NCBI RefSeq assembly: GCF_025685565.1 | Contig: NZ_JAGSYE010000002.1 | Location: 992,001-1,056,000, forward strand | DNA: 64,000 bases | Source: Granulicella aggregans | Lineage (GTDB): Bacteria > Acidobacteriota > Terriglobia > Terriglobales > Acidobacteriaceae | Direction of reading: 5' to 3' | Shown here: piece by piece, positions 1-64,000 of the stretch | Layout of the letters: each line of letters begins with the position of its first letter | How positions within the stretch are numbered: position 1 is the first letter of the stretch | Position numbers and translations under genes: made by a program | The notes under the pieces: generated by a model | Databases searched by the model: none | What the model saw: the letters and a program-made list of their open reading frames with translations, nothing else | Told to the model about the DNA's origin: nothing

Positions 1-564
1 AAGACGGCGGATATTTTGATGGTGCTTGCCAATAATCAACACGCTAAGAAAGAGAAACCCCGAAATCACGATAGGACTGCGCTCCGGAACAAAATAGTAA
101 GCAAAGAATGGCAGTGTGGCCGCCGCAATGATCGAAGCCAGGGAGACAAAACGCGTGAGCATCACCACCACGATGAAGACGCTGAGGATGCACAGAGCAC
201 TCGGCCAGGTAAGCGCAAGAAAGACACCGAGAGCGCTGGCGACTCCCTTTCCGCCGCGAAAGCCGAGCCATACCGGAAAAACGTGCCCAACCACCGCCGC
301 CACGCCGCTCGCAACCGCCAGGTCATAGTTCCCCGGCGCGATCAGCATAGCGATCCACACCGCTCCGCACGCCTTACCGAGATCGAGCAGCAACGTCGCG
401 ATGCCCAGGCCTTTCGCTCCCGAACGCAACACGTTCGTCGCTCCGATGTTGCCGCTGCCTGTCTTGCGGATGTCCTCGTGCTTGAAAGTCCGCACCAGCA
501 GATATCCAAAAGGGATAGAGCCCAGCAGATAGGCAGTCGTCAGCGAGATGATCCAGCTATTCAT
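1..564 (-). CDS. plsY: Glycerol-3-phosphate acyltransferase PlsY (3' end cut by window edge)
   Basis: Integral membrane acyltransferase that moves an acyl group from acyl-phosphate to sn-glycerol-3-phosphate, the first step of phospholipid synthesis. I translated the minus strand from the ATG at 564-562; 188 codons are open to the edge and no stop is reached. The three conserved cytoplasmic loop motifs of PlsY are visible: GSIPFG near the N-terminus followed by GSGNIGATNVLR, then GHVFPVWLGFRGGKGVA, and GKHHQNI(R)R near the edge. Hydrophobic membrane segments separate them. The usual family length is about 200 residues, so only roughly 10-20 residues should be missing. The open reading frame on the opposite strand here is a shadow. 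Confidence 0.93.
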   Translation of the reverse strand, partial: MNSWIISLTTAYLLGSIPFGYLLVRTFKHEDIRKTGSGNIGATNVLRSGAKGLGIATLLLDLGKACGAVWIAMLIAPGNYDLAVASGVAAVVGHVFPVWLGFRGGKGVASALGVFLALTWPSALCILSVFIVVVMLTRFVSLASIIAAATLPFFAYYFVPERSPIVISGFLFLSVLIIGKHHQNIRRL

Positions 565-703
565 TCCTCGTCTTTGTTACCAGTTTCGAGGTACGTCTAG
601 CAAGCCGCATCGCTGTTTTCAGGCAGATCGGGCCCTGTGCAGAATCCCCCCGCGACCTCATTCACGGGAGCTCCATCGCGAATTGTGAAAACGCAGGTGG
701 AAG

Positions 704-1870
704 CTAAAGCGCGGGCTCAGGAACTACAGCCGCCGTCGTGCCTATCCTGCGGCGGTCGCTCTTCGCCTCATACAGAGCCTTATCACATGCGCCGATCAAG
801 TCTCCCCAGGTGGATGCAGCCGAGCTTGCCTCCGCGCAGCCGAAGCTGGCAGAGATGCGCACCTCTTTGCCCCCGAAGGGAATGACCACGGAACGCAACG
901 CGTGGTCGAGTGCGCGAGCCATCTCGCGCGCGACCTCGACCGGTGTACGCGGCAGCAGCGCAATGAACTCGTCGCCGCCCATCCTGCCGATAAAATCGCT
1001 GTGCCGCAGCCCGAGTTCAAGGCAGCGCGCGACAGCGATCAGCGTCACATCGCCGCAGGCATGGCCATGAGAATCGTTGATCTGCTTGAAGTCATTCAAA
1101 TCAACTGCAATCGCTGAGGCAGGCGCGTCCAGGGTCACCGCTCCAAGGACCTTCTCAGCCGCGCGGTCCATGGCCCGCCGGTTCAAGAGCCCCGTAAGCG
1201 GATCGGTCAACGCCTGCACCGCGAGATTGCCCCGCAGCAGCGACGCCGTCATCCAAACGTACGATACGATCGCCCCACACTGCAGAGCAGTATTGATCAG
1301 CACCATCCAGACCAGGCCACCACGCACCTTCAGATAGTCCTGCGGGACCGCCTGCGTGGCTACCGCCGCGATCCGCCATAGGTTCATCAGCCCAAGTCCT
1401 CCCAGCATAAATACCATCGAGGCGGCCGCATGCGTGTCGCGGCGCTCCTTACGCGCCACGAAGAGGGCGACATGCGCCTGCTGCAGACAGAGAACAACGC
1501 TGTAAGCCAGGAGCCGCTTGTCGGTATCGGGATGGATCAGTCCGTATTGCACCATCGTGACCACGCCAACCGCGGCCAGAACCCCCTGAATGCGGAGCTC
1601 GGTCAGCTTCGCTCCGAAGAATCGCGCCAGGCAGATAAAAAGCGCAATGTAGCCTGCCACGACAAACAGGTTGCCGCCCACAATCGAGATCGAGTTGGGG
1701 ATGTGTCCCCGCAGCGCAACGAGCAGGGCGCCCACAAAAAGCAGGGCGTTATAAATCGAAAACCAGTGGATGCCCTGAATTCCCTTGTGCATACGGGCGT
1801 TCACAACTGTGAGCAGCGTATACACGGCCAGCAAAACAGTGTGTTCGACATGTAGGGAGTGAATGTCCAT
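704..1870 (-). CDS. Membrane-anchored diguanylate cyclase (GGDEF domain)
   Basis: Makes cyclic di-GMP from two GTP. The first half (about residues 1-215 of 388) is six or seven hydrophobic segments with no recognised sensory domain; the second half is a complete GGDEF domain with the intact signature GGDEF near residue 298. Five residues before it is an RxxD inhibitory I-site (RHSD), so product feedback inhibition is expected. No EAL domain follows. The ATG at 1870 (MDIHSLH) is preferred to the in-frame TTG at 1885, which has no ribosome-binding site. The gene stands alone, upstream of nothing obvious; the 139 bases between it and plsY show no feature. The input signal is unknown. Confidence 0.92.
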   Translation of the reverse strand: MDIHSLHVEHTVLLAVYTLLTVVNARMHKGIQGIHWFSIYNALLFVGALLVALRGHIPNSISIVGGNLFVVAGYIALFICLARFFGAKLTELRIQGVLAAVGVVTMVQYGLIHPDTDKRLLAYSVVLCLQQAHVALFVARKERRDTHAAASMVFMLGGLGLMNLWRIAAVATQAVPQDYLKVRGGLVWMVLINTALQCGAIVSYVWMTASLLRGNLAVQALTDPLTGLLNRRAMDRAAEKVLGAVTLDAPASAIAVDLNDFKQINDSHGHACGDVTLIAVARCLELGLRHSDFIGRMGGDEFIALLPRTPVEVAREMARALDHALRSVVIPFGGKEVRISASFGCAEASSAASTWGDLIGACDKALYEAKSDRRRIGTTAAVVPEPAL

Positions 1871-2029
1871 GGGGCCTGACCGCAATCGAGTCGATTATAT
1901 TGACCAACACCGGCCATGGCCCCTACAAAGGCGCATCCCACGTGCGCAGGACTACAACTTTGAGGTAACAAACACGCTGTTCGTCAACCGGCGCACCACG
2001 GAATCATCACAACTCCCCAGACTTGGGCG

Positions 2030-3238
2030 CTAAGGGTTAACGCGGATCATCACGACTCCGTGGCTCGGCACTTGCGCCGTGTAGTTCGCAGCGAACTTAC
2101 CCATGTCCTTCTTCGCCCACAGGTCGCGAACCGTCGCCATAACCGTCGGGGGGTAGCCGATGTCGGCCCAGTCTGCGGAGATTGACGCTGTCGCCGCTCC
2201 GCGGTTCAGCAGGATCACCGCACGCCCACCATCCGCGAGCTGTTTCGACCACACCTCGAGATCGCCGCTCTTCCTCACCCGATGTCCCTGGATACCCAGG
2301 GGATCCTGGTCCACCGCGATCACTTCCTTGTTCAGCAGGATCTGCTTCGTATCGGCGGACATGTTTGCGATGTCGTTGCCCGCCAGCAGCGGAGCGGCCA
2401 GCAGCGCCCACAGGCTGAAGTGTGACCGATTCTCCTCTGTGGTCATACCGCCGTTGCCAACCTCCAGCATATCCGGGTCGTTCCAGTGGCCCGGCCCTGC
2501 GTAGGAGTAGATAGGATCGAGCTGGTCGATGATCTGAACGACGCCATTGCCGCCCCAGTCTTTCTTGCAGTTCCAGCAATCCTGAATGTCGCCGGTCGAA
2601 CGCCACATATTGCCCACCGGGCCAGCCCAGAGCCAGGGCTTGTTCGAGCCCCACTCGCACAACGAAAAGAGGATCGGGTGGCCCGTCTTCTTTGCCGCAT
2701 CAGCGAGCGCGTCGCGCATCAGCGTGTAGGAGGACTCGGCGCTTTGACCGGGCAGGGTGCTGCACCAGTCTTCCTTCAGGTAGTCGACGCCCCACTTCGC
2801 ATACTGCAGCGCATCCTGATACTCGTGACCGATACTACCCGGCCGCTTCGCGCAGGTCAGGGTGCCCGCGTCGCTGTAGAGCCCGAACTTCAGGCCCTTC
2901 GAGTGAACATAGTCCGCAAGCGCCTTGATGCCCGAGGGAAAGTGGACCGCATCAACGACGATGTTGCCGTCAGCATCGCGCGAACTCTGCCAGCAGTCGT
3001 CGAGGTTCACATACTGGTAGCCGGCGTCCTTCATGCCGTTGCTCACCATCGTGTCCGCCGTCTCGCGGACGACCTTCTCATTCAGACCGTCGCAGGCGAA
3101 CTTGTTCCAGCTATTCCAGCCCATCGGCGGCGTCCTCGCCAGGCCGTTATCCAGGGCCCGCGTGGGCGAGGGCATGAAAAGGATTACAAACGCGGCAACA
3201 AAAAGAACGACTTTCGAGAAGAGGCGGAACGCTTGCAT
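2030..3238 (-). CDS. Secreted GH27 alpha-galactosidase
   Basis: Hydrolyses terminal alpha-D-galactosyl residues. An N-terminal signal peptide (hydrophobic residues about 8-25, ending SPTRA-LD) predicts export. The GH27 barrel begins with the family hallmark TPPMGWNSWN and continues with NLDDCWQ. The likely nucleophile Asp lies in YLKEDWC near residue 155, and the acid/base Asp in RSTGDIQDCW near residue 216, by analogy with the human enzyme. GHWNDPDMLEVGN and a C-terminal beta domain follow. At 402 residues the length is normal for a bacterial GH27. It is a single gene, not next to other galactose genes. Alpha-N-acetylgalactosaminidase is possible within the family but less likely in bacteria. 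Confidence 0.93.
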   Translation of the reverse strand: MQAFRLFSKVVLFVAAFVILFMPSPTRALDNGLARTPPMGWNSWNKFACDGLNEKVVRETADTMVSNGMKDAGYQYVNLDDCWQSSRDADGNIVVDAVHFPSGIKALADYVHSKGLKFGLYSDAGTLTCAKRPGSIGHEYQDALQYAKWGVDYLKEDWCSTLPGQSAESSYTLMRDALADAAKKTGHPILFSLCEWGSNKPWLWAGPVGNMWRSTGDIQDCWNCKKDWGGNGVVQIIDQLDPIYSYAGPGHWNDPDMLEVGNGGMTTEENRSHFSLWALLAAPLLAGNDIANMSADTKQILLNKEVIAVDQDPLGIQGHRVRKSGDLEVWSKQLADGGRAVILLNRGAATASISADWADIGYPPTVMATVRDLWAKKDMGKFAANYTAQVPSHGVVMIRVNP

Positions 3239-3363
3239 AATGACCCCGGATGAAAGATTGGCAGCTCATTTCTGATCGGGCGGAGTTCGGTTCACGAAAC
3301 TCTACTCTCGAACAGAGGTCACCATACTAAGTTGTCTGGCCCCCATTCGACAATCAGGTGGTT

Positions 3364-3909
3364 CTACCACTCCTCTATGTCGTTCTTCTGGACGATCTTG
3401 GGCTGCCTGCCCTGTCGGCCGCCCAGCAGCCAGTCCAACCGTGTCCGAACATCTTTATCTCGCGCCTCGCCCTCAATCCGCCCGATCACGACTCCGTGAT
3501 CGTCCAGAATCAACGTCGCCGGCACTAGGACACCCAGATCAAGCTGCTTCAACGTCTCCGCAGTCGCGCCCTTCCAGACGGGGATACTGAACGAGCGCTG
3601 GGCTACCACGCCAGGAATCTTCGCTTGTGTGTCCGCGTCGTCCAGCGCGATCGCGACGAACGTGACGCCCTTGGTCGCATACCCATCCGCTAGATTCTGT
3701 AGTCGCAGCATCTCCTCGCGACAGGGGCCACACCATGTCGCCCAGAAGTTCAGCACCGCGACGTGACCGTCCAATTCAGCAAGGCTATGCGTCGAGCCAT
3801 CGAGCGCAACATATTTCGCCTCAAGTTGTCCACTTCCTTCGGCCAGCGCGACTTCTGAGCCTGCAAGGAACAAGATCGACGACAAGACAACGGCAGCAAG
3901 GATCTTCAT
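3364..3909 (-). CDS. TlpA/ResA-like exported thioredoxin
   Basis: A periplasmic thioredoxin-fold protein of the TlpA/ResA group, which usually reduces disulphides for cytochrome c or other envelope proteins. The redox motif WCGPC sits in LNFWATWCGPCREEM, and the cis-Pro loop region reads LGVLVPATLILDDHG. I start it at the ATG at 3909 (MKILAAVVLSS), which gives a clean signal peptide ending ALA-EGSG; the reading frame is open further upstream but without a credible start. The final 20 residues after the thioredoxin fold are polar and unremarkable. There is no adjacent cytochrome biogenesis gene, so the client is unknown. Confidence 0.85.
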   Translation of the reverse strand: MKILAAVVLSSILFLAGSEVALAEGSGQLEAKYVALDGSTHSLAELDGHVAVLNFWATWCGPCREEMLRLQNLADGYATKGVTFVAIALDDADTQAKIPGVVAQRSFSIPVWKGATAETLKQLDLGVLVPATLILDDHGVVIGRIEGEARDKDVRTRLDWLLGGRQGRQPKIVQKNDIEEW

Positions 3910-4049
3910 AAGGCAATCTATCTCTTTCAGGTGGTGCAACGAAACTCTACCTGTGGCGGCGTGCTCCTGGCATCCACACAAGGGTGGATACGAGTATCTG
4001 CCTTCATACCGATGCCCCTCTTCCGCCCACTCGCCTACGATCTGGGATC

Positions 4050-5136
4050 ATGAAAAATAGAGTTTTCCCCTTACTTCGAGGCCTTCCGCGCACCACACGC
4101 TTCTGCTGACCATCCTCTGCGCCGGAGCGTCGACCAGCTTCGCACACGCACAGGGATGCCTGGCTGCACATACCAGCCAGCCCGTTATCTCCGCCCTTAC
4201 CGACGACGGCCACGGCGGCTTCAACCGTAGCGGACTGCACGGCCTTACTGTGAAGTGGACTGGCGTTCCTTCAGTTCCTTCCGCCACTTCACCGGCGAAG
4301 TAGAGGAGACGCAGCGCGCAATCCTCAACACCCAGATTAAAACCCACCAGAATATCTACGAGATCAGCGCCTCCTATCAATTGACTCCTCGGTGCTCGGT
4401 CAGCGCCTTTGTCCCGGTTCTAGAGTCCACGCGGAACCAGAAGTATCCGCCGACCGGCGTCTACGACATCGCCGGCATCGGCGACATGATCGTGGGCGCA
4501 CAAGCCTGGGTTCTGCGGCCACCGGCCGAGAACGGCGGCAACATCGCTCTCAGCGTCGGGTTGAAGCTGCCCACCGGCCTCTCAAACGGCATGGGCACGG
4601 GCACGCTCAAGGGAGTCACGCAGAAGTACGTCGCCGACCAGTCCATCCAGCCCGGCGACGGAACCTGGGGCTTCACCCTCTGCACGCAGGCCTACAAGAC
4701 GACCTACTTCCGGACCACGGCCTACTTCCAGGGCTCGTGGCTCTTCAACCCCGCAGACACCAGCGGTGTGCCTACCTTCCGCTCGCAGCCTGGGGAAGGA
4801 ATCATGTCCGCGACCGACCAGTACCTGTTCCGAGGCGGTCTCTCGCGCCACGTCCCCGAGGTTCGTGGCCTTGCCGCCAGCTTCGGCGGACGCATGGAAG
4901 GCATCCCGGTCCGCGACGCCTTCGGCAAGAGCGACGGCTTCCGCCGACCCGGCTACATCATCTCCATCGACCCCGGCATCCAGTACGCCTACCGCCATTC
5001 GATCCTCTCCGTGAACGGGCCGTGGGCGATTCAACGCAACCGCCGAGCTTCCGTCACCGATCTCGCCAACGGGACACATGGCGACGCCGCCTTCGCGGAC
5101 TACGCGGTCATCGTCGGACTCACGCACTCGTTCTAA
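4050..5136 (+). pseudogene. Outer-membrane-type protein gene with two apparent 1-base frameshifts
   Basis: The main open frame, from a GTG at 4255 to 5136 (293 codons), encodes a beta-rich protein with alternating hydrophobic residues, aromatic girdle positions and a terminal Phe (GLTHSF), as in outer-membrane barrels. It has no signal peptide. The missing N-terminus is visible in other frames: MKNRVFPLLRGLP from the ATG at 4050, then a signal-peptide-like stretch LLTILCAGASTSFAHAQG from about 4103 in the next frame, running on to LHGLTVK just before 4255. Two single-base deletions, near 4090 and near 4254 (AAGTGG for a presumed AAGGTGG), would rejoin all three segments. It is therefore either a decaying gene or sequencing error. 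No function is recognised; metal or phenol-type transporter barrels are possible relatives. Confidence 0.65.
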
Positions 5137-5155
5137 ACCAGCCCAAAACGAAACA

Positions 5156-5193
5156 AAAACTCCCCGTAAAGCTCCGGCTTTGCGGGGAGTTTT
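5156..5193. terminator. Bidirectional rho-independent terminator
   Basis: A long hairpin with A-tract and T-tract on its two sides: arms AAAACTCCCCG.AAAGC and GCTTT.CGGGGAGTTTT around a TCCG loop. It lies between the convergent outer-membrane-type gene and the GNAT gene and can serve both strands. Confidence 0.9.
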
Positions 5194-5228
5194 ACATAAA
5201 GATTACGTTCGAAGTACACACGACTTAA

Positions 5229-5244
5229 TGTTCCACGTGGAACA
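5229..5244. promoter_or_regulatory. parS: parS centromere-like site (ParB binding)
   Basis: The 16-base perfect palindrome TGTTCCACGTGGAACA matches the chromosomal parS consensus TGTTnCACGTGnAACA recognised by ParB. A half copy, TGTTCCACG, follows at 5252-5260. It lies in a non-coding gap between convergent genes, the position expected for such a site. No other full match was seen in the window, and no parAB genes are present. Chromosomal parS sites normally cluster near the replication origin, so the window may lie in the origin-proximal part of the chromosome. Confidence 0.85.
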
Positions 5245-5318
5245 TTCGCTATGTTCCACGGCCAAATTCACGTAGTGGCACATCCTTGGAGTCGCGAAAA
5301 GTGCCATATCTCCAGGGT

Positions 5319-5849
5319 TTAAGCCCTTTGTGACGAGTTGGCCCCAACCGCAAGCAACTTCTCGTAGCAGAAAAATCGCAATCCTGGCCGAAACTCCAAC
5401 CCGATCTCGCCGGAGAGATCGTACCCCAACTTTGGCATCAATCGCTGCATCACCTGGTTGTGTGTATTCGTGTCCGCGCGGACCCGGTCGATCCCCTTCC
5501 CTTCGGCGACAATCTCGGCCTGCTGCATCAAGGCAATCGCCACCCCACGTCCCTGGAACGCCGGATCTACCGCCAGTCGGTGCACCACAATCGCCGGAAC
5601 CTCAATGTCCCATCCGGCCTGTACGTACTCTGGCGACTGCTCGGTGGTCAGAGCAATGACACCCGCTAGGCTGCCATCAATATCCGCGACCCATAGCTGC
5701 GATAGCGCAATGTCCGCGTCAAACACCGCTGGATTCGGATAGATATCGTCCCATTGCAGATTGCCGGAGGCGCGCATCAACGGCACCACGGCACGGACAA
5801 TCTGCATGATCGCGGGAACGTCGCCGGGCTGGGCAAGCCGAATCTTCAT
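5319..5849 (-). CDS. GNAT family N-acetyltransferase
   Basis: A single GNAT domain of 176 residues. The acetyl-CoA pyrophosphate-binding loop is seen as VDPAFQGRGVAIALM (QxxGxG/A type), following the beta-4 strand VVHRLAV; the C-terminal part has NxxxxxxMPKLGYDLSGE, the usual closing motif for small-molecule acetyltransferases. The substrate cannot be read from sequence. Its ATG overlaps the stop codon of the neighbouring upstream GNAT gene by 4 bases, so the two are translated as a pair, probably in one transcript starting opposite the LysR gene. Confidence 0.88.
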   Translation of the reverse strand: MKIRLAQPGDVPAIMQIVRAVVPLMRASGNLQWDDIYPNPAVFDADIALSQLWVADIDGSLAGVIALTTEQSPEYVQAGWDIEVPAIVVHRLAVDPAFQGRGVAIALMQQAEIVAEGKGIDRVRADTNTHNQVMQRLMPKLGYDLSGEIGLEFRPGLRFFCYEKLLAVGANSSQRA

Positions 5850-6382
5850 CGCTCGTCCTTCTCGCTCGCCTCAAGCGTCATCGTCATAAAGACATCGGCG
5901 CGCGAATAGTGCATATCTGGAAGGCTATCAGGCGGCACGTGCTGAAAACCGAGCGATTCGTAGAGGTGCACTGCATTCTTCAGCCTGCTGCTGCTGCCGA
6001 GGAAGAGCGACGTCGCCCCCCGCTGACGCGCCTGCGCAATCGTATATTCGAGCAGCTTCCGCCCTATGCCAAGACCACGCATCTTCGGTGCTACCGCCAT
6101 CTTCGATAGCTCATAGACACCATCGTTCATAGGAATCAGCGCTACGCAGCCAACCACCTCGTCCTCCGCCCGGACGAAGTAGATCTGGCCGCCCTTCGCC
6201 AGGATCATGTTCTCCGGATCGCCCAGCGTGGCCTTATCTTTGGCTTCAAGAACAAAGAATCGCGTGATCCACTCCTCGTTCAGGGTACGAAAAGGGGTTG
6301 CATCCTCGCCAGTCTTCAGCGGTCGTATGTTGATCTGCGGCGTTGCCGTCTGCACTGCTTCGAACTCGCCTACCGTCTGCAT
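5846..6382 (-). CDS. GNAT family N-acetyltransferase
   Basis: A second GNAT enzyme, first gene of a two-gene operon. The acetyl-CoA motif is VAPKMRGLGIGRKLLEY, preceded by ELSKM, and the C-terminal motif is NAVHLYESLGFQHVP. An N-terminal extension of about 20 residues precedes the fold. The ATG at 6382 (MQTVGEF) is chosen because GAGGT lies seven bases upstream; the frame also opens from a TTG at 6418 that would overlap the divergent promoter. It is divergent from a LysR regulator only 83 bases away, so LysR control is plausible but not shown. Substrate unknown. Confidence 0.87.
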   Translation of the reverse strand: MQTVGEFEAVQTATPQINIRPLKTGEDATPFRTLNEEWITRFFVLEAKDKATLGDPENMILAKGGQIYFVRAEDEVVGCVALIPMNDGVYELSKMAVAPKMRGLGIGRKLLEYTIAQARQRGATSLFLGSSSRLKNAVHLYESLGFQHVPPDSLPDMHYSRADVFMTMTLEASEKDER

Positions 6383-6465
6383 GGTGCTTACCTCGTAGAC
6401 AAATCTTCTCCGATCCAAAACCTAACGTCCAATATCTTGTTCAGCACGATTATGATCTTTCAGAT

Positions 6466-7359
6466 ATGGATCAGAACATCGAGCTTCGCCACCTCCGCTA
6501 CTTCGTAGCCGTCGCCGAAGAGCTTCACTTCGGGCGCGCAGCCGAGCGGCTCCATCTTTCGCAGCCGCCGCTCTCGCAACAGATCCGAAACCTCGAAGAG
6601 AGCCTGGGATATCCCCTCTTCAAGCGCACATCGCGTTCCGTCGCGCTGACGACGGCAGGTGACGCCTTTCTATTGCGGGCCCGGCGGACGCTCCGCAATC
6701 TCGAGCGCGACATCGAGGACACCCGCAGCATCGGCCGCGGAGAGGTCGGTGCGCTCAACGTGGGCTTCGTCGGATCAGGCATGCTGGTCATGCTGCCCTC
6801 CATCTTCAAGACCTATCGCGAGGCCTACCCGAAGGTCCACCTGCGACTGCACGAATCGTTCACCTCCCGCGTCGTGGAAGGCCTTGAAAACGGTTCGCTC
6901 GATGTAGGGATACTTCGCGACAGCGACCCAACGGAAGGTCTGCAGATCAAGACGATCCTCACCGAGCCCTATGTCGCTGTGCTTCCTCGCAACCACCGCT
7001 GCGCCGCGCAGAAGAGCATCTCGCCAGCGATGCTGCGCGATGAGCCCTTCGTCCACTATCCACGCAGCGCCGGAGCGCGCGCCTTCGACAAGCCGCTGAA
7101 GATCTTCGAGAGCTATGGATTTCAGCCGCGCATCGCGCAGGAGGCCTCGCACTGGCTTACGATCCTGCGCCTGATTGGCGCAGGCTTCGGCGTCTCGGTC
7201 GCTCCCGCGTGCGTCCGCCAGATCGCATCGCCGGAGGTCGTCTGCCTGCCGTTGCGGGGCGTGAAGGAGACGAGCCAGATAGAACTAACGTGGCTCGTCG
7301 GAGAGTCACGACCAATCGTTGAAGCCTTCGCCCAAATTGCGGCTGGCCAGACCGGTTGA
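6466..7359 (+). CDS. LysR-family transcriptional regulator
   Basis: A 297-residue LysR regulator. The N-terminal winged helix-turn-helix starts IELRHLRYFVAVAEELHFGRAAERL and includes LSQPPLSQQIRNLE, both diagnostic; residues from about 95 onward form the inducer-binding domain (GALNVGFVGS at its start). The ATG at 6466 is the natural family start. It faces the GNAT pair across 83 bases, the classic layout for LysR control of a divergent target. That gap has an imperfect LysR-like box, ATC-N11-GAT at 6434-6450. The sequence resembles the BenM/CatM-like subgroup, but the effector is not predictable. Confidence 0.93.
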   Translation: MDQNIELRHLRYFVAVAEELHFGRAAERLHLSQPPLSQQIRNLEESLGYPLFKRTSRSVALTTAGDAFLLRARRTLRNLERDIEDTRSIGRGEVGALNVGFVGSGMLVMLPSIFKTYREAYPKVHLRLHESFTSRVVEGLENGSLDVGILRDSDPTEGLQIKTILTEPYVAVLPRNHRCAAQKSISPAMLRDEPFVHYPRSAGARAFDKPLKIFESYGFQPRIAQEASHWLTILRLIGAGFGVSVAPACVRQIASPEVVCLPLRGVKETSQIELTWLVGESRPIVEAFAQIAAGQTG

Positions 7360-7374
7360 TTACAACCGCTGAGG

Positions 7375-7677
7375 TTACATAATCCGGAAGCGCTCTCGCA
7401 TCAGCCGCTGAAACCGTGGCTTCCAGATCAGCTCATAGGCGAGCTCCTTGCCCGGGAACATGGCGAGGGCTGCCTTTTTGGTGTCGGCGATCATCTGCGA
7501 GGCATCATCGATGGTGAGTGATGCGTCCTGCGCAATGACCTGCATCACCATGCTCATCATCATCTGCATACGGCGGATGAGCTTCTGCTCTTCCTGCTGC
7601 TCCGCTATCTGCTCCGGGGTAGGCAAGGCTGCGCTCGCCACAATCGCTGCTTCAGGGCTTCTCGTCTCGTATGCCAT
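7375..7677 (-). CDS. Hypothetical protein, Met-rich amphipathic
   Basis: One hundred residues, not recognised. The centre contains a run of methionines (RRMQMMMSMVMQVIAQ) that may form an amphipathic helix, and an acidic, Gln/Glu-rich stretch precedes it (PEQIAEQQEEQK). The C-terminus is basic and aromatic. It lacks a signal peptide or Cys residues. It converges on the LysR gene with 15 bases between stops, and lies downstream of comEC on the same strand, 87 bases from it. Confidence 0.6.
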   Translation of the reverse strand: MAYETRSPEAAIVASAALPTPEQIAEQQEEQKLIRRMQMMMSMVMQVIAQDASLTIDDASQMIADTKKAALAMFPGKELAYELIWKPRFQRLMRERFRIM

Positions 7678-7764
7678 GTCTATGTCTATCCCCCGGTCGT
7701 CATTTTGTGATGCCTGCGGTTAGATGGAGCTGTTCGCAATTCGATTCATGCTGCCCTGCAGCCC

Positions 7765-10533
7765 TTACGGCCCTGACTCAATCTCGCGAATTCCGCCGTC
7801 GCTCGTCAAGAGAAATTGCGTAAGGCCGAACCTATCTGTGCGATAGACGCGAGTGTGCGCCTGCGCCAATCTTTCGATTACTTCCGGCCGGGGATGGCCA
7901 AACGTGTTGCCCTTCCCCACGGAGATCACCGCAATCTGCGGATGGGCGGCGGCAAAGAACTCCGGTGTGGTGGAGGTCCTGCTGCCATGGTGCCCCACCT
8001 TGAGAAGGGTCACGGGATGCACCTCGCCAGCCACCAACATCGCGCGCTCGCTCGGAGCTTCGGCGTCGCCCTCCAGCAGAACCGAGGCCTGACCGTAGTC
8101 CGCACGCAGGACCAGCGAGTCATCGTTCACCGGTGCGCCTGGATTGCGATAGGCGGGCGCAGGCGCCAGCACGCTGAACCCTATGCCTCCAAACATCCTT
8201 GTATCTCCTGCGTGCAGATGGACGATCGCGATGCCCAGGTCACGAGCTTCGTTCAGCAGCGAAGCGTACGCTCCTGAATCGGGATCGACGCCAACCCAAA
8301 GCTCATGCGGACGGAAGTTACGCAGCACGGCGGCCATACCGCCCATGTGGTCGCTGTGCGCATGCGTCAGAGCGACTACATCGAGACGGCGCATCCTCCG
8401 TGACCACAGGTAAGACGAGACGACGTCCTCTCCCACATCGAACTTGGTGTTGAGCGCAGCGTTCTCTCCGCGCCCGACGGGGCCTCCCGCATCGACCAAC
8501 ATCGTTCGGCCTTCGGGGCTGACGAGCAGCAGCGAGTCGCCCTGTCCCACATCGATCGCTGTGACCTCGAGGTCATGCGGCGTGAAGATGACAGGCTCGG
8601 GCCATAGCACCACAACCGCAATCAAGGGCAGCAGGGCGCCAGTCAGTGTCGCCAACGTCTGCGATCGTCGTACCAGCCAGCAGAGCGTGAGCCAGCACGG
8701 TACAGCAAGAGCGAAGACCCACGGCGAAGGGCCAGGGATACGCCAATCCGAGGCGTGCAGCCGACTGATGTGGCCGATCACTCCAGTGATGGAATGCAGC
8801 AGCAAGGCGGTCATCGAGGCGGGAATCGCGGCTAGCCAAGGGTTTATAAGCGAAGCAAGGAACGTCATAACGCCCATCGGCGCAAGTACGGCTACGAGCG
8901 GAATGCTGAGGACATTTGCGGGGAGCGCGAAGATGGTAGCGCGATGGAAGTAGGTGGCCATGGGCAGGACCATCACCATCTCCGCGACCACGCCGATCAA
9001 GAGCAGTTCGAGCAGCCATAGCGAGCACCGGACCAGCGCGGCCGACGCGCACAGGCCCACACCACCCAGCAGAGGCTCAAGGTGCTCTCCCCAGATGCGC
9101 AGGCGGATGCGGAACTCGGCTAATCGCGGATGCATGCCGAGGTCGAGCCATAGATGATCGAGATTCCGCGCGGCCCGCGCATAGGGGAGGAAGCTCCACT
9201 CGCCCAATGGGATCGCTATACCGCCAATCGCGACGATGACAAGAAACGTCATCTGGAAGCTTGCTTCGAAGAGAGCCGATGGTGACAAGACCAACACTGC
9301 CAAAGCCGCTGCTCCGAGCGAGTTCATCACGTTGCGGTCGCGGTTCAGCAGACGCGCGATGAGGAAGATGGAAGACATCAGCAGTGCTCGCTGTACCGGA
9401 GCTCCGAAGCCCGTCAGTAAGGCGTACAGCGCCGTGATCACGATGGTGCTGGAAGTGGCCGCTACCTGCGGAACGCGGAGCCTTCGGCAGAGATAGAACA
9501 AGGCTCCGGCCAACAAGGCCACATGCATCCCTGAGACGACGAAGAGATGGAACGAGCCGGTGCGCTCGAAGCCGAGACGCAGCGTGTGGCTAAGCCGGTC
9601 GCGGTCTCCGAAGAGCATTGCATTGAGCATGCCGGCGTCGTCGGCGCTCAGGCGAAGCGTTTTGGGCAAGTGCGCGTTGGCGTGGGAGTCGACGTAGGCC
9701 ATGAGCCTGACAGATGCCCATCGCTGTGCGGCGTAGAGTCTGCAGCGGATCGTGCCTGCGTGGTGATCGTGAGTGGTCGTCAGAAGGCGCGCGGCAGGCA
9801 GCGTCGATGTCGCGCCAATGCCCTGCGCAGCGAGGTAATCGACATACTGCCACGCGCCCGGATCTCGGTAGCGCTCTGGCGTGCGAAGACGAAGAGTCGC
9901 CTCAACGGCATCGCCGCAGCGAAGAGTTATCGGGGTGGAATCACCGGCAAGATTGATACGGATACCGCCGTTCACGGGCACCATTCGCGAGAGGTCTGGG
10001 GTGATCTCTTCCACTTCATCGACTGCAAGATCGATCGCGAGGTGACTGCCAGGCTCCTTTTCGTCATCGGCAACCTGCACGGGAAGTTCGCGGACACGGA
10101 CGATATGCCCTCGAACCATGCGCTGCAGACCATCGGCATAGTGCACAAGCTCTGCCTGGGGCGAGGGCGCGGGCTGTATCTCCGCAGACCAGAAGCCGAC
10201 GGTCAGCCAGAGCGACAAGGCGGGAAGCACCGCGATCCTTGTCTCCGTTCGAGCCGCATATAGCGCGAGCGCCGTCAGGATCAGCGTCCACGCCAACAAC
10301 ATCACGACAGGCCGCCACGCTCCTGCGTGATGAGCCATCCCATCGCCCCCGCCAAATGCCAAAGCGGCTGCCATCAGCGGCGCTCTGCGAAAGCGGAGAG
10401 GCTCAACGACAGGGCCAGCGCCCGGCCAGTGCGAAGGATCAGTGCTGCCCTTCAGAAAACTCTTCAGAAAAGCTCCGTAGGAAAGCTGAAGATTTTGCCC
10501 GATGGCCCAGTTGGTACTCGTGCTGGCGATCAA
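7765..10533 (-). CDS. comEC: ComEC/Rec2 DNA-uptake channel protein
   Basis: The inner-membrane channel that carries one DNA strand into the cytoplasm during natural transformation. Order of parts: a hydrophobic N-terminal block with an OB-fold-like soluble region, the Competence domain with many membrane segments (HLFVVSGMHVALLAG is the conserved opening), and a C-terminal metallo-beta-lactamase-like domain beginning LEVTAIDVGQGDS with the metal-binding motif THAHSDHMGG near residue 724. About 920 residues is full length for the three-part form. The start is uncertain: the frame begins at a TTG at 10533 with no ribosome-binding site, and the next in-frame ATG, at 10374, falls just before the first membrane segment. 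No other competence genes are in the window. Confidence 0.93.
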   Translation of the reverse strand: MIASTSTNWAIGQNLQLSYGAFLKSFLKGSTDPSHWPGAGPVVEPLRFRRAPLMAAALAFGGGDGMAHHAGAWRPVVMLLAWTLILTALALYAARTETRIAVLPALSLWLTVGFWSAEIQPAPSPQAELVHYADGLQRMVRGHIVRVRELPVQVADDEKEPGSHLAIDLAVDEVEEITPDLSRMVPVNGGIRINLAGDSTPITLRCGDAVEATLRLRTPERYRDPGAWQYVDYLAAQGIGATSTLPAARLLTTTHDHHAGTIRCRLYAAQRWASVRLMAYVDSHANAHLPKTLRLSADDAGMLNAMLFGDRDRLSHTLRLGFERTGSFHLFVVSGMHVALLAGALFYLCRRLRVPQVAATSSTIVITALYALLTGFGAPVQRALLMSSIFLIARLLNRDRNVMNSLGAAALAVLVLSPSALFEASFQMTFLVIVAIGGIAIPLGEWSFLPYARAARNLDHLWLDLGMHPRLAEFRIRLRIWGEHLEPLLGGVGLCASAALVRCSLWLLELLLIGVVAEMVMVLPMATYFHRATIFALPANVLSIPLVAVLAPMGVMTFLASLINPWLAAIPASMTALLLHSITGVIGHISRLHASDWRIPGPSPWVFALAVPCWLTLCWLVRRSQTLATLTGALLPLIAVVVLWPEPVIFTPHDLEVTAIDVGQGDSLLLVSPEGRTMLVDAGGPVGRGENAALNTKFDVGEDVVSSYLWSRRMRRLDVVALTHAHSDHMGGMAAVLRNFRPHELWVGVDPDSGAYASLLNEARDLGIAIVHLHAGDTRMFGGIGFSVLAPAPAYRNPGAPVNDDSLVLRADYGQASVLLEGDAEAPSERAMLVAGEVHPVTLLKVGHHGSRTSTTPEFFAAAHPQIAVISVGKGNTFGHPRPEVIERLAQAHTRVYRTDRFGLTQFLLTSDGGIREIESGP

Positions 10534-10554
10534 TGTAACAGCTTTTGCCGTGCG

Positions 10555-11838
10555 CTAGCGGCGGAGGACGGAGACGGTCTCCATGTGGAAGGTCTGGGGA
10601 AACATATCGACCAGATTGAGCTCGACGAGTTTGTAGCCGTCGCCGGTGAGTTGCTTCAGGTCGCGCGCGAGGGTGACCGGATCGCATGACACGTAGACGA
10701 TCTCCGGGCAGCGCACCCGTGCCAACAGAGCGCAGACCTCGGCACCGACGCCGGCGCGAGGGGGGTCCATCACGATTAGGTCTGGGCGTTCGCGTTGGAT
10801 CACAGCGGCCTGGAGGAATTCGAGGGTCGTCATCGCTACGGCGCGATGCTTCTTGCCCTTCAGAGCCGCCGCTAGATCAGTCGCCGCGGGTTGGCCTGCC
10901 TCGACCGCGACTACAGTTTCAAACGTTGATGCCAAAGCCCGAGAGAAGAGGCCCACGCCCGCGTATAGGTCCCAAGCAAGCGCGCCTTTGCGTTCGCCGA
11001 CAGCGAGGCGCAATAGCTGCGCAACCACGTGACGATTCACCTGGAAGAAAGCGCCACGACTTACCCAGTGACGGTCGTTACCAACCCTATAGAGGATGCC
11101 CGGCGTGCCCCACTGTGGCCCCGATTTTGCATGTTCCGCTCTACGGCCTTGCGGTGAAGGATTCTTGGGTAGCAGCGCTACGCCCGCCCCTTCAAGTTGC
11201 GGAATAGACTTTTGCAGCGCCTTGCAGAAAGCTCCAAATCCAGCCGCAGGCGGTCTTCGCGTAAACAAGACAAGCTGGAGCGCGCTTTCGTCGTCGTTGG
11301 TGAAAAACTCGAGTTCCACCGCCGCAGCAAGCCATCCCCGGACCGCGGCGTCTGTCTTTGCGAGTGCGACCACAGCTTCGGCGGCCCGCCACAAAATCGG
11401 CGATGCAATCGAGCACATCGTCACCGGGAGCATCGCCTCTCCGCCCGACGATCCGGCGCGGTTATAGCCTACGCGCAACTCGCCATCTACCTCTCCTACG
11501 CGAAGCCGTATGCGATTTCGATAGTGCCAAGGATCGCCGGAATGCACTTCGATCTTCGGCAACTCCGTGATTCCAGCTGCAGCGAAGGTCTCCAGAAGGA
11601 TCGCCCGCTTAATCTCTAATTGGGCGGGATAATTTGCGTGCTGATAGTGACAGCCACCGCAGGCACCAAAGTGAACGCACTCTGGAGCGACACGATCTGG
11701 CGATGCCTCGATCACGTTCGGGAACGCGCCTGCTTCAGGCTGCCCTAACTCTTCGGGCAACACGAAGGGCAGCGTCTCTCCGCTCTCCGCGACGCCGTTG
11801 CCACCGTAGATCATCTTCTCGATGCGCAGGGTTTTCAT
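10555..11838 (-). CDS. rlmD: 23S rRNA (uracil-5-)-methyltransferase, RlmD/TrmA family
   Basis: SAM-dependent enzyme methylating a uridine at C5 in 23S rRNA (RlmD-like) or tRNA. A short TRAM-like N-terminus is followed by an iron-sulphur site with Cys54, Cys60 and Cys63 (CVHFGACGGC) and a later Cys in PVTMCSIA. The SAM fold reads AWDLYAGVGLFSRAL, then VMDPPRAG, and the catalytic Cys lies in YVSCDPVTLARDL. Family membership is firm; RlmD versus RlmCD or TrmA is not. Residues about 225-248 are a Pro/Gly/Gln-rich insertion that looks like translated repeat DNA. It overlaps the stop of the upstream hypothetical gene by one base. Confidence 0.92.
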   Translation of the reverse strand: MKTLRIEKMIYGGNGVAESGETLPFVLPEELGQPEAGAFPNVIEASPDRVAPECVHFGACGGCHYQHANYPAQLEIKRAILLETFAAAGITELPKIEVHSGDPWHYRNRIRLRVGEVDGELRVGYNRAGSSGGEAMLPVTMCSIASPILWRAAEAVVALAKTDAAVRGWLAAAVELEFFTNDDESALQLVLFTRRPPAAGFGAFCKALQKSIPQLEGAGVALLPKNPSPQGRRAEHAKSGPQWGTPGILYRVGNDRHWVSRGAFFQVNRHVVAQLLRLAVGERKGALAWDLYAGVGLFSRALASTFETVVAVEAGQPAATDLAAALKGKKHRAVAMTTLEFLQAAVIQRERPDLIVMDPPRAGVGAEVCALLARVRCPEIVYVSCDPVTLARDLKQLTGDGYKLVELNLVDMFPQTFHMETVSVLRR

Positions 11839-12548
11839 TATTCGTGGCTCATGTAGAAGAGGCTCAGTCGCGGCAGTTTGTAGTGCTCCAACAGCCGCTT
11901 CTGCAGGAACTGCTGCTGCACCTGCTTGATCTGCACAGCCTGCATCTTGCCCTTGTAGGGAGCAAGCTCGCGGGCGGCCTGTTCGCGCAGGGCGACGAGT
12001 TGCTCTTCGGAGGCAGCCGTCATCAAGGCTGCGAAGAGTTTCTCTTCAAGGACGCTCAGGGTGCGGTCAAGCTCTTCAAGCGATTGCGGTTCGCCGGGCG
12101 CAGCACTCAACTCGCGTAGCCGCGACGCCACATCGCGCGCGGTCGTATCGGCAGGCGCGGGCAGCGTTACAGCCTCAATCTTCACGGCATTTGAGTTCAG
12201 ATATCGCGCCACACGTTCTCCCTCGAAGCCGCTCTCCTGCTCGTCGTTCCTGGCTGCGACGGAAGACCCGATCGCCGCCTCCTTCGCCTGCTCGACGGCC
12301 TCCATCACTGCCTGCGCGCACCATGCCAGGCCGTTCACCTTGCGTGTCCGTGCTCCAGCACGTGCTGTCTTCGCATCGTGCTTGTCGAAGGCGTTATCGA
12401 TGCCGCGCAGCACCGCTTCCAGCGGAACGCCTGCTTCGCGCCACGTCTCAATCAGCGCCCAATCCAGCGTCGATAGCATCAGTAAGGAGCCGCGCCTTTG
12501 CTGGAAACGCTCCTCGATCTCGGTGAAGTAGTTAAAGTAGTTCTGCAT
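11838..12548 (-). CDS. Hypothetical protein with helical C-terminus
   Basis: A 236-residue protein I do not recognise. The first 90 residues contain MLSTLDWALIETWREAGVPLEAVLRGID, which looks like a small helical DNA- or protein-binding module. The last 100 residues are charged and helical, with heptad-like Leu/Ala spacing (coiled coil likely). There are no membrane segments. Its TAA stop overlaps the ATG of rlmD (TAATG), so the two are probably co-translated; a link to ribosome or RNA modification is only suggested by this. Codon use looks like that of its neighbours. Confidence 0.7.
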   Translation of the reverse strand: MQNYFNYFTEIEERFQQRRGSLLMLSTLDWALIETWREAGVPLEAVLRGIDNAFDKHDAKTARAGARTRKVNGLAWCAQAVMEAVEQAKEAAIGSSVAARNDEQESGFEGERVARYLNSNAVKIEAVTLPAPADTTARDVASRLRELSAAPGEPQSLEELDRTLSVLEEKLFAALMTAASEEQLVALREQAARELAPYKGKMQAVQIKQVQQQFLQKRLLEHYKLPRLSLFYMSHE

Positions 12549-12585
12549 GAAGGCCCAAGCTACAGTCTACCGGGCATGGCCGAAG

Positions 12586-13374
12586 TTAGCGCTTCGCCTT
12601 CAGGTTCCGCTGATACACAATCCGTAGCCCGGTCAGCGTGAGCATGTCGTCCACCGTAGTAATGTGCTTCGAGCCGCTCGCGATGAGCTTCGCCAGACCG
12701 CCCGTCGCGACGACCTTGGTCTCTGCGCCAAGCTCGGCGATCATCCGCTCGAGGATGCCGTCGACCAGGCCGATGTAGCCGTAGTAGAGGCCGATCTGCA
12801 TGTTGTCGACCGTGTTCGTCCCGATCACCTTGGCCGGACGTTTGATGTCCACCCTCGGCAGCCGCGCGGCCCTTGCAAAGAGAGCATCGGCCGAAATGCG
12901 AAGCCCCGGCGCGATGGCGCCGCCGAGAAACTCGCCCTTCTTCGAGATGACATCGAAGGTGGTCGCGGTACCCATATCCACTACGATCGTCGGGCCGCCG
13001 AATTTGTCGAAGGCGGCCACGCAGTTCACGATCCTGTCCGCGCCAACCTCTGACGGATTGTCTGTCAGGATGGGCAGGCCGGTCTTGATGCCCGGTTCGA
13101 TGAAGATCGCCTTCACGTGGAAGTAGACTGTGCAAACCTCCTTCAGGATGGGGTCGAGCGGAGGCACCACGCTCGAGACCACGATGCCATCGACGACCGA
13201 CATCTCGAGCTTGGCCAGCGCAAACAAGTTTGCGAGGATTACGCCGCATTCGGAGGCAGTCTGGTTCACCGGCGTGGTGATGCGCCAGTCAGCGACCAGC
13301 TTCGCTGGTTCGGCCGTGAGGTCGTAGAGGCCGATCACCGTGTTCGAATTGCCAGCGTCGATTGCGAGCAGCAT
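12586..13374 (-). CDS. coaX: Type III pantothenate kinase
   Basis: Phosphorylates pantothenate, the first committed step of coenzyme A synthesis. The protein starts with the ASKHA phosphate-binding loop MLLAIDAGNSNTVIGLYD and contains GADRIVNCVAA and IVVDMGTATTFDVI, both signatures of the CoaX type, then GGAIAPGLRISADALFARAA. At 262 residues it is full length. It follows birA with five bases between them, a very common CoaX neighbour, so both are probably one transcript. CoaX enzymes need a monovalent cation and escape CoA feedback inhibition. Confidence 0.96.
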   Translation of the reverse strand: MLLAIDAGNSNTVIGLYDLTAEPAKLVADWRITTPVNQTASECGVILANLFALAKLEMSVVDGIVVSSVVPPLDPILKEVCTVYFHVKAIFIEPGIKTGLPILTDNPSEVGADRIVNCVAAFDKFGGPTIVVDMGTATTFDVISKKGEFLGGAIAPGLRISADALFARAARLPRVDIKRPAKVIGTNTVDNMQIGLYYGYIGLVDGILERMIAELGAETKVVATGGLAKLIASGSKHITTVDDMLTLTGLRIVYQRNLKAKR

Positions 13375-13379
13375 AGCTC

Positions 13380-14186
13380 TTACTCCGGTCGCACGCCGCC
13401 CGAAAGGACGGTGTGGCGCTTTCCATCGTCGCCCTCGACCAGCAAAAATCCCTTGCGGTCGAGCCCGACGGTCTCGCCAGTATAGCCGCCGTCCTCATCT
13501 ACCCGAACCCGCATTCCCTGCACCCACGAGGACGCCCCCGCGAACCGATCCAGCAGCGGCGTTCCGCGTGGAGCGTCGTGCAGCTCCGCTTCAAGCAGTG
13601 TGATCTCAGCATCGAGCGCCAGCAGCAGATTCACCAGCAACATCTCGCGTGAAGCCGGCGCGCCACTCTCGATTCGCAGCGAAGTCGCCAGCGGCGCAAG
13701 CTCGGGCGGAAACGCATCGTGGTTCACGTTGATGCCGATGCCGATGACCGCATAGCGCAGCCGCGCTGGGGTTCCCGGATGCGTGCCCGTCTCCACCAGG
13801 ATGCCGCCGCACTTCTTCTGCCCAATCAATAGATCGTTGGGCCAGCGGATGTCCGCGTGAACGCTGGTCGTTTCGTGGATGGCCCGTTGCGCTGCAAGGC
13901 CCGTCGCCAGCGACAGCCATAGCGCCTCCTTAAGCCCCATCTCTGGTCTCACGATGGCGCTTAAGTACAGCCCGTTTCCGGCAGCGGAGTGCCAGGAATG
14001 CCCACCTCGCCCTCGTCCCGCCGTCTGCTCGTCGGCGACATAGACGGCGCCGTCCTCAGCGCCTGCATTCGCCGCTTCGACCGCGCGAATGTTGGTCGAG
14101 TCGATGGTGGCGAAGTGTGTGAGTTTGTTGCTGAATCGCGTATTTGCAACCGCTTGGGTTACATGATTGAGATCGAAGGAATTCAT
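13380..14186 (-). CDS. birA: Biotin-[acetyl-CoA-carboxylase] ligase, monofunctional
   Basis: Attaches biotin to the carboxyl-carrier protein of acetyl-CoA carboxylase through biotinyl-AMP. The biotin/ATP loop is seen as GRGRGGHSWHS, followed by DIRWPNDLLIGQKKCGGIL with the catalytic Lys, and a small C-terminal SH3-like domain (GETVGLDRKGFLLVEG). It has no N-terminal helix-turn-helix, so unlike the E. coli enzyme it cannot act as the biotin-operon repressor. Length 268 residues is normal for this class. It is directly followed by coaX. Confidence 0.95.
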   Translation of the reverse strand: MNSFDLNHVTQAVANTRFSNKLTHFATIDSTNIRAVEAANAGAEDGAVYVADEQTAGRGRGGHSWHSAAGNGLYLSAIVRPEMGLKEALWLSLATGLAAQRAIHETTSVHADIRWPNDLLIGQKKCGGILVETGTHPGTPARLRYAVIGIGINVNHDAFPPELAPLATSLRIESGAPASREMLLVNLLLALDAEITLLEAELHDAPRGTPLLDRFAGASSWVQGMRVRVDEDGGYTGETVGLDRKGFLLVEGDDGKRHTVLSGGVRPE

Positions 14187-14227
14187 GGGTGGTTTGTGAT
14201 TACACAGTTAGAGCAGGGTTTCGTTTT

Positions 14228-14264
14228 CCCACCCATGCGATAAGACCGCATGGATGGGGCACCC
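14228..14264. repeat. REP-like inverted repeat
   Basis: Arms CCCACCCATGCG (14228-14239) and CGCATGGATGGG (14247-14258) form a 12-base stem with one mismatch around the loop ATAAGAC; GCACCC follows. It fills much of the 95-base gap between birA and nadC. It resembles the palindromic repeats scattered through acidobacterial genomes; similar GGGGCACCC tails occur within valS in this window. Confidence 0.6.
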
Positions 14265-14281
14265 TGAGAGGCGTGGTTGAG

Positions 14282-15178
14282 TTAGAAGGTGGATTGATCG
14301 ACGGTGATCCGCATGCTCAGGTCGACGGCTACTGCGGAGTGCGTCAGCGCGCCCACGGAGATGAAGTCAACCCCTGCCGCCGCATACGCGGGTACCGTCT
14401 TCAGGTTCATGTTGCCGGAGGCCTCAATCGGGATCGCTGGCAGCGACGCACGAATCTGCTTGACTGCCTTCTTCACCGCGGCGGGCGTCATGTTGTCGAG
14501 CAGGATCGACTCTGCGCCGCCTGCAATCGCCTCATCAAGTTCCTGCTGCGATCGCACCTCCACCTGCACCATCTGCCCGGTCTTGCGGCCCTTCAGCGCT
14601 GCAGCCAGCGCTGCGGGTAGCCCGCCGCCCAGGGAGATGTGATTGTTCTTGATCAGAATGCCGTCCTGCAGATTGAGGCGGTGATTCACGCCGCCGCCGC
14701 AGACGACCGCGTACTTGTCGAGAACGCGCAGGCCGGGAATGGTCTTGCGGGTGTCGAGGATCCGCGTCTTCGCTTTCGTCTTGGCGATCGCCTTCACGTA
14801 CTCATCCGTGATGGTGGCAATACCGCTCATCCGCTGCATCAGGTTCAGGATGACGCGCTCGCAGGACAGGATCGCCGCAGCATTGTGGCGAATCACAGCC
14901 AACTGCTGCCCTTTCTTCACGCGTACGCCATCGAAGATCTCTGGATGCGAGATGATCTCGAACCGTCCGGGGGGGGTGGCGGACATCTTCGCGAACGCCT
15001 CGAAGAAGATCGGGATGCAGCCCAGTCCGGAAACGATGCAAGCCTGTTTTGCGATGATGGTACCGGTCGCCCGGAGCCGGGGTGGAACCGTCAGCGCGGT
15101 GGTTACGTCGTTTGCTGCCTTGTCTTCCGCGAGCGCGCTATCGATGATGGCGCGGACTCGCTTGCTCTTCCAGTCCAT
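14282..15178 (-). CDS. nadC: Nicotinate-nucleotide pyrophosphorylase (carboxylating)
   Basis: Converts quinolinate and PRPP to nicotinate mononucleotide, CO2 and pyrophosphate in de novo NAD synthesis. The sequence shows the N-terminal ALAEDKAANDVTTAL motif, then ILNLMQRMSGIAT, TRKTIPGLR(V)LDKYAV with quinolinate-binding Arg and Lys, the GGGVNHR motif and KNNHI. The C-terminal barrel reads VEVRSQQELDEAI, LLDNM and EASGNMNLKTV. At 298 residues it is full length. nadA and nadB are not in the window. It lies upstream of birA and coaX on the same strand, forming a cofactor-synthesis group. Confidence 0.96.
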   Translation of the reverse strand: MDWKSKRVRAIIDSALAEDKAANDVTTALTVPPRLRATGTIIAKQACIVSGLGCIPIFFEAFAKMSATPPGRFEIISHPEIFDGVRVKKGQQLAVIRHNAAAILSCERVILNLMQRMSGIATITDEYVKAIAKTKAKTRILDTRKTIPGLRVLDKYAVVCGGGVNHRLNLQDGILIKNNHISLGGGLPAALAAALKGRKTGQMVQVEVRSQQELDEAIAGGAESILLDNMTPAAVKKAVKQIRASLPAIPIEASGNMNLKTVPAYAAAGVDFISVGALTHSAVAVDLSMRITVDQSTF

Positions 15179-15252
15179 ACCCTCAATCCTAAACCCGTCG
15201 ACGGGGTTGGGCGCATCTCAGTGTATGTGAACCGCTTCCATAAGGACAAAGC

Positions 15253-15654
15253 ATGACTCTCTCCCACCAGTTCGCGTACCTGATCCTTCTTGCCCTGCCC
15301 ATTGCCTGTGTGTCCTGGACGGTAACCCACGAGGAGGTCTTCCGTGAGCCGCGCGAATTTTGTAAGAACCGCAGCCAAGCCTGCCGGAAGCTGGTCGAGA
15401 GAAAATTCTTCTATCTCTTTACCTGCGAGTACTGCTTCAGCCACTACGTCACAGCCCTGGTGCTGCTCATCACGCGGTTCACTCTGCTCTATGACGGCTG
15501 GCGCGGCTACGTGCTCGCGGAGTTCGCGCTCGTCTGGCTTGCGAATGTGTATATGAGCTTCTTCAACCGGCTTCGGCTTGATATCAAGCACGAGAATGTT
15601 TCCATTGCCGTGGAACAGGCCGAAGTGCAGCAGAGTTCCCTGCTGGTGAAGTGA
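15253..15654 (+). CDS. Hypothetical small membrane protein with CxxC motif
   Basis: A 133-residue protein with a hydrophobic N-terminal segment (FAYLILLALPIACVSW), a basic Cys-containing middle part (CKNRSQACRKLVERK), a CEYCFSHYVTA motif, and two further hydrophobic segments. Two CxxC-like pairs could bind metal or form a disulphide; this is speculative. A good ribosome-binding site (AAGGA, six bases from the ATG) supports translation. It precedes the homocysteine methyltransferase gene by 32 bases on the same strand, so they may share a transcript. Family not recognised. Confidence 0.7.
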   Translation: MTLSHQFAYLILLALPIACVSWTVTHEEVFREPREFCKNRSQACRKLVERKFFYLFTCEYCFSHYVTALVLLITRFTLLYDGWRGYVLAEFALVWLANVYMSFFNRLRLDIKHENVSIAVEQAEVQQSSLLVK

Positions 15655-15686
15655 TTGCCGGAACCGTATAGGCTTGTGGCAGGCCT

Positions 15687-16598
15687 ATGAAACAAATGCC
15701 AGCAAGGATGGTGCTCGACGGAGGCTCTGCCACCGAGCTCGAGCGCAAGGGATACGACGTCAGCGGAACGCTCTGGTCAGCGCGAGCGTTGATCGATGCT
15801 CCGGATCTGGTGCGCGCCGTCCACCTGGACTATCTCGCGGCAGGGGCGGATTGCATCTCCACCGCAAGCTATCAGCTCTCGTTCGCAGGGATGCAGGAGG
15901 CTGGGTTCTCGGCCACGGAGCCGGTCGCTGCACTGAGGCAGTCGGTGCTGCTGGCTCGGGAGGCTTGCGCTATCTCTGCGCAGACGACTGGCCGCCATGC
16001 GGTGGTCGCAGCATCGCTTGGAGCCTACGGCGCAAGCCTGCACAACGGTTCGGAGTACCACGGCAACTATGCCTGCACGTTTCAGGAGTTGGTCGACTTC
16101 CATCGTTCGCGGATCGAAGTGCTCGCGGCCATGGGAGACGGCGGAGCGGACATCCTCGCCTTTGAGACCATCCCGTCGCTTGAGGAGGCGCGGGCGATTC
16201 TTGTTGCGTTGGAAGGCAATCCGTCGCTGCCTGGCTGGATCGCCTTTACCTGCCGCAATGGCAGCGAGGTTGCCCACGGCGAACCGATCGCCGAATGCGC
16301 TGCGCTCCTGGATACGCATCCGCAGATAGCAGCCATGGGTCTGAACTGCACCTCGCCATCGCTGGTGATCTCCCTGCTCGATGAACTTCGCAGCCAGACC
16401 GCGAAGCCGCTGGTGGTCTATCCCAACTCGGGCCAGGTCTGGGACGCGGAGGAACGATGCTGGCTCGGCGACGGCGATCTCAGCTTCAGCGAGATGATCG
16501 GCTCGTGGCTCGACCACGGGGCTGGCTGGGTGGGAGGCTGCTGTGGCACCGGACCCGCGCATATTGCGGAGATCCGGCGCGTCATGGATGCGGGTTGA
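15687..16598 (+). CDS. mmuM: Homocysteine S-methyltransferase
   Basis: Transfers a methyl group, probably from S-methylmethionine or SAM, to homocysteine to give methionine. It shows the barrel opening MVLDGGSATELERKGYDV and the ILAFETIPSLEEA segment. The zinc-binding cysteines lie in MGLNCTSP and the C-terminal GWVGGCCGTGPAHI. It has 303 residues, the size of stand-alone MmuM, and lacks the cobalamin modules of MetH. No S-methylmethionine permease is next to it. Its stop is six bases from that of the convergent valS. Confidence 0.92.
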   Translation: MKQMPARMVLDGGSATELERKGYDVSGTLWSARALIDAPDLVRAVHLDYLAAGADCISTASYQLSFAGMQEAGFSATEPVAALRQSVLLAREACAISAQTTGRHAVVAASLGAYGASLHNGSEYHGNYACTFQELVDFHRSRIEVLAAMGDGGADILAFETIPSLEEARAILVALEGNPSLPGWIAFTCRNGSEVAHGEPIAECAALLDTHPQIAAMGLNCTSPSLVISLLDELRSQTAKPLVVYPNSGQVWDAEERCWLGDGDLSFSEMIGSWLDHGAGWVGGCCGTGPAHIAEIRRVMDAG

Positions 16599-16604
16599 GA
16601 TTGC

Positions 16605-19445
16605 CTACGCGGGTGGCAGAGCTTCGAGCGCGGCCTTTGTCTTGTCGTACAGCATCCGCGTCTCGGCAGACTGCTTCCGCAGGCCTTCCACGATATGAGC
16701 GGGTGCCTTGGCCATGAAGGCATCGTTGGTCAACTGACGGTCGGCAGCGGCGATTCCCTTCTCGTACTTGGCTAGATCTTTGGTGAGGCGTTCGCGTTCT
16801 GCGGGTACGTCGATCTGTCGCTCGTAGACGACGGCCACATCGAAGTTGCCCGTTGAGCGAGTGCCGTCGCCGGTAAGCGCGGCTTCGGCCAGTTCGACGC
16901 CACTGACACGAGCCAACTTGGCCAGCATGTCGGCGTTCGATTGCGCGAGAGCGCCCACTTCGGCGGTCGCGTGGACGCGGATTGTGGTCGCTTCCTTTTC
17001 GGGAACTCCCATCTCCTTGCGCAGACCACGCACAGCGACGATCAGCTCCTGAACGATCTCCATGGAGCGGACTGCGGCAGCATCTTCCGGATAGCTCTCT
17101 GCCTGGGGGAACCGCGTCAATGCGATGGATTTCGCTGGCGGTGCATCGTTGTACAGGGCATGCCAGATCTCTTCCGTGATGAACGGCATGAACGGTGAAA
17201 GCAGGCGCAGCGCGGACTCGAAGACAGAGGTGAAGGCTTGCAGCGACGTGAGCGCCTCGGTATTGTCCGCGCCTGCTTCGAAGTTCAGGCGGAGCTTGAT
17301 GATCTCGAGATACCAGTCGCAAAGTTCGCCCCAGAAGAACTGGTAGACCGCGCTGGCGGCCTCGTCGAAGCGGTAGTCGGCTAGCGACTTGTTGACTTCG
17401 GCGGCGGTGGTGCCCAGGCGCGAGAGAATCCAGCGGGTTTCGAGAGGGAGCTTTGTCGATCCAGCCCACATCTCAGAGTCGAGATGCGGGGCACCCGGAT
17501 TTGTGGCCAGGCCAGCTTCCTTCGCCCGCTCGATGTTCATGAAGAGGAAGCGGGCGGCGTTCCAGATCTTGTTGGCGAAGGCGCGGTTGCCTTCGGTGCG
17601 AGCCTCGGAGAAGGCGATGTCCGTGCCGGGCGAGGCCATGCTTGCGAGCGTGAAACGCACCGCGTCCGTGCCGAACTTCGTGATGACCTCGATGGGGTCG
17701 ACCACGTTGCCCTTGGTCTTCGACATCTTCTGGCGGTCGGCGTCGCGTACCAAAGCGTGGATGTAGACCTCGCGGAACGGGACCGCATCGGCAAGTGTGC
17801 GTTGCGATCCATCGGGCATGGGCACATCGAGCATGAAGTGACTGCCGAGCATGATCATGCGCGCCACCCAGAAGAAGAGGATGTCGAAGCCGGTGACGAG
17901 GAGTTGCGTGGGGTAGAACGCGGCGAGGTCAGGGGTTAGGGTGGGTGCACCCGTCGCCGCATGGGCGTTCGGCCAGCCGAAGACGGTGAACGGCAGCAGG
18001 CCCGACGAGAACCAGGTGTCGAGAACGTCGGTCTCCTGTGTGATCTCGCTCGAGCCGCAGTGTTCGCACATGGTCGGCGTGTCGCGGGCTACCGTGATCT
18101 TCGCGCAGATGGCGCAGTGCCACGCCGGGATGCGATGTCCCCACCAGAGCTGGCGCGAGATGCACCAGTCGTAGATGTTCTTCATCCACTCGTCGTAGGT
18201 CTTGCGGTACTGGTCGGGGGTGAACTTAATGTGTCCCTGCTCGACCGCGGCGATGGCCTTGGCGGCAATGCTCTCGCCGCCTGCAGCGGGAGTCTTGTTC
18301 ACCGCGACAAACCATTGCAGCGAAAGGCGCGGCTCGATCACGTCCTTGGTGCGGTCGCAGAGACCAATGGAGTTGTTGTGGTCCTTCACGCCGACGAGCA
18401 GGCCGAACTCTTCGAGATCAGCGACGATCTTCTTTCGTGCCTCGTAGCGGTCGAGGCCGTGGTACGGCGATCCGGGCAGGTCGATGTGCGCGGTCGTGTC
18501 CATTATGTTGATGTTCGGCAGTGAATGCCTCTGACCGATGGCGAAGTCGTTGGGATCGTGCGCAGGGGTCACCTTCACGGCACCGGTGCCGAACTCCGGC
18601 TTCGCCCAGTCGTCGGCGAGCACAGGAATCTCGCGGCCCACCAGCGGAAGCTTCAGCATCTTGCCAATCAACGCGGTGTAACGCTCGTCGGTCGGGTTGA
18701 CGGCGACGGCAACGTCACCCAGCATCGTCTCGGGACGGGTCGTCGCAATGACAATAGATCCGCTGCCATCGGCCAGCGGATAGCGAATCTCGTACAGCCT
18801 ACCCAACTGCTCTTCGTGAACCACTTCGAGGTCGGAAATCGCCGTCTGGCATCCCGGGCACCAGTTCACGATGTAGGCTCCGCGATAGATCAGGCCCTGC
18901 TCATAGAGTCGGACGAAGGCCTCCTTCACCGCGACCGAGAGCCGGTCGTCCATGGTGAAGTACTCGCGGCTCCAGTCGACGGTTGAGCCGAGGCGCTTCA
19001 TCTGGTCGAGAATCGCGCCGCCGTAAAGTTGCTTCCATTGCCAGACGCGGGCCTCAAAGCCCTCGCGGCCCAGCGCCTGCCGCGTTGTGCCTTCGGCCTT
19101 CAACTGACGCTCCACCATCATTTGCGTGGCGATGCCAGCGTGGTCGGTGCCTGGCACCCACAGCGCGGTATCGCCCAGCATGCGGTGCCAGCGGGTCAGG
19201 ATGTCCATCTCCGTCTGGTTCAGCATGTGGCCGATGTGCAGACGACCGGTGACGTTGGGCGGCGGCAGAAGCTGTGTGAACTTCCTTCCCTGTTCTTCCG
19301 TACCTGCTTCAGGCGTGGCTACGTCGAACAGGCGCTCGTTCACCCAGTAGTCGGCCCAGCGCTGTTCGATGACGGAGGGGTCGTAGGCTTTCGGTAACGC
19401 TTCTTTTACTTCACTCTGCGGTGTGTCGGTCTTATCGGTACTCAT
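16605..19445 (-). CDS. valS: Valyl-tRNA synthetase
   Basis: Class I synthetase charging tRNA-Val, with an editing domain. The HIGH motif is PPPNVTGRLHIGHMLNQTE and the KMSKS motif is KMSKTKGNVVDPIE; PGTDHAGIATQMMVE and WCISRQLWWGHRIPAW are also diagnostic. The C-terminal region ends with the Val-specific coiled coil (RERLTKDLAKYEKGIAAADRQL). At 946 residues it is full length. Two short stretches, near residues 485-501 and 648-661, are unusually rich in Ala/Pro/Gly and coincide with palindromic repeat-like DNA, as if repeats had been inserted in frame. The ATG at 19445 starts MSTDKTDTPQ. Confidence 0.98.
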   Translation of the reverse strand: MSTDKTDTPQSEVKEALPKAYDPSVIEQRWADYWVNERLFDVATPEAGTEEQGRKFTQLLPPPNVTGRLHIGHMLNQTEMDILTRWHRMLGDTALWVPGTDHAGIATQMMVERQLKAEGTTRQALGREGFEARVWQWKQLYGGAILDQMKRLGSTVDWSREYFTMDDRLSVAVKEAFVRLYEQGLIYRGAYIVNWCPGCQTAISDLEVVHEEQLGRLYEIRYPLADGSGSIVIATTRPETMLGDVAVAVNPTDERYTALIGKMLKLPLVGREIPVLADDWAKPEFGTGAVKVTPAHDPNDFAIGQRHSLPNINIMDTTAHIDLPGSPYHGLDRYEARKKIVADLEEFGLLVGVKDHNNSIGLCDRTKDVIEPRLSLQWFVAVNKTPAAGGESIAAKAIAAVEQGHIKFTPDQYRKTYDEWMKNIYDWCISRQLWWGHRIPAWHCAICAKITVARDTPTMCEHCGSSEITQETDVLDTWFSSGLLPFTVFGWPNAHAATGAPTLTPDLAAFYPTQLLVTGFDILFFWVARMIMLGSHFMLDVPMPDGSQRTLADAVPFREVYIHALVRDADRQKMSKTKGNVVDPIEVITKFGTDAVRFTLASMASPGTDIAFSEARTEGNRAFANKIWNAARFLFMNIERAKEAGLATNPGAPHLDSEMWAGSTKLPLETRWILSRLGTTAAEVNKSLADYRFDEAASAVYQFFWGELCDWYLEIIKLRLNFEAGADNTEALTSLQAFTSVFESALRLLSPFMPFITEEIWHALYNDAPPAKSIALTRFPQAESYPEDAAAVRSMEIVQELIVAVRGLRKEMGVPEKEATTIRVHATAEVGALAQSNADMLAKLARVSGVELAEAALTGDGTRSTGNFDVAVVYERQIDVPAERERLTKDLAKYEKGIAAADRQLTNDAFMAKAPAHIVEGLRKQSAETRMLYDKTKAALEALPPA
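17465..17496. repeat. REP-like inverted repeat inside valS
   Basis: Arms CCCACATCTC (17465-17474) and GAGATGCGGG (17481-17490) around AGAGTC, one G.T-type mismatch, followed by GGCACCC. It has the same GGGGCACCC tail as the repeat at 14228. It is translated in frame as part of ValS (GAPHLDSEMWAG on the minus strand) at a variable surface position between the catalytic domain and the anticodon-binding domain. Confidence 0.5.
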
Positions 19446-19573
19446 GAGATTTAAGGGTAGCAGGTCAACCCAGGCAGCGCGGAGATCGTCCTTTATCTGA
19501 GACAGAGGCCTCCTTCGCCGGCTTCATCTCCACTCACCCGATGTAGACTTCTGCCTTAGAGAGGGTTTCGGCC

Positions 19574-20074
19574 ATGCACATCTTCATTCGGACCGCGCTG
19601 CTTGGACTACTCGCCGCCGCGCTCGGCACCCAGAGCGCAGCGGCCTCCAACGACCGGATCTCCTTCGGCAAAAACATTACCGTCACCGAGGGCGATCCCG
19701 CCAACGACATCGTCTGTATTGCATGCAGCGTCACCTTACAAGGGGACGTCCACGGCGACATCGTTACCGTCTTTGGCGGCATCAAGGCCGAAGGCTCGCG
19801 GGAGATATCCGGCGACGTGGTCGCGCTCGGCGGAGACCTCATCCTTCCCGGCAGCTCGACCTTGCAAGGCGATCTCGTTGTCGTCGGCGGCGACCTCGAT
19901 CTCGGTCCTGAGGCAACCGTTCATGGCGACCGATCAGTCTTCCCCGGTCGCGCGTGGATACTTCTTCCCTTTGCTCCCTTGGTAATTCTTGCCGGGATCG
20001 TCTGGCTGGCCATCTGGCTGCTTCGGCGCAACCGCTATCGCTTCCCGATGTATCCCTATGGCCGCGGTCTCTAA
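19574..20074 (+). CDS. Bactofilin-like polymer-forming protein with C-terminal membrane helix
   Basis: A 166-residue envelope protein: signal peptide (residues 1-24, ending SAAAS), then short repeated beta segments of the bactofilin/polymer-forming type (VTLQGDVHGDIVTVFGG, ISGDVVALGGDL, LQGDLVVVGGDLDLGP) that would build a right-handed beta helix, and one membrane helix (LLPFAPLVILAGIVWLAIWLL) with a basic tail. Unlike cytoskeletal bactofilins it is exported. The role is not known; similar proteins are annotated only as polymer-forming. It starts 128 bases from valS, divergently, and is followed after 11 bases by the thioredoxin-like gene. Confidence 0.75.
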   Translation: MHIFIRTALLGLLAAALGTQSAAASNDRISFGKNITVTEGDPANDIVCIACSVTLQGDVHGDIVTVFGGIKAEGSREISGDVVALGGDLILPGSSTLQGDLVVVGGDLDLGPEATVHGDRSVFPGRAWILLPFAPLVILAGIVWLAIWLLRRNRYRFPMYPYGRGL

Positions 20075-20085
20075 GAGGAGGGCCC

Positions 20086-20670
20086 ATGAGTAAGACAGAA
20101 TCGACGATGGTGAAACTGGGCACGGTCGCGCCCCCATTTGAACTGCCTGACGTAATCAGCGGAAGCGGCATGAGCCGTGACGACATCTTCGCCAGCGCCG
20201 GAGACGAGGCACGCGGGTTGCTGGTGATGTTCATCTGCGTCCACTGCCCCTATGTAATGCACGTGGAGGCGGAGTTGGCGAAGATCAGCGAGGACTACGA
20301 AGGCCTGATCGCCATGGTTGCGATCCAGAGCAACGACACAGTCGAGTACCCCGATGACGGCCCCGCAGGCATGGCCGAGCAGGCTGCACGGGTCGGCTTC
20401 CGCTTCCCTTACCTTCTGGATGAGTCACAGGAAGTAGCCCGCGAGTACGACGCGGCCTGCACTCCCGACTTCTTCCTCTTCGATGCGCGGATGCGTCTTG
20501 CGTACCGGGGCCAGTTAGACGATAGCCGTCCTCGCCGTGGCGATTTTGGCAATGATATACCGGTTACCGGCAAAGACCTTCGCGCCGCCATGGACGCCGT
20601 CATCGCAGGTAAAGCGCCCAGCCCTGAGCAAAGAACCAGCCTGGGATGCAATATCAAGTGGAAGAGTTAG
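20086..20670 (+). CDS. Thioredoxin-fold protein of the AhpC/TSA-like group
   Basis: A cytoplasmic 194-residue redox protein. The active-site stretch is LLVMFICVHCPYVMHVE, a CxxC (CVHC) at the expected place of the thioredoxin fold; AACTPDFFLFDA carries the cis-Pro loop. These proteins are widely annotated as thioredoxin family or peroxiredoxin-like; the actual partner is unknown. The ATG at 20086 has a strong ribosome-binding site (AAGAGGAGG, six bases away), which decides the start over a longer open frame. It lies 11 bases after the bactofilin-like gene, so both are likely in one operon. Confidence 0.85.
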   Translation: MSKTESTMVKLGTVAPPFELPDVISGSGMSRDDIFASAGDEARGLLVMFICVHCPYVMHVEAELAKISEDYEGLIAMVAIQSNDTVEYPDDGPAGMAEQAARVGFRFPYLLDESQEVAREYDAACTPDFFLFDARMRLAYRGQLDDSRPRRGDFGNDIPVTGKDLRAAMDAVIAGKAPSPEQRTSLGCNIKWKS

Positions 20671-20722
20671 AAAGCACTGGACCGCGAACTTGAAGTCCGC
20701 GGCCCGACTTCTCGCATGAAGA

Positions 20723-20989
20723 CTAAAGACTCTTATTGATGGCTGCGTCTGACCCATGCTGCTTCACCATCTTGTTGTAAAGCCCAAGAATGAGAAACGG
20801 CGCGGCCCACTGGCCGATAAACAAGGCCATGTCGGTCTTCTTTTGCGCCTTGTACGCTACTGAAACGCCCATCGACGCAAGCGCCGCGGCCAGGTAGACG
20901 CTAGACGGGATCTGCGATGTGAACTTCTCAATGGCTGCGGTAACTTGATCTTCCTGCGCTTCGCCGGGTGCTACACGATAGTCGGTCAT
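20723..20989 (-). CDS. Hypothetical small membrane protein
   Basis: An 88-residue protein starting MTDYRVAPGEAQED. A polar N-terminal 30 residues is followed by two hydrophobic segments, IPSSVYLAAALASMGVSVAY and MALFIGQWAAPFLILGLYNKM, so it probably spans the inner membrane twice. The ATG at 20989 is preferred to the longer open frame because the upstream part is Arg-rich and uncharacteristic. It converges on the thioredoxin-like gene. Family not recognised; similar short proteins are common in acidobacteria as hypothetical. Confidence 0.65.
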   Translation of the reverse strand: MTDYRVAPGEAQEDQVTAAIEKFTSQIPSSVYLAAALASMGVSVAYKAQKKTDMALFIGQWAAPFLILGLYNKMVKQHGSDAAINKSL

Positions 20990-21108
20990 TTGCCTCAATC
21001 TCCTAAGACGGATGTTCCGCCTGTAGGAAGAATGATGCCGATTTCGCGTTGCGCGAGAGTCTGGCTTCGTGAAATCTATGCGACTTTCATACTGCGAAAG
21101 AAACGGGA

Positions 21109-21834
21109 TCAATACGTGGTGTGGAGCGCCTGACCGGCACCTTTCTGTTCTCGAACCAATTGCCCATCCCGCATGGTCAGGATGCGGTCGGCGATTTGGG
21201 CCGCCTCTGGGTTGTGCGTGATCATCAATACGGTCTGGTTGAGCTCCCGGCTCGCATCCCGCAACATCTCGAGGACCGCATCGGAGTTTTTTGTGTCCAG
21301 GTTGCCTGTCGGCTCATCGGCCAGAACGATCGATGGCCGGGTGACCAGAGCCCTTGCGATCGCGACCCGTTGCTGTTCGCCACCAGAGAGTTCGTTCGGA
21401 CGATGGTCGAGTCGGCCAGCGATTCCGAGCTTCTCAGAGAGGTGCGCTAGAAGCTTGTGGTCGAGCGGCTTCTTCGTCTCCGCGCCCAGGTTCGCGATGT
21501 CATGCGCGATCTCAATGTTGCCAAGCGCCGAGAGTGTTGGCAGGAGATTGAACCGCTGGAAGATAAACCCGATGCGCGCGCGGCGCATCTTCGTCCGCTC
21601 CGCGTCCGACAGCTTGGCAAAGTCCGTTCCGGCGATGGTTACGGAGCCAGAAGTCGCATTGGTCAGTCCGCCCAGCACATAAAACAAGGTCGACTTGCCA
21701 GATCCGGACGGCCCGACGATGGCGACGAACTCGCCCTGTTCGATTGCGAAGTTGACGCCGTGGAGAGCATTTACTTCCAGCTTGCCGGAGCGATAGGTTT
21801 TACCGAGGTTCTGAGCGACGATGATAGGAGTCAT
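21109..21834 (-). CDS. ABC transporter ATP-binding protein, LolD/MacB-like
   Basis: A 241-residue ATPase of the LolD/MacB/FtsE group. It has Walker A GPSGSGKST, a Q-loop in GFIFQRFNLLPTLSA, the signature LSGGEQQRVAIARAL, Walker B IVLADEPTGNLD and an H-loop His in MITHNPEA. The ATG at 21834 (MTPIIVAQ) is preferred to an upstream TTG. Such ATPases normally work with a FtsX-like permease and often a periplasmic adaptor, but none lies next to it here; the upstream neighbour is divergent and the downstream one is a small hypothetical membrane protein. The substrate (lipoprotein, drug or peptide) is therefore unknown. Confidence 0.9.
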   Translation of the reverse strand: MTPIIVAQNLGKTYRSGKLEVNALHGVNFAIEQGEFVAIVGPSGSGKSTLFYVLGGLTNATSGSVTIAGTDFAKLSDAERTKMRRARIGFIFQRFNLLPTLSALGNIEIAHDIANLGAETKKPLDHKLLAHLSEKLGIAGRLDHRPNELSGGEQQRVAIARALVTRPSIVLADEPTGNLDTKNSDAVLEMLRDASRELNQTVLMITHNPEAAQIADRILTMRDGQLVREQKGAGQALHTTY

Positions 21835-21884
21835 TAGCACTATCAAGTTTATCTGCTTGAGGGGCCTGACGCGAACGGGGTTCG

Positions 21885-22478
21885 ATGAAGATTGCAGTGT
21901 GGCTGTTTTATGGCGTGGCTGGCTGGTGCGCTATCGGGCTTGTGGGATCCATCCTCTCGATTGCGAGAGGCAAGCGCGCCGAGGCGCTTCGAAACTCCGC
22001 GTGGGTGGCAGTGGTGGGCGGTGCCTACCTGTTGACGCTGCTGGCTGTCTCCACGCTTCAGAGGCAGCGCGTGGTCGCCATCGGACAGGACCAATGCTTC
22101 GGTGCCATGTGCTTCCGGGTCACGGCCGTGGATGAGGTACCGGGCCTGGTAGCGGGATCGACCGACCGCGTCGTCCGAGTCCATATCGCAGTCGCAAACC
22201 ACGGCAACTCTGCGGCGGAAGAAGGTGCTATCCGGGCGTATCTGCTGGACTCCAGGGGACGGCAGTGGTTCGCTCTCCCAGGGCTTTCAGGAAACCGGCT
22301 GACAAGCCGGGTTTCGGGCAGATCGGAGATCATCAGCCAGCCCATGTTCGGTGTGGCCAACGATGCCACTGGCCTGGGCCTCGTCCTGACCCATGGCAGC
22401 TGGCAGCCGCGGCAGTTTATCGTTGGCGACTCCGACAGCCTGGCCCATCGGCCCACCATCGTAGCGCTAGGCAGGTAG
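21885..22478 (+). CDS. Hypothetical membrane-anchored protein
   Basis: A 197-residue protein with two hydrophobic N-terminal segments (about residues 3-25 and 38-58) and a soluble, probably periplasmic part with an Ig-like beta pattern: VHIAVANHGNSAAEEGAIRAYLLDSRGRQW is reminiscent of the DUF4352/telokin-like modules. A CFGAMC pair precedes it. No function can be assigned. It starts 50 bases from the divergent ABC ATPase and converges on the response regulator. Confidence 0.65.
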   Translation: MKIAVWLFYGVAGWCAIGLVGSILSIARGKRAEALRNSAWVAVVGGAYLLTLLAVSTLQRQRVVAIGQDQCFGAMCFRVTAVDEVPGLVAGSTDRVVRVHIAVANHGNSAAEEGAIRAYLLDSRGRQWFALPGLSGNRLTSRVSGRSEIISQPMFGVANDATGLGLVLTHGSWQPRQFIVGDSDSLAHRPTIVALGR

Positions 22479-22492
22479 CAACGCCGCCGCCC

Positions 22493-22906
22493 CTAATTGG
22501 GGGTGAGTTCGGAGGTTGCGAGCGCCTGCGTGATCGCGGCCAGCAGGACTTCGGTCTCGACCGGCTTCTGCAGGAAGAGAGCTGCGCCTGCCTCAACCGA
22601 ACGCTCCGCGTGGCTTGCACGGTCACGTGCGGAGAGCACAATCACCGGGATCTGTGCCTCGGATGGCTCGCCCTGCAGCATGTTCAGCACGGTGTAGCCA
22701 TCGCCGCTGGGCATACCCAGGTCGAGCAGGATCAGGTCGGGCCGGTGTTTGCGCGCCTCGGCCACGACCGAAAGCCCATCTCCCGCACAGCACACCTCGT
22801 AGTTATTTGCACGCAAGCGGATCAACAGCGCCAGCCGCATCCCAGGGTCATCGTCCCCAATCAGGATTCTCTTCTTCGAGGAGTTCACCGCTGCCATGCA
22901 CACCAT
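22493..22906 (-). CDS. Single-domain response regulator (CheY-like receiver)
   Basis: A stand-alone receiver of 137 residues with all phosphorylation residues: the acidic pair in ILIGDDDPGMR, the phospho-acceptor Asp in LILLDLGMPSGDGY, the switch Ser in VIVLSARD, and the Lys in FLQKPVE. There is no output domain, so it acts by protein contact or in a phosphorelay. No histidine kinase is nearby. It sits 137 bases from glk on the same strand; a link to sugar use is not shown. Two ATG codons, at 22906 and 22897, could start it. Confidence 0.9.
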   Translation of the reverse strand: MVCMAAVNSSKKRILIGDDDPGMRLALLIRLRANNYEVCCAGDGLSVVAEARKHRPDLILLDLGMPSGDGYTVLNMLQGEPSEAQIPVIVLSARDRASHAERSVEAGAALFLQKPVETEVLLAAITQALATSELTPN

Positions 22907-23042
22907 CCACAGTCAGCCCCGCCCAGTCCTTGGGCGCAGGCCGTGATCTTCGACACCTACCCTCTACTTCGGCGAAAAGTCGCATCTACTGCTGAGGATC
23001 GTGAAGAAATGAACCGACTGGTAACGTGACCTCTTGTGTCAA

Positions 23043-24104
23043 TCAGTCAGCCTGCGCGGTCGTCAGGGATGCCGCGCGCTCCGAGTGGCCTGAGTTCTCG
23101 GACGCTCGAGCCTCGGCATATGCGGCCGCGCCCAGAAGCGCGCAGGTATCGTCCAGGATGACCCGCACCGGGATCGCCTCCAGAATCGAAGACATGCGAC
23201 CCTTGTCGGTAAACGCCTCGATAAAGGCACCTGCCTTCAGCGTCTTGAGGATCTTCGGGGCGATTCCGCCACCCAGATAGATTCCACCCAGAGCGAGCAC
23301 CTTCAAGGCGACATTCCCGGCTTCCGCGCCATACGCCGACGCAAAGATGCGCAGTGTCTGGAAGCAGATGTCGCTTGTCCCGTTCTCCGCGCACTCCCCG
23401 ATTACGGCGTTGGGGTCTTCCGTCGCAAGGCGCTGGGCGAGCCACACCGGCTCTTCCAACTTGAGAACGTCCTTGCAAAATCCGTAGACGTTTTTTATGC
23501 CGAGGCCGGAGACCACGCGCTCGAAGCTGACGCGGCCATGAAGCGTCCGGCGAAGATGATTCAGGAGCGCGATCTCGGTCTCGTTCCGCGCGGCAAAGTC
23601 GCAGTGTCCGCCCTCGGAAGGAATTGGGGTGTGGCTCTTCTTGCCGTCCCAGATGAGCATCGCCTGGCCCAGGCCAGTTCCGGCTGCAATCAGGCCGCGA
23701 TGTCCGACCGCCGTTGGATCGCCTTCGTGGAGGGTGAAGATCTTGTCCGGCGCAAGCTCGGAGATTCCGTAGCCGTTCGCTTCGAGGTCGTTGATCAGGA
23801 AGATGTGCTCGATCGAGAGCGACTTCGACAGCTCCCGAACGTCGAGTTCCCACGGCAGGTTGGTCAGCTTCAGCCTTCCGTCGCGCACCGGGCCGGGCAG
23901 ACCAAAGCACGCCGCCTTCACCTCGCTGCGGTCCAACTCCGCGCCGTGTGCGTCCGAGGAGAGAAAGTTGTTTACGATGTCATCCAGGCACGCAAACTCG
24001 TGCGCAGAGTACTTCTTATCGCGGAGAGCCTTCAGCCGCCCGTCTTCAAAATCGTAGAGTGCCAGGTGGACCTTGGTTCCACCCACGTCGCCAGCAAGAA
24101 TCAT
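23043..24104 (-). CDS. glk: Glucokinase
   Basis: Phosphorylates glucose to glucose-6-phosphate with ATP. The protein starts with the phosphate loop MILAGDVGGTKVHLALY and has LTNLPWELD, the catalytic Asp in INDLEANGYG, the AAGTGLGQAML glycine loop and EGGHCDFAARNE, all typical of the proteobacterial-type Glk rather than ROK kinases (no CxCGxxGC zinc motif). At 353 residues it is slightly long because of an Ala/Ser-rich tail. Its ATG directly follows the TAG stop of pgl, indicating an operon zwf-pgl-glk. Confidence 0.95.
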   Translation of the reverse strand: MILAGDVGGTKVHLALYDFEDGRLKALRDKKYSAHEFACLDDIVNNFLSSDAHGAELDRSEVKAACFGLPGPVRDGRLKLTNLPWELDVRELSKSLSIEHIFLINDLEANGYGISELAPDKIFTLHEGDPTAVGHRGLIAAGTGLGQAMLIWDGKKSHTPIPSEGGHCDFAARNETEIALLNHLRRTLHGRVSFERVVSGLGIKNVYGFCKDVLKLEEPVWLAQRLATEDPNAVIGECAENGTSDICFQTLRIFASAYGAEAGNVALKVLALGGIYLGGGIAPKILKTLKAGAFIEAFTDKGRMSSILEAIPVRVILDDTCALLGAAAYAEARASENSGHSERAASLTTAQAD

Positions 24105-24914
24105 CTAGGAAAGCTCCAGTGTGCCGACGAGCATTGAATTTGGACCCGCAATCGTCGGTGCAGGCAGCTTAGACGCTGCAGCAGCATCGAGCAAGAGAGA
24201 AAGCTTGCCGGAGGCCGGGCGGATCAGTTGGGAGGGGGTGGTATCGGGCTGGTAAGGCCCAAGCATGACCTGCGCGAGGATCTCTGCCTTGGCAGCTCCC
24301 TCGATCAGAAACGCGACCTCGCGGCCGTGGTTGATCACCGGTTTGGTCAGCGTGATGCGCCAGGTGTCCTTTTGAGGGACATGGTTCGGAGTGACGATTA
24401 GGCTGATTTCTTCGAGCGCAGCTGTGTGCGGAAAGAGCGATGCTGTGTGCCCGTCGTCGCCCATGCCCAGAAGGATCAGGTCGAAGGTCGGGGTCTCCGC
24501 GCCTTCGAGCTTGAAGGTGTTGCGAATCTCGGACTCGTAACGTGCGGCGGCCTCGGTCGGGTCGAGCTCGCCTTCCATACGGTGAATGCGCTCGGCGGGT
24601 AGCGGGACATGGTCCAGCAGCGCCTGCTTGGTCATCAGAAAGTTCGAATCCTTGTCGGTCGGCGGAACGCAGCGCTCATCCACCCAGAAGAGCTCTAGTT
24701 TGTCCCACGGAGTCTCGGCGGCAAAGGGCTTCGCCGGATCGGCAAGGAACGTGAACATCCGCTTGGGCGTGGATCCGCCAGATATCGCAATCCGTGCTAC
24801 GCCACGCGCGGCGACAGCGGACTTGGCATGCGCGGTAAACAACGCGGCGGCAGCCTCTGCGACGGCATCGGCGGTGGGAGAGACGTAGTAGGTTACGGTT
24901 GCTGCGGGAGGCAT
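24105..24914 (-). CDS. pgl: 6-phosphogluconolactonase
   Basis: Hydrolyses 6-phosphogluconolactone, the product of Zwf. The sugar-phosphate loop ARIAISGGSTPKRMF, the ELFWVDERCVPPTDKDSNFLMT motif and the catalytic region LGMGDDGHTASLFPHT identify the DevB/Pgl family (269 residues). I use the ATG at 24914 (MPPAATVTYYV); the frame stays open upstream into the end of zwf but with no convincing start. The 121 bases between it and zwf show no hairpin. Immediately followed by glk. Confidence 0.95.
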   Translation of the reverse strand: MPPAATVTYYVSPTADAVAEAAAALFTAHAKSAVAARGVARIAISGGSTPKRMFTFLADPAKPFAAETPWDKLELFWVDERCVPPTDKDSNFLMTKQALLDHVPLPAERIHRMEGELDPTEAAARYESEIRNTFKLEGAETPTFDLILLGMGDDGHTASLFPHTAALEEISLIVTPNHVPQKDTWRITLTKPVINHGREVAFLIEGAAKAEILAQVMLGPYQPDTTPSQLIRPASGKLSLLLDAAAASKLPAPTIAGPNSMLVGTLELS

Positions 24915-25035
24915 CGCGGAGTCCTTTGAGATCTCTGATTGTTCTTCGAAACTGCGTGCTTTGAAACCATGCGCCGCCGGAGAACATCCCCCGGCGGCCA
25001 CAGCGATCATCGATACATCTTTTACCGAAACAAAA

Positions 25036-26562
25036 CTAGAGCTTGCGCCAGCTCCGGCCATCGGCTTCGATCAGCTTGTCCGAAGCTTCCGGACCCCAGC
25101 TTCCTGCCGCGTAGTTCGGGAAGTCGACGTTACCGTCCTTCTCCCACGCTTCAAGAATTGGTGTGAACAGTGCCCAGGTTGCTTCGACACCGTCGCGGTG
25201 CGCGAACAGAGTTCCGTCGCCGAGCATCGCGTCGAGCAGCAGACGCTCGTAGCCGTTGGCGGATGACTTGCCGAACGCCTCTGCGTAGCTGAAGTGCATG
25301 TCCACCTGAGCGACGTTGGTCGTCGGACCGGGGACTTTGGCTCCGAAGCGGAGCGAGATGCCCTCGTCGGGCTGAATGCGCATGGTGATGACATTCTGCT
25401 CGATCTTGTCGTCGCTCGAGTTGGTCTTGAAGAGATGGGTTGGCGGCTGCTTGAAGACGATGCTGACCTCGGTCACGCGCTTGCCGAGCCGCTTGCCTGC
25501 GCGAAGGTAGAACGGAACTCCAGCCCAGCGCCAGTTTTCTATCTCGAGCTTGATCGCACCGAAGGTCTCGGTGTGCGACTCTGGATTGACGCGGTCTTCC
25601 TGGCGATAGCCGATCACATCCTGCCCATCGACCTTGCCCGGTCCATACTGGCCGCGCACCGTGTTCTCGACCGGAATGCCTTCGATCGAGCGCCAGACCT
25701 TCAGCTTCTCGGTGCGAACGGCGTTTGCCTGGAACGAGTCCGGTGGCTCCATCGCTACGAACGAGAGAACTTCCATCACGTGGTTCTGCAATACGTCGCG
25801 AACCAGGCCAGCCTTCTCGTAGAACGGGCCACGACCTTCGATACCGATGCTCTCTGCCGCCGTGATCTCGACGTGGTCGATGTAGTTGCGGTTCCAGATC
25901 GGCTCGAAGATACCATTGCCGAAGCGGAAGACGAGGATGTTCTGCACCGTCTCCTTGCCGAGGTAGTGGTCGATGCGGAAGATCTGGTCTTCGGAGAGGA
26001 CCGCGTTCACGTCGTCGTTCAACTTGCGCGCCGATTCGAGATCGGTACCGAAGGGCTTCTCGATGATGACGCGAACCCAGTTCGACGCTCCCTCCGCGGG
26101 GCAGGCCATGCCGCGCTTGCCCAGGCGCTGAATGATGTCCGCGAAGAACTCCGGCGCAACGGCGAGATAGAACAGGCGGTTGCCTTTGGTCTTGAACTTC
26201 TCGTCCAAACCGGCAAGATAGGTCTTCAGCTTCTCGAAGCCCTCGTCATCATCGAAGTTGGTGGCAAAGTACTGGACGCGATCGAGGAACGGCTGCAGCT
26301 TGGCCTCATCAGCGTCCACGCCGCCGCCCTTCATGATGCCGTCCTTCATGTCCGGCCCAAAGGTGGCTGACAGATCGCGGCGCGCGACGCCTACGACCGC
26401 GAAGTCCTCAGGCAGGAGGCCCGCCTGGTCAAGGTGATACAGCGCAGGCAGCAGTTTGCGCTTGGTCAGGTCGCCGGAGGCGCCAAAGATGACGACGATG
26501 CACGGCTCGGGGGTGCGTTCGCCCTTCTTATGGGCATCCAGTTGGGCAGGTGTAGTGGTCAT
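25036..26562 (-). CDS. zwf: Glucose-6-phosphate 1-dehydrogenase
   Basis: Oxidises glucose-6-phosphate to 6-phosphogluconolactone with NADP. It has the dinucleotide loop VIFGASGDLTKRKLLPAL, the EKPFGTDLESA region and the catalytic signature RIDHYLGKETVQN with its His. At 508 residues it is full length. A good ribosome-binding site (GGGAG) precedes the ATG at 26562. It belongs with gnd upstream (102 bases) and pgl-glk downstream as the oxidative pentose phosphate operon. Confidence 0.97.
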   Translation of the reverse strand: MTTTPAQLDAHKKGERTPEPCIVVIFGASGDLTKRKLLPALYHLDQAGLLPEDFAVVGVARRDLSATFGPDMKDGIMKGGGVDADEAKLQPFLDRVQYFATNFDDDEGFEKLKTYLAGLDEKFKTKGNRLFYLAVAPEFFADIIQRLGKRGMACPAEGASNWVRVIIEKPFGTDLESARKLNDDVNAVLSEDQIFRIDHYLGKETVQNILVFRFGNGIFEPIWNRNYIDHVEITAAESIGIEGRGPFYEKAGLVRDVLQNHVMEVLSFVAMEPPDSFQANAVRTEKLKVWRSIEGIPVENTVRGQYGPGKVDGQDVIGYRQEDRVNPESHTETFGAIKLEIENWRWAGVPFYLRAGKRLGKRVTEVSIVFKQPPTHLFKTNSSDDKIEQNVITMRIQPDEGISLRFGAKVPGPTTNVAQVDMHFSYAEAFGKSSANGYERLLLDAMLGDGTLFAHRDGVEATWALFTPILEAWEKDGNVDFPNYAAGSWGPEASDKLIEADGRSWRKL

Positions 26563-26663
26563 GCTGTTGCTCCCTTGCTCTTTCTACTTTTCCGAATGGC
26601 GAGCCATCCGTTGAAACACCGTGGATTCGGCTGGGAAGTCACGCCCCAGCCGCTAAGTCACAA

Positions 26664-27569
26664 CTATGCCTTTTTTACCGCGTGGCCGCCAAACGCATTG
26701 CGCTGAATCGAGATCATGCGGTCGGTGAAATTGTTGTCCTCGCGGCTGCGGAGACGGCGAATCAGCGACTCCGTAATCACCGGTGCTGAGACGTTCAGAT
26801 CAATCGCTTCGAAGACCGTCCAACGGCCCTCGCCGGAGTCAGGAACAAACGCTGTGAGGCCGTCCAACGTTGGATTCTTCTCAAGCGCGTCTGCCGTCAG
26901 ATCTAGCAACCATGAGCGAACCACCGAGCCCTTCTGCCAGATCTTGGAGATCTGTACCAGATCGAGGTTGAGCGGCGTCTTCGCCTTCATGATCGAGAAG
27001 CCTTCCGCGTAGCCCTGCATCATGGCGTACTCGATGCCGTTGTGGACCATCTTGACGAAGTGTCCAGCGCCCGACGGTCCAACGTGCCCCCAGCCCTCTG
27101 CCTTGCCGGGAGCGAGGGTCTCGAAGATCGGGTAGAGCGGCTTGACGGCCTCTTCGTCTCCGCCGACCATCATGCTGTAGCCTTCCTTGAGTCCCCAGAT
27201 ACCGCCTGAGGTTCCGCAGTCAACGAAGTGAAAGCCTTGCGGCTTCAGGGCTACGTGCCGGCGCTGCGTGTCCTTGTAGTTCGAGTTGCCACCATCGATG
27301 ATAGTGTCGCCCTGCTGCATCAGCGGCAGAAGCCTGGCGATGGTCTGGTCGACCGGGTCGCCTTCGGGAACCATGATCCATACTGCGCGCGGAGCACTCA
27401 GATTCTTGACCAGATCTTCGAGCGAGTCCACGCCAACCGAACCGAGCGATGTCAGCCTGGCGGTCGCTTCCTTATTGAAGTCGAAGCCGACGACCTTGTG
27501 ACCGCCGAGACGGAGGCGCTCCGCCATATTGAATCCCATCTTGCCAAGTCCGATAAGTCCGATTTCCAT
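26664..27569 (-). CDS. gnd: 6-phosphogluconate dehydrogenase, decarboxylating (short type)
   Basis: Oxidatively decarboxylates 6-phosphogluconate to ribulose-5-phosphate. The NAD(P)-binding start MEIGLIGLGKMGFNMAERL, the segment IIDGGNSNYKDT, CGTSGGIWGL and the catalytic GPSGAGHFVKMVHNGIEYAMMQ with Lys are all present. At about 301 residues it is the short (YqeC/GndA) class rather than the 470-residue enzyme; these often prefer NAD. The ATG at 27569 fits the family start; a TTG at 27578 is closer to AAGGA and is the alternative. Confidence 0.95.
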   Translation of the reverse strand: MEIGLIGLGKMGFNMAERLRLGGHKVVGFDFNKEATARLTSLGSVGVDSLEDLVKNLSAPRAVWIMVPEGDPVDQTIARLLPLMQQGDTIIDGGNSNYKDTQRRHVALKPQGFHFVDCGTSGGIWGLKEGYSMMVGGDEEAVKPLYPIFETLAPGKAEGWGHVGPSGAGHFVKMVHNGIEYAMMQGYAEGFSIMKAKTPLNLDLVQISKIWQKGSVVRSWLLDLTADALEKNPTLDGLTAFVPDSGEGRWTVFEAIDLNVSAPVITESLIRRLRSREDNNFTDRMISIQRNAFGGHAVKKA

Positions 27570-27614
27570 AGTCTTCAAAGTCCTTTCAATAACCGTACTT
27601 CCAAGGTCGAATTG

Positions 27615-28247
27615 CTAGATATTAACTCCCAGCTCCGCCAGAGAAGCGCGGACCTGGGCTGGGGATTCGAACCGGATTCCCTTCATGCCGTGATACTCAG
27701 CGGCGTCGATGTTTGCCTGCTTGTCGTCGATGAAGACGGCGGTCGGGGCGGGTTGGCCCGATATGCGGATCGCGGCCCGGAAGATGTCGGGATGCGGCTT
27801 CATCTCGTTCACATAGCCGGAGCAGATGAAGTAGTCGAACTGCTCGCGAAGCCCGAAGGTGTCGAGGCGGTACTCGTTCAGTTCCGCGCTCTCGTTGTTC
27901 AGCGTTGCAAGTTTGTATTGCCCGGATGACTTCAGCGCAACGAGGATATCAAAGGATTCAGGATACTGGAATGAACTTTGCCCGCATACTTTGGGCCAGA
28001 TGTCCGCAAAGGTGAAGTCATAGTCCGGTCGTGGGCCGAGTTCTGGCTTGAACAATGTTCGATCGAAGTACTCCTCCGCGCTGATCCGGCCCCGCTCCCA
28101 TACGAAGCTCTCGTAAGGATGCCGCCGTTCAAACGCTGGAAGATCGACGCCCAGGGAAGACAACACATTAACCCGTTGATACCGGTCCCAGCCGTTCGAC
28201 AGAAGGACACCGCCGATGTCCCAGAAGATCGTCCGGATATCGTTCAT
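27615..28247 (-). CDS. HAD-superfamily hydrolase (subfamily IA)
   Basis: A 210-residue HAD phosphatase with a helical cap. Motif I is FWDIGGVLL, motif II LATLNN, the Lys of motif III lies in EMKPHPDIF, and motif IV is VFIDDKQANIDAA. The usual second acidic residue of motif I is Gly here (D-I-G), as in YihX-type glucose-1-phosphatases, so a sugar-phosphate substrate is plausible but unproven. It sits between tkt and gnd on the same strand, inside the sugar-phosphate cluster, which fits that idea. Confidence 0.88.
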   Translation of the reverse strand: MNDIRTIFWDIGGVLLSNGWDRYQRVNVLSSLGVDLPAFERRHPYESFVWERGRISAEEYFDRTLFKPELGPRPDYDFTFADIWPKVCGQSSFQYPESFDILVALKSSGQYKLATLNNESAELNEYRLDTFGLREQFDYFICSGYVNEMKPHPDIFRAAIRISGQPAPTAVFIDDKQANIDAAEYHGMKGIRFESPAQVRASLAELGVNI

Positions 28248-28350
28248 TCCGCCTTCAATACCTTTCGCCGTGGCAAGTCATCGTTTCGGGTTGGATGCTG
28301 GCGGCTGATGCTTCGATCTACTCAAACCGTCTGTGACCTGACACATTGCA

Positions 28351-28379
28351 AAGAAAAGGGCGGAGCCTAAGCCCCGCCC
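28351..28379 (-). terminator. Rho-independent terminator after tkt
   Basis: Read on the minus strand, GGGCGGGGC-TTAG-GCTCCGCCC forms a stem with one mismatch, followed by TTTTCTTT. It starts six bases beyond the tkt stop and separates tkt from the HAD gene, so gnd-zwf-pgl-glk need a separate promoter or read-through. Confidence 0.88.
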
Positions 28380-28385
28380 ATCTCA

Positions 28386-30380
28386 TTACTTCTTCAACAG
28401 CTTCTTGGCCAGAGCAACGGTTGCCTCGACCGTAACGCCGTAGTGCTGCATCACGGTTGGTCCGGGTGCCGACGCTCCGAACTTATCGACTCCGATGATG
28501 CCGCCGTTGTGGCCGACATACTTCCACCAGCCCATCGTCGATCCCGCTTCCACGGCGATCTTCGGTGTGGATTCGGGGAAGACGGACGCCTTGTAGGCCT
28601 CGTCCTGCTCCTCGAAGATCTTGAAGCTGGGCATCGAGACGACGGTCGCGCCGATTCCCTCAGCCTTCAGAACTTCAGCCGCCTTCAGAACAAGCTCCAC
28701 CTCGGAGCCGGTGCCGATCAGGATGATGTCCTTGCCGGAGTCGTCGAGCACATACGCACCGTGCTTCACGCCCTCGTGAATCTTGTACTTTTCGGCATCG
28801 AGGACCGGAAGGTCCTGACGGGAGAGCGCCATGAAGCTTGCGCTCTTGCGCTCGAGCGCGAGCCGCCAGCAGGCAGCCGTCTCGTTCGCATCCGCAGGAC
28901 GGAAGTCCGTCAACTGCGGAATGGCGCGCATGCTCATCAGGTGCTCGACCGGCTGGTGGGTCGGGCCGTCAGCGCCGAGGCCGATCGAATCGTGCGTGAA
29001 GACATACAGCGAGTGGACCGACATGATGCCGCCCATGCGCAGCGCCGAACGGCAGTAGTCCGAGAAGGTGTAGAAGGTCGAGCCGAACGGGATCAGGCCG
29101 CCGTGCGCCGCGATGCCATTGACCGCAGCCATCATGCCGAACTCACGCACACCGAAGAATACGTTCCGGCCAACGGGATCGACGTGGAAGCTGGGCGAGT
29201 TGGCGAAGATCGTCTTGGTGGAGCTGGTGAGGTCGGCCGCGCCGCCAAACAGCTCGGGAACCACGCCCGCGATCGCGTTCATGACGACCTGGCCTGCGTT
29301 GCGTGTGGCTATTGGCTTGCCCACCGGGAATACCGGCAGCTTCGCCTCCCAGCCCTTGGCGAGTTCCTGCGCGAAGGCGCGATCGTACTCGGCTGCCTTC
29401 TCGGGATACGCGGTGGCATAGGCCTTGAACTTCTCGTTCCACTCGTCGTGCAGCTTCTTGCCCTTGGGGACGATCTCGCCCCACTGCTTCGCAGCTTCTT
29501 CAGGGATGTAGAAGTCCTTGTCCTCCGGGAAGCCGAGGTTGCGCTTGGTGGCCTTAACGTTCTCCACTCCGAGCGCCTCGCCGTGGACTGCCTTGGTGCC
29601 AGCCTTCGGGCTGCCGTAGCCGATGACCGTGCGGACCTTGATCAGCGTGGGCTTCTTGGTCTCGCGCTGTGCTTCTTCAATGGCCTTCGAAAGCGCAACC
29701 AGATCGTTGCCGTCGGTCACCGTGATGACCTGCCAGTGATACGCCTCGAACCGCTTCACCACATCTTCGGTGTAGGAGAGTTCTGTCGGGCCGTCGAGCG
29801 AGATCAGGTTGTCATCGTAGAGCACGATAAGCTTGCCGAGTTCCAGCGTTCCGGCCAGCGAGGCTGATTCGTGCGAGATGCCTTCCATGAGGTCGCCATC
29901 GCCGCAGAGGACGTAGGTGTGGTGGTCGACCGGCGTGTGGTTCTCGTGGTTGTAGACCGCCGCGAGATGCTTTTCGGCGATCGCGAGGCCAACGGCCATT
30001 GCAAATCCCTGCCCGAGAGGACCGGTGGTGACTTCAACGCCCGGGGTCTCTCCGATCTCCGGGTGCCCGGGGGTATGCGATCCCCACTCGCGGAACTGCT
30101 TCAACTGCTCCATGGGCAGGTCGTAGCCCGCGAGATGCAGCATGCCGTAGAGCAGCGCCGAAGCGTGTCCGTTCGAGAGCACGAAGCGGTCGCGGTCGCT
30201 CCACTTGGGGTCCTTCGGGTCGTGCTTCATGTACTTGTGGTACAGAAGGTACGCGATCGGAGCGCATCCGAGCGGAGCACCGGGGTGGCCGTTCTTGGCC
30301 TTCTCCACGGCGTCGACAGCCAGAAAACGTAGCGTATTGATCGAAAGTTGGTCGATGTCTTGGGTCTGCAGGTCGCTCAT
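28386..30380 (-). CDS. tkt: Transketolase
   Basis: Thiamine-diphosphate enzyme of the non-oxidative pentose phosphate pathway. N-terminal part: AKNGHPGAPLGCAPIAYLLY, GPLGQGFAMAVGLAIAEK, and the ThDP/metal motif GDGDLMEGISHESASLAG. C-terminal part: FGVREFGMMAAVNGIAAHGG, THDSIGLGADGPTHQPVEHL. At 664 residues it is full length for a one-chain transketolase. The ATG at 30380 has AAAGGAAA upstream. It is 150 bases downstream of the GH15 gene on the same strand. Confidence 0.97.
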   Translation of the reverse strand: MSDLQTQDIDQLSINTLRFLAVDAVEKAKNGHPGAPLGCAPIAYLLYHKYMKHDPKDPKWSDRDRFVLSNGHASALLYGMLHLAGYDLPMEQLKQFREWGSHTPGHPEIGETPGVEVTTGPLGQGFAMAVGLAIAEKHLAAVYNHENHTPVDHHTYVLCGDGDLMEGISHESASLAGTLELGKLIVLYDDNLISLDGPTELSYTEDVVKRFEAYHWQVITVTDGNDLVALSKAIEEAQRETKKPTLIKVRTVIGYGSPKAGTKAVHGEALGVENVKATKRNLGFPEDKDFYIPEEAAKQWGEIVPKGKKLHDEWNEKFKAYATAYPEKAAEYDRAFAQELAKGWEAKLPVFPVGKPIATRNAGQVVMNAIAGVVPELFGGAADLTSSTKTIFANSPSFHVDPVGRNVFFGVREFGMMAAVNGIAAHGGLIPFGSTFYTFSDYCRSALRMGGIMSVHSLYVFTHDSIGLGADGPTHQPVEHLMSMRAIPQLTDFRPADANETAACWRLALERKSASFMALSRQDLPVLDAEKYKIHEGVKHGAYVLDDSGKDIILIGTGSEVELVLKAAEVLKAEGIGATVVSMPSFKIFEEQDEAYKASVFPESTPKIAVEAGSTMGWWKYVGHNGGIIGVDKFGASAPGPTVMQHYGVTVEATVALAKKLLKK

Positions 30381-30530
30381 TCGATTTCCTTTTCCAGTTA
30401 AGCGGGGCGGTGAAACAGCTCCCGGTGGTGGTTTCCAACATCAGCGATATCAGTGTACAGGTCGATCCTGCGAACAAAAATGAGTGGCCCTTCAATCAGC
30501 TCATCACCGGCCTATCGTGCCGCTTCGAGT

Positions 30531-32960
30531 TCAGCCCGGAATGAGTGTTACTTCGTGATTGCGTCCCAGCCAGCGGTCCTCCGCCGGCCAATACAGGGTG
30601 AAGATGATCTTGCCAGAGTGCTGAGGCGTTGTACCGATGTCCGCATACGACCCCGGATATCCAACCGTGCGCGATTCGACCGTCGCTTGAGTGGCCCAGT
30701 CGTCGAAGGTGTAGGTCACCCGAAAACGTTTCGCGTCCATGATGCGAAGCATCAGACCCGCAACCATCTGCGTGACCTGGCGCGTTGTCTGGAAGACCTC
30801 GATCAGCGAGGTGAAGGTCCTTTCCTCGGCTGGCTTGGCATAGCGATCTTCCACAGCGGAGATCGTGTCAAAGACGCGACCGTCGCTCTTGGAGCGGAGC
30901 AGCTTCACATACTCGGAGTGCGCCCAAACCAGCGGCTGTGCCGCTCCGGCCGATCGGCCCAGGAACAGGCCTTCGGACGGCAGATCGGCGTGGTCCCAGA
31001 TCTGCTCGGGCAACATACCTCCGACTGACGAAAACTTTTCGAACGCCGTAATGAAGCTGTCCACATCGTTACCGGCGGCAAGCTCATAGTGGGCGCGCTC
31101 CCCCCCGAGCAGAGGCCATGCGCGGCCCTGTCCCCAGTGCTCGAATGGGCCGCCGTCTTTCCGCTGGCCGTAGCCATCATGGTTGTAGCGTCGCCAGGAG
31201 TCGCCATAGGGCGTCTCGATCTTCAGGCACTTGTCGACCACCTTCAGCGAATCGATGATCAGCGGATCGTCGGCGCGGCGAATGCCGTAACGCACCAGTT
31301 CTAGGAAGCCCGCGTCGATCACCTCGCGGGCCTCGAAGTCGTACTTTTCGTCCGGAGCGCGGTTCGCGATATGGATGTAGCCGTCCTGCACCCAGTCGTT
31401 GTGGAACGGCTCGCCCTTTGCCGGCGGACGAATCCGCATGTAGTGATACTTCACGTCGGGATGCAGACATCCCTCGGTCGTAGTCGTCCAGCGGTCGAGG
31501 TTGCCTTCGATCCAGTCCGCGTAGGTCTCGAGGAAGCTGGCGAGCTCCGGAGCCGCATACGCCCTCGCGATGTCCGCCGCGCAAATCAGCCCGGCAATCA
31601 CTGCCGCGAGCGTCGATGGCGAGTATCCCGGATTCTCCTCCCAGCGCTCCTGCTGCGTCACAGGGGCGAAGCGGACGAGAAACGCTGCGGCATTTTCGAC
31701 GAAGGGAAATACATCGAAGTTGCCGAGCCCGTTCAGCTTCCAGAGACGCCACGCGAGGATGATCGGGAACGCCACTTCGTCCAGCTGAATGCCCGTCCAG
31801 TAAGGCGTTCCATCGATCCAGAAGTTCTGCGCGAAGCTGCCATCAGGCCGCTGCGTACAGGCCAGGTAGACGAGCGCCCTGCGCGCTGTGTCCGTGCGTC
31901 CAATGGCCAGGCACGCCGTCGCCGACTGCACCATATCGCGCGTCCACACCAGGTGGTATCCGCCCAGGTCGTCGTCGCTCTTCGACGCTCCCCAGGGAAT
32001 CGAGGCGGATGCGATGAAGGCTCCCGGATAGGTCTTGTCCTCGTGCGAGAGGATCACGTTCTGGCTAATCCGCATCAAGCGGCCACCGTCGGTCGCCACC
32101 GCAGAAAGCTTCTCGGGAACGCTTGAGCGGTGCCACTGCTCGATAAACCGCTTGGCGTGGATGGCGTAGGGGGTCGAAAGGGTCTGCATCATGCCGGCCA
32201 GGGCCGCGTGATGGCCGTCGCCGAGCGCAATCGCCACAGTGAACTCGCGATGCCGGGCCACGTCGATCTCGCCCATGACGGCGAGATTGCCGTTGAGCGC
32301 TTGACCGAACTCCCAGTCCATGGTCATGTCGGTCGAGAGGTCCTGGAAGCCGTCGCTTGACCCCACATAGCCGCAGGAAGAGCGCGTAAAGCCGCAATCC
32401 ACGCCCAAAGCCAGCGAGGTCCCGCCCTTCCAGCATAAGAGAGCGCGTTGCCCGGCGACCTCGATCGAACGTGCCGAGTTTCCTGCCCCCCCGCCGTTCA
32501 GGTGCGGGGCCAGTAGCGCGTAGCACTTCAGCCGCGACAGCACGGCCTCGTCGCCGGCGATCTTCACATTCATCAGCACGACAGGGTGATGGGGGTCGGA
32601 GATGAACTCCTTGGTGACCGTATACCGGCCATTCAGATCGCTCGCCTTAACACGCACGGCGGGCGCTTCCGGGTCAATGTAGCTGAAGTCGTACTCGAAG
32701 TCGCGCTTCTCTTCATGGAGAAAGGTTGCTCCATCGGTGAAGAGCAGCTCCATGTCGCGCGTCTGCGGACGATCGATCGTAGGGTAGTAGATCTCGTTTA
32801 GCGTGCCGTGCGAGATGGTGAACCACACGCGGCTGGAGGCCGCATACGCAGTTGCCACGGCATCTTTACGCGAAGAGGTCCAGCGTGGTTCAAGCCCTGG
32901 CGCTCCAAAGGCAGCACCATCATCGTCAAGCCAGCGGTACGAAGCAGATAGGTCGCTCAT
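30531..32960 (-). CDS. GH15 glucoamylase-type glycoside hydrolase (cytoplasmic)
   Basis: Releases glucose from the ends of alpha-glucans or oligosaccharides. The N-terminal super-sandwich domain carries RVWFTISHGTLNEIYYPTID, the typical opening of bacterial GH15; the alpha/alpha barrel has YHLVWTRDMVQSATA and the C-terminal block HWGQGRAWPLLGGERAHYE near residue 617, where the catalytic base Glu of the family lies. At 809 residues it is a normal prokaryotic GH15. No signal peptide is seen, so it probably acts on internal glycogen or imported maltodextrins. It heads the glucose-oxidation cluster, upstream of tkt. Glucodextranase or trehalase activity exists in this family and cannot be excluded. 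Confidence 0.92.
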   Translation of the reverse strand: MSDLSASYRWLDDDGAAFGAPGLEPRWTSSRKDAVATAYAASSRVWFTISHGTLNEIYYPTIDRPQTRDMELLFTDGATFLHEEKRDFEYDFSYIDPEAPAVRVKASDLNGRYTVTKEFISDPHHPVVLMNVKIAGDEAVLSRLKCYALLAPHLNGGGAGNSARSIEVAGQRALLCWKGGTSLALGVDCGFTRSSCGYVGSSDGFQDLSTDMTMDWEFGQALNGNLAVMGEIDVARHREFTVAIALGDGHHAALAGMMQTLSTPYAIHAKRFIEQWHRSSVPEKLSAVATDGGRLMRISQNVILSHEDKTYPGAFIASASIPWGASKSDDDLGGYHLVWTRDMVQSATACLAIGRTDTARRALVYLACTQRPDGSFAQNFWIDGTPYWTGIQLDEVAFPIILAWRLWKLNGLGNFDVFPFVENAAAFLVRFAPVTQQERWEENPGYSPSTLAAVIAGLICAADIARAYAAPELASFLETYADWIEGNLDRWTTTTEGCLHPDVKYHYMRIRPPAKGEPFHNDWVQDGYIHIANRAPDEKYDFEAREVIDAGFLELVRYGIRRADDPLIIDSLKVVDKCLKIETPYGDSWRRYNHDGYGQRKDGGPFEHWGQGRAWPLLGGERAHYELAAGNDVDSFITAFEKFSSVGGMLPEQIWDHADLPSEGLFLGRSAGAAQPLVWAHSEYVKLLRSKSDGRVFDTISAVEDRYAKPAEERTFTSLIEVFQTTRQVTQMVAGLMLRIMDAKRFRVTYTFDDWATQATVESRTVGYPGSYADIGTTPQHSGKIIFTLYWPAEDRWLGRNHEVTLIPG

Positions 32961-33190
32961 GTGTCTTGCTATTAGACCTCAAAACTGTTGGTTGGGGGCC
33001 TGTGGAGGATGAATGCGGCGTAAACTTCCCGAATTGAGAGGACATCGATCCTCTTGCGCTATGATGCGAATGCCGGACCTCAAGCTCGTTTCTGTCCACA
33101 TGCGCGGGTCTCACTGCATCGTGGCATCCGGAACGTGCATCGAAGACAGCAACAGCCTTCTCTCTGCTCGGCTACCGCGGAGAATATTAT

Positions 33191-33211
33191 CGCAAATGTT
33201 GCGGGGCGCAA
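33191..33211. promoter_or_regulatory. Overlapping CGCAA/TTGCG inverted repeats upstream of sod
   Basis: In the 291-base divergent gap between the GH15 and superoxide dismutase genes, CGCAA-ATG-TTGCG-GGG-CGCAA makes three alternating half-sites in 21 bases, 41 bases before the GTG start of sod. It is a candidate operator; no known regulator consensus was matched. The rest of the gap shows no feature. Confidence 0.35.
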
Positions 33212-33251
33212 TTTATTTCACGAAAACTAGCATTACCAGAGGAGATTGACC

Positions 33252-33863
33252 GTGGCTTACGAACTTCCACCACTCACCTACGACTACGCGGCGCTTGAAC
33301 CCTACATCGACGAAGCGACCATGAAGCTCCACCACGACAAGCACCATCAGACCTACGTGACCAACCTGAACGGCGCGATCGAAAAGCACCCAGAACTTGG
33401 CAAGCATACCCCCGAAGAGCTGATCAAAGACCTCGCCGCGATTCCTGAGGATGTTCGTCCGGTCGTCCGTAACAATGGCGGCGGACACGTTAATCACACC
33501 ATGTTCTGGGAGATCATGAAGCCGGGTGGCGGCGGCGAGCCCACGGGCGCTATCGCGGACCAGATCAAAGCCGACTTCGGCGACTTCGAGACGCTCAAGA
33601 AGACCTTCAACGAGACCACCGCCAAGCAGTTCGGCTCCGGTTGGGGCTTCATTATCTTCGTCGGCGGCAAGCTGCAAATCGTCACCAAGCCGAACCAGGA
33701 CAACCCGATCTCTGACGGCCACTACCCGATTCTGGGCAATGACGTCTGGGAGCACGCCTACTACCTCAAGTACCAGAACAAGCGTCCGGACTACCTGGCA
33801 GCATGGTGGAACACCGTGAACTGGGACGAGATCAACAAGCGCTTCGCGACGGCAAAGAAGTAG
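33252..33863 (+). CDS. sodA: Superoxide dismutase, Fe/Mn type
   Basis: Dismutates superoxide. The four metal ligands are visible: His27 in [12 protein letters not shown], His near 82 in [11 protein letters not shown], and Asp and His in [12 protein letters not shown]. The [10 protein letters not shown] form is the manganese-like variant, but metal cannot be settled from sequence. At 203 residues it is full length with no signal peptide, so cytoplasmic. The GTG at 33252 is the start (MAYELPPL), with AGAGGAG seven bases upstream; an in-frame TTG two codons earlier is less likely. Confidence 0.96.
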
Positions 33864-33891
33864 CTCGATCGCTCGATCTGAAACTGAAATC

Positions 33892-33930
33892 ATCCGGCGG
33901 CCTCTCCTCGAGAGCCGCCGGATTTTCTTT
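33892..33930 (+). terminator. Rho-independent terminator after sod
   Basis: Perfect 10-base arms ATCCGGCGGC and GCCGCCGGAT around a 12-base loop, followed by TTTCTTTT. It lies 29 bases after the sod stop and before the convergent PLP-enzyme gene. Confidence 0.92.
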
Positions 33931-33941
33931 TGCTTCGATTC

Positions 33942-35132
33942 TTATTCGGCGTTTTCTGCGCTTCCGAAGATGGTTTCGAATGCCTGCTCGAAGTCGGCGA
34001 TCAGGTCGCGTGGAGCTTCCAGGCCGACCGAGAGACGGATCAGGCGGTCGGAGACACCGAGGCGCTCCCGCAACTCTGGCGTGAGGTCGCAGTGCGAGGC
34101 CGTCGCGGGATTGGTGATGAGAGTCTCCACGCTGCCAAGGCTCTCGGCACAGGTGCAGAGCTTCAGCGCCTTCATGAAAAGGAGCGACTCCGCGGTGGTC
34201 GCGTTGAGTTCGAACGACAGCATCCCGCCGAAGGCTGACTGCTGCTTCACCGCGAGCGCCTTCTGCGGGAAGGAGTCGAGGCCGGGATAGTTCACATGAG
34301 CGACGCGCGGGTGCTGTTCGAGCCAGAGGGCGATCTCGCCAGCGTGGGCGCAGTGCATGGCGAGGCGGGCGGGCAAAGTCTTGACGCCCTGGATGGTGAG
34401 CCACGCATCGAAAGGCGCTTGAATCGTTCCGATGGACTTGCGGACCAGGCGAAGCCGTTCTACCAGCTTCTCGTCGTGTGTGGCCAACGAGCCGCCAATG
34501 GTGGCATTGTGGCCATCGATGTACTTGGTCGTCGAGAGCATGGAGACGTCCGCGCCGAGGGCGAGGCAGTTCTGGATCAGGGGCGTGAGGAAGGTGTTGT
34601 CGACGGCGAGCTTCAGGTTCTCGTGACTGTGGGCAAGATCGGCGAGGCCCTTTACATCGGATAGCCGCAGCGTGGGATTGGCTGGTGTCTCGGCAAAGAT
34701 GAGGCGCGTCTGCGGTCGGATCGCCGCGGCAACGGCGGGAAGATCCGCGGTGTCGACGAAGGTGTAGTCGATGCCGAAGTTTCCCAGCACCTGCTCGAAG
34801 AGACGCGTCGTGCCGCCGTAGATCACCTCGGAGAGCAGGACGTGGTCGCCGGCGCGCAACATGGCGAGGCAGAGGGTGCTGATCGCGGCCATGCCGGAGC
34901 GAAAACAGAGCGCGGAGTTGGAGCCTTCGATGGCGGCTATGGATTGCTCGAGCGCGTTGACGGTCGGATTGGCTCCGCGCGAGTAGCCGTAGCCCTTGGT
35001 CACACCGACGCTCTCGTGGATATAGGTCGCGGTCTGGTGGATGGGGAAGAGGATCGAGTTGGACTGGCTCTCGTAGACGCGATTGGAGTGGATGACGAGA
35101 GTGGATGGCTGAAAGTCAGGGCGGTCGGACAC
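33942..35132 (-). CDS. PLP-dependent trans-sulfuration enzyme (Cys/Met metabolism)
   Basis: A cystathionine gamma-synthase/O-acetylhomoserine sulfhydrylase/gamma-lyase family enzyme (396 residues). The PLP-binding Lys is in MLSTTKYIDGHNATIGG, the fold shows GYGYSRGANPTVNALE, CFRSGMAAIS, and ETPANPTLRLSD, and the C-terminus ends with LIRLSVGLEAPRDLIADFEQA. Reaction direction (synthase versus beta/gamma-lyase) is not decidable. The GTG at 35132 is the start: GGAGA lies six bases upstream, and the residues encoded further upstream are not family-like. A 250-base leader precedes it with a possible short upstream frame. Methionine synthesis with mmuM is a plausible link. Confidence 0.93.
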   Translation of the reverse strand: MSDRPDFQPSTLVIHSNRVYESQSNSILFPIHQTATYIHESVGVTKGYGYSRGANPTVNALEQSIAAIEGSNSALCFRSGMAAISTLCLAMLRAGDHVLLSEVIYGGTTRLFEQVLGNFGIDYTFVDTADLPAVAAAIRPQTRLIFAETPANPTLRLSDVKGLADLAHSHENLKLAVDNTFLTPLIQNCLALGADVSMLSTTKYIDGHNATIGGSLATHDEKLVERLRLVRKSIGTIQAPFDAWLTIQGVKTLPARLAMHCAHAGEIALWLEQHPRVAHVNYPGLDSFPQKALAVKQQSAFGGMLSFELNATTAESLLFMKALKLCTCAESLGSVETLITNPATASHCDLTPELRERLGVSDRLIRLSVGLEAPRDLIADFEQAFETIFGSAENAE

Positions 35133-35251
35133 AGGGTTCTCCTTCTTATGGCTGGTCGAAAAAAGCGCACGTCCCAAATGGTTTCGGACGGCTTCGGACG
35201 GTTGCGGATAGCCCCAGACGGCCGCTCAGAGAAGGAGACGTTTCGCCAGCC

Positions 35252-35320
35252 TTACTCCGGCTTGGTGCCGCCCGGGGCGCGCATGGCCATAAGGATTCCT
35301 TTGCCACCGAGGAGACTCAT
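35252..35320 (-). CDS. Possible 22-codon leader reading frame
   Basis: ATG to TAA, 22 residues (MSLLGGKGILMAMRAPGGTK, then PE), in the leader of the trans-sulfuration gene, 120 bases before it. It has three Met codons, which could matter for a methionine-responsive leader, but no clear ribosome-binding site. It may be chance. Confidence 0.2.
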   Translation of the reverse strand: MSLLGGKGILMAMRAPGGTKPE

Positions 35321-35384
35321 AAAGGTTAAACGGGCTTGCGTTTGCTGTCGCATCGATCCTGATTTTACTACCGCATATCAGAAA

Positions 35385-35406
35385 GCACTCCCTATCTCGG
35401 GAGTGC
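35385..35406 (-). terminator. Hairpin at the end of the GT-C-like gene
   Basis: Perfect stem GCACTCCC / GGGAGTGC with a six-base loop, overlapping the last codons and stop of the upstream minus-strand gene; on the minus strand it is followed by TTTCTGAT, a weak T-tract. A modest terminator. Confidence 0.6.
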
Positions 35407-37050
35407 CGCATCGCCTCTCGGACAAGCGTCGTAGATCACCTTGTCTGCAGGAGTTAGCTGAAACTCCTTCAGGCTTGCGCACAACCTCGGCATGGCCGCA
35501 GGTTCTACCGCATAGAGCGTCAGAAAGTAGCTCCAATACGCCACATTGCGCGGAAGCTGCCAGGTCTGCACCACTGTCCATTCCTTCGGGATCAGTCTGG
35601 CCGTCGTGGCTTCTCCAGAGCTCAACAAAGCAATGGGAGCGTTCTTCGATTTCGCCCACGCCGCCACATCCTCCGGGCCGAAACTGCGGCCCTCTCGCGC
35701 TCTGGGAAGGAGAGGTTCCACGCTCGCCAGTCCCAGAACGTCGAGGAAATGCGCATGGGTAAACAGGGCGAGTGCTCCAATATCGTTCACCACTACGGTG
35801 TCGTGGTCATAGTAGGTCCTGATAAACCGAACCATCTGAATGTGCTCATGGTAACGGTCCACCGCCGCCTGCACGGGGTTGAGCAACCCAGCCTGAACAC
35901 GGTGCCCAAACACCGGTACCGATAACAGAAGCCCCGCAAAGGTAATGCCCGCGAGAATCTTCCTTTGCACCGGCAACTCAGCTATCGATTCTCTGCGAGT
36001 CCCGTATTGCCAGACCTCCGCCGCAAACGCGGTAAAGAGCGCAAACAACCTGAGTGAAAAAAGATAGCTGTCGTACCGCATCAATCCATGCAATACCGGC
36101 CCCAACAGAATGTGAATGACGCTGATCAGGAGGGTCAGAAACAACAAAACCTGCGACCCTTCCCAGAAGCCGCGGGCTTTTAACCTGAGTAGCCAAAGCG
36201 GAAGCAGGGTGAAGAGAATCGGAAGCCCAACTTTCCAGGACACGATGTTCGTTACCTGCATCCGAAAGCTACCCAAGACACCTCCGGCCTGTTGCGACTT
36301 CGCAATCACTGAGTACGGCATCCAGAAGCCCGAGACATGATGGAAGTACAGCCCGAAGCCTACCGGCCCCATCGCAGCGCAAGCCCCAACCGCGAGTGCC
36401 AGCCAGCCCCGTCTTCTCGCCAGAAGCAACAGAATGACTGGCAGCACGGCAAACGCTGCTTCGTAGCGCAGCGCTCCTGCCAAGGCCGCGACCGCGCAGA
36501 GAAGAATGGGTTGCCCGGCGGCTCCATCGTCGGCTTTCAGTACTTCGGTCGCAAGGATTACCAGGGCCAGGATGCTGAATGTCTGCGCTACATGCTCCAT
36601 GCCAAGCATGATCAGGTTCGACATGGGCGCGATCAGAATCATTGTGAGATTCAGCAAGTATCGCGCCCAGAGAGGTGTATCAGGAGCGATCCGTCTGAGC
36701 CCATACTCGACCACCAGGAAGATGCCGAGGATGAAGACCAGGTTCAACACGATCGGCGTGCCGAGATGGAATCCCACAACTCGCTCAATGGCCGCCAACA
36801 GGATCGTCCATATCGGCGAGGAGGAGGCACTCGCGAACTCGCCCGGCCGCACACCCCATATATGGTCCACTGCGAGGGTGTGCGCCTCGGCCAAATGGAT
36901 GTAGCTATCGTCAAGGGGATACACAAACATGCCGCCCGTCTGTCGCATTATCAGCACACTGAAGGCGGCTGTGATGCAGCAGCATAATAGCGTCGCAGCG
37001 AAGGCAGGGCTCCGCAGAGCAGATGAAAGGGAATTTACGCCTGTCGGCAT
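35392..37050 (-). CDS. Polytopic membrane protein, GT-C glycosyltransferase-like
   Basis: A 552-residue protein with about ten membrane helices and a C-terminal soluble part. Right after the first helix it has YPLDDSYIHLAEAHTL, a DD-containing loop like the acidic first loop of GT-C enzymes such as the PMT/ArnT family, which use polyprenyl-phosphate sugars. A later segment, YHEHIQMVRFIRTYYDHDTVVVNDIGALALFT, resembles the periplasmic part of such proteins. The exact family and substrate are not recognised. It stands alone, with its 5' end divergent from the rhamnose aldolase gene. Confidence 0.7.
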   Translation of the reverse strand: MPTGVNSLSSALRSPAFAATLLCCCITAAFSVLIMRQTGGMFVYPLDDSYIHLAEAHTLAVDHIWGVRPGEFASASSSPIWTILLAAIERVVGFHLGTPIVLNLVFILGIFLVVEYGLRRIAPDTPLWARYLLNLTMILIAPMSNLIMLGMEHVAQTFSILALVILATEVLKADDGAAGQPILLCAVAALAGALRYEAAFAVLPVILLLLARRRGWLALAVGACAAMGPVGFGLYFHHVSGFWMPYSVIAKSQQAGGVLGSFRMQVTNIVSWKVGLPILFTLLPLWLLRLKARGFWEGSQVLLFLTLLISVIHILLGPVLHGLMRYDSYLFSLRLFALFTAFAAEVWQYGTRRESIAELPVQRKILAGITFAGLLLSVPVFGHRVQAGLLNPVQAAVDRYHEHIQMVRFIRTYYDHDTVVVNDIGALALFTHAHFLDVLGLASVEPLLPRAREGRSFGPEDVAAWAKSKNAPIALLSSGEATTARLIPKEWTVVQTWQLPRNVAYWSYFLTLYAVEPAAMPRLCASLKEFQLTPADKVIYDACPRGDAALPR

Positions 37051-37291
37051 GGCTGTACTCTACTACAGTCACATCGTGCCACAGGGCTGTGATTGAGCAA
37101 TTATGACCTCTCTCTGCGGGCGAAAGTCACGCGCCGTCAATTGCCTACTATCTGCCCGATCAACGCCTCCTCTCCGGATCTCTGCTGTAGTCATGGAGGA
37201 GCTTCGGGTGACCCTCAGTATCCGTACAGAAACATTTGCTCTATTGGTCTTGATATGGAATGATGGTCACGTTTCAACCGATGAGGACAAG

Positions 37292-39502
37292 ATGTCGATC
37301 ACAAAGGCAAGCCTGAAGTTTCTTGAAGACAAGTGGGACGAAACGACCGCTGCAACGCTCGACGGCGCGGAACTTCTACGCTACCGCAGCAACCTGCTCG
37401 GCTCCGACCTGCGGATTACCAACTTCGGCGGGGGAAACACAAGTTCGAAGCTGGACGAGATCGATCCGGTCACGGGAGCGACGGTCAAGGTGCTGTGGGT
37501 GAAAGGCTCGGGTGGCGACCTGGGCAGCATCAAGCGTAGCGGTTTGGCAACGCTGTATCTCAATCGCCTGCTCGCGCTTGAGAAGCAGTACAAGGGCGTT
37601 GCGGAAGAAGATGCGATGGTGGCACTGTATCCGCTGGTCACCTTCAATAACAATCCGACGGCTGCCTCGATCGATACGCCGCTGCATGGCTTTCTTCCCT
37701 TCGCCCACGTCGACCACCTGCATCCGGACTGGGGTATCGCGCTCGCGGCTTCGGCCAACGGTAGGCAGAAGATGGAAGAGTTCAACGCGGAGTTCGGGCA
37801 CAAGCTCGCCTGGCTGCCATGGCAGCGCCCGGGGTTCGAGCTCGGAATGATGCTGCGGCAGATCGTTGCCGACACACCGGGATGCGACGGCGTCGTACTT
37901 GGCGGCCACGGTCTGTTTACGTGGGGCGATACGCAGCGCGAGAGCTACCTGAGCACCATCACCATCATCGACCAGATCGGCCAGTTCATTGAGCGGCATT
38001 CCTTGACCGCCGGGCACAAGCACTTCGGCGGCGCGAAGTTCGAATCGCACAGCGAGCGCGAGAAGGTTGCCGCAAAGGTGATGCCGTATCTACGTGGTGC
38101 CGTATCGCGCAAGCAGCGCTGGATCGGCAGCTTTACCGACGCACAGAGCGTGCTTGATTTTGTGAACTCGCACAGCGCGGAGCAACTGGCCCATCTCGGC
38201 ACAAGCTGCCCCGACCACTTCATCCGCACCAAGATTCGCCCAATGTTTCTGAAGTGGGACCCGTCGACGGATACGAAGGCGATTCCTGAGATCATCGAGA
38301 GTTCGCTTGAGACCTATCGCTCGGAGTACTCGGCATACTATGCGAAGCATGCTCTGCCCGACAGTCCAAAACTTCGCGATGCCAGCCCCACTGTTGTTCT
38401 ACTTCCCGGTGTAGGCATGTTCACCTTTGGCAGAAATAAAACCGATGCGCGTCTGACAGGGGAGTTCTACATCAACGCCATTGGCGTGATGCAAGGAGCA
38501 GGCGCACTGGGTGCAGCCGTGACTTGTACGGACATTCCGCAGGCTGGCCCGGCGGCTTCAGCAGACCAGTTCTCTGTCTATCAAAATTATGTCGCGCTAC
38601 CACCCAGTGAGGCATTCCGGATCGAGTATTGGGCGCTGGAAGAAGCGAAGATACGCCGTCAGCCACCGGAGAAGCAGCTAAGCCGTCAAGTCGCGCTGAT
38701 CGTCGGCGGAGGCAGCGGCATCGGCGCGCAGGTCGCGCTAATCGCAGCCGAACGCGGAGCCCATGTGATGATCGCCGACCGCGACGCGGAAGGCGCGAAG
38801 CGTGTAGCCGAAGAGTGCAAGGCGATCGCAGGCAAGGAAGTCATCGGCCATACCTCGATCGACATTCGCGACCGTGCGGCGATCAAGGCTGCGCTTGCAG
38901 CGACGATCAAGCAGTTCGGAGGCCTTGACATCCTCATCAATACGGCGGCGCTCTTCCCTTCCTCGCCGGATGGCGTCATCAGCGACGCGCAGTGGGGCCT
39001 GACGCTTGAGGTCAATGTCACGGCGAACTACCTCCTTGTCGATGAGGCGAAGAAGTTCTTCGACGCGGAGGGTCTCGATGGCAGCATCGTGCTCACCAGC
39101 TCTGCCAACGCCGTTGTCGCGAAACGAGGCTCGGAGGCCTATGACGTCTCGAAGGCGGCACTGAGCCATCTTGTTCGCGAGCTTGCGGTGAGCATGAGCC
39201 CGAAGGTGCGAGTCAATGGCATCAGCCCCGCAACTGTGGTGAAGGGGTCGACAATGTTCCCGCGCGACCGTGTGAAAGCATCCTTGGCGAAGTACAACAT
39301 CCCCTTTGAAGAGTCAGGCACAGATGATGAGCTTCGAAATGCGCTTGCCCTCTTCTATGCGAAGCGCACGCTGACGCACACGCCCATCGATCCGAAGGAT
39401 TGCGCGGAGGCCATTATGTATCTCGCTGGGCCACTGGCGCGATGCACGACGGGCCATCTCATTCCAGTCGATGGCGGCCTGGTCGAGGCCTATCTGCGAT
39501 GA
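37292..39502 (+). CDS. rhaD: Bifunctional rhamnulose-1-phosphate aldolase / L-lactaldehyde dehydrogenase
   Basis: A two-domain enzyme (736 residues). Residues about 1-410 form a class II aldolase with NFGGGNTSSKL, WVKGSGGDLGSI, the metal-binding HVDHLHPDWG and GHGLFTWG; it would split L-rhamnulose-1-phosphate into dihydroxyacetone phosphate and L-lactaldehyde. Residues about 466-736 are a short-chain dehydrogenase with VGGGSGIG, the catalytic Ser in LTSSANAV and YDVSK; it should oxidise lactaldehyde to L-lactate. This is the RhaEW-type fusion known from Bacillus and Rhizobium-like pathways. The ATG at 37292 (MSITKAS) has GAGGA upstream. Its stop overlaps the rhaB start by 4 bases. Confidence 0.94.
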   Translation: MSITKASLKFLEDKWDETTAATLDGAELLRYRSNLLGSDLRITNFGGGNTSSKLDEIDPVTGATVKVLWVKGSGGDLGSIKRSGLATLYLNRLLALEKQYKGVAEEDAMVALYPLVTFNNNPTAASIDTPLHGFLPFAHVDHLHPDWGIALAASANGRQKMEEFNAEFGHKLAWLPWQRPGFELGMMLRQIVADTPGCDGVVLGGHGLFTWGDTQRESYLSTITIIDQIGQFIERHSLTAGHKHFGGAKFESHSEREKVAAKVMPYLRGAVSRKQRWIGSFTDAQSVLDFVNSHSAEQLAHLGTSCPDHFIRTKIRPMFLKWDPSTDTKAIPEIIESSLETYRSEYSAYYAKHALPDSPKLRDASPTVVLLPGVGMFTFGRNKTDARLTGEFYINAIGVMQGAGALGAAVTCTDIPQAGPAASADQFSVYQNYVALPPSEAFRIEYWALEEAKIRRQPPEKQLSRQVALIVGGGSGIGAQVALIAAERGAHVMIADRDAEGAKRVAEECKAIAGKEVIGHTSIDIRDRAAIKAALAATIKQFGGLDILINTAALFPSSPDGVISDAQWGLTLEVNVTANYLLVDEAKKFFDAEGLDGSIVLTSSANAVVAKRGSEAYDVSKAALSHLVRELAVSMSPKVRVNGISPATVVKGSTMFPRDRVKASLAKYNIPFEESGTDDELRNALALFYAKRTLTHTPIDPKDCAEAIMYLAGPLARCTTGHLIPVDGGLVEAYLR

Positions 39503-40941
39503 GCCTCGCGCCAGCAGACAGGCGCTCGCTTGTAGCGGTCGATCTTGGCGCGGAGAGCTGCCGCGTCAGCCTGCTTCGCTGGTCTGACGGCAAGGCAGAG
39601 ATTCAGCTTGTGCACCGCTTCCTGAACGGGCCTGTCGAACGCGATACCGGGTTGCACTGGCCGCTCGCGAAGATTATCGAAGGCGTCGAAGAAGGGCTGC
39701 GAAAGTGCGCGCCGCTCGCGCCGGAGGGCGTGCGTTCCATTGCCATCGATGGCTGGGCAGTCGACTATGTACGTCTCGATGCGAACGGGCAGGCGCTTGC
39801 CGAGCCCTTCTGCTATCGCGATGAACGTAACGTGCATGCCGAGGTAGAGCTGCACAAGCGCATTCCTGCGCTGTGGATGCGAGAGATCACCGGCATCGAG
39901 CAGCTGCCGCTCAACACGCTCTATCAGCTTTATGCAGACCGGTTGAGCGGCACGCCGGAGGCTCGCTGGTTGAACCTGCCCGAGTATCTCTTGGCGCGAT
40001 GGGGAGCGGAGCCCGTCGCTGAGTTTACCAACGCGACTCATACGCAATTGGTAGACATGGACTCTCGCGGCTGGAGCCGCGAGATCTTTCGCGAGGCCGG
40101 ACTGAAGATCGAGTTCGCGCCGAAGATCGTTCCCCCCGGAACTATGCTTGGCAAGCTGCAGGGCCCACTTGCGCGGTTGCCCGTCTTCGCTGACGCAGAG
40201 CTGATCGCGCCCGCCTGCCACGATACTGCTTCTGCTATCGCCGGTATCCCCGCGGCTGGCGATGACTGGGCTTACATCAGTTCAGGAACTTGGTCGCTGG
40301 TGGGCGCGGTCACCGATCTTCCCGTCGATGGCCCAAGCGTTCGCGAAGACTCGTTCAGCAACCTTGGCGGCGTGGGCAACATGAACTGCTTCCACAAGAA
40401 TGTGAACGGCATGTGGCTTCTGAAGCAGTGCCAGAATGCTTGGGCAGCGATGGGACATGAGCCTTCCATCTCCGATCTACTTCGCGATGCCGAGCGCGAA
40501 CCTGTGCCGCCGATGCTGCTCGACGTGGACGACCCTGACTTGCTTCGGGTTGGCGAGATGCCGCAACGGATCAATCGCCAGCTAGTTACGAAGGGCACGC
40601 AGCCGCTCGACGAATCGCCTGCAAATGCGCCCGCCTTCACTGCACTAATCATGCATAGCCTGGCGCGCCGCTATGCCGAGACGTTGACACGTATCCAGCA
40701 GCACACCGGCAAGGTGATAAGGCGCATCTACATCGTCGGTGGAGGCTCGCAGAACACGTTTCTCAATCGGCTCACGGCAGAGGCTACGGGCTTCGCCGTG
40801 CATCGCGGCTCGCCGGAGAGTTCAACTATCGGCAACTTCGCGGTGCAGCTTGCCACACTTGAGAGCGAACTTCCAGCATCGTCGATGGAGTTCGCGCGCG
40901 CTGTCCGCGAGTGGAGCCTGCATCTCAATCCGCCCGCGTGA
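39499..40941 (+). CDS. rhaB: Rhamnulokinase
   Basis: FGGY-family kinase making L-rhamnulose-1-phosphate. The phosphate loop is LVAVDLGAESCRVSLLRW, the sugar/catalytic region includes IAIDGWAVDYVRLD, and the second nucleotide segment reads DWAYISSGTWSLVGAV, then IYIVGGGSQNTFLNRLTAEATG. GAESCR and the DGWAVDY stretch are typical of RhaB rather than glycerol or xylulose kinases. The ATG at 39499 overlaps the aldolase TGA (ATGA), so translation is coupled. The 480-residue length is normal. Its stop is four bases from that of the convergent TPR gene. Confidence 0.95.
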   Translation: MSLAPADRRSLVAVDLGAESCRVSLLRWSDGKAEIQLVHRFLNGPVERDTGLHWPLAKIIEGVEEGLRKCAPLAPEGVRSIAIDGWAVDYVRLDANGQALAEPFCYRDERNVHAEVELHKRIPALWMREITGIEQLPLNTLYQLYADRLSGTPEARWLNLPEYLLARWGAEPVAEFTNATHTQLVDMDSRGWSREIFREAGLKIEFAPKIVPPGTMLGKLQGPLARLPVFADAELIAPACHDTASAIAGIPAAGDDWAYISSGTWSLVGAVTDLPVDGPSVREDSFSNLGGVGNMNCFHKNVNGMWLLKQCQNAWAAMGHEPSISDLLRDAEREPVPPMLLDVDDPDLLRVGEMPQRINRQLVTKGTQPLDESPANAPAFTALIMHSLARRYAETLTRIQQHTGKVIRRIYIVGGGSQNTFLNRLTAEATGFAVHRGSPESSTIGNFAVQLATLESELPASSMEFARAVREWSLHLNPPA

Positions 40942-40945
40942 CCTG

Positions 40946-42157
40946 TTATTGCGTCGACGCGGTATCGATCTGCTGCCTGGTTACGTCACGCGCGGAGGCT
41001 TGCTGTTGCGCGAGCGTTCTGCCGCGCAGGGCCTGAAAGTGGGCAAGCGCATCCTTTGCCTCCGCAGTGTGCCCAAGCGCGCGCTGCACCTGAGAAAGGC
41101 GATACCACGTTGCTTGGTCCTCGGGATCGTGCTGGCTTGCGCTGACTAGATAGGGGAGCGCTTCGGCTGGCCGCTGCAACGTAGCGAGCACGGTGCCGAG
41201 CCCGAGCTCTGCCTCGGGAAAATCCGGATAGATCTTGAGCGCTGCGGCGAAGAAGGCGCGCGCGGGTTCCACTTCACCGGCGATGCGATGAAGCTCTCCA
41301 ACTTCGTAGAGGGCGCTGGCGTTCTCGGGATCGATCTTCAGCTCCGCCTGAAACTCTTCCATCGCTTGGCCGAGATCGCCGTCGCGATGCGAGTCGCGCG
41401 CGTTGGCGCGATAGGCCCGGCCAATGCGGTAGTGAATACCCGCGCGGTTCGGATCGATGGAGAGGATCGCACGATACTCCGCAATCGCCGCATCATGCGA
41501 GCCTGCTGCCTCTTGCGCTTCGGCCTGCGCCTGGTGACGCCACGTAGAGTTAGGCGCAACCTCAACCAGCTTCTGCACCGTCAGGTACGCGAAGCTGCCG
41601 AAGATTCTTTCGTTGTGATAGAGGATCTCGGGGTCGTTCGGGAACTGCTTCTGCAGTGCTAGCGCTACTTCAACCGCATCTGCTTCGCGATGCACGCCCA
41701 TGTAGGCCCGCTCGAGTTCGAGGCCGCTGATGCGCTTGACCGGGGGAGTATCCGCTTCTTTATACGTAGCCTCCAACGCAGGCAACGCCTCTTCGAAGTG
41801 GCCGAGTTCGGTGAGCGACATGGCGATAAGGCCATCGAGGCCTGGCAGCGATGGCTTCAGTCGCCGCGCCTCGTTCAACTCGCGAAGAGCTTCGGCAAAG
41901 AGCTTCTGCTGAAAATCGATCGCGCCGAGCGAAGCATGAACTTCAGCGATAGAAGGAGCAAGCTTCGCGAGCTTCTCATAGCCCGTGCGCGCCTCATCCA
42001 TGTGGCCCGCAAGCATTGCCTTTTGCGCCGCCGCGTACAGGCGCTCGACCTCCGTCTGAGGCGCTCCCTGCGGGGATGCGAATCGCATACACAAGGCGAC
42101 AACGATGACCAGCGATACCAGACGACGCGCGATACTCACCTTCACCATTCTTTCCAT
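40946..42157 (-). CDS. Exported TPR-repeat protein
   Basis: 403 residues: an N-terminal hydrophobic signal or anchor (about residues 12-28) and then about eight tetratricopeptide repeats, for example AEVHASLGAIDFQQKLFAEA and ASALYEVGELHRIAGEVEPA. These build an alpha-solenoid for protein contacts. It is the last gene of the receptor/hydrolase operon and its ATG overlaps the GH106 TGA (TGATG), so its dose is tied to that enzyme. In acidobacterial glycan loci such TPR proteins recur next to GH genes; a role as an assembly or substrate-handling partner is inference. An in-frame ATG at 42148 is an alternative start. Confidence 0.85.
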   Translation of the reverse strand: MERMVKVSIARRLVSLVIVVALCMRFASPQGAPQTEVERLYAAAQKAMLAGHMDEARTGYEKLAKLAPSIAEVHASLGAIDFQQKLFAEALRELNEARRLKPSLPGLDGLIAMSLTELGHFEEALPALEATYKEADTPPVKRISGLELERAYMGVHREADAVEVALALQKQFPNDPEILYHNERIFGSFAYLTVQKLVEVAPNSTWRHQAQAEAQEAAGSHDAAIAEYRAILSIDPNRAGIHYRIGRAYRANARDSHRDGDLGQAMEEFQAELKIDPENASALYEVGELHRIAGEVEPARAFFAAALKIYPDFPEAELGLGTVLATLQRPAEALPYLVSASQHDPEDQATWYRLSQVQRALGHTAEAKDALAHFQALRGRTLAQQQASARDVTRQQIDTASTQ

Positions 42158-45100
42158 CAGGAAGCGCCGCCCGGCTCCTTCCGCAGGATCTGGACCGGCC
42201 CGATCAATCCGGACGGAACCAGTTTAGTGGACGCCTTATAGGGGTTGTGCGTGGTGAAGGTGTACTTTGTGGTCGCATCGGGTTGGGCGTCCCCGATGAG
42301 GCGATTCACCCATAAATCCGCGACGCGAATCTCGATGGTATTCTTCCCGGGCTTCAGCGCTTTCGACACCTCTACACGGTACGGAGCCTTCCACACGATG
42401 CCGAGCGGTTGGCCGTTCACCTTCACTTCGGCGAGGTTCGCGACGTCGCCTAAATCCAGCCATAGGGCTTCATCCCTGTGGAACCAAGCGACCGGCGCAT
42501 CGAGCGTTTTTGTGTAGGTAGCGTGGCCGGAGAAGTAACGGATGCCCTTGTCGGCGTTTTCGCTTAGCGATGCCAACTCAGGGAGCTCAGCTTGTGCGGG
42601 CGCACCACGTCCGGCTTCGAACTGTACGTTCCAAGCGCCACTGACAGGAGCGAGCACTGCATCGTGCATCGGTGGCAACTGGACGGATGTTTGTTGCGAC
42701 GGCTTGCGGAAGACGACGAAGGCCGCCTCGTAGGGGTCAAGCTGCAGCGGCACGGATGTGGTGCCGTTCGCAATCGTATAGGAGGCGGATTCGGACTTGC
42801 CGGTGTCCGGGTGCCAGATCTCCGCGGCGCGGTCGGTGACGCGGAAGTTCGCGGTCAGGCTCTGCTTGCGGTCTCTTCGATTGTCGACGTAGTAGAGGTC
42901 TATATGGCCCACTTTGCGATGGACGAATAAGACTTCGGAATCGGCATCAGCCTCCGGCTGCGTGTAACTGAAGTCCTGCGACACGGACGCGGCTCTGAGT
43001 GCACCGGCCACAGACATGCCATGGATCACGCGGCCTTCGCCGTATGCGCCGTTCGCGCCCCACATCTCGGATACGATGGAGTGGAACTGCGCAGCATCGT
43101 CCGCAAGGCTTGGCGTGCCGACTGGCTGCTCTCCGATGACCACTGCGCCATCCTTCACCAGCTGCTGGATCGAACGAAGCACAGGCAGGGACATGTGGCT
43201 GCTATAAGGATCGAGAACGAGCACTCGGTAGCGCATGCCGCTCTTCGTCGTGAGCGAGCCATCCCGGACCTTCAACTCGTGGATAAGCGCATCCGCGTTG
43301 ATGTAGTCGAAGGCGTATCCCTTCGGCACATCGGGCGATTTCGCCCCAAAGATAGCGGTAAGGTTCGAGTCCTCGCCGTAGAAGTAGATGATGTCCGCAA
43401 CGAAGTGTCCCTGCTGCAGCATCCATGAACTGCGAGAGAGATAGGTCATCCACGGCGCCGCCTGCTCCGCCCAGATCTCGTTGCGGTTGAACCATTGGCC
43501 GAAGGGCCCAAGCGTTAGGCCTGGGGCTTTGCCGACGAGCGGCTGATGGGCGGATTCATGAATGACGAAGCGGTTGAGACCGTTCGCAAGCTCCTTGTCC
43601 GCCGTCGGCTTGAGCGTTGCGGGAGACCATCCCCAGGGATTGCTTGATGCCGTAAGTGACTCCGCTGCGACAAGATTCTGGCCATAGATATGCGCAACAG
43701 ATGCCGACTCGCGCACATCGGCGTTGTAGCCATACTGTTCCGCGTTCACGCCCGGCTGCTGCGTCCACGTAGCCGACATGGGAACATCGTCCGCTTTCTT
43801 CATCTCCATGCCGTCGCCGATGGTGGCGCGGCCTTCTTCGTGTGACTCTCCGTACTGGCCCATACCGCGCTCGTGCAGGATCGCAGCGATGGTGCCGTAG
43901 TGGTTCTCCGCAAGCAGGTCGGCGATGGTCTTGCGCACGTCCCACAGGAAGCGGTCGCTCTCCTCTGCGCTTCCGATGATTCGGCCAGCCATTACAGGCA
44001 GCCACGGTGTGGGGTCGTAGCCGCGACGGCGCGTGAACTCCGCGATCATCTGATCGGTCCAGTTCTGCGTGCCCGCCTCCCAGCTGTCGGTGATGACATA
44101 CTTCAGGCCGCGTTTGCCCATCAGTCCGGCGGTCGCGTCTTTATAGTTGTCGAGATAGTGGTTGAAGTAGTCCGACACATCTTGCTTACTCAGCTTGTCG
44201 ACCTCCGGCCCGGTGGCCTCAGGCGGAGCCGGATGGTTCGTAATGCCGGTAAGCGAGTAGCCCATGCGCAGGACGGTCCAGCGGCCGGCAGGCGGCGTCC
44301 AATCCAGGGTTCCGTCGGGCTTCATCTTCGAGGTAAGGTCGATCACGTCAGACTTCGCGATCGCGGACGTAGCATCCAGCGACTTCGTTGCGAAGGCATA
44401 GAGATCCGGCGTAGCGGCAAAGGCCGCCTTCTCTTCGAAGCGGTTCACGCGAGCATCGGTGTGGAGTTCCAGCTCTGCGATCTCATGCGTCGTGGGAGGG
44501 GGGCCCATCGCCATTCCCAATTCGCCCATATCGATAGGTAGCGCGGAGACTGCGGGCTTCTCTGTGAATGACAGCCGGAAGTAGCGAGCTGTCTTCATGG
44601 GGAAGGACATCGTATGCTGCACCGCGCCGAAGGTCGGAAGGCGGACGACTGGGGTGAAGGTCGTGCCATCATCGCTGGACTCAAGCACCGGGCCATCATT
44701 CGTCTCGGTGCCAAAGAGGGCGAGCGGGTCGCGCGGGCCACCCGCTGCGTAGGTGACCGCTCGAATCGCAGTGGGCCTGCCGAAATCGAACTGTATCCAG
44801 GAACGCTGACCCGGGGCCGCGATGGGAATGCCGATGGAGTGATTGAGATCGCCATCCCATAGAAGCTCCGCGTTCGCCACGCTTCCGCCATTGCCGGTTA
44901 CTATGGGCTTCAGTTCGCTCATCGGACGGGCATCCGCGGGTTCACGGAACGCGATGACAGCAACGTCTGAGGAGAAGTCGACCGCTTTGGGCGAGTCGGC
45001 ACCGCCCATCATGCCCATCAGGTCCTGCTGTGCGAGATTGCCGAAGGGGCCGGTCTCCGATGGGACGGGCGGCAGCACTCCGTGAAACGCTGTGCCGCCT

Positions 45101-45573
45101 TCAACGTGCGTCTCGCTCCACACCAGCTTCTTCATCGCCTGCGCGGGCTTTACCCATGGGCCGCCACTCTCGCTCCAACCGGGTGAACCCGCGACAGCCA
45201 TCTCGAAACCAAGCGAGTCGCCCTTCTTGATCGCATGTAGGAAGGCCGCCTTCCACTCCGGCGTCATGTAGACGAGGCGCTTGTCCACAACCTGCGGCGT
45301 AAACAGCGCGGCATCGAAGTTCTGAAAGCCCGCGATGCCGACGCGGTGCATCCACTCGAGATCAAGATCGATGCCTTCGTTCGTAATGTTGCCGTTCATC
45401 CAGTGCCACCAAACGCGCGGACGGGCTGTCGCGGGTGGCGTCTGAAAGCCCTGCTCGAGCGATGGCGTCGTTGCAGCCTGCTGCCCAAAGCTCTTCGTAA
45501 CGACCCCATTTGCGAGAACCGCTGCGAGTGCAAGTGCCGTTGTAACCCAATGGATATTGGTCGATGTCGTCAT
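42157..45573 (-). CDS. GH106 alpha-L-rhamnosidase
   Basis: A 1138-residue exported enzyme releasing alpha-L-rhamnose from plant or bacterial glycans. A signal peptide (residues 1-31, ending FGQQ) is followed by the GH106 hallmark PRVWWHWMNGNIT and LEWMHRVGIAGFQNFDAAL. Then come a carbohydrate-binding-like insert (NHSIGIPIAAPGQRSWIQFD, FxxVRLPT region), the barrel stretch YVITDSWEAGTQNWTDQM with GESHEEGRATIGDGMEMKK, and a C-terminal beta-sandwich (VNGQPLGIVWKAPYRVEV). It is very similar to the second GH106 gene at the right edge. It follows the GH78 gene by 17 bases. Confidence 0.93.
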   Translation of the reverse strand: MTTSTNIHWVTTALALAAVLANGVVTKSFGQQAATTPSLEQGFQTPPATARPRVWWHWMNGNITNEGIDLDLEWMHRVGIAGFQNFDAALFTPQVVDKRLVYMTPEWKAAFLHAIKKGDSLGFEMAVAGSPGWSESGGPWVKPAQAMKKLVWSETHVEGGTAFHGVLPPVPSETGPFGNLAQQDLMGMMGGADSPKAVDFSSDVAVIAFREPADARPMSELKPIVTGNGGSVANAELLWDGDLNHSIGIPIAAPGQRSWIQFDFGRPTAIRAVTYAAGGPRDPLALFGTETNDGPVLESSDDGTTFTPVVRLPTFGAVQHTMSFPMKTARYFRLSFTEKPAVSALPIDMGELGMAMGPPPTTHEIAELELHTDARVNRFEEKAAFAATPDLYAFATKSLDATSAIAKSDVIDLTSKMKPDGTLDWTPPAGRWTVLRMGYSLTGITNHPAPPEATGPEVDKLSKQDVSDYFNHYLDNYKDATAGLMGKRGLKYVITDSWEAGTQNWTDQMIAEFTRRRGYDPTPWLPVMAGRIIGSAEESDRFLWDVRKTIADLLAENHYGTIAAILHERGMGQYGESHEEGRATIGDGMEMKKADDVPMSATWTQQPGVNAEQYGYNADVRESASVAHIYGQNLVAAESLTASSNPWGWSPATLKPTADKELANGLNRFVIHESAHQPLVGKAPGLTLGPFGQWFNRNEIWAEQAAPWMTYLSRSSWMLQQGHFVADIIYFYGEDSNLTAIFGAKSPDVPKGYAFDYINADALIHELKVRDGSLTTKSGMRYRVLVLDPYSSHMSLPVLRSIQQLVKDGAVVIGEQPVGTPSLADDAAQFHSIVSEMWGANGAYGEGRVIHGMSVAGALRAASVSQDFSYTQPEADADSEVLFVHRKVGHIDLYYVDNRRDRKQSLTANFRVTDRAAEIWHPDTGKSESASYTIANGTTSVPLQLDPYEAAFVVFRKPSQQTSVQLPPMHDAVLAPVSGAWNVQFEAGRGAPAQAELPELASLSENADKGIRYFSGHATYTKTLDAPVAWFHRDEALWLDLGDVANLAEVKVNGQPLGIVWKAPYRVEVSKALKPGKNTIEIRVADLWVNRLIGDAQPDATTKYTFTTHNPYKASTKLVPSGLIGPVQILRKEPGGAS

Positions 45574-45590
45574 GGCCTCTCGGTCTTCCG

Positions 45591-48500
45591 TTATTTCGCT
45601 GCGGCTGAGGATGTGGATGCCTGCGCGAGCTTCGCCTTAAAGCTATAAGTTCCTGCGGCAAGTTCGTAGATGTCGCCACCTGCGGCATGTACCTTGCGCG
45701 ACTGGCCAATCGCTATACCGTCGAGCGTGAAGTCCGTCGCGTTTGTGCTGGCGATCGGCAGTCGCGCTGCAGTGTTCGGAGGAATCGTGATCTCCCATGC
45801 AACTTGATCTCCTATGGTCTTCCACGATGACTTCACCGGTCCGTACGGCGATTGATACGTGAAGTCGAGATGACCGAGACGCGCGTCAAAGTTGGGATGA
45901 AGAGCGATGGTGTGGAAGCCCGCATCATTGCTCACCGTATCGATGCCAGCCGCATAGCGATACATCCATTCAGCGACCGCACCATAGGCATAGTGATTGT
46001 AGGAGTTCATGCTGGGGTCGTTGCGCATGGCATCGCCATTCCAGCGCTCCCATGTTGTGGTCGCACCGTGATCGATCAGATAGCCCCAGGATGGGTACTG
46101 CCTGTTCAAGAGCAGACGGTATGCAACATCGCTGTGGCCGATATCTGAGAGCACTTCCAACAGATAGGGTGTGCCAAGAAATCCAGTGCCCAGGAGCCAG
46201 TGGTTCTCTTCGATCTTCTTGACCAGCTTTGTGGCAGCCGCTGAACGAAGCTCTTCCGGCATCAACCCCATATGCAACGCAAGCACGTAGCCAGTTTGCG
46301 TTTCAATCACACGGTTCTTGTCGGTCGAGACATCCGTCCCCGCCATTGTCGGCGGAGGGATGCTGGGATAGACATCATTTGCACCGACGAAACCATCGCT
46401 GCGAATGTAGGCCTTCTGAAACGCTGCCTTGATCTTTTCGAACATCGCGGCGTATTGCTCGGCCTCGGCCGTGCGTTTCGTAGCCAATGCCATATCACGC
46501 ATCATCGACACGTCGTAGGCCCAATAGGCTGTGGCGACGAGATCCTCAGGCGTGGTGATCGTCGGAGTGAGCCAGTCGCCGAACGCCGCGCCAAACCCGT
46601 TGCGCCACAGAAAATCAGGGTTTCCCTTTTCGATAGCGGCGAGGTAACTCACCATGCCGTCCCAGTTTTCATCGATGATCTTCGGATTGCCGCTTTGCAC
46701 CCATCCCGTCCATGGAACGATCACGCCCGCATCGCTCCAGGCCGCGCCATATCCAGGGTTCGGCGTGCTCGTGCCCGGCGCAAAGATGCCATACATGGGC
46801 GAGCTTGCCTGCGTGCCATGGAGGTCCGAGGCGTACTTTTGGCTAAAGGTCGTCAGGTCCATATTGAAAGCAGCCGTGCGCCAAAAGACCTGCGCGTCCG
46901 CACTCCAGCCGAGGCGCTCATCGCGCTGCGGGCAGTCGGTGGGCACACCGACGAAGTTCGATCGCTGCCCCCAAAGCACGTTGCTCCATAGCTTGTTGAT
47001 CATCGTGTCGCCGGTAGCGAACTCCGTCGTAAACGGCGCGGCAGTGTGGAGGACGGCGACCTCCACGGTATCGAGCGTCGGCTTCGCGTCAACGCCCGTG
47101 ATCTCGAGATAACGGAAGCCGTGGTAGGTGAACTGCGGCTGCCACGTCTCGGGCTTTCCGGTGCCGGCGAGGATGAAGTGATCGGTGGCCTTCGCTGTGC
47201 GAAGGTTCTCGGTGTATATCGTGCCGTCGGCATTCAACGCCTCGGCAAAGCGCAGCTGAATATCCTGCCCGCGTTTCCCTCCAATCATGAGTTTCGGAAC
47301 GGCGCTCATGTTCTGGCCGAAGTCGTAGATGTAGACGCCGGGCAAGGGATTTGTGATCGCCTTCGCCGTCATCACGCGCTCTTCGCGAATCGGCTGGAAG
47401 TATTGCGAGACGATCTTCGGCTCATTCGGGGTGACCAGCGTTACCGGCTTCCAGGCTGAGTCGACGAAGCTGGCGGTATCCCAACCCGGCTTGACGAGGC
47501 GTGCGTCGTAGGTCTCGCCATCGTAGATCTCGGCAAAGGTGGTCGGCGAGGTGTCGGCCTTCCATGTCTCATCCGTGGCTATCCATTCGACCGAGCCATC
47601 GGTGTGCTCGACACGCAGCTGGGCCTTAAGTGCTGGCTGCGTTGCACCATAATTATTTCCCTGCCGGAACCACATCAGCGGCGTGCTGTACCAGCCTGGA
47701 GCGAGATAGGCAGCGATCGCGTTCTTGCCCGGCTTCACTTGCTTTGTCACGTCATAGACCTGATACGGAACGTGCTCGCGAAAGTCCATCCATCCCGGAG
47801 CGAGCACCTGGTCGCCGACGATCTCGCCGTTCAAGTGAAACTTGTAGGCGCCAAGCGCCGTTGCATAGAGGCGTGCGGAGACTATGGGCTTGCTCTCATC
47901 GAATGTGCGACGCAACGCGGACACCGGTCCCGCAGGCCAAGGCAGGCCTTGGGTCGTTGCACCAAACTGGTCTGAATGCGGCGCGTAGGGCTCTGCCGCA
48001 GCCCACGCTGCATCGCTAAATTCAGCGGCATACCAGTTCCCAGTCTGGTCAAGACTCGCCTTCCAGCCGGGGCTTGCCGATGAGAGCAACTCTTTCGTGC
48101 CGTCCTTATAAACGAGATAGAGGCACATGCTCATGGGCGTCTGTGTGTCCGCCGCGCCCATCGCTCGCGATGAGACGCTGAAGTGTGTCACCTCAACCGC
48201 GATGACATTCTTCCCGTCGCGTAGGTCCGCGGTCACTTCCTGCATCTCATACGTTCCCCATGGAGTCTGCTTCCACTTGGGAAGCGCCCCTGCGACGCGC
48301 ACCTGTTTGCCGTTCACCCAGGCTGAGGTAGAGTCCTCCCCGGTTGTGTATAGGTCTGCTCGCGCAACGGCCTTTGCGGATGAGAACTGGAAACGGAAGT
48401 CATGGTGCGTATCACCGTTTGCGGAGTAGTCCTGCACCTTGGCATTGGTGATCCACAGAGCGCCTGAATTTCGCAGGGCATGAAGCTCGTCGGGCTCATG

Positions 48501-48956
48501 GCCGATCCAATTCGCCTTCCAGTTCGCAGCGTCCATCAAGCCGGTCTCCCACCAGCTTGCATCGCTGATCGGATAGGGCTTGCCGTCCTTGTCCCACACC
48601 TGCACGCGCCAGAAGTAGCGATGCGAAGGCTGCAGCGCAGGCCCACCGTAGGGCACGCCCGCTGACTGCGAGGACGCCACCTTACCCGAGTCCCACACAT
48701 CTGCCTTACCACTGGGCGAGGCAGACACCGTGACCTCATACGCCGTCTGCATCGCCCCCTGACGGCTATCAATCAGCCGCCATGACAGCACGGGTGCGAC
48801 CGTATCAATTCCAAGCGGTTCGGCAAGTGAGTCGCAACGCAGACCTATGGGCTTTGCAACATTCACTGCTGCTAGCGCCGCGCTTGCCATTCCCCAGACG
48901 GAAGTAATGCAAAGGACAGTTCCCGCCAACCGGCTTGCTCTTACTGCAAAGATCAT
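45591..48956 (-). CDS. GH78 alpha-L-rhamnosidase
   Basis: A 1121-residue exported alpha-L-rhamnosidase. The signal peptide ends near ALAAVNVA, then a fibronectin-like N-terminal domain (LSWRLIDSRQGAMQTAYEV), the concanavalin-like Bac_rhamnosid domains (DKDGKPYPISDASWWETGL, GKNAIAAYLAPGWYS) and the alpha/alpha barrel. The likely catalytic acid Glu is in DCPQRDERLGWSADAQ and the base in GATTTWERWNGD, both conserved in the family. A C-terminal beta-sandwich closes it. It is the third gene of the receptor operon. Together with GH106 it suggests more than one rhamnosyl linkage is attacked. Confidence 0.95.
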   Translation of the reverse strand: MIFAVRASRLAGTVLCITSVWGMASAALAAVNVAKPIGLRCDSLAEPLGIDTVAPVLSWRLIDSRQGAMQTAYEVTVSASPSGKADVWDSGKVASSQSAGVPYGGPALQPSHRYFWRVQVWDKDGKPYPISDASWWETGLMDAANWKANWIGHEPDELHALRNSGALWITNAKVQDYSANGDTHHDFRFQFSSAKAVARADLYTTGEDSTSAWVNGKQVRVAGALPKWKQTPWGTYEMQEVTADLRDGKNVIAVEVTHFSVSSRAMGAADTQTPMSMCLYLVYKDGTKELLSSASPGWKASLDQTGNWYAAEFSDAAWAAAEPYAPHSDQFGATTQGLPWPAGPVSALRRTFDESKPIVSARLYATALGAYKFHLNGEIVGDQVLAPGWMDFREHVPYQVYDVTKQVKPGKNAIAAYLAPGWYSTPLMWFRQGNNYGATQPALKAQLRVEHTDGSVEWIATDETWKADTSPTTFAEIYDGETYDARLVKPGWDTASFVDSAWKPVTLVTPNEPKIVSQYFQPIREERVMTAKAITNPLPGVYIYDFGQNMSAVPKLMIGGKRGQDIQLRFAEALNADGTIYTENLRTAKATDHFILAGTGKPETWQPQFTYHGFRYLEITGVDAKPTLDTVEVAVLHTAAPFTTEFATGDTMINKLWSNVLWGQRSNFVGVPTDCPQRDERLGWSADAQVFWRTAAFNMDLTTFSQKYASDLHGTQASSPMYGIFAPGTSTPNPGYGAAWSDAGVIVPWTGWVQSGNPKIIDENWDGMVSYLAAIEKGNPDFLWRNGFGAAFGDWLTPTITTPEDLVATAYWAYDVSMMRDMALATKRTAEAEQYAAMFEKIKAAFQKAYIRSDGFVGANDVYPSIPPPTMAGTDVSTDKNRVIETQTGYVLALHMGLMPEELRSAAATKLVKKIEENHWLLGTGFLGTPYLLEVLSDIGHSDVAYRLLLNRQYPSWGYLIDHGATTTWERWNGDAMRNDPSMNSYNHYAYGAVAEWMYRYAAGIDTVSNDAGFHTIALHPNFDARLGHLDFTYQSPYGPVKSSWKTIGDQVAWEITIPPNTAARLPIASTNATDFTLDGIAIGQSRKVHAAGGDIYELAAGTYSFKAKLAQASTSSAAAK

Positions 48957-48990
48957 GTGTTCCTCTTGGACTTGCTTTCGTTCTGCGGCT

Positions 48991-50511
48991 TCAGCGGTAG
49001 GTTACGACAGCGACCTCGAAAGGCTGCATCCTCAAGGTGTGTCCTGCGATCTTCTCCGTTGCCACTGGACCGTCGCCCGTCGAAGGAGCGACAAGCGTGA
49101 CCGATGCTCCATCGACATCGGCCGGAAGTGATGCTTCCACTTCGCGGTTCTTTCTATTCAAGATGAACAGCTTCTTTCCTCTCGCGGTCGAGAACGCCTG
49201 TACAGCATAGTCTCCGCTTGAGCTCGTCGTCTCGACCAGCTTGTCTCCGGGGCCGAAGTTGTCTTTGATCAGCTTCAACACCCAATAGCGGGCATTCGGC
49301 TCGCCGGTCTCGTAATTTATCTCGCTCACGCTCGGGAATTGCGAGCGATACCCAACTAGCTGCGACTCGCCAAGAACATCGATGCCCATCAGCGCACTCT
49401 GCATGTAGAGGTAGGCGTACATGGAACCCGCAAGATTCCAATAGCCTGCTGGCTCCGGTTTGGCAACGTATCCCGGCGTGCTGATCTCTTTGCCGTCCTC
49501 GGACAAGATCACTCCGAGCTCGTTCAGGTCCGTCTTCACCGAAGGGTTATAGCGTTTGCGAATCGTCTCGATATAGCGCGTGGTTGCGAGGAAGCCGTTG
49601 GCCTGGTCGAAGAAGGTGTACTGCCAATTGTCGATGGTCTGGTCTGGTCCCGGAGTCGCATAGAAGTGATAGGTGATGAAGTCGATCGGTGTGCCGGGCT
49701 TGTGGTTCGCCGGGTTCAGGAAGTACTCGACCATCTCCGGACCGGAACCGACGCTGGGCTGAGCGAGTGCCATCGCCATGAACTTGATGTCCGGATCTAC
49801 CCGGCGCATGGCCGCCGTCACCGAGTCGTAGAAACGCGTGTACATCTCCGGCGACCAGTGGTGCTCGAACTCGATCTCGTTCAGCACCTCCCAGTAGGCG
49901 ACTTTATAGTGGTGGCCGGACTCATGGCGCTTGCCGAACTCATCGGTGAATCCGCCCTTCGTGTACCACGCGAGCAGCCGTGCAAAGTAATCCGAGACTT
50001 CCTTCATGGAAGGGTCGCGCAACTCCGTGCCTTGCGTGTAGTTCCAGAAGACCTGGTTGGGGTCGTCTGGGAATGTGACAGGCTTCTCCGTCTTCCACAT
50101 CCACGCGGGAATGGTGCTGAAGTTCAGCACTACGCTATGGCCTTCGGTCGCCTTCATGAAGTCATCAAGGGTCGGGTCGATGTGCGAAAAGTCCCACGAA
50201 GTCTTTCCATCCGCCGGCGCATCGAGCTCCGCCACCGCCTGCCGTGGGTAGGGCAGCCACGGAACATAACGCACATAGTCCGCGCCGAGATCGTGTAGTG
50301 CCTTGAAGGCGCCATCGTGCAGCCTGGAGCCACGAAGCAACATCGGATTCACCACTACTTGCAGTGTGGGTGTGGACTTCGACGTAATGACCGTCTTCGT
50401 CCAATCCACCTTTACTTCGTCAGGGGTGGCCTGTGCACTCGCGTCAACAAGGCCCCACAACACGACTGCCGCGACGCTCGCGGCAAGAATCTGCACTTTC
50501 TTTCGGGTCAT
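48991..50511 (-). CDS. Exported clan GH-A glycoside hydrolase, GH39-like
   Basis: A 506-residue enzyme with a signal peptide (residues 1-27, ending SAQA). The barrel has VAYWEVLNEIEFEHHW, the acid/base Asn-Glu pair of clan GH-A, and a probable nucleophile Glu in KTDLNELGVI; the layout resembles GH39 (beta-xylosidase/iduronidase). The C-terminal part is a beta-sandwich (VTLVAPSTGDGPVAT). Substrate is not predictable; in this locus it may remove xylose, arabinose or uronic acids from rhamnosylated chains. It lies between the receptor gene (80 bases) and GH78 (34 bases). Confidence 0.8.
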   Translation of the reverse strand: MTRKKVQILAASVAAVVLWGLVDASAQATPDEVKVDWTKTVITSKSTPTLQVVVNPMLLRGSRLHDGAFKALHDLGADYVRYVPWLPYPRQAVAELDAPADGKTSWDFSHIDPTLDDFMKATEGHSVVLNFSTIPAWMWKTEKPVTFPDDPNQVFWNYTQGTELRDPSMKEVSDYFARLLAWYTKGGFTDEFGKRHESGHHYKVAYWEVLNEIEFEHHWSPEMYTRFYDSVTAAMRRVDPDIKFMAMALAQPSVGSGPEMVEYFLNPANHKPGTPIDFITYHFYATPGPDQTIDNWQYTFFDQANGFLATTRYIETIRKRYNPSVKTDLNELGVILSEDGKEISTPGYVAKPEPAGYWNLAGSMYAYLYMQSALMGIDVLGESQLVGYRSQFPSVSEINYETGEPNARYWVLKLIKDNFGPGDKLVETTSSSGDYAVQAFSTARGKKLFILNRKNREVEASLPADVDGASVTLVAPSTGDGPVATEKIAGHTLRMQPFEVAVVTYR

Positions 50512-50591
50512 CTTGTACCTTTGCTCCTCGTTAAGAAGAATCCAGGGGGAGCTAAGCTATCTCTCCCCCTGAGATGGGAAACACTTCATCA

Positions 50592-53500
50592 TCAGAAGGT
50601 AAGCTTCGCTCCAAGTTGCAGCACCCTGCCTGGTCGTGCCGAGACTACCTGTCCGAAGTTGGCATTCGTAGCACTCCCCACATCGTTCACGTTGCGGTCC
50701 ACTGCGCCAGTCCCCGGCCCAGAAGCTGCGGCGGTAGGTGAAGTCGGATCGACGCCGTATTGCGCGTGGTTGAAGGTGTTGAACGTCTCCGCCCTGATCT
50801 GTAAGTTGATCCGGTCGTACACTGCGAAGTTCTTCAGCAGACCGATATCGAAGTTGTTGATGCCGGGGTCGCGAAGAATGTTTCTTCCGCTTGATCCGAA
50901 GACACCTGCCAACGGCTGCGAGAACGAACCGGTGTTGAACCACTTGCTCAGGCTCTTGTCGAACCCGCTGTTCGCCGGCCCGTTGATGTTTGCCCGCTGG
51001 TTATAGGCGGACAGAAGGCCATAGGTATCGTTACCGAGCACCGAGAAGGGGAAGCCCTTCTGGAATGTCGCGATACTCGTCAACTCCCATCCGCCGATGG
51101 CCGCATCTGCCGCTTTATTGACCTTGTTAGCAAACCTCTTCCCCTGTCCGAAGGGCAGGTCATATACGAAGCTGGCAACGAACCGCTGGCCTACGTCGAA
51201 GTCCGACCGCGCGTAGTCGCGGGAAGGATTGCGGTCGTCAAGGTGGCCCGCAAATCCATTCGTCGCTCCGATGCCCGCCGCGGCGGATTTATCATCCATG
51301 CTCTTCGAGTAGGTGTACACCAGCACGGCAGCGAGATCGCTCGAGCGCCGCTCGAACTTCACATTGCCCGCGTTATAGTTCGAGTACCCGCTCCACCGGC
51401 TATCCAGAGTTCCTGTGGTATTCGTGAAGTTCGGCAGAGGCCGCCGAACTGCCGGATTGCAACTCGGATCGTTGCCCTGGCTCGAGTTGCAGAGCGCGAC
51501 GTTCGGCACCGGCAGCGGCTCGTTGATGTTTACGCGGTCCAGCAGGTGGGTTCCCTTGTTCCCGATGTAGTTCACCTCAAGCGTCGTGTTCGGAGCAAGC
51601 TCGTGCTGTACCGAGAGGGTGTACTGCTGCACGTAAGGGTTGATCGGATTCTCCGAGATGATGACCGCTACAAACTGGCCTCCATCCGTCGCAACGCTAA
51701 CAGCATGTAGGGCCGCAGTCGCCGGAAAGAGATTGTCCGTCACCTTGGGCACATTCGGCGCGGTCACTGGATTGATGTCCGTGCGAACGACATAGGGATA
51801 GAGGTCACCCGAGTCGTCGATCTCACGCGTCTCCGTTGAGTCGAAGTACAGACCGTAACCGCCGCGGACTACCGTCTTGTTGTCGCCGAACGGACGATAG
51901 GCAAATCCAATGCGCGGAGCGAAGGGCAACTTCGCGGCATCGCGTGGATTGTTTCGTCCACAGTAGCGGTAGAAACCGTTACCCGCCGGTGCAACGCCGT
52001 CGGTCAGCAGCTTCGGGTTCGCAAAGCACAGACCGCCCAGGGCATTTGCCTTGTCGATCCAGAACAGCTTGTTATCCGTCTCGTACGGAATCGTGCGGAA
52101 GTCATAGCGGAGACCAAGATTCACGGTCAGGTCGCTCGTCACCTTCCAGTCATCCTGCACGTAGGGCGCGAAGTATTTGAAGTGGTATTGATTTAGATTT
52201 CCCGGTGTCGCTCCGGTACTGAACGGTCCCGGCTGGAAGGTGCTGGCACCAGAATAGTAGCCGAGCAGGAAGTCAGCCGTTGCATTGCCCGTTCCGCAGT
52301 AAGCCGTTGCGCACGGGTTAGTTGCATTCTGCGTCGTTCCGTCCGAAGTCCCGCCATTCGTCAGGATTGTTGCGCTGGCGTAGTTATAGGAACCGAGAAA
52401 GTTCGACGAAAGATCGCGCTTCTGTATCCAGTTCCTGAAGTCGAAGCCGATGCTCAGTGTGTGCCGACCATGGATCGAGGTAAAGGAGTCCGCAATCTCG
52501 TACTGCGGAATATCGCTGGTGGTCGGATCGTTGCCCGGGCTGCCCACAGAGGCTGGACCGCCGCCGATAGAGATGTTCGGATATCCTCGCGCATAGTCTG
52601 GAAGGTTGGTAAAGATACCGCTGAGCCCGAGCGCAGCAACTGCAGAAGCCGGTGCTGGGCTTACTCCTTGGATCGACTTCGCTGAGAGGTTTCCGTACCG
52701 GAAATTGTTGACGTTGTTCGGACCGAGGCTGATCGTATGGTTGATCTGCCAGCTTATCGAGTTTTCGGTGAAGACGTTCAAGCCGAACGGGACCGAAACC
52801 GTTCCCGCACTGTTGTTCAGATACTGCGCCCGTGTGTACCGCCCAAAGACCGAACCATATTTCTTGAGATTCTGGTCCAGGCGATAGGTCTGCTGGTCCG
52901 TGCTGTTGGCTAACACGGTACGAAGCACGTATCCGTTGTTCACGCCCGGCTCATTCGGAGCAGGAAACAAGTTGGCGGCGAGCGCCACCTTCGCGATGTT
53001 GGAAAACCGGGTGGCTGGGATCGCGTCGTTCAAGAAGGGCAATCCCGTTGTCGGATCGATCGGCTGGCATGCGTTCCCGGCCTTCAGTGCCGCGGTGCAC
53101 GCGTCCGACCCGAAGGCGGGCAGACCTGACCCCGCGAAATTACCGCTCAGCTGCGCTGGGTCGGGGACAAACTGGTTGGTTGGGCTGGTGCCCGCCTTGA
53201 TCCGAGCTCCCTCATAGTTCGCCAAGAAGAATGTCTTGTCGTGCCCGTTGAAGACCTTCGGGATCAACACCGGGCCGGACAGCACGAACCCAAACTGATT
53301 CTGGCGGAGCACCGGCTTAATTGCCTGAAAGTGTGTGCTGGCGTCGAACGCATCGTTGCGATTGAACTCAAAGAGCGATCCATGAAACTGGTTCGTCCCG
53401 CTCTTGCTGACGATGTTCACCTGGTTCGCGCTGAATCCAAACTCCGCCGAGTATGTCTCGCTCTGGACTTTGAACTCCTGGATCGCATCCTGCGAGAGGA

Positions 53501-54128
53501 TCACCGCAGGCGTGCTGAGCGCCGTGTCCGTGTTGACGATTCCATCGAGCGTGTAGTTGTTCGACTCCGGCCGTGCTCCGCTGATGCTGATCGCGTTGCC
53601 CTCGCCGCCGCGCATCTGGCCCTGTTCGCCGACCGTCTGCACCGCGCCCGCGCCGATAAAGAGCAGGTTGAGGAAGTTGCGGCCGTTCAACGGAAGCTGG
53701 TTGACCTGCTTCTCGCTCACAAGCTGCGAGATGGCAGCGCTGTCTGTATCGAGCTGCGCGCCACCCGAGGCTTCGACCGTGACCGTCTCGACTGCTCCGC
53801 CCAGCTTCAACGCTGCGTCGACGCGTTCCTGCTGCGCGACCACCAGGCCGACCGAGCTGACCTTCGAACCGAACCCCGGAGCTTCGATCGTCACTTTGTA
53901 CGAGCCAGGCTGCAGGCCCGGCGCGGTGTATTCGCCATCCTGGTTGGTGATCACGACGTGGTCGATGCCGGTGGCCGTGTTCAGGATCGTCACCTTCGCG
54001 CCTGCGATCGAGGCACCCCCGGAGTCCTCCACGTGGCCGAGGATCGTTCCCGTGGATGCCGCTTGGCCGAGTGCGAACATCGAACTCGCGATCAGGACAG
54101 CGAGTATAAGGAAATTGCGAAGCTTCAT
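50592..54128 (-). CDS. TonB-dependent receptor with carboxypeptidase-regulatory-like domain
   Basis: A 1178-residue outer-membrane transporter of the acidobacterial Oar-like type. A signal peptide (residues 1-22) precedes a CarboxypepD_reg domain (GTILGHVEDSGGASIAGAKV ... NQDGEYTAPGLQPGSYKV), then the plug (QLPLNGRNFLNLL, YTLDGIVNTD) and a large beta barrel ending in the aromatic LGAKLTF. The start at 54128 follows GGAGG. It is the first gene of the receptor-GH39-GH78-GH106-TPR operon, behind a near-consensus promoter; it has no SusD partner. It probably imports rhamnose-containing oligosaccharides, an inference from context. Confidence 0.93.
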   Translation of the reverse strand: MKLRNFLILAVLIASSMFALGQAASTGTILGHVEDSGGASIAGAKVTILNTATGIDHVVITNQDGEYTAPGLQPGSYKVTIEAPGFGSKVSSVGLVVAQQERVDAALKLGGAVETVTVEASGGAQLDTDSAAISQLVSEKQVNQLPLNGRNFLNLLFIGAGAVQTVGEQGQMRGGEGNAISISGARPESNNYTLDGIVNTDTALSTPAVILSQDAIQEFKVQSETYSAEFGFSANQVNIVSKSGTNQFHGSLFEFNRNDAFDASTHFQAIKPVLRQNQFGFVLSGPVLIPKVFNGHDKTFFLANYEGARIKAGTSPTNQFVPDPAQLSGNFAGSGLPAFGSDACTAALKAGNACQPIDPTTGLPFLNDAIPATRFSNIAKVALAANLFPAPNEPGVNNGYVLRTVLANSTDQQTYRLDQNLKKYGSVFGRYTRAQYLNNSAGTVSVPFGLNVFTENSISWQINHTISLGPNNVNNFRYGNLSAKSIQGVSPAPASAVAALGLSGIFTNLPDYARGYPNISIGGGPASVGSPGNDPTTSDIPQYEIADSFTSIHGRHTLSIGFDFRNWIQKRDLSSNFLGSYNYASATILTNGGTSDGTTQNATNPCATAYCGTGNATADFLLGYYSGASTFQPGPFSTGATPGNLNQYHFKYFAPYVQDDWKVTSDLTVNLGLRYDFRTIPYETDNKLFWIDKANALGGLCFANPKLLTDGVAPAGNGFYRYCGRNNPRDAAKLPFAPRIGFAYRPFGDNKTVVRGGYGLYFDSTETREIDDSGDLYPYVVRTDINPVTAPNVPKVTDNLFPATAALHAVSVATDGGQFVAVIISENPINPYVQQYTLSVQHELAPNTTLEVNYIGNKGTHLLDRVNINEPLPVPNVALCNSSQGNDPSCNPAVRRPLPNFTNTTGTLDSRWSGYSNYNAGNVKFERRSSDLAAVLVYTYSKSMDDKSAAAGIGATNGFAGHLDDRNPSRDYARSDFDVGQRFVASFVYDLPFGQGKRFANKVNKAADAAIGGWELTSIATFQKGFPFSVLGNDTYGLLSAYNQRANINGPANSGFDKSLSKWFNTGSFSQPLAGVFGSSGRNILRDPGINNFDIGLLKNFAVYDRINLQIRAETFNTFNHAQYGVDPTSPTAAASGPGTGAVDRNVNDVGSATNANFGQVVSARPGRVLQLGAKLTF

Positions 54129-54244
54129 AAAACCTCCGAATAATTCGTACTTGAAACTGTTTCTCTTTGCAGGAGAGAACAGCGGGCTCCCATAGACCTG
54201 TGGTCGTTTGGCGCATGCAAACTGGCTCTTGAGTTTCGCCGGAA

Positions 54245-54273
54245 ACAATACACAGGGCATACAGCACTGTCAA
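54245..54273 (-). promoter_or_regulatory. Sigma-70-type promoter of the receptor operon
   Basis: On the minus strand TTGACA (54273-54268), a 17-base spacer and TATTGT (54250-54245) match the housekeeping consensus at 10 of 12 positions. Transcription would begin near 54238, leaving an untranslated leader of about 110 bases. Confidence 0.75.
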
Positions 54274-54287
54274 CAAAGAGAAATTTA

Positions 54288-54305
54288 TTGCGTATTGGAA
54301 CGCAA
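54288..54305. promoter_or_regulatory. Palindromic candidate operator upstream of the receptor promoter
   Basis: TTGCGTATTGGAACGCAA: six-base perfect arms TTGCGT/ACGCAA around ATTGGA, 14 bases upstream of the -35 box. On the transcribed strand its core reads TTCCAAT, a string also found before rhaI and rhaT. The neighbouring IclR-type regulator is the obvious candidate to bind it. Confidence 0.5.
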
Positions 54306-54390
54306 CTAAAACGAAACAACTCGCAAGAAATGAAGACGCCCCCCGCGGCACGACGCGAAAGATTCAGAGCTGGGCATTCCGCCTGAACGC

Positions 54391-54420
54391 AAAAGGGCGA
54401 GGCCCGAAGCCCCGCCCTTT
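54391..54420 (-). terminator. Rho-independent terminator after the rhamnose regulator
   Basis: On the minus strand AAAGGGCG.GGC and GCC.CGCCCTTTT form a GC-rich hairpin followed by TTTT, 72 bases beyond the regulator stop and upstream of the receptor promoter. It insulates the receptor operon from the regulator transcript. Confidence 0.8.
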
Positions 54421-54491
54421 CCTTCAAATTCGGCCGCGCCCACAGGTATCGCGGCGGCGTCTCTCACTATGAACGCTGACTCATTGACTCG

Positions 54492-55580
54492 TTAGGCCGG
54501 CGGCAGATTGTCCCTTGTTACAAGCCGATGCGAGACGTAGTTGTACGGCGCAGCGGTCTGACCACGCAATAACGACAGGCCAAGGTGGATCAACCGTTCG
54601 CCATAGGAGCCCGCCTCGTGCGAGACCGAGCCGATGAACGGCGAACTCGGCTTGCGAATCTCGTCCTCAGCCTCCGGAATGCAGTCCTGTCCGACGATCG
54701 CCACATGGCGCTCCCGCTTCAGTTCGCGAACAGCGTCCAACGCTCCCAACGCGCTTGTGTCTGTAGCCGCGCCGATCAGGATATGTTTATCTTTTGAATG
54801 GCGCTGCAGGAACCCTGCCACCAGCTTGCGGCTGTGTTCGCGCATGCCGCGGCCGTCCATTCGGACGAAACACTCGACGGGAAGTTCCGGGAAGCTCTCT
54901 CGCACGCCCTCGAAGACTCCGGTGATTCTGCTCTGGACCAACTGCCCTGCTTCCGCCAGGTCGAGGCCCAGCACCCAATCCGCGCGACCGGACCACTTGT
55001 GGGCGGCATGCGCCGCCAGCGCCTCGCCAGCTTCGACGCCGGCTCGGTAGTTGTCCACGCCGAAGTAAGTGGCGTGCGGGTGAGGGATATCCACGGCAAT
55101 CAAGGGGATATTCGCCGCTGCGATCTTATCCGCGATAATGGGAGCGACGCTCTGTTCCACCTGGAACTCGATGATCAGGTCGACGCCCTTCTCGACGAAC
55201 TGCTCGGCGTTCTTGATCGCCGTCGGTCCGTGGTAGCTGTTGTCCAGGATCACCAGATCGACGCCGCTGGCCGCCGCAGCGAGCTTCAGACTCGCCGTCA
55301 CCGCGTTTGAAAAGGGCATCTCCGTGCTTTGGCTGCCGAAGCCGAAGCGCACCTTCCGTGGACGCGAGACGTGCCGGTATAGGCCGTCCTGCGACTGCGA
55401 GACGTATCCACGATGCACAAAGGTCTTAAGGATGCGATAGACGGTCGTCTTTGAGATCTTCGTCTTGCGATAGATTGCCTCCAGCGATATCTGCTGGTTT
55501 TCAAGCTGTAGCAGTTCAAGTATGTCGAGGGCTTTAGAGAGTACCGGAATCAGGTAAAGCCGCTTCGTTGTCTTTCGCAT
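54492..55580 (-). CDS. Transcriptional regulator: IclR-type HTH fused to sugar-binding (Peripla_BP) domain
   Basis: A 362-residue regulator of mixed architecture. Residues about 8-70 are an IclR-like winged helix (VLSKALDILELLQLENQQ, then KTKISKTTVYRILKTFVHRGYV). The rest is not the IclR effector domain but a periplasmic-binding/LacI-like sugar domain (IPLIAVDIPHPHATYFGVDN, RAGVEAGEALAAHAA, IGAATDTSALGALDAVREL, AIVGQDCIPEAEDEI). No signal peptide, so it is cytoplasmic. The ATG at 55580 has GGGAG six bases upstream and is preferred to one at 55610. It lies between rhaI and the receptor operon; L-rhamnose or a rhamnulose derivative is the likely ligand (inference). Confidence 0.85.
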   Translation of the reverse strand: MRKTTKRLYLIPVLSKALDILELLQLENQQISLEAIYRKTKISKTTVYRILKTFVHRGYVSQSQDGLYRHVSRPRKVRFGFGSQSTEMPFSNAVTASLKLAAAASGVDLVILDNSYHGPTAIKNAEQFVEKGVDLIIEFQVEQSVAPIIADKIAAANIPLIAVDIPHPHATYFGVDNYRAGVEAGEALAAHAAHKWSGRADWVLGLDLAEAGQLVQSRITGVFEGVRESFPELPVECFVRMDGRGMREHSRKLVAGFLQRHSKDKHILIGAATDTSALGALDAVRELKRERHVAIVGQDCIPEAEDEIRKPSSPFIGSVSHEAGSYGERLIHLGLSLLRGQTAAPYNYVSHRLVTRDNLPPA

Positions 55581-55658
55581 GTCCGCTCCCGTGCGTTTCA
55601 ATACAGACATAGGCTACACGGAGTGAGCGAAATCGACATTCTGACCACCTAAGTACAC

Positions 55659-56864
55659 TTACGCATAGCTGCTAATGCTCGCCGAGTTGCGAGCCCCACG
55701 TTGCTCCGTAATCCGCTCGATGTAGCCGCTCTCCGCGAGCGCGAGGAGAGGATTTGCCGGAAGCTTTCGCGCTTCGCGCCACTCCTGCACGATGGGACGG
55801 ACGTCCTGCCAGAAGGCGTCGCGGAAGCACTCTTCCGCCTCGACTAGTCGGCAGGCATCCTGCAGTTCCGCAAGCTTTTCGTGATCTACGAGGGCGGCCT
55901 TGGCATACAGTTCCTGCGCCGCGCAGACTGTTTGCACCATGGCCTCGACCTTGCCTTTCAGATTGTGGCTCTGGTCGATCATAAAGGCGATCGCACTTCG
56001 ATCCTCAACGGGAACACTGAGTATCTCGTGAAAGATTCGGAAGACCTGATAAGGATCGATCGAACCAATAGTGAGGTCATCATCGGCATACTTGCGATCG
56101 TTGAAGTGGAAGCCACCGAGTGCGTTCAGGTGCAGCAGCCACGCCACAATCTGCTCGATGTTCGTGCCTTGCAGATGATGGCCGGTATCGACCAGCACCT
56201 TGGCCTTGGGTCCGGCGCGACGCGCGAGTTCAAGCGCCATGCCCCAATCCGCGATGTCGGTGTGATAAAAGGCGGGCTCGAAGGGCTTGTACTCGACCAG
56301 CATTCTCTGGTCTGGGCCAAGCGCCTCATGCGTACTGCCCAAAACCTCCTCCATCCACTCTATGCGGCGGCGGATACTCTGCGTGCCCGGATAGTTCGAG
56401 CCATCGGAGATCCAAAGCGAGACGTCGCGGGTGGCAAGAGCGCGGCCAATTTCGACCGAAGCCAGTAGATGAGAGAGAGCCTTTCCTCGGATCTCCACGC
56501 TTGGATTGCAGATCGAGCCGAACTTGTACTCCTGGTCTTGAAAGACGTTGGGATTGATCGATCCCGACCGAATACCGGTCTTCTGTTCCAGTTGCTGGAT
56601 CTTCGGCACATCAGCGACCCCGTTCGGCAGGTCCCAGAGAACATGCAGTGCAAGGTTCGAAATCACGCCGGTGAGGGCATTCACTTCGGCAGCGTCGGCG
56701 AACTTCTCTTCAATCGAAGTCGCCGCGGCAGGCTGAGAGAATTTGCCGAAGCGAGTTCCCGTGTTGGCGAATCCCCATGACGGGATTTCGATACGGAATT
56801 CGTCCAGCGCCTTCCAGATCTTTTGCCGATGCTTTTCTGTCCGGCTTCCTTCCTCTAACGCCAT
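55659..56864 (-). CDS. rhaI: L-rhamnose isomerase, RhaI type
   Basis: Converts L-rhamnose to L-rhamnulose. A metal-dependent TIM barrel of 401 residues: RIEIPSWGFANTGTRFGKF at the N-terminus, the metal-binding Glu in VEYKPFEPAFY, Asp in VLVDTGHHLQGTNIEQ, His in GGFHFNDRKYADDDL and Asp in IGSIDPYQVF. These follow the RhaI (Pseudomonas stutzeri/Rhizobium) family rather than RhaA. GGAGG seven bases before the ATG at 56864 fixes the start. It lies between lutC and the regulator on the same strand, with its own upstream gap. Confidence 0.94.
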   Translation of the reverse strand: MALEEGSRTEKHRQKIWKALDEFRIEIPSWGFANTGTRFGKFSQPAAATSIEEKFADAAEVNALTGVISNLALHVLWDLPNGVADVPKIQQLEQKTGIRSGSINPNVFQDQEYKFGSICNPSVEIRGKALSHLLASVEIGRALATRDVSLWISDGSNYPGTQSIRRRIEWMEEVLGSTHEALGPDQRMLVEYKPFEPAFYHTDIADWGMALELARRAGPKAKVLVDTGHHLQGTNIEQIVAWLLHLNALGGFHFNDRKYADDDLTIGSIDPYQVFRIFHEILSVPVEDRSAIAFMIDQSHNLKGKVEAMVQTVCAAQELYAKAALVDHEKLAELQDACRLVEAEECFRDAFWQDVRPIVQEWREARKLPANPLLALAESGYIERITEQRGARNSASISSYA

Positions 56865-56988
56865 CGCCCAACCTCCGAATTCCTAAAGAAGAAGAACCTA
56901 CCTATTGGAATTTCATCTAGCCTCGTCTGTGCGACTCCTTTTGTCAAGGATTTGCACACGTCCGGTCAAACGATATCCCTTTGAAGCA
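56865..56988 (-). promoter_or_regulatory. rhaI: Upstream region of rhaI
   Basis: The 124-base gap between lutC and rhaI has a perfect -35 box TTGACA (minus strand, 56947-56942) but no good -10 at the right spacing, suggesting activated transcription or read-through from lut. TTCCAAT on the same strand (56909-56903) lies 39 bases before the start and repeats the core seen at the receptor and rhaT genes. Confidence 0.4.
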
Positions 56989-57621
56989 TTATTCCAGCAG
57001 CAGAACGACGTCGAGGAACCGTGGCCCGTGGACGCCTTTGATCCTCGTCATCTCGATGTCCGCGGTCGCCGAAGGGCCGGAGATGAACGTCGTTGCAAGA
57101 TTCGCCGTTGGTTGCAAGCGTTCGAACGCCTCGGGCACGGTGGCGATTATCTTTGCGGCATCGACGATGCAGAGGTGATAGTCCGGCACGAGGGTCGCGG
57201 CGCGACGCCCCTGCCCAGGAACATTCTGTAGCACGATGGTGCCCGTCTCCGCGATGGCCAGGGTGCACTCCGTTAGGATTCCCTCACACTGGTTCAACTC
57301 TGCATGAGAGAGACCGGTGTCTTCTATAAAGTCGAAGTCCGGCGGCAGCAACGCAGGTTGCAGTCCAGGCGGAACGACGATGCGCGAGACCCCGCGCGCC
57401 TTCAGCATCGCGGCCACTGCCGTCGACGCATCCGTAGAGGAGGCTTCGACCACTTGCGCGTCGTAGTCGCGCAACCGATGTGTCAGCAAGGAAATCAGTT
57501 CCCTGTCAGAAGCCGTGGAGGATCGCCGATAGTCCCGGGGTATCTCTTCCCATGAGCTGGAAGAGCCCGCCGAGGTGGCGCGGGCGATTCTTGCGAGCAT
57601 ATCGCTGCGAGCGTCATACAT
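56989..57621 (-). CDS. lutC: L-lactate utilisation protein LutC (LUD domain)
   Basis: Third subunit of the LutABC complex that oxidises L-lactate to pyruvate. This 210-residue LUD-domain protein carries CTLAIAETGTIVLQNVPGQGR, the conserved ETGT loop, and LVPDYHLCIV; it lacks cysteine clusters. GGGAGG lies five bases before the ATG at 57621. It overlaps the end of lutB by eight bases. In this locus its likely job is to use L-lactate formed from L-lactaldehyde. Confidence 0.93.
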   Translation of the reverse strand: MYDARSDMLARIARATSAGSSSSWEEIPRDYRRSSTASDRELISLLTHRLRDYDAQVVEASSTDASTAVAAMLKARGVSRIVVPPGLQPALLPPDFDFIEDTGLSHAELNQCEGILTECTLAIAETGTIVLQNVPGQGRRAATLVPDYHLCIVDAAKIIATVPEAFERLQPTANLATTFISGPSATADIEMTRIKGVHGPRFLDVVLLLE

Positions 57622-59068
57622 CGCTGCCTCCCTTGTGCTCCGCGCGCTTCTCCCACCACTCGCGGAAGCTCTCCTTCGGCATGGACTGCAGATCGCGCAC
57701 TTGTGTCCATCCCCCTAGCAGACCGGGAAGCCAACTGATCCAGCCCTCTCCCTGACCATCCTTGCGGACCAGCGGGAGTTCTGCGATACGTCCGAGCCGT
57801 TGTGCTGCTCGGAACCGGCGTTCGCTGAGGAAGATCGATGCGACGGTCTTCAGCGCGATCGCCTCCGGGTCGGCCCAGCTCTTTTCTTCCACGACCTTAT
57901 TACGGAGATGAATCAATACCTCCGGAATGTTGATCTTTACCGGGCACACCTCATAGCACGCGCCGCACAACGACGACGCATACGGCAGCGACTGTGCGTG
58001 CTCCATCTGCATCAACTGCGGAGTAAGGATTGCACCGATCGGCCCCGCATAGACCGAACCATAGGCATGCCCGCCCGTCTGGCGGTAGACCGGGCAGGCG
58101 TTCTGGCAGGCTCCGCAGCGAATGCAGTTGAGGGTCTGCCGGCCTTCAGCATCAGCAAGAATGCTGGTCCGAGCGTTGTCCATCAGGACGACGTGAAAGG
58201 CCTTTGGTCCGTCGCCCGGATGCACTCCCGTCCATATGCTGTTGTAGGGATTCATGCGCTCGCCCGTGGCAGAACGTGGCAGCAACTGAAGCAGCACCCC
58301 GAGATCCTCATATCGCGGAATGACCTTATCGATGCCCGCGATGGTGATGAGCGTGTCTGGCAGCGTGAGGCACATGCGGCCGTTGCCCTCGCTCTCTACG
58401 ACGCAGACTCCGCCGGTCTCAGCGATGAGAAAGTTCGCTCCGCTAACGGCTGTTGGCACGGTGAGGAACTTCTCCCTCAGGAAGAGGCGCGCCGCGTCCG
58501 CGAGGTCCTGCGGGCTCGTCCCGAGCTCAGGGAGTTTCATCTCGCGGCGAAAGATCTCTCGTATCTGCTGGCGGTTTTTATGCAGCGCGGGAACAACGAT
58601 GTGCGATGGCTGGTCGTGCCCGAGCTGAATGATCAACTCGGCAAGGTCGGTCTCGTACGGACGAATGCCAGCCTCTGCCAGAGCAGGGTTGAGTTGAATC
58701 TCTTCCGTGGTCATCGACTTGATCTTGATGACCTCTTTCGCTCCCGCTGCCTTGGCAAGCGAGACAACGATCTGGCGGGCCTCCGCCGCGTCGCGCGCCC
58801 AGTGAACTACGCCGCCGGCAGCGTTGCAGTTGCGCTCGAACTGTTCGAGATACTCGCCCAGGTGCTGCATCGTGTGCTCGCGCAGGCGCTTGCCGGACTC
58901 GCGAAGCTCCTGCCAGTCAGGCATCTCGTTGACCACAATGCGGCGCTTGTTCTGGATGACATCCGTGGCGTGACGGACGTTCTTGCGTAGTTGCGAGTCT
59001 CCCAGAAGATGGCGAGCGGCCATCGGGAAGACGTCCGCCGTGCGCGGGTCGAGAGGCTGCAGGCTCAT
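57614..59068 (-). CDS. lutB: L-lactate utilisation iron-sulphur protein LutB
   Basis: Iron-sulphur subunit of LutABC (484 residues). The first half is a LUD domain (FLIAETGGVCVVESEGNGR, CLTLPDTLITIAG). The second half has two [4Fe-4S] motifs, NCIRCGACQNACPVY near residue 316 and LCGACYEVCPVKINIPE near residue 369. It lies in the middle of lutA-lutB-lutC, overlapping lutA by 4 bases and lutC by 8, so all three are translated together. It passes electrons to an unknown acceptor. Confidence 0.95.
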   Translation of the reverse strand: MSLQPLDPRTADVFPMAARHLLGDSQLRKNVRHATDVIQNKRRIVVNEMPDWQELRESGKRLREHTMQHLGEYLEQFERNCNAAGGVVHWARDAAEARQIVVSLAKAAGAKEVIKIKSMTTEEIQLNPALAEAGIRPYETDLAELIIQLGHDQPSHIVVPALHKNRQQIREIFRREMKLPELGTSPQDLADAARLFLREKFLTVPTAVSGANFLIAETGGVCVVESEGNGRMCLTLPDTLITIAGIDKVIPRYEDLGVLLQLLPRSATGERMNPYNSIWTGVHPGDGPKAFHVVLMDNARTSILADAEGRQTLNCIRCGACQNACPVYRQTGGHAYGSVYAGPIGAILTPQLMQMEHAQSLPYASSLCGACYEVCPVKINIPEVLIHLRNKVVEEKSWADPEAIALKTVASIFLSERRFRAAQRLGRIAELPLVRKDGQGEGWISWLPGLLGGWTQVRDLQSMPKESFREWWEKRAEHKGGSDV

Positions 59069-59805
59069 GCGCGGCCCTCTTCCGTGCTCGCGAGAATCTC
59101 CGCGAGATGAATCGTGCGCACGCCTGTGCGTTGGCGATGCAGCGCGCCCTGGATGTGCATCAGGCAGCTGTTATCGCAGGCCGTGCATGCTTCGGCACCA
59201 GTGTTCAGTACGGCGGTCGTCTTCTCTGCGAGCATAGCGCTTGAGACCTCTGCATTCTTGACGGCAAAGGTGCCGCCGAAGCCGCAACACTGTTCTACGT
59301 TCGCAATGGGAACCAGGTCGATGCCGCGCACCGCCTTCAATAACCGCAGTGGGCCATCGCCAAGGTTCAGGTTGCGGAGACCATGACAGCTTGCGTGGTA
59401 CGTCACGCGATGGGGGTAGTACGCTCCGACATCTTCCAGCCCAAGCCGGCGCGTCAGCAGCTCGGAGAACTCGAAGATCTTAGGCAGCAGTTCAGCCACG
59501 TCGCGGATCAGATCGGACTTGCCGAGTTCCTCGGCCATCTTCGGATAGTGATCCTTCATCATCGCCACACAAGAGGAAGATGGGACGACGACCGCGTCAG
59601 CATCGCGAAACTGCGCGACGAAGCGTTCCAGCAGGGGCATGGCCTCTTTCTGGTAACCGGTGTTGTAGTGCATCTGGCCGCAGCAGGTCTGGCCGGCGGG
59701 AAAGACCACCGTATGCCCCAGCCGCTCCAGAACGCGCACCACTGCTTTGCCGGTATCCGGGAACAACGTGTCGTTATAACAAGTGATGAACAGCGAGATA
59801 CGCAA
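59065..59805 (-). CDS. lutA: L-lactate utilisation protein LutA (CCG-domain oxidoreductase)
   Basis: First gene of lutABC, 246 residues, with two cysteine-rich CCG domains: TCCGQMHYNTGY with SLFITCYNDTLFPDTG before it, and ASCHGLRNL with EQCCGFGGTFAVKNAEVS. The C-terminus has one further Cys pair (ACTACDNSCLMH). The start codon is TTG at 59805, with GGAGG four bases upstream and no ATG at the family start. It is divergent from rhaT across 125 bases, so the two promoters are likely controlled together. Confidence 0.94.
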   Translation of the reverse strand: MRISLFITCYNDTLFPDTGKAVVRVLERLGHTVVFPAGQTCCGQMHYNTGYQKEAMPLLERFVAQFRDADAVVVPSSSCVAMMKDHYPKMAEELGKSDLIRDVAELLPKIFEFSELLTRRLGLEDVGAYYPHRVTYHASCHGLRNLNLGDGPLRLLKAVRGIDLVPIANVEQCCGFGGTFAVKNAEVSSAMLAEKTTAVLNTGAEACTACDNSCLMHIQGALHRQRTGVRTIHLAEILASTEEGRA

Positions 59806-59930
59806 TCAGCCTCCGCTTGGTGTACGGCAGTTTTCGGCACACGATTCAATAGAGAGTATATTTCCCTTTCGCATTTCCAATCATGTAGGATGAGTGCGCT
59901 TCGCGGCATTCACTCTCTTTTGAGGCCATC
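59806..59930. promoter_or_regulatory. Divergent lutA-rhaT control region
   Basis: This 125-base AT-richer gap carries TATATT (59858-59863), a possible -10 box for rhaT without a good -35, and TTTCCAAT at 59874-59881, which contains the core shared with the receptor and rhaI regions. No hairpin is seen. Confidence 0.4.
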
Positions 59931-61118
59931 ATGGGTTCGAACCCGTTTCTCGGAGTCATCTATCACTGGATCGGCGGCTTCGCCTCTGCCACCAACTTTA
60001 TTCCATTCCGCGGCATCAAGCGCTGGTCCTGGGAGATCTACTGGCTGATCCAGGGAATCGCCGCTTGGTTAATCGCGCCGATCTTCCTCGCTGGGCTGCT
60101 CGTCCCGGACCTCTTCCACATCCTGCACACTGCCTACGTCACGAAGCCGGAGTCGATCTGGGTCGCGATTCTGTTTGGAATGCTTTGGGGAGTGGGCGGC
60201 CTTACCTTCGGCCTCGCCATTCGGTATCTGGGCATCGCTCTCGGCTACGCGATCGCGCTGGGGCTCTGCACGGCGTTCGGAACGCTGGTACCGCCCATCT
60301 TTCACGGACAACTCGTGACAATCGCCGGCGAACGCTCCGGCCAGATCATTCTGCTTGGCATCTTCATCTGCCTCGTCGCGGTTGCTGTCAACGGTGCGGC
60401 GGGTCTTTCGAAGGAGCGCGAGATTACGCCGGAGGAGAAAGCGGAGTCCGGCGAGCGCGACTTCTCTTTCGTAAAGGGTGTGCTGATCGCTGTTGGCGCG
60501 GGCTTTATGAGCTCCTTCTTCGCCTTCGGCCTGGATGCCGGAGCGCCTATCGGAGCCATCGCGAAAGCTCACTTGATCGAAACCGGAAGGCCCGAAGTCT
60601 TTCAAAATCTTCCTGTCCTTGTCGTCGTGCTTTGGGGAGGGTTCGCTACCAACTTTGTCTGGTCAATAATCCTGATCTTCCGCAACCGTTCCTTCGCGCA
60701 GTTCACGGGAACGCCCGGCAGCAACCCCATGCGCGCGGTCGCAACTTCGGGGGACACGCTGATGGATTTCGACGCCAGTGACATCGCAGCGCTTTCGAGA
60801 CTCTCGAACGCTACTCTTGTTCGCAACTACCTCTTCGCCGCGCTCGCCGGGGTCATCTGGTACTTCCAGTTCTTCTTCTACTCCATGGGCCAGACGAAGA
60901 TGGGCCGGTACGACTTCTCCAGTTGGACTCTTCACATGGCGAGCATCATCATCTTCGCGACGCTTTGGGGTCTCGCCTTGAAGGAGTGGAAGGGCACCAG
61001 CCGTCGCACCAAGACGCTCGTGACCTGCGGCCTGATGCTGCTGATCGGATCGACGCTTGTCGTCGGCTACGGCAACTACCTTAAGGCGATGGAGACGACC
61101 GTTCAAGCTACTCGCTAA
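59931..61118 (+). CDS. rhaT: L-rhamnose/proton symporter RhaT
   Basis: Imports L-rhamnose across the inner membrane with H+. Ten membrane helices over 395 residues; diagnostic segments are GFASATNFIPFRGIKRWSWE near the N-terminus, the ILFGMLWGVGGLTFGLAIRY helix, SFFAFGLDAGAPI and YFQFFFYSMGQTKMGRYDFS near the C-terminus. These match RhaT rather than other DMT-like carriers. GAGG lies five bases before the ATG. It is divergent from lutABC and 56 bases before the second GH106 gene, likely one transcript. Confidence 0.95.
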   Translation: MGSNPFLGVIYHWIGGFASATNFIPFRGIKRWSWEIYWLIQGIAAWLIAPIFLAGLLVPDLFHILHTAYVTKPESIWVAILFGMLWGVGGLTFGLAIRYLGIALGYAIALGLCTAFGTLVPPIFHGQLVTIAGERSGQIILLGIFICLVAVAVNGAAGLSKEREITPEEKAESGERDFSFVKGVLIAVGAGFMSSFFAFGLDAGAPIGAIAKAHLIETGRPEVFQNLPVLVVVLWGGFATNFVWSIILIFRNRSFAQFTGTPGSNPMRAVATSGDTLMDFDASDIAALSRLSNATLVRNYLFAALAGVIWYFQFFFYSMGQTKMGRYDFSSWTLHMASIIIFATLWGLALKEWKGTSRRTKTLVTCGLMLLIGSTLVVGYGNYLKAMETTVQATR

Positions 61119-61174
61119 TTCCGAGCTCTCGTGTTCTTTCATTCACCAGGCCCTTCACAAAGGAGTTGGATACG

Positions 61175-64000
61175 ATGCAACTTAAGACATCAAAAGCAAA
61201 GCCCCGCAGACTATCTCAGTCGCGCGTTGCGACCATCCTTGGCATCTCTTTCGTCCTGTCGCTGAATGCCCTGGCCCAGACCGACAAGAACGCACTGATG
61301 AAGGGGTTCGAGGATCCACCATCCTCGGCGCAGCCTCGCGTGTGGTGGCATTGGATGAACGGCAATATCACCAAGGAAGGCATCAAGCTCGATCTGGAAT
61401 GGATGCATCGCTCCGGCATCGCGGGCTTCCAGAACTTCGATGCTGCGCTCTCGACGCCGCAGGTCGTCGAGAAGCGCCTTGTCTACATGACGCCGGAGTG
61501 GAAGGACGCTTTCAAGTACGCAACCACGCTTGCGGACAGCCTGGGCATGGAAGAGGCTATCGCTGGATCACCGGGTTGGAGCGAGACCGGAGGCCCGTGG
61601 GTACCACCGTCCGAAGGCATGAAGAAGTATGTCTGGAGCGAAACGGAGGTTGAGGGCGGCAAACCATTCGCAGGCAAGCTTACGCATCCGCCATCGATAA
61701 CCGGTCCTTTCCAGAACATAGCAGGCGGCGATTCCATGGGCCCCGGCACGACTCTCCCGCAGTTCTATGCCGACGCCGCAGTGGTCGCCTACCGCAAGCC
61801 GAAGGCTGAGCTCGCAGCGGATTCGCTGAATGCTAAGATCACCGTCAGTTCAGGGTCGCCCGACCTCACGATGCTGAGCGACGGCGATCTTCAGACGATG
61901 ATGAAGCTGCCCATACCTCCCGTCGGACAGGATGCATGGATACAGTGGGAGTTCCCCACGCCGCAACACATCCGTTCGCTGACCATCGTCACTGCTTCAA
62001 TCAACGAGATCGTCGGCGCTCTCACCGGTGTCGGTAATCCCGAAAAGTCCCTGGAAGTCAGTGACGACGGCACCACCTTCCGCGACGTCGTCCCGCTGCC
62101 CGATGGCGGAGCTCCGCGGCACACTGTCTCGCTTCCTGATGTGGACGCGAAGTTTGTACGCGTGGTCTTCAAACGTGGCGCCGCTCCGAAGATGCCTTTC
62201 TGGGCCGTTGGCATGGACCCTTCTTCCTTTGGTCTTTCCACCACTCCGAAGACGCCCGAGTATGAGATCGCGGAGCTGACGCTGCAGACAGGCGCGCGTG
62301 TAAACCGCTTCGAAGAGAAGGCAGCATTTGTAACGATGCAAGACCTCTACCCGTTCGCAACTCCCACGGTCGATGCGGACGCCGTCATTGCGAAGTCCGA
62401 CGTCATCGACCTGACCAGCAAGATGCAGCCCGATGGAACCCTGGACTGGACGCCACCTGCAGGCGGTTGGGTCGTCGTCCGCTTTGGCTACTCGCTCCTT
62501 GGAATCACGAATCATCCTGCGACCAAAGAGGCCACCGGCCTTGAAGTCGACAAGCTGAACCACGCCTACGTGAAGAAGTACATGGACGGCTATCTCGATA
62601 GCTATAAGGACACGGTCGGCGCGGACTGGATGGGCAAGCGCGGCATTCGCTACGTCATCACCGATAGCTGGGAGGCCGGCTCGCAGAACTGGACCGATGA
62701 CATGATCGCGCAGTTCAAGAAGTATCGCGGCTATGATCCGCTGCCGTGGATGCCCGTGCTCACCGGCCGGGTCGTCGAGAGCGCGACGGCAAGCGATCAG
62801 TTCCTGTGGGACTTCCGCAAGACCATCGCCGATCTCATCTCCGACGAACACTACGGACAGGTGCAGGCATCGCTCAAGGAGCGCGGTATCGGACACTATG
62901 GCGAGTCTCACGAAGCCGGCCGCGCCTTTGTCGCCGACGGCATGGAGGTCAAAAAGCTCGACGACATCCCGATGGCCGCTATGTGGACGCAGTCACCAGG
63001 CGTCAACCATGAACAGTTCGGATTCAACGCGGATGACCGAGAGTCCGCGTCGGTCGCGCACATCTACGGCCAGAATCTCGTCGCTGCGGAGTCGATGACT
63101 GCAGCAGCTGCGCCCTGGGCGTGGTCGCCCGCAACGCTCAAGCCCACGGCCGATCAGGAGTTTCTCAACGGCGTCAACCGCTTCGTCATTCACGAGTCCG
63201 CTCACCAGCCGCTCGTCGGCAAGGCACCTGGGCTGACGCTTGGGCCCTTCGGACAGTGGTTCAATCGCAACGAGACATGGGCCGAGCAGGCACGTCCGTG
63301 GATCGACTATCTTGCCCGCACCAGCTACCTGCTGCAGCAGGGACACTTCGGCGCGGACATCGTTTACTTCTATGGCGAGGACTCGAACCTCACCGCCATC
63401 TTCCGCGACAAGGCACCCAACATTCCCGCCGGCTACGGCTTCGACTACATCAACGCCGACGGTCTCATCCACAAGTTGAAGACGGCTAACGGCAAGATCA
63501 CAACCGCCAGTGGCATGAGCTACAGCCTGCTGGCACTTGATCCCTACAGCACCCACATGTCCCTGCCCGTGCTCCGCGCCATTCACAAGCTCGTTGCGGA
63601 CGGTGCAACGCTTGCAGGTCCGATGCCCGCGGACGATCCCAGCCTTGGCGACGACCACACCGAGTTTGCGAAGCTCAACAGAGAGCTGTTCGGTGATGGC
63701 TCCGGAGTGCACAAGGTTGGGAAAGGTACGGTCTACACGGGCCAGAGCCTTGACGATGTCTTCCATACAATCAACCTCAAGCCCGACTTCGACTACACCA
63801 AGCCCGCTGCAGATAATCGTCTCCTATTTGTTCATCGCAAGCTGGAGGATGGCGATGTCTACTTCGTCGACAACCGCAGCGACAGCCCTGCAAGCGTCGA
63901 CGCCACCTTTCGCGTGGCAGGAAAGACACCTCACCTCTGGTATGCCGAGACAGGCAAAGGAGAGGCTGCGTCGTTCACCAGGGCTGACGGCCATACTACG
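61175..64000 (+). CDS. Second GH106 alpha-L-rhamnosidase (3' end cut by window edge)
   Basis: I translated this frame myself: ATG at 61175 behind AAAGGAG, 942 codons open to the edge. A signal peptide (to about residue 35, ending ALAQT) is followed by the same hallmark as the first copy: PRVWWHWMNGNIT, LEWMHRSGIAGFQNFDAAL, RLVYMTPEWKDAF, AGSPGWSETGGPWV, YVITDSWEAGSQNWTDDMIA and GESHEAGRAFVADGMEVKK. By comparison with the 1138-residue copy about 200 C-terminal residues are missing. It is the second gene after rhaT. Closely similar but clearly diverged from the first copy, so substrate preference may differ. Confidence 0.93.
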   Translation, partial: MQLKTSKAKPRRLSQSRVATILGISFVLSLNALAQTDKNALMKGFEDPPSSAQPRVWWHWMNGNITKEGIKLDLEWMHRSGIAGFQNFDAALSTPQVVEKRLVYMTPEWKDAFKYATTLADSLGMEEAIAGSPGWSETGGPWVPPSEGMKKYVWSETEVEGGKPFAGKLTHPPSITGPFQNIAGGDSMGPGTTLPQFYADAAVVAYRKPKAELAADSLNAKITVSSGSPDLTMLSDGDLQTMMKLPIPPVGQDAWIQWEFPTPQHIRSLTIVTASINEIVGALTGVGNPEKSLEVSDDGTTFRDVVPLPDGGAPRHTVSLPDVDAKFVRVVFKRGAAPKMPFWAVGMDPSSFGLSTTPKTPEYEIAELTLQTGARVNRFEEKAAFVTMQDLYPFATPTVDADAVIAKSDVIDLTSKMQPDGTLDWTPPAGGWVVVRFGYSLLGITNHPATKEATGLEVDKLNHAYVKKYMDGYLDSYKDTVGADWMGKRGIRYVITDSWEAGSQNWTDDMIAQFKKYRGYDPLPWMPVLTGRVVESATASDQFLWDFRKTIADLISDEHYGQVQASLKERGIGHYGESHEAGRAFVADGMEVKKLDDIPMAAMWTQSPGVNHEQFGFNADDRESASVAHIYGQNLVAAESMTAAAAPWAWSPATLKPTADQEFLNGVNRFVIHESAHQPLVGKAPGLTLGPFGQWFNRNETWAEQARPWIDYLARTSYLLQQGHFGADIVYFYGEDSNLTAIFRDKAPNIPAGYGFDYINADGLIHKLKTANGKITTASGMSYSLLALDPYSTHMSLPVLRAIHKLVADGATLAGPMPADDPSLGDDHTEFAKLNRELFGDGSGVHKVGKGTVYTGQSLDDVFHTINLKPDFDYTKPAADNRLLFVHRKLEDGDVYFVDNRSDSPASVDATFRVAGKTPHLWYAETGKGEAASFTRADGHTT

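Follow-up and report, generated by a model that had tools for sequence, protein, structure and literature searches.

A conserved parS site far from the origin cluster of a Granulicella genome, probably coupled to a binding site for a second protein

The palindrome at positions 5229-5244 of the window, the 64,000-nucleotide stretch of DNA analyzed here, is on balance probably a genuine chromosomal parS, one of a selected class of far-arm sites in which parS is paired with the site of a putative second DNA-binding protein. It has the consensus parS sequence, its composite arrangement recurs at other distant loci, and it is conserved in the related G. aggregans (G067); it is separated from the origin cluster by a distance that is a lower bound in this draft genome, and the same two genomes share a change in the recognition helix of ParB. 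From the sequence, ParB would be expected to bind these composite sites, and the second motif is predicted to be the site of another DNA-binding protein. Among the matches listed in our literature search, in which subscription journals are mostly missing and preprints are not included, we found no paper on parS in Acidobacteria or in Granulicella.

The site lies in an intergenic gap (5137-5318) between two convergent genes, a + strand ORF at 4255-5136 (293 amino acids as called, with an uncertain start, and with no Pfam match at E 0.001) and a − strand gene at 5319-5849 coding for a GNAT acetyltransferase; a strong terminator-like hairpin of the + strand ORF is at 5156-5193. An earlier note on this DNA had described a perfect palindrome matching the ParB site consensus, placed after a terminator in a convergent gap and followed 7 bases further on by a second partial site, and each part of this description is confirmed. 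The 16-bp palindrome TGTTCCACGTGGAACA is the sole exact match in the window and is identical in G. aggregans, and the half-site TGTTCCACG, on the + strand at 5252-5260, begins 7 nt beyond it and is likewise kept in G067. This half-site contains GTTCCAC, the half-parS core, at 5253-5259, and together with the right parS half makes up an inverted repeat of 10 bp (CGTGGAACAT-5-ATGTTCCACG) that the earlier note did not mention. There are four copies of TGTTCCACG in the window, two of them the halves of parS itself, against 0.52 in shuffled sequences; the arrangement of parS and half-site has one instance genome-wide, and it is retained in G. aggregans. The companion motif GTAATCTTTATGTAAAA (consensus GYAATNNTTNNGTAAR), likewise absent from the earlier note, is on the other side of parS; it is read on the − strand at 5190-5206, starts 38 nt from the parS start, and shares four bases with the 3' end of the terminator hairpin. 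Alignment of the nine composite sites described below identifies a degenerate copy of a middle block (GGTGTGACAT) at 5212-5223 on the − strand, which in the window reads TCGTGTGTACTT. Two sub-threshold Rfam matches at the terminator were taken as chance.

The genome of the window (G000) is a draft of 5.74 Mb in 14 contigs and contains 15 exact copies of parS against none of the backward control, so the match in the window is not a chance one. Eight of the copies form an origin cluster at C1:907,830-909,544, in the rsmG-parA-parB region, with the only ParB_N match of the genome at C1:910,958 and dnaA at C1:961,910, 51 kb further on. The window site is thus a credible ParB site, and its identity is supported at the sequence level by the single ParB_N match, the three-domain ParB, the eight identical sites at a locus where both ParA and ParB are present, and the nearby dnaA. 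The genome-wide count proposed in the earlier note as a check came out divided: the copies are clustered rather than evenly spread, with 8 of 15 at the origin, but the others are scattered over C1, C2, C3 and C6. Outside the cluster there are seven exact copies at six loci, namely C1:206,444 and 206,520 (one locus), C1:1,329,053, C1:1,530,080, C2:997,229 (the window), C3:59,522 and C6:63,638. Two more sites differ from parS by one mismatch, C1:1,530,121, which adjoins 1,530,080, and C1:2,073,009, which has a CGCG center. The orthologous place of this CGCG-centered site (C1:2073009-2073024) in G. aggregans holds a perfect parS, and the site may therefore have been lost recently in G000.

The inference in the earlier note that the palindrome marks an origin-proximal location does not hold, since the window is on C2, and the cluster lies with parB and dnaA in the 0.91-0.96 Mb region of C1; with exact copies on C1, C2, C3 and C6, a single parS is no origin marker in this genome. 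On C1, 908 kb of sequence lie to the left of the cluster and 1.49 Mb to its right, and on C2 the window site is separated by 419 kb from the closer contig end; cluster and window site are therefore at least 0.908 + 0.419 = 1.33 Mb apart if the assembly is right. The C3 and C6 sites are at least 0.97 Mb from the cluster (as for C2, these are lower bounds in a draft genome), C1:2,073,009 is 1.16 Mb from it, and the remaining outlying C1 loci are 0.42-0.70 Mb away. Synteny with sampled stretches of G022, a genome of 4.04 Mb in one contig, places 41 of 44 matched C2 ORFs about 1.0-2.0 Mb from the G022 cluster and the right end of C2 near the G022 terminus; the three exceptions are one ORF at C2:386 kb, mapping to 0.35 Mb, and two at C2:1,018-1,019 kb, mapping to 0.54 Mb. 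The same comparison performed poorly as a control on C1, where ORFs at 0.43 Mb and 0.65 Mb map to 1.81 Mb and 0.006 Mb in G022. Distance from the cluster is thus poorly conserved on C1, and it is the contig bound, not synteny, that carries the claim of a position far from the origin. GC skew in 40 sampled stretches was scrambled and did not place C2, and a search for a dif-like pattern gave one isolated, non-conserved match in 12 genomes, on C1, and did not locate the terminus. C2 does not look like a separate replicon, given the one ParB_N match, the one DnaA, and the presence of its counterparts on the single G022 contig. In six one-contig genomes (G022, G047, G049, G065, G066 and G068) no exact parS found is more than about 0.67 Mb from the cluster or from parB. 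An exact parS in the draft genome G001 (C2:652,334), at least 1.37 Mb from its cluster and without the companion motif, indicates that G000 is not alone in having far sites.

The far sites of G000 are composite. Reading away from parS there is a GTGACAT-like block and then the tail GYAATNNTTNNGTAAR, an order present at four far G000 sites (the window, C3, C6 and C1:2.07 Mb, the last of these parS-like) and at five outlying G067 sites, and at all nine the distance from the start of parS to the start of the tail motif is 38 or 39 nt. By locus, the composite is found at all four far loci of G000, at none of its three nearer outlying loci and at none of its eight cluster sites, and in G067 at five of nine outlying loci and none of ten cluster sites. 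The tail motif occurs five times in G000, four times at the far sites and once at C3:353,688 (backward control, 0), and five times in G067, every time at parS (backward control, 2). Across 34 other genomes of the genus there are 29 occurrences against 22 of the backward control; we inspected 26 of these 29 and saw no parS-like site within 120 nt of any of them. As the motif was defined on the same sites at which it is counted, these genome-wide counts measure specificity and are not an independent discovery, a circularity answered in part by a quartet test in which side and shift were allowed to vary. In this test, 12 of the 17 columns of a block are identical across the flanks of the far sites; the maximum in 400 random quartets was 6, the nearer outlying sites gave 3, and ten cluster quartets gave 3-4. 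A possible likeness of the tail motif to Xer, Tus or OmpR-type sites was also considered. Across 24 parS loci there is a single tRNA gene, 3 kb from the site at L057.

Several of these sites have palindromic surroundings. The far parS on C3 sits in a perfect 42-bp palindrome (L015:4510-4551), and the C1:2.07 Mb site is flanked by perfect arms of 16 bp around an asymmetric center (L017:3994-4041); in the G. aggregans counterpart of the C3 site (the C3/C7 pair) the arms are altered on both sides and are still largely palindromic. Such palindromes could be hairpins or terminators at gene ends, with the match to parS incidental, and this account would draw on the arms changed on both sides, on the placement of three of the four G000 composites in convergent gaps (by ORF picking), and on the good folding of the window gap as RNA (z −5.45). 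However, the separate terminator accounts for much of the pairing in the window fold, the C3 and C1 hairpins are not directly followed by a T-run, and the 16-mer is constant while the arms vary, those of the window not being palindromic at all. Identical 16-mers also cluster next to parB, and we consider an RNA or transcription-end element improbable.

Comparison with G. aggregans points to conservation of the composite sites themselves. The GNAT protein is 94% identical to that of G. aggregans M8UP14, the nearest named relative found and presumably the strain of G067, and the gap region is 86% identical; within it a non-coding block at 5178-5263 is identical to G067 at 85 of 86 positions, with surroundings at about 85% identity, and the one change, at position 5250, is in the 7-nt spacer before the half-site. 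Counting the six exact loci and C1:2,073,009, an exact parS occupies the orthologous position in G067 for six of the seven outlying loci of G000, and C1:1,329,053 has no counterpart among the G067 sites. The seven sites at the six shared loci agree between the two genomes at 111 of 112 positions of the parS core and at 940 of 1260 aligned positions of the flanks, a comparison that favors core identity because pairs were picked for holding a site on both sides. Each of the four far composites of G000 has its counterpart beside the same genes in G067, where there is also one additional copy, and in three of these four orthologous pairs the spacers have diverged and the blocks are still within the pattern. 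In nine other genus members, from 41 genomes searched, no parS was found beside the GNAT orthologue, and there was one lone half-site-like match.

Each genome has several copies that resemble one another, located at unrelated genes and in some cases bearing hairpin arms, which might also reflect a small mobile or REP-like repeat with parS as a chance passenger; we regard this as very improbable. Copies at non-orthologous places have blocks in common but not spacers or arms, all four far copies are at the same genes in G067, no plasmid or phage record matched, and the full composite is absent from all 52 viral stretches that have a partial pattern. Assignment to a REP/MITE-like family was rejected, as only short blocks are shared and the four far positions are orthologous in G067.

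Outlying parS sites elsewhere in the genus have neighbors of other kinds. In G001 and G022 (L048, L051, L058, L059 and L060) a −10-like hexamer stands at exactly 18 nt from five of the six outlying parS, as if parS occupied the −35 place, and one of the hexamer-bearing sites (L048, L059) is orthologous between the two genomes. No such hexamer is found within 36 nt of any of 39 sites in the five clusters read, and four non-orthologous G001/G022 sites share 10 of 17 columns against at most 5 in 400 random quartets. In G011 a single quartet of outlying sites was tested and shared 4 columns, and so the −10-like companion is not general in the genus. At L050 an outlying parS has a promoter-like hexamer 7 nt away, and at L062 a second near-parS (ATGTTCCACGTGGATAA) stands alongside. 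It is possible, in view of the −10-like companion, that coupling of ParB to local partners has arisen repeatedly in the genus. The −10-like companion also provides a parallel for the reading that the window site is regulatory, with ParB and a second regulator controlling the neighboring genes, as does the position of the C1:2.07 Mb composite upstream of a phosphate transporter gene. Nevertheless, the window copy faces two gene ends, no sigma-70 promoter was found near the gap, and the genes neighboring the composite sites are unrelated to each other; regulation of this kind is in our view unlikely.

The ParB protein of G000 (L011:10806-11735) has a ParB_N, an HTH and a C-terminal domain, and it matches ParB structures already solved. 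We compared it across 18 genomes, a 19th locus (G039) having given no ParB, and found that the recognition helix reads GMAR in G000 and GMPR in G067, and GKER or GKDR in the other 16. The lysine equivalent to Caulobacter K171 is thus changed to M solely in G000 and G067 among the ParBs read (loci L011 and L214). According to PMC7383237, K171, S172 and R204 of Caulobacter ParB contact parS and are conserved in ParB and Noc. The S172 equivalent is A in G000, P in G067 and E or D in the other 16, and so is kept in none of the 18, and the R204 equivalent is K in G000, G067, G023 and G047; since changes at these two positions also occur elsewhere, the lysine is the change special to G000 and G067. 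The equivalents of Q162, R173, N178 and G201 are kept in G000 ParB, including R173 and G201, which separate parS readers from Noc. The arginine patch is GERRWLA in G000 and GERRxLA in all 18, as opposed to the GERRxRA cited in PMC7022226. Because the composite is known only from two closely related genomes, its tie to the ParB change amounts to one evolutionary event.

In its 16-mer, in the clustering of sites at parAB near dnaA, and in its three-domain ParB, this system is like other chromosomal ParABS systems; the window site differs in its distance from the cluster, its companion at fixed spacing, and the lack of a K171 equivalent in the ParB that would read it. The half-site has the same heptamer as the half-parS of Pseudomonas aeruginosa, which is bound by ParB there (PMC10419367, PMC7022226) and is represented by hundreds of separate sites, unlike the half-site here, which is fused to a full parS and conserved. 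Known parS are almost solely near ori, according to PMC5815017, which cites an earlier survey. The same paper reports that extra parS in Caulobacter are harmful mid-arm, better tolerated near ori and much less harmful near ter, and PMC5098823 reports that no P. aeruginosa strain with parS at 1 or 1.5 Mb could be obtained and that displacement by 400-650 kb is harmless in Caulobacter and V. cholerae. The window site resembles these ectopic or displaced parS in its mid-arm or far-from-ori placement, but it is native and kept. Given these published constraints, a native and conserved far parS with a companion is unexpected, though less so if it is near ter, and the tolerance of near-ter parS in Caulobacter (PMC5815017) means that a site near ter need not have a special partner.

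That tolerance also speaks for the reading of the window site as an ordinary redundant parS, displaced from the origin zone by chromosome rearrangement and with no special role, which we hold to be rather unlikely. Scattered parS are present in several members of the genus, and window genes at C2:1,018-1,025 kb, about 20-30 kb from the site, map only 0.53-0.54 Mb from the G022 cluster, so the region may once have been nearer the origin. Redundancy leaves unexplained, however, both the companion motif at fixed spacing at four far sites and the conservation of the block.

If the window site is indeed one of a selected class of far-arm parS, the most likely course of events is that ParB dimers would load at parS and close as CTP clamps, and that a neighboring protein, held at a fixed base distance, would meet the loading or sliding clamp and keep the complex local. 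Such a local complex could allow the site to organize DNA of the far arm, or to mark it, and yet not serve as a second centromere. A third ParB half-contact may come from the half-site, and the partner is a candidate roadblock, recruiter or co-regulator. More tentatively, it is possible that there are two classes of ParB loading site in Granulicella, an origin cluster and far-arm or terminus-side parS with a partner site, and that the second arose with the changed ParB helix and serves a position-specific job of its own, such as organizing or releasing DNA of the terminus half, without a second centromere.

The experiments in Caulobacter and P. aeruginosa suggest that parS has to remain close to the origin or, failing that, outside mid-arm. 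In a lineage whose ParB has lost the lysine, far sites that are native, conserved and paired with a second motif would offer a natural setting in which to ask why ParB is limited to one centromere and how it can take on other jobs, and a far parS accompanied by a second motif hints at an undescribed job of the segregation machinery.
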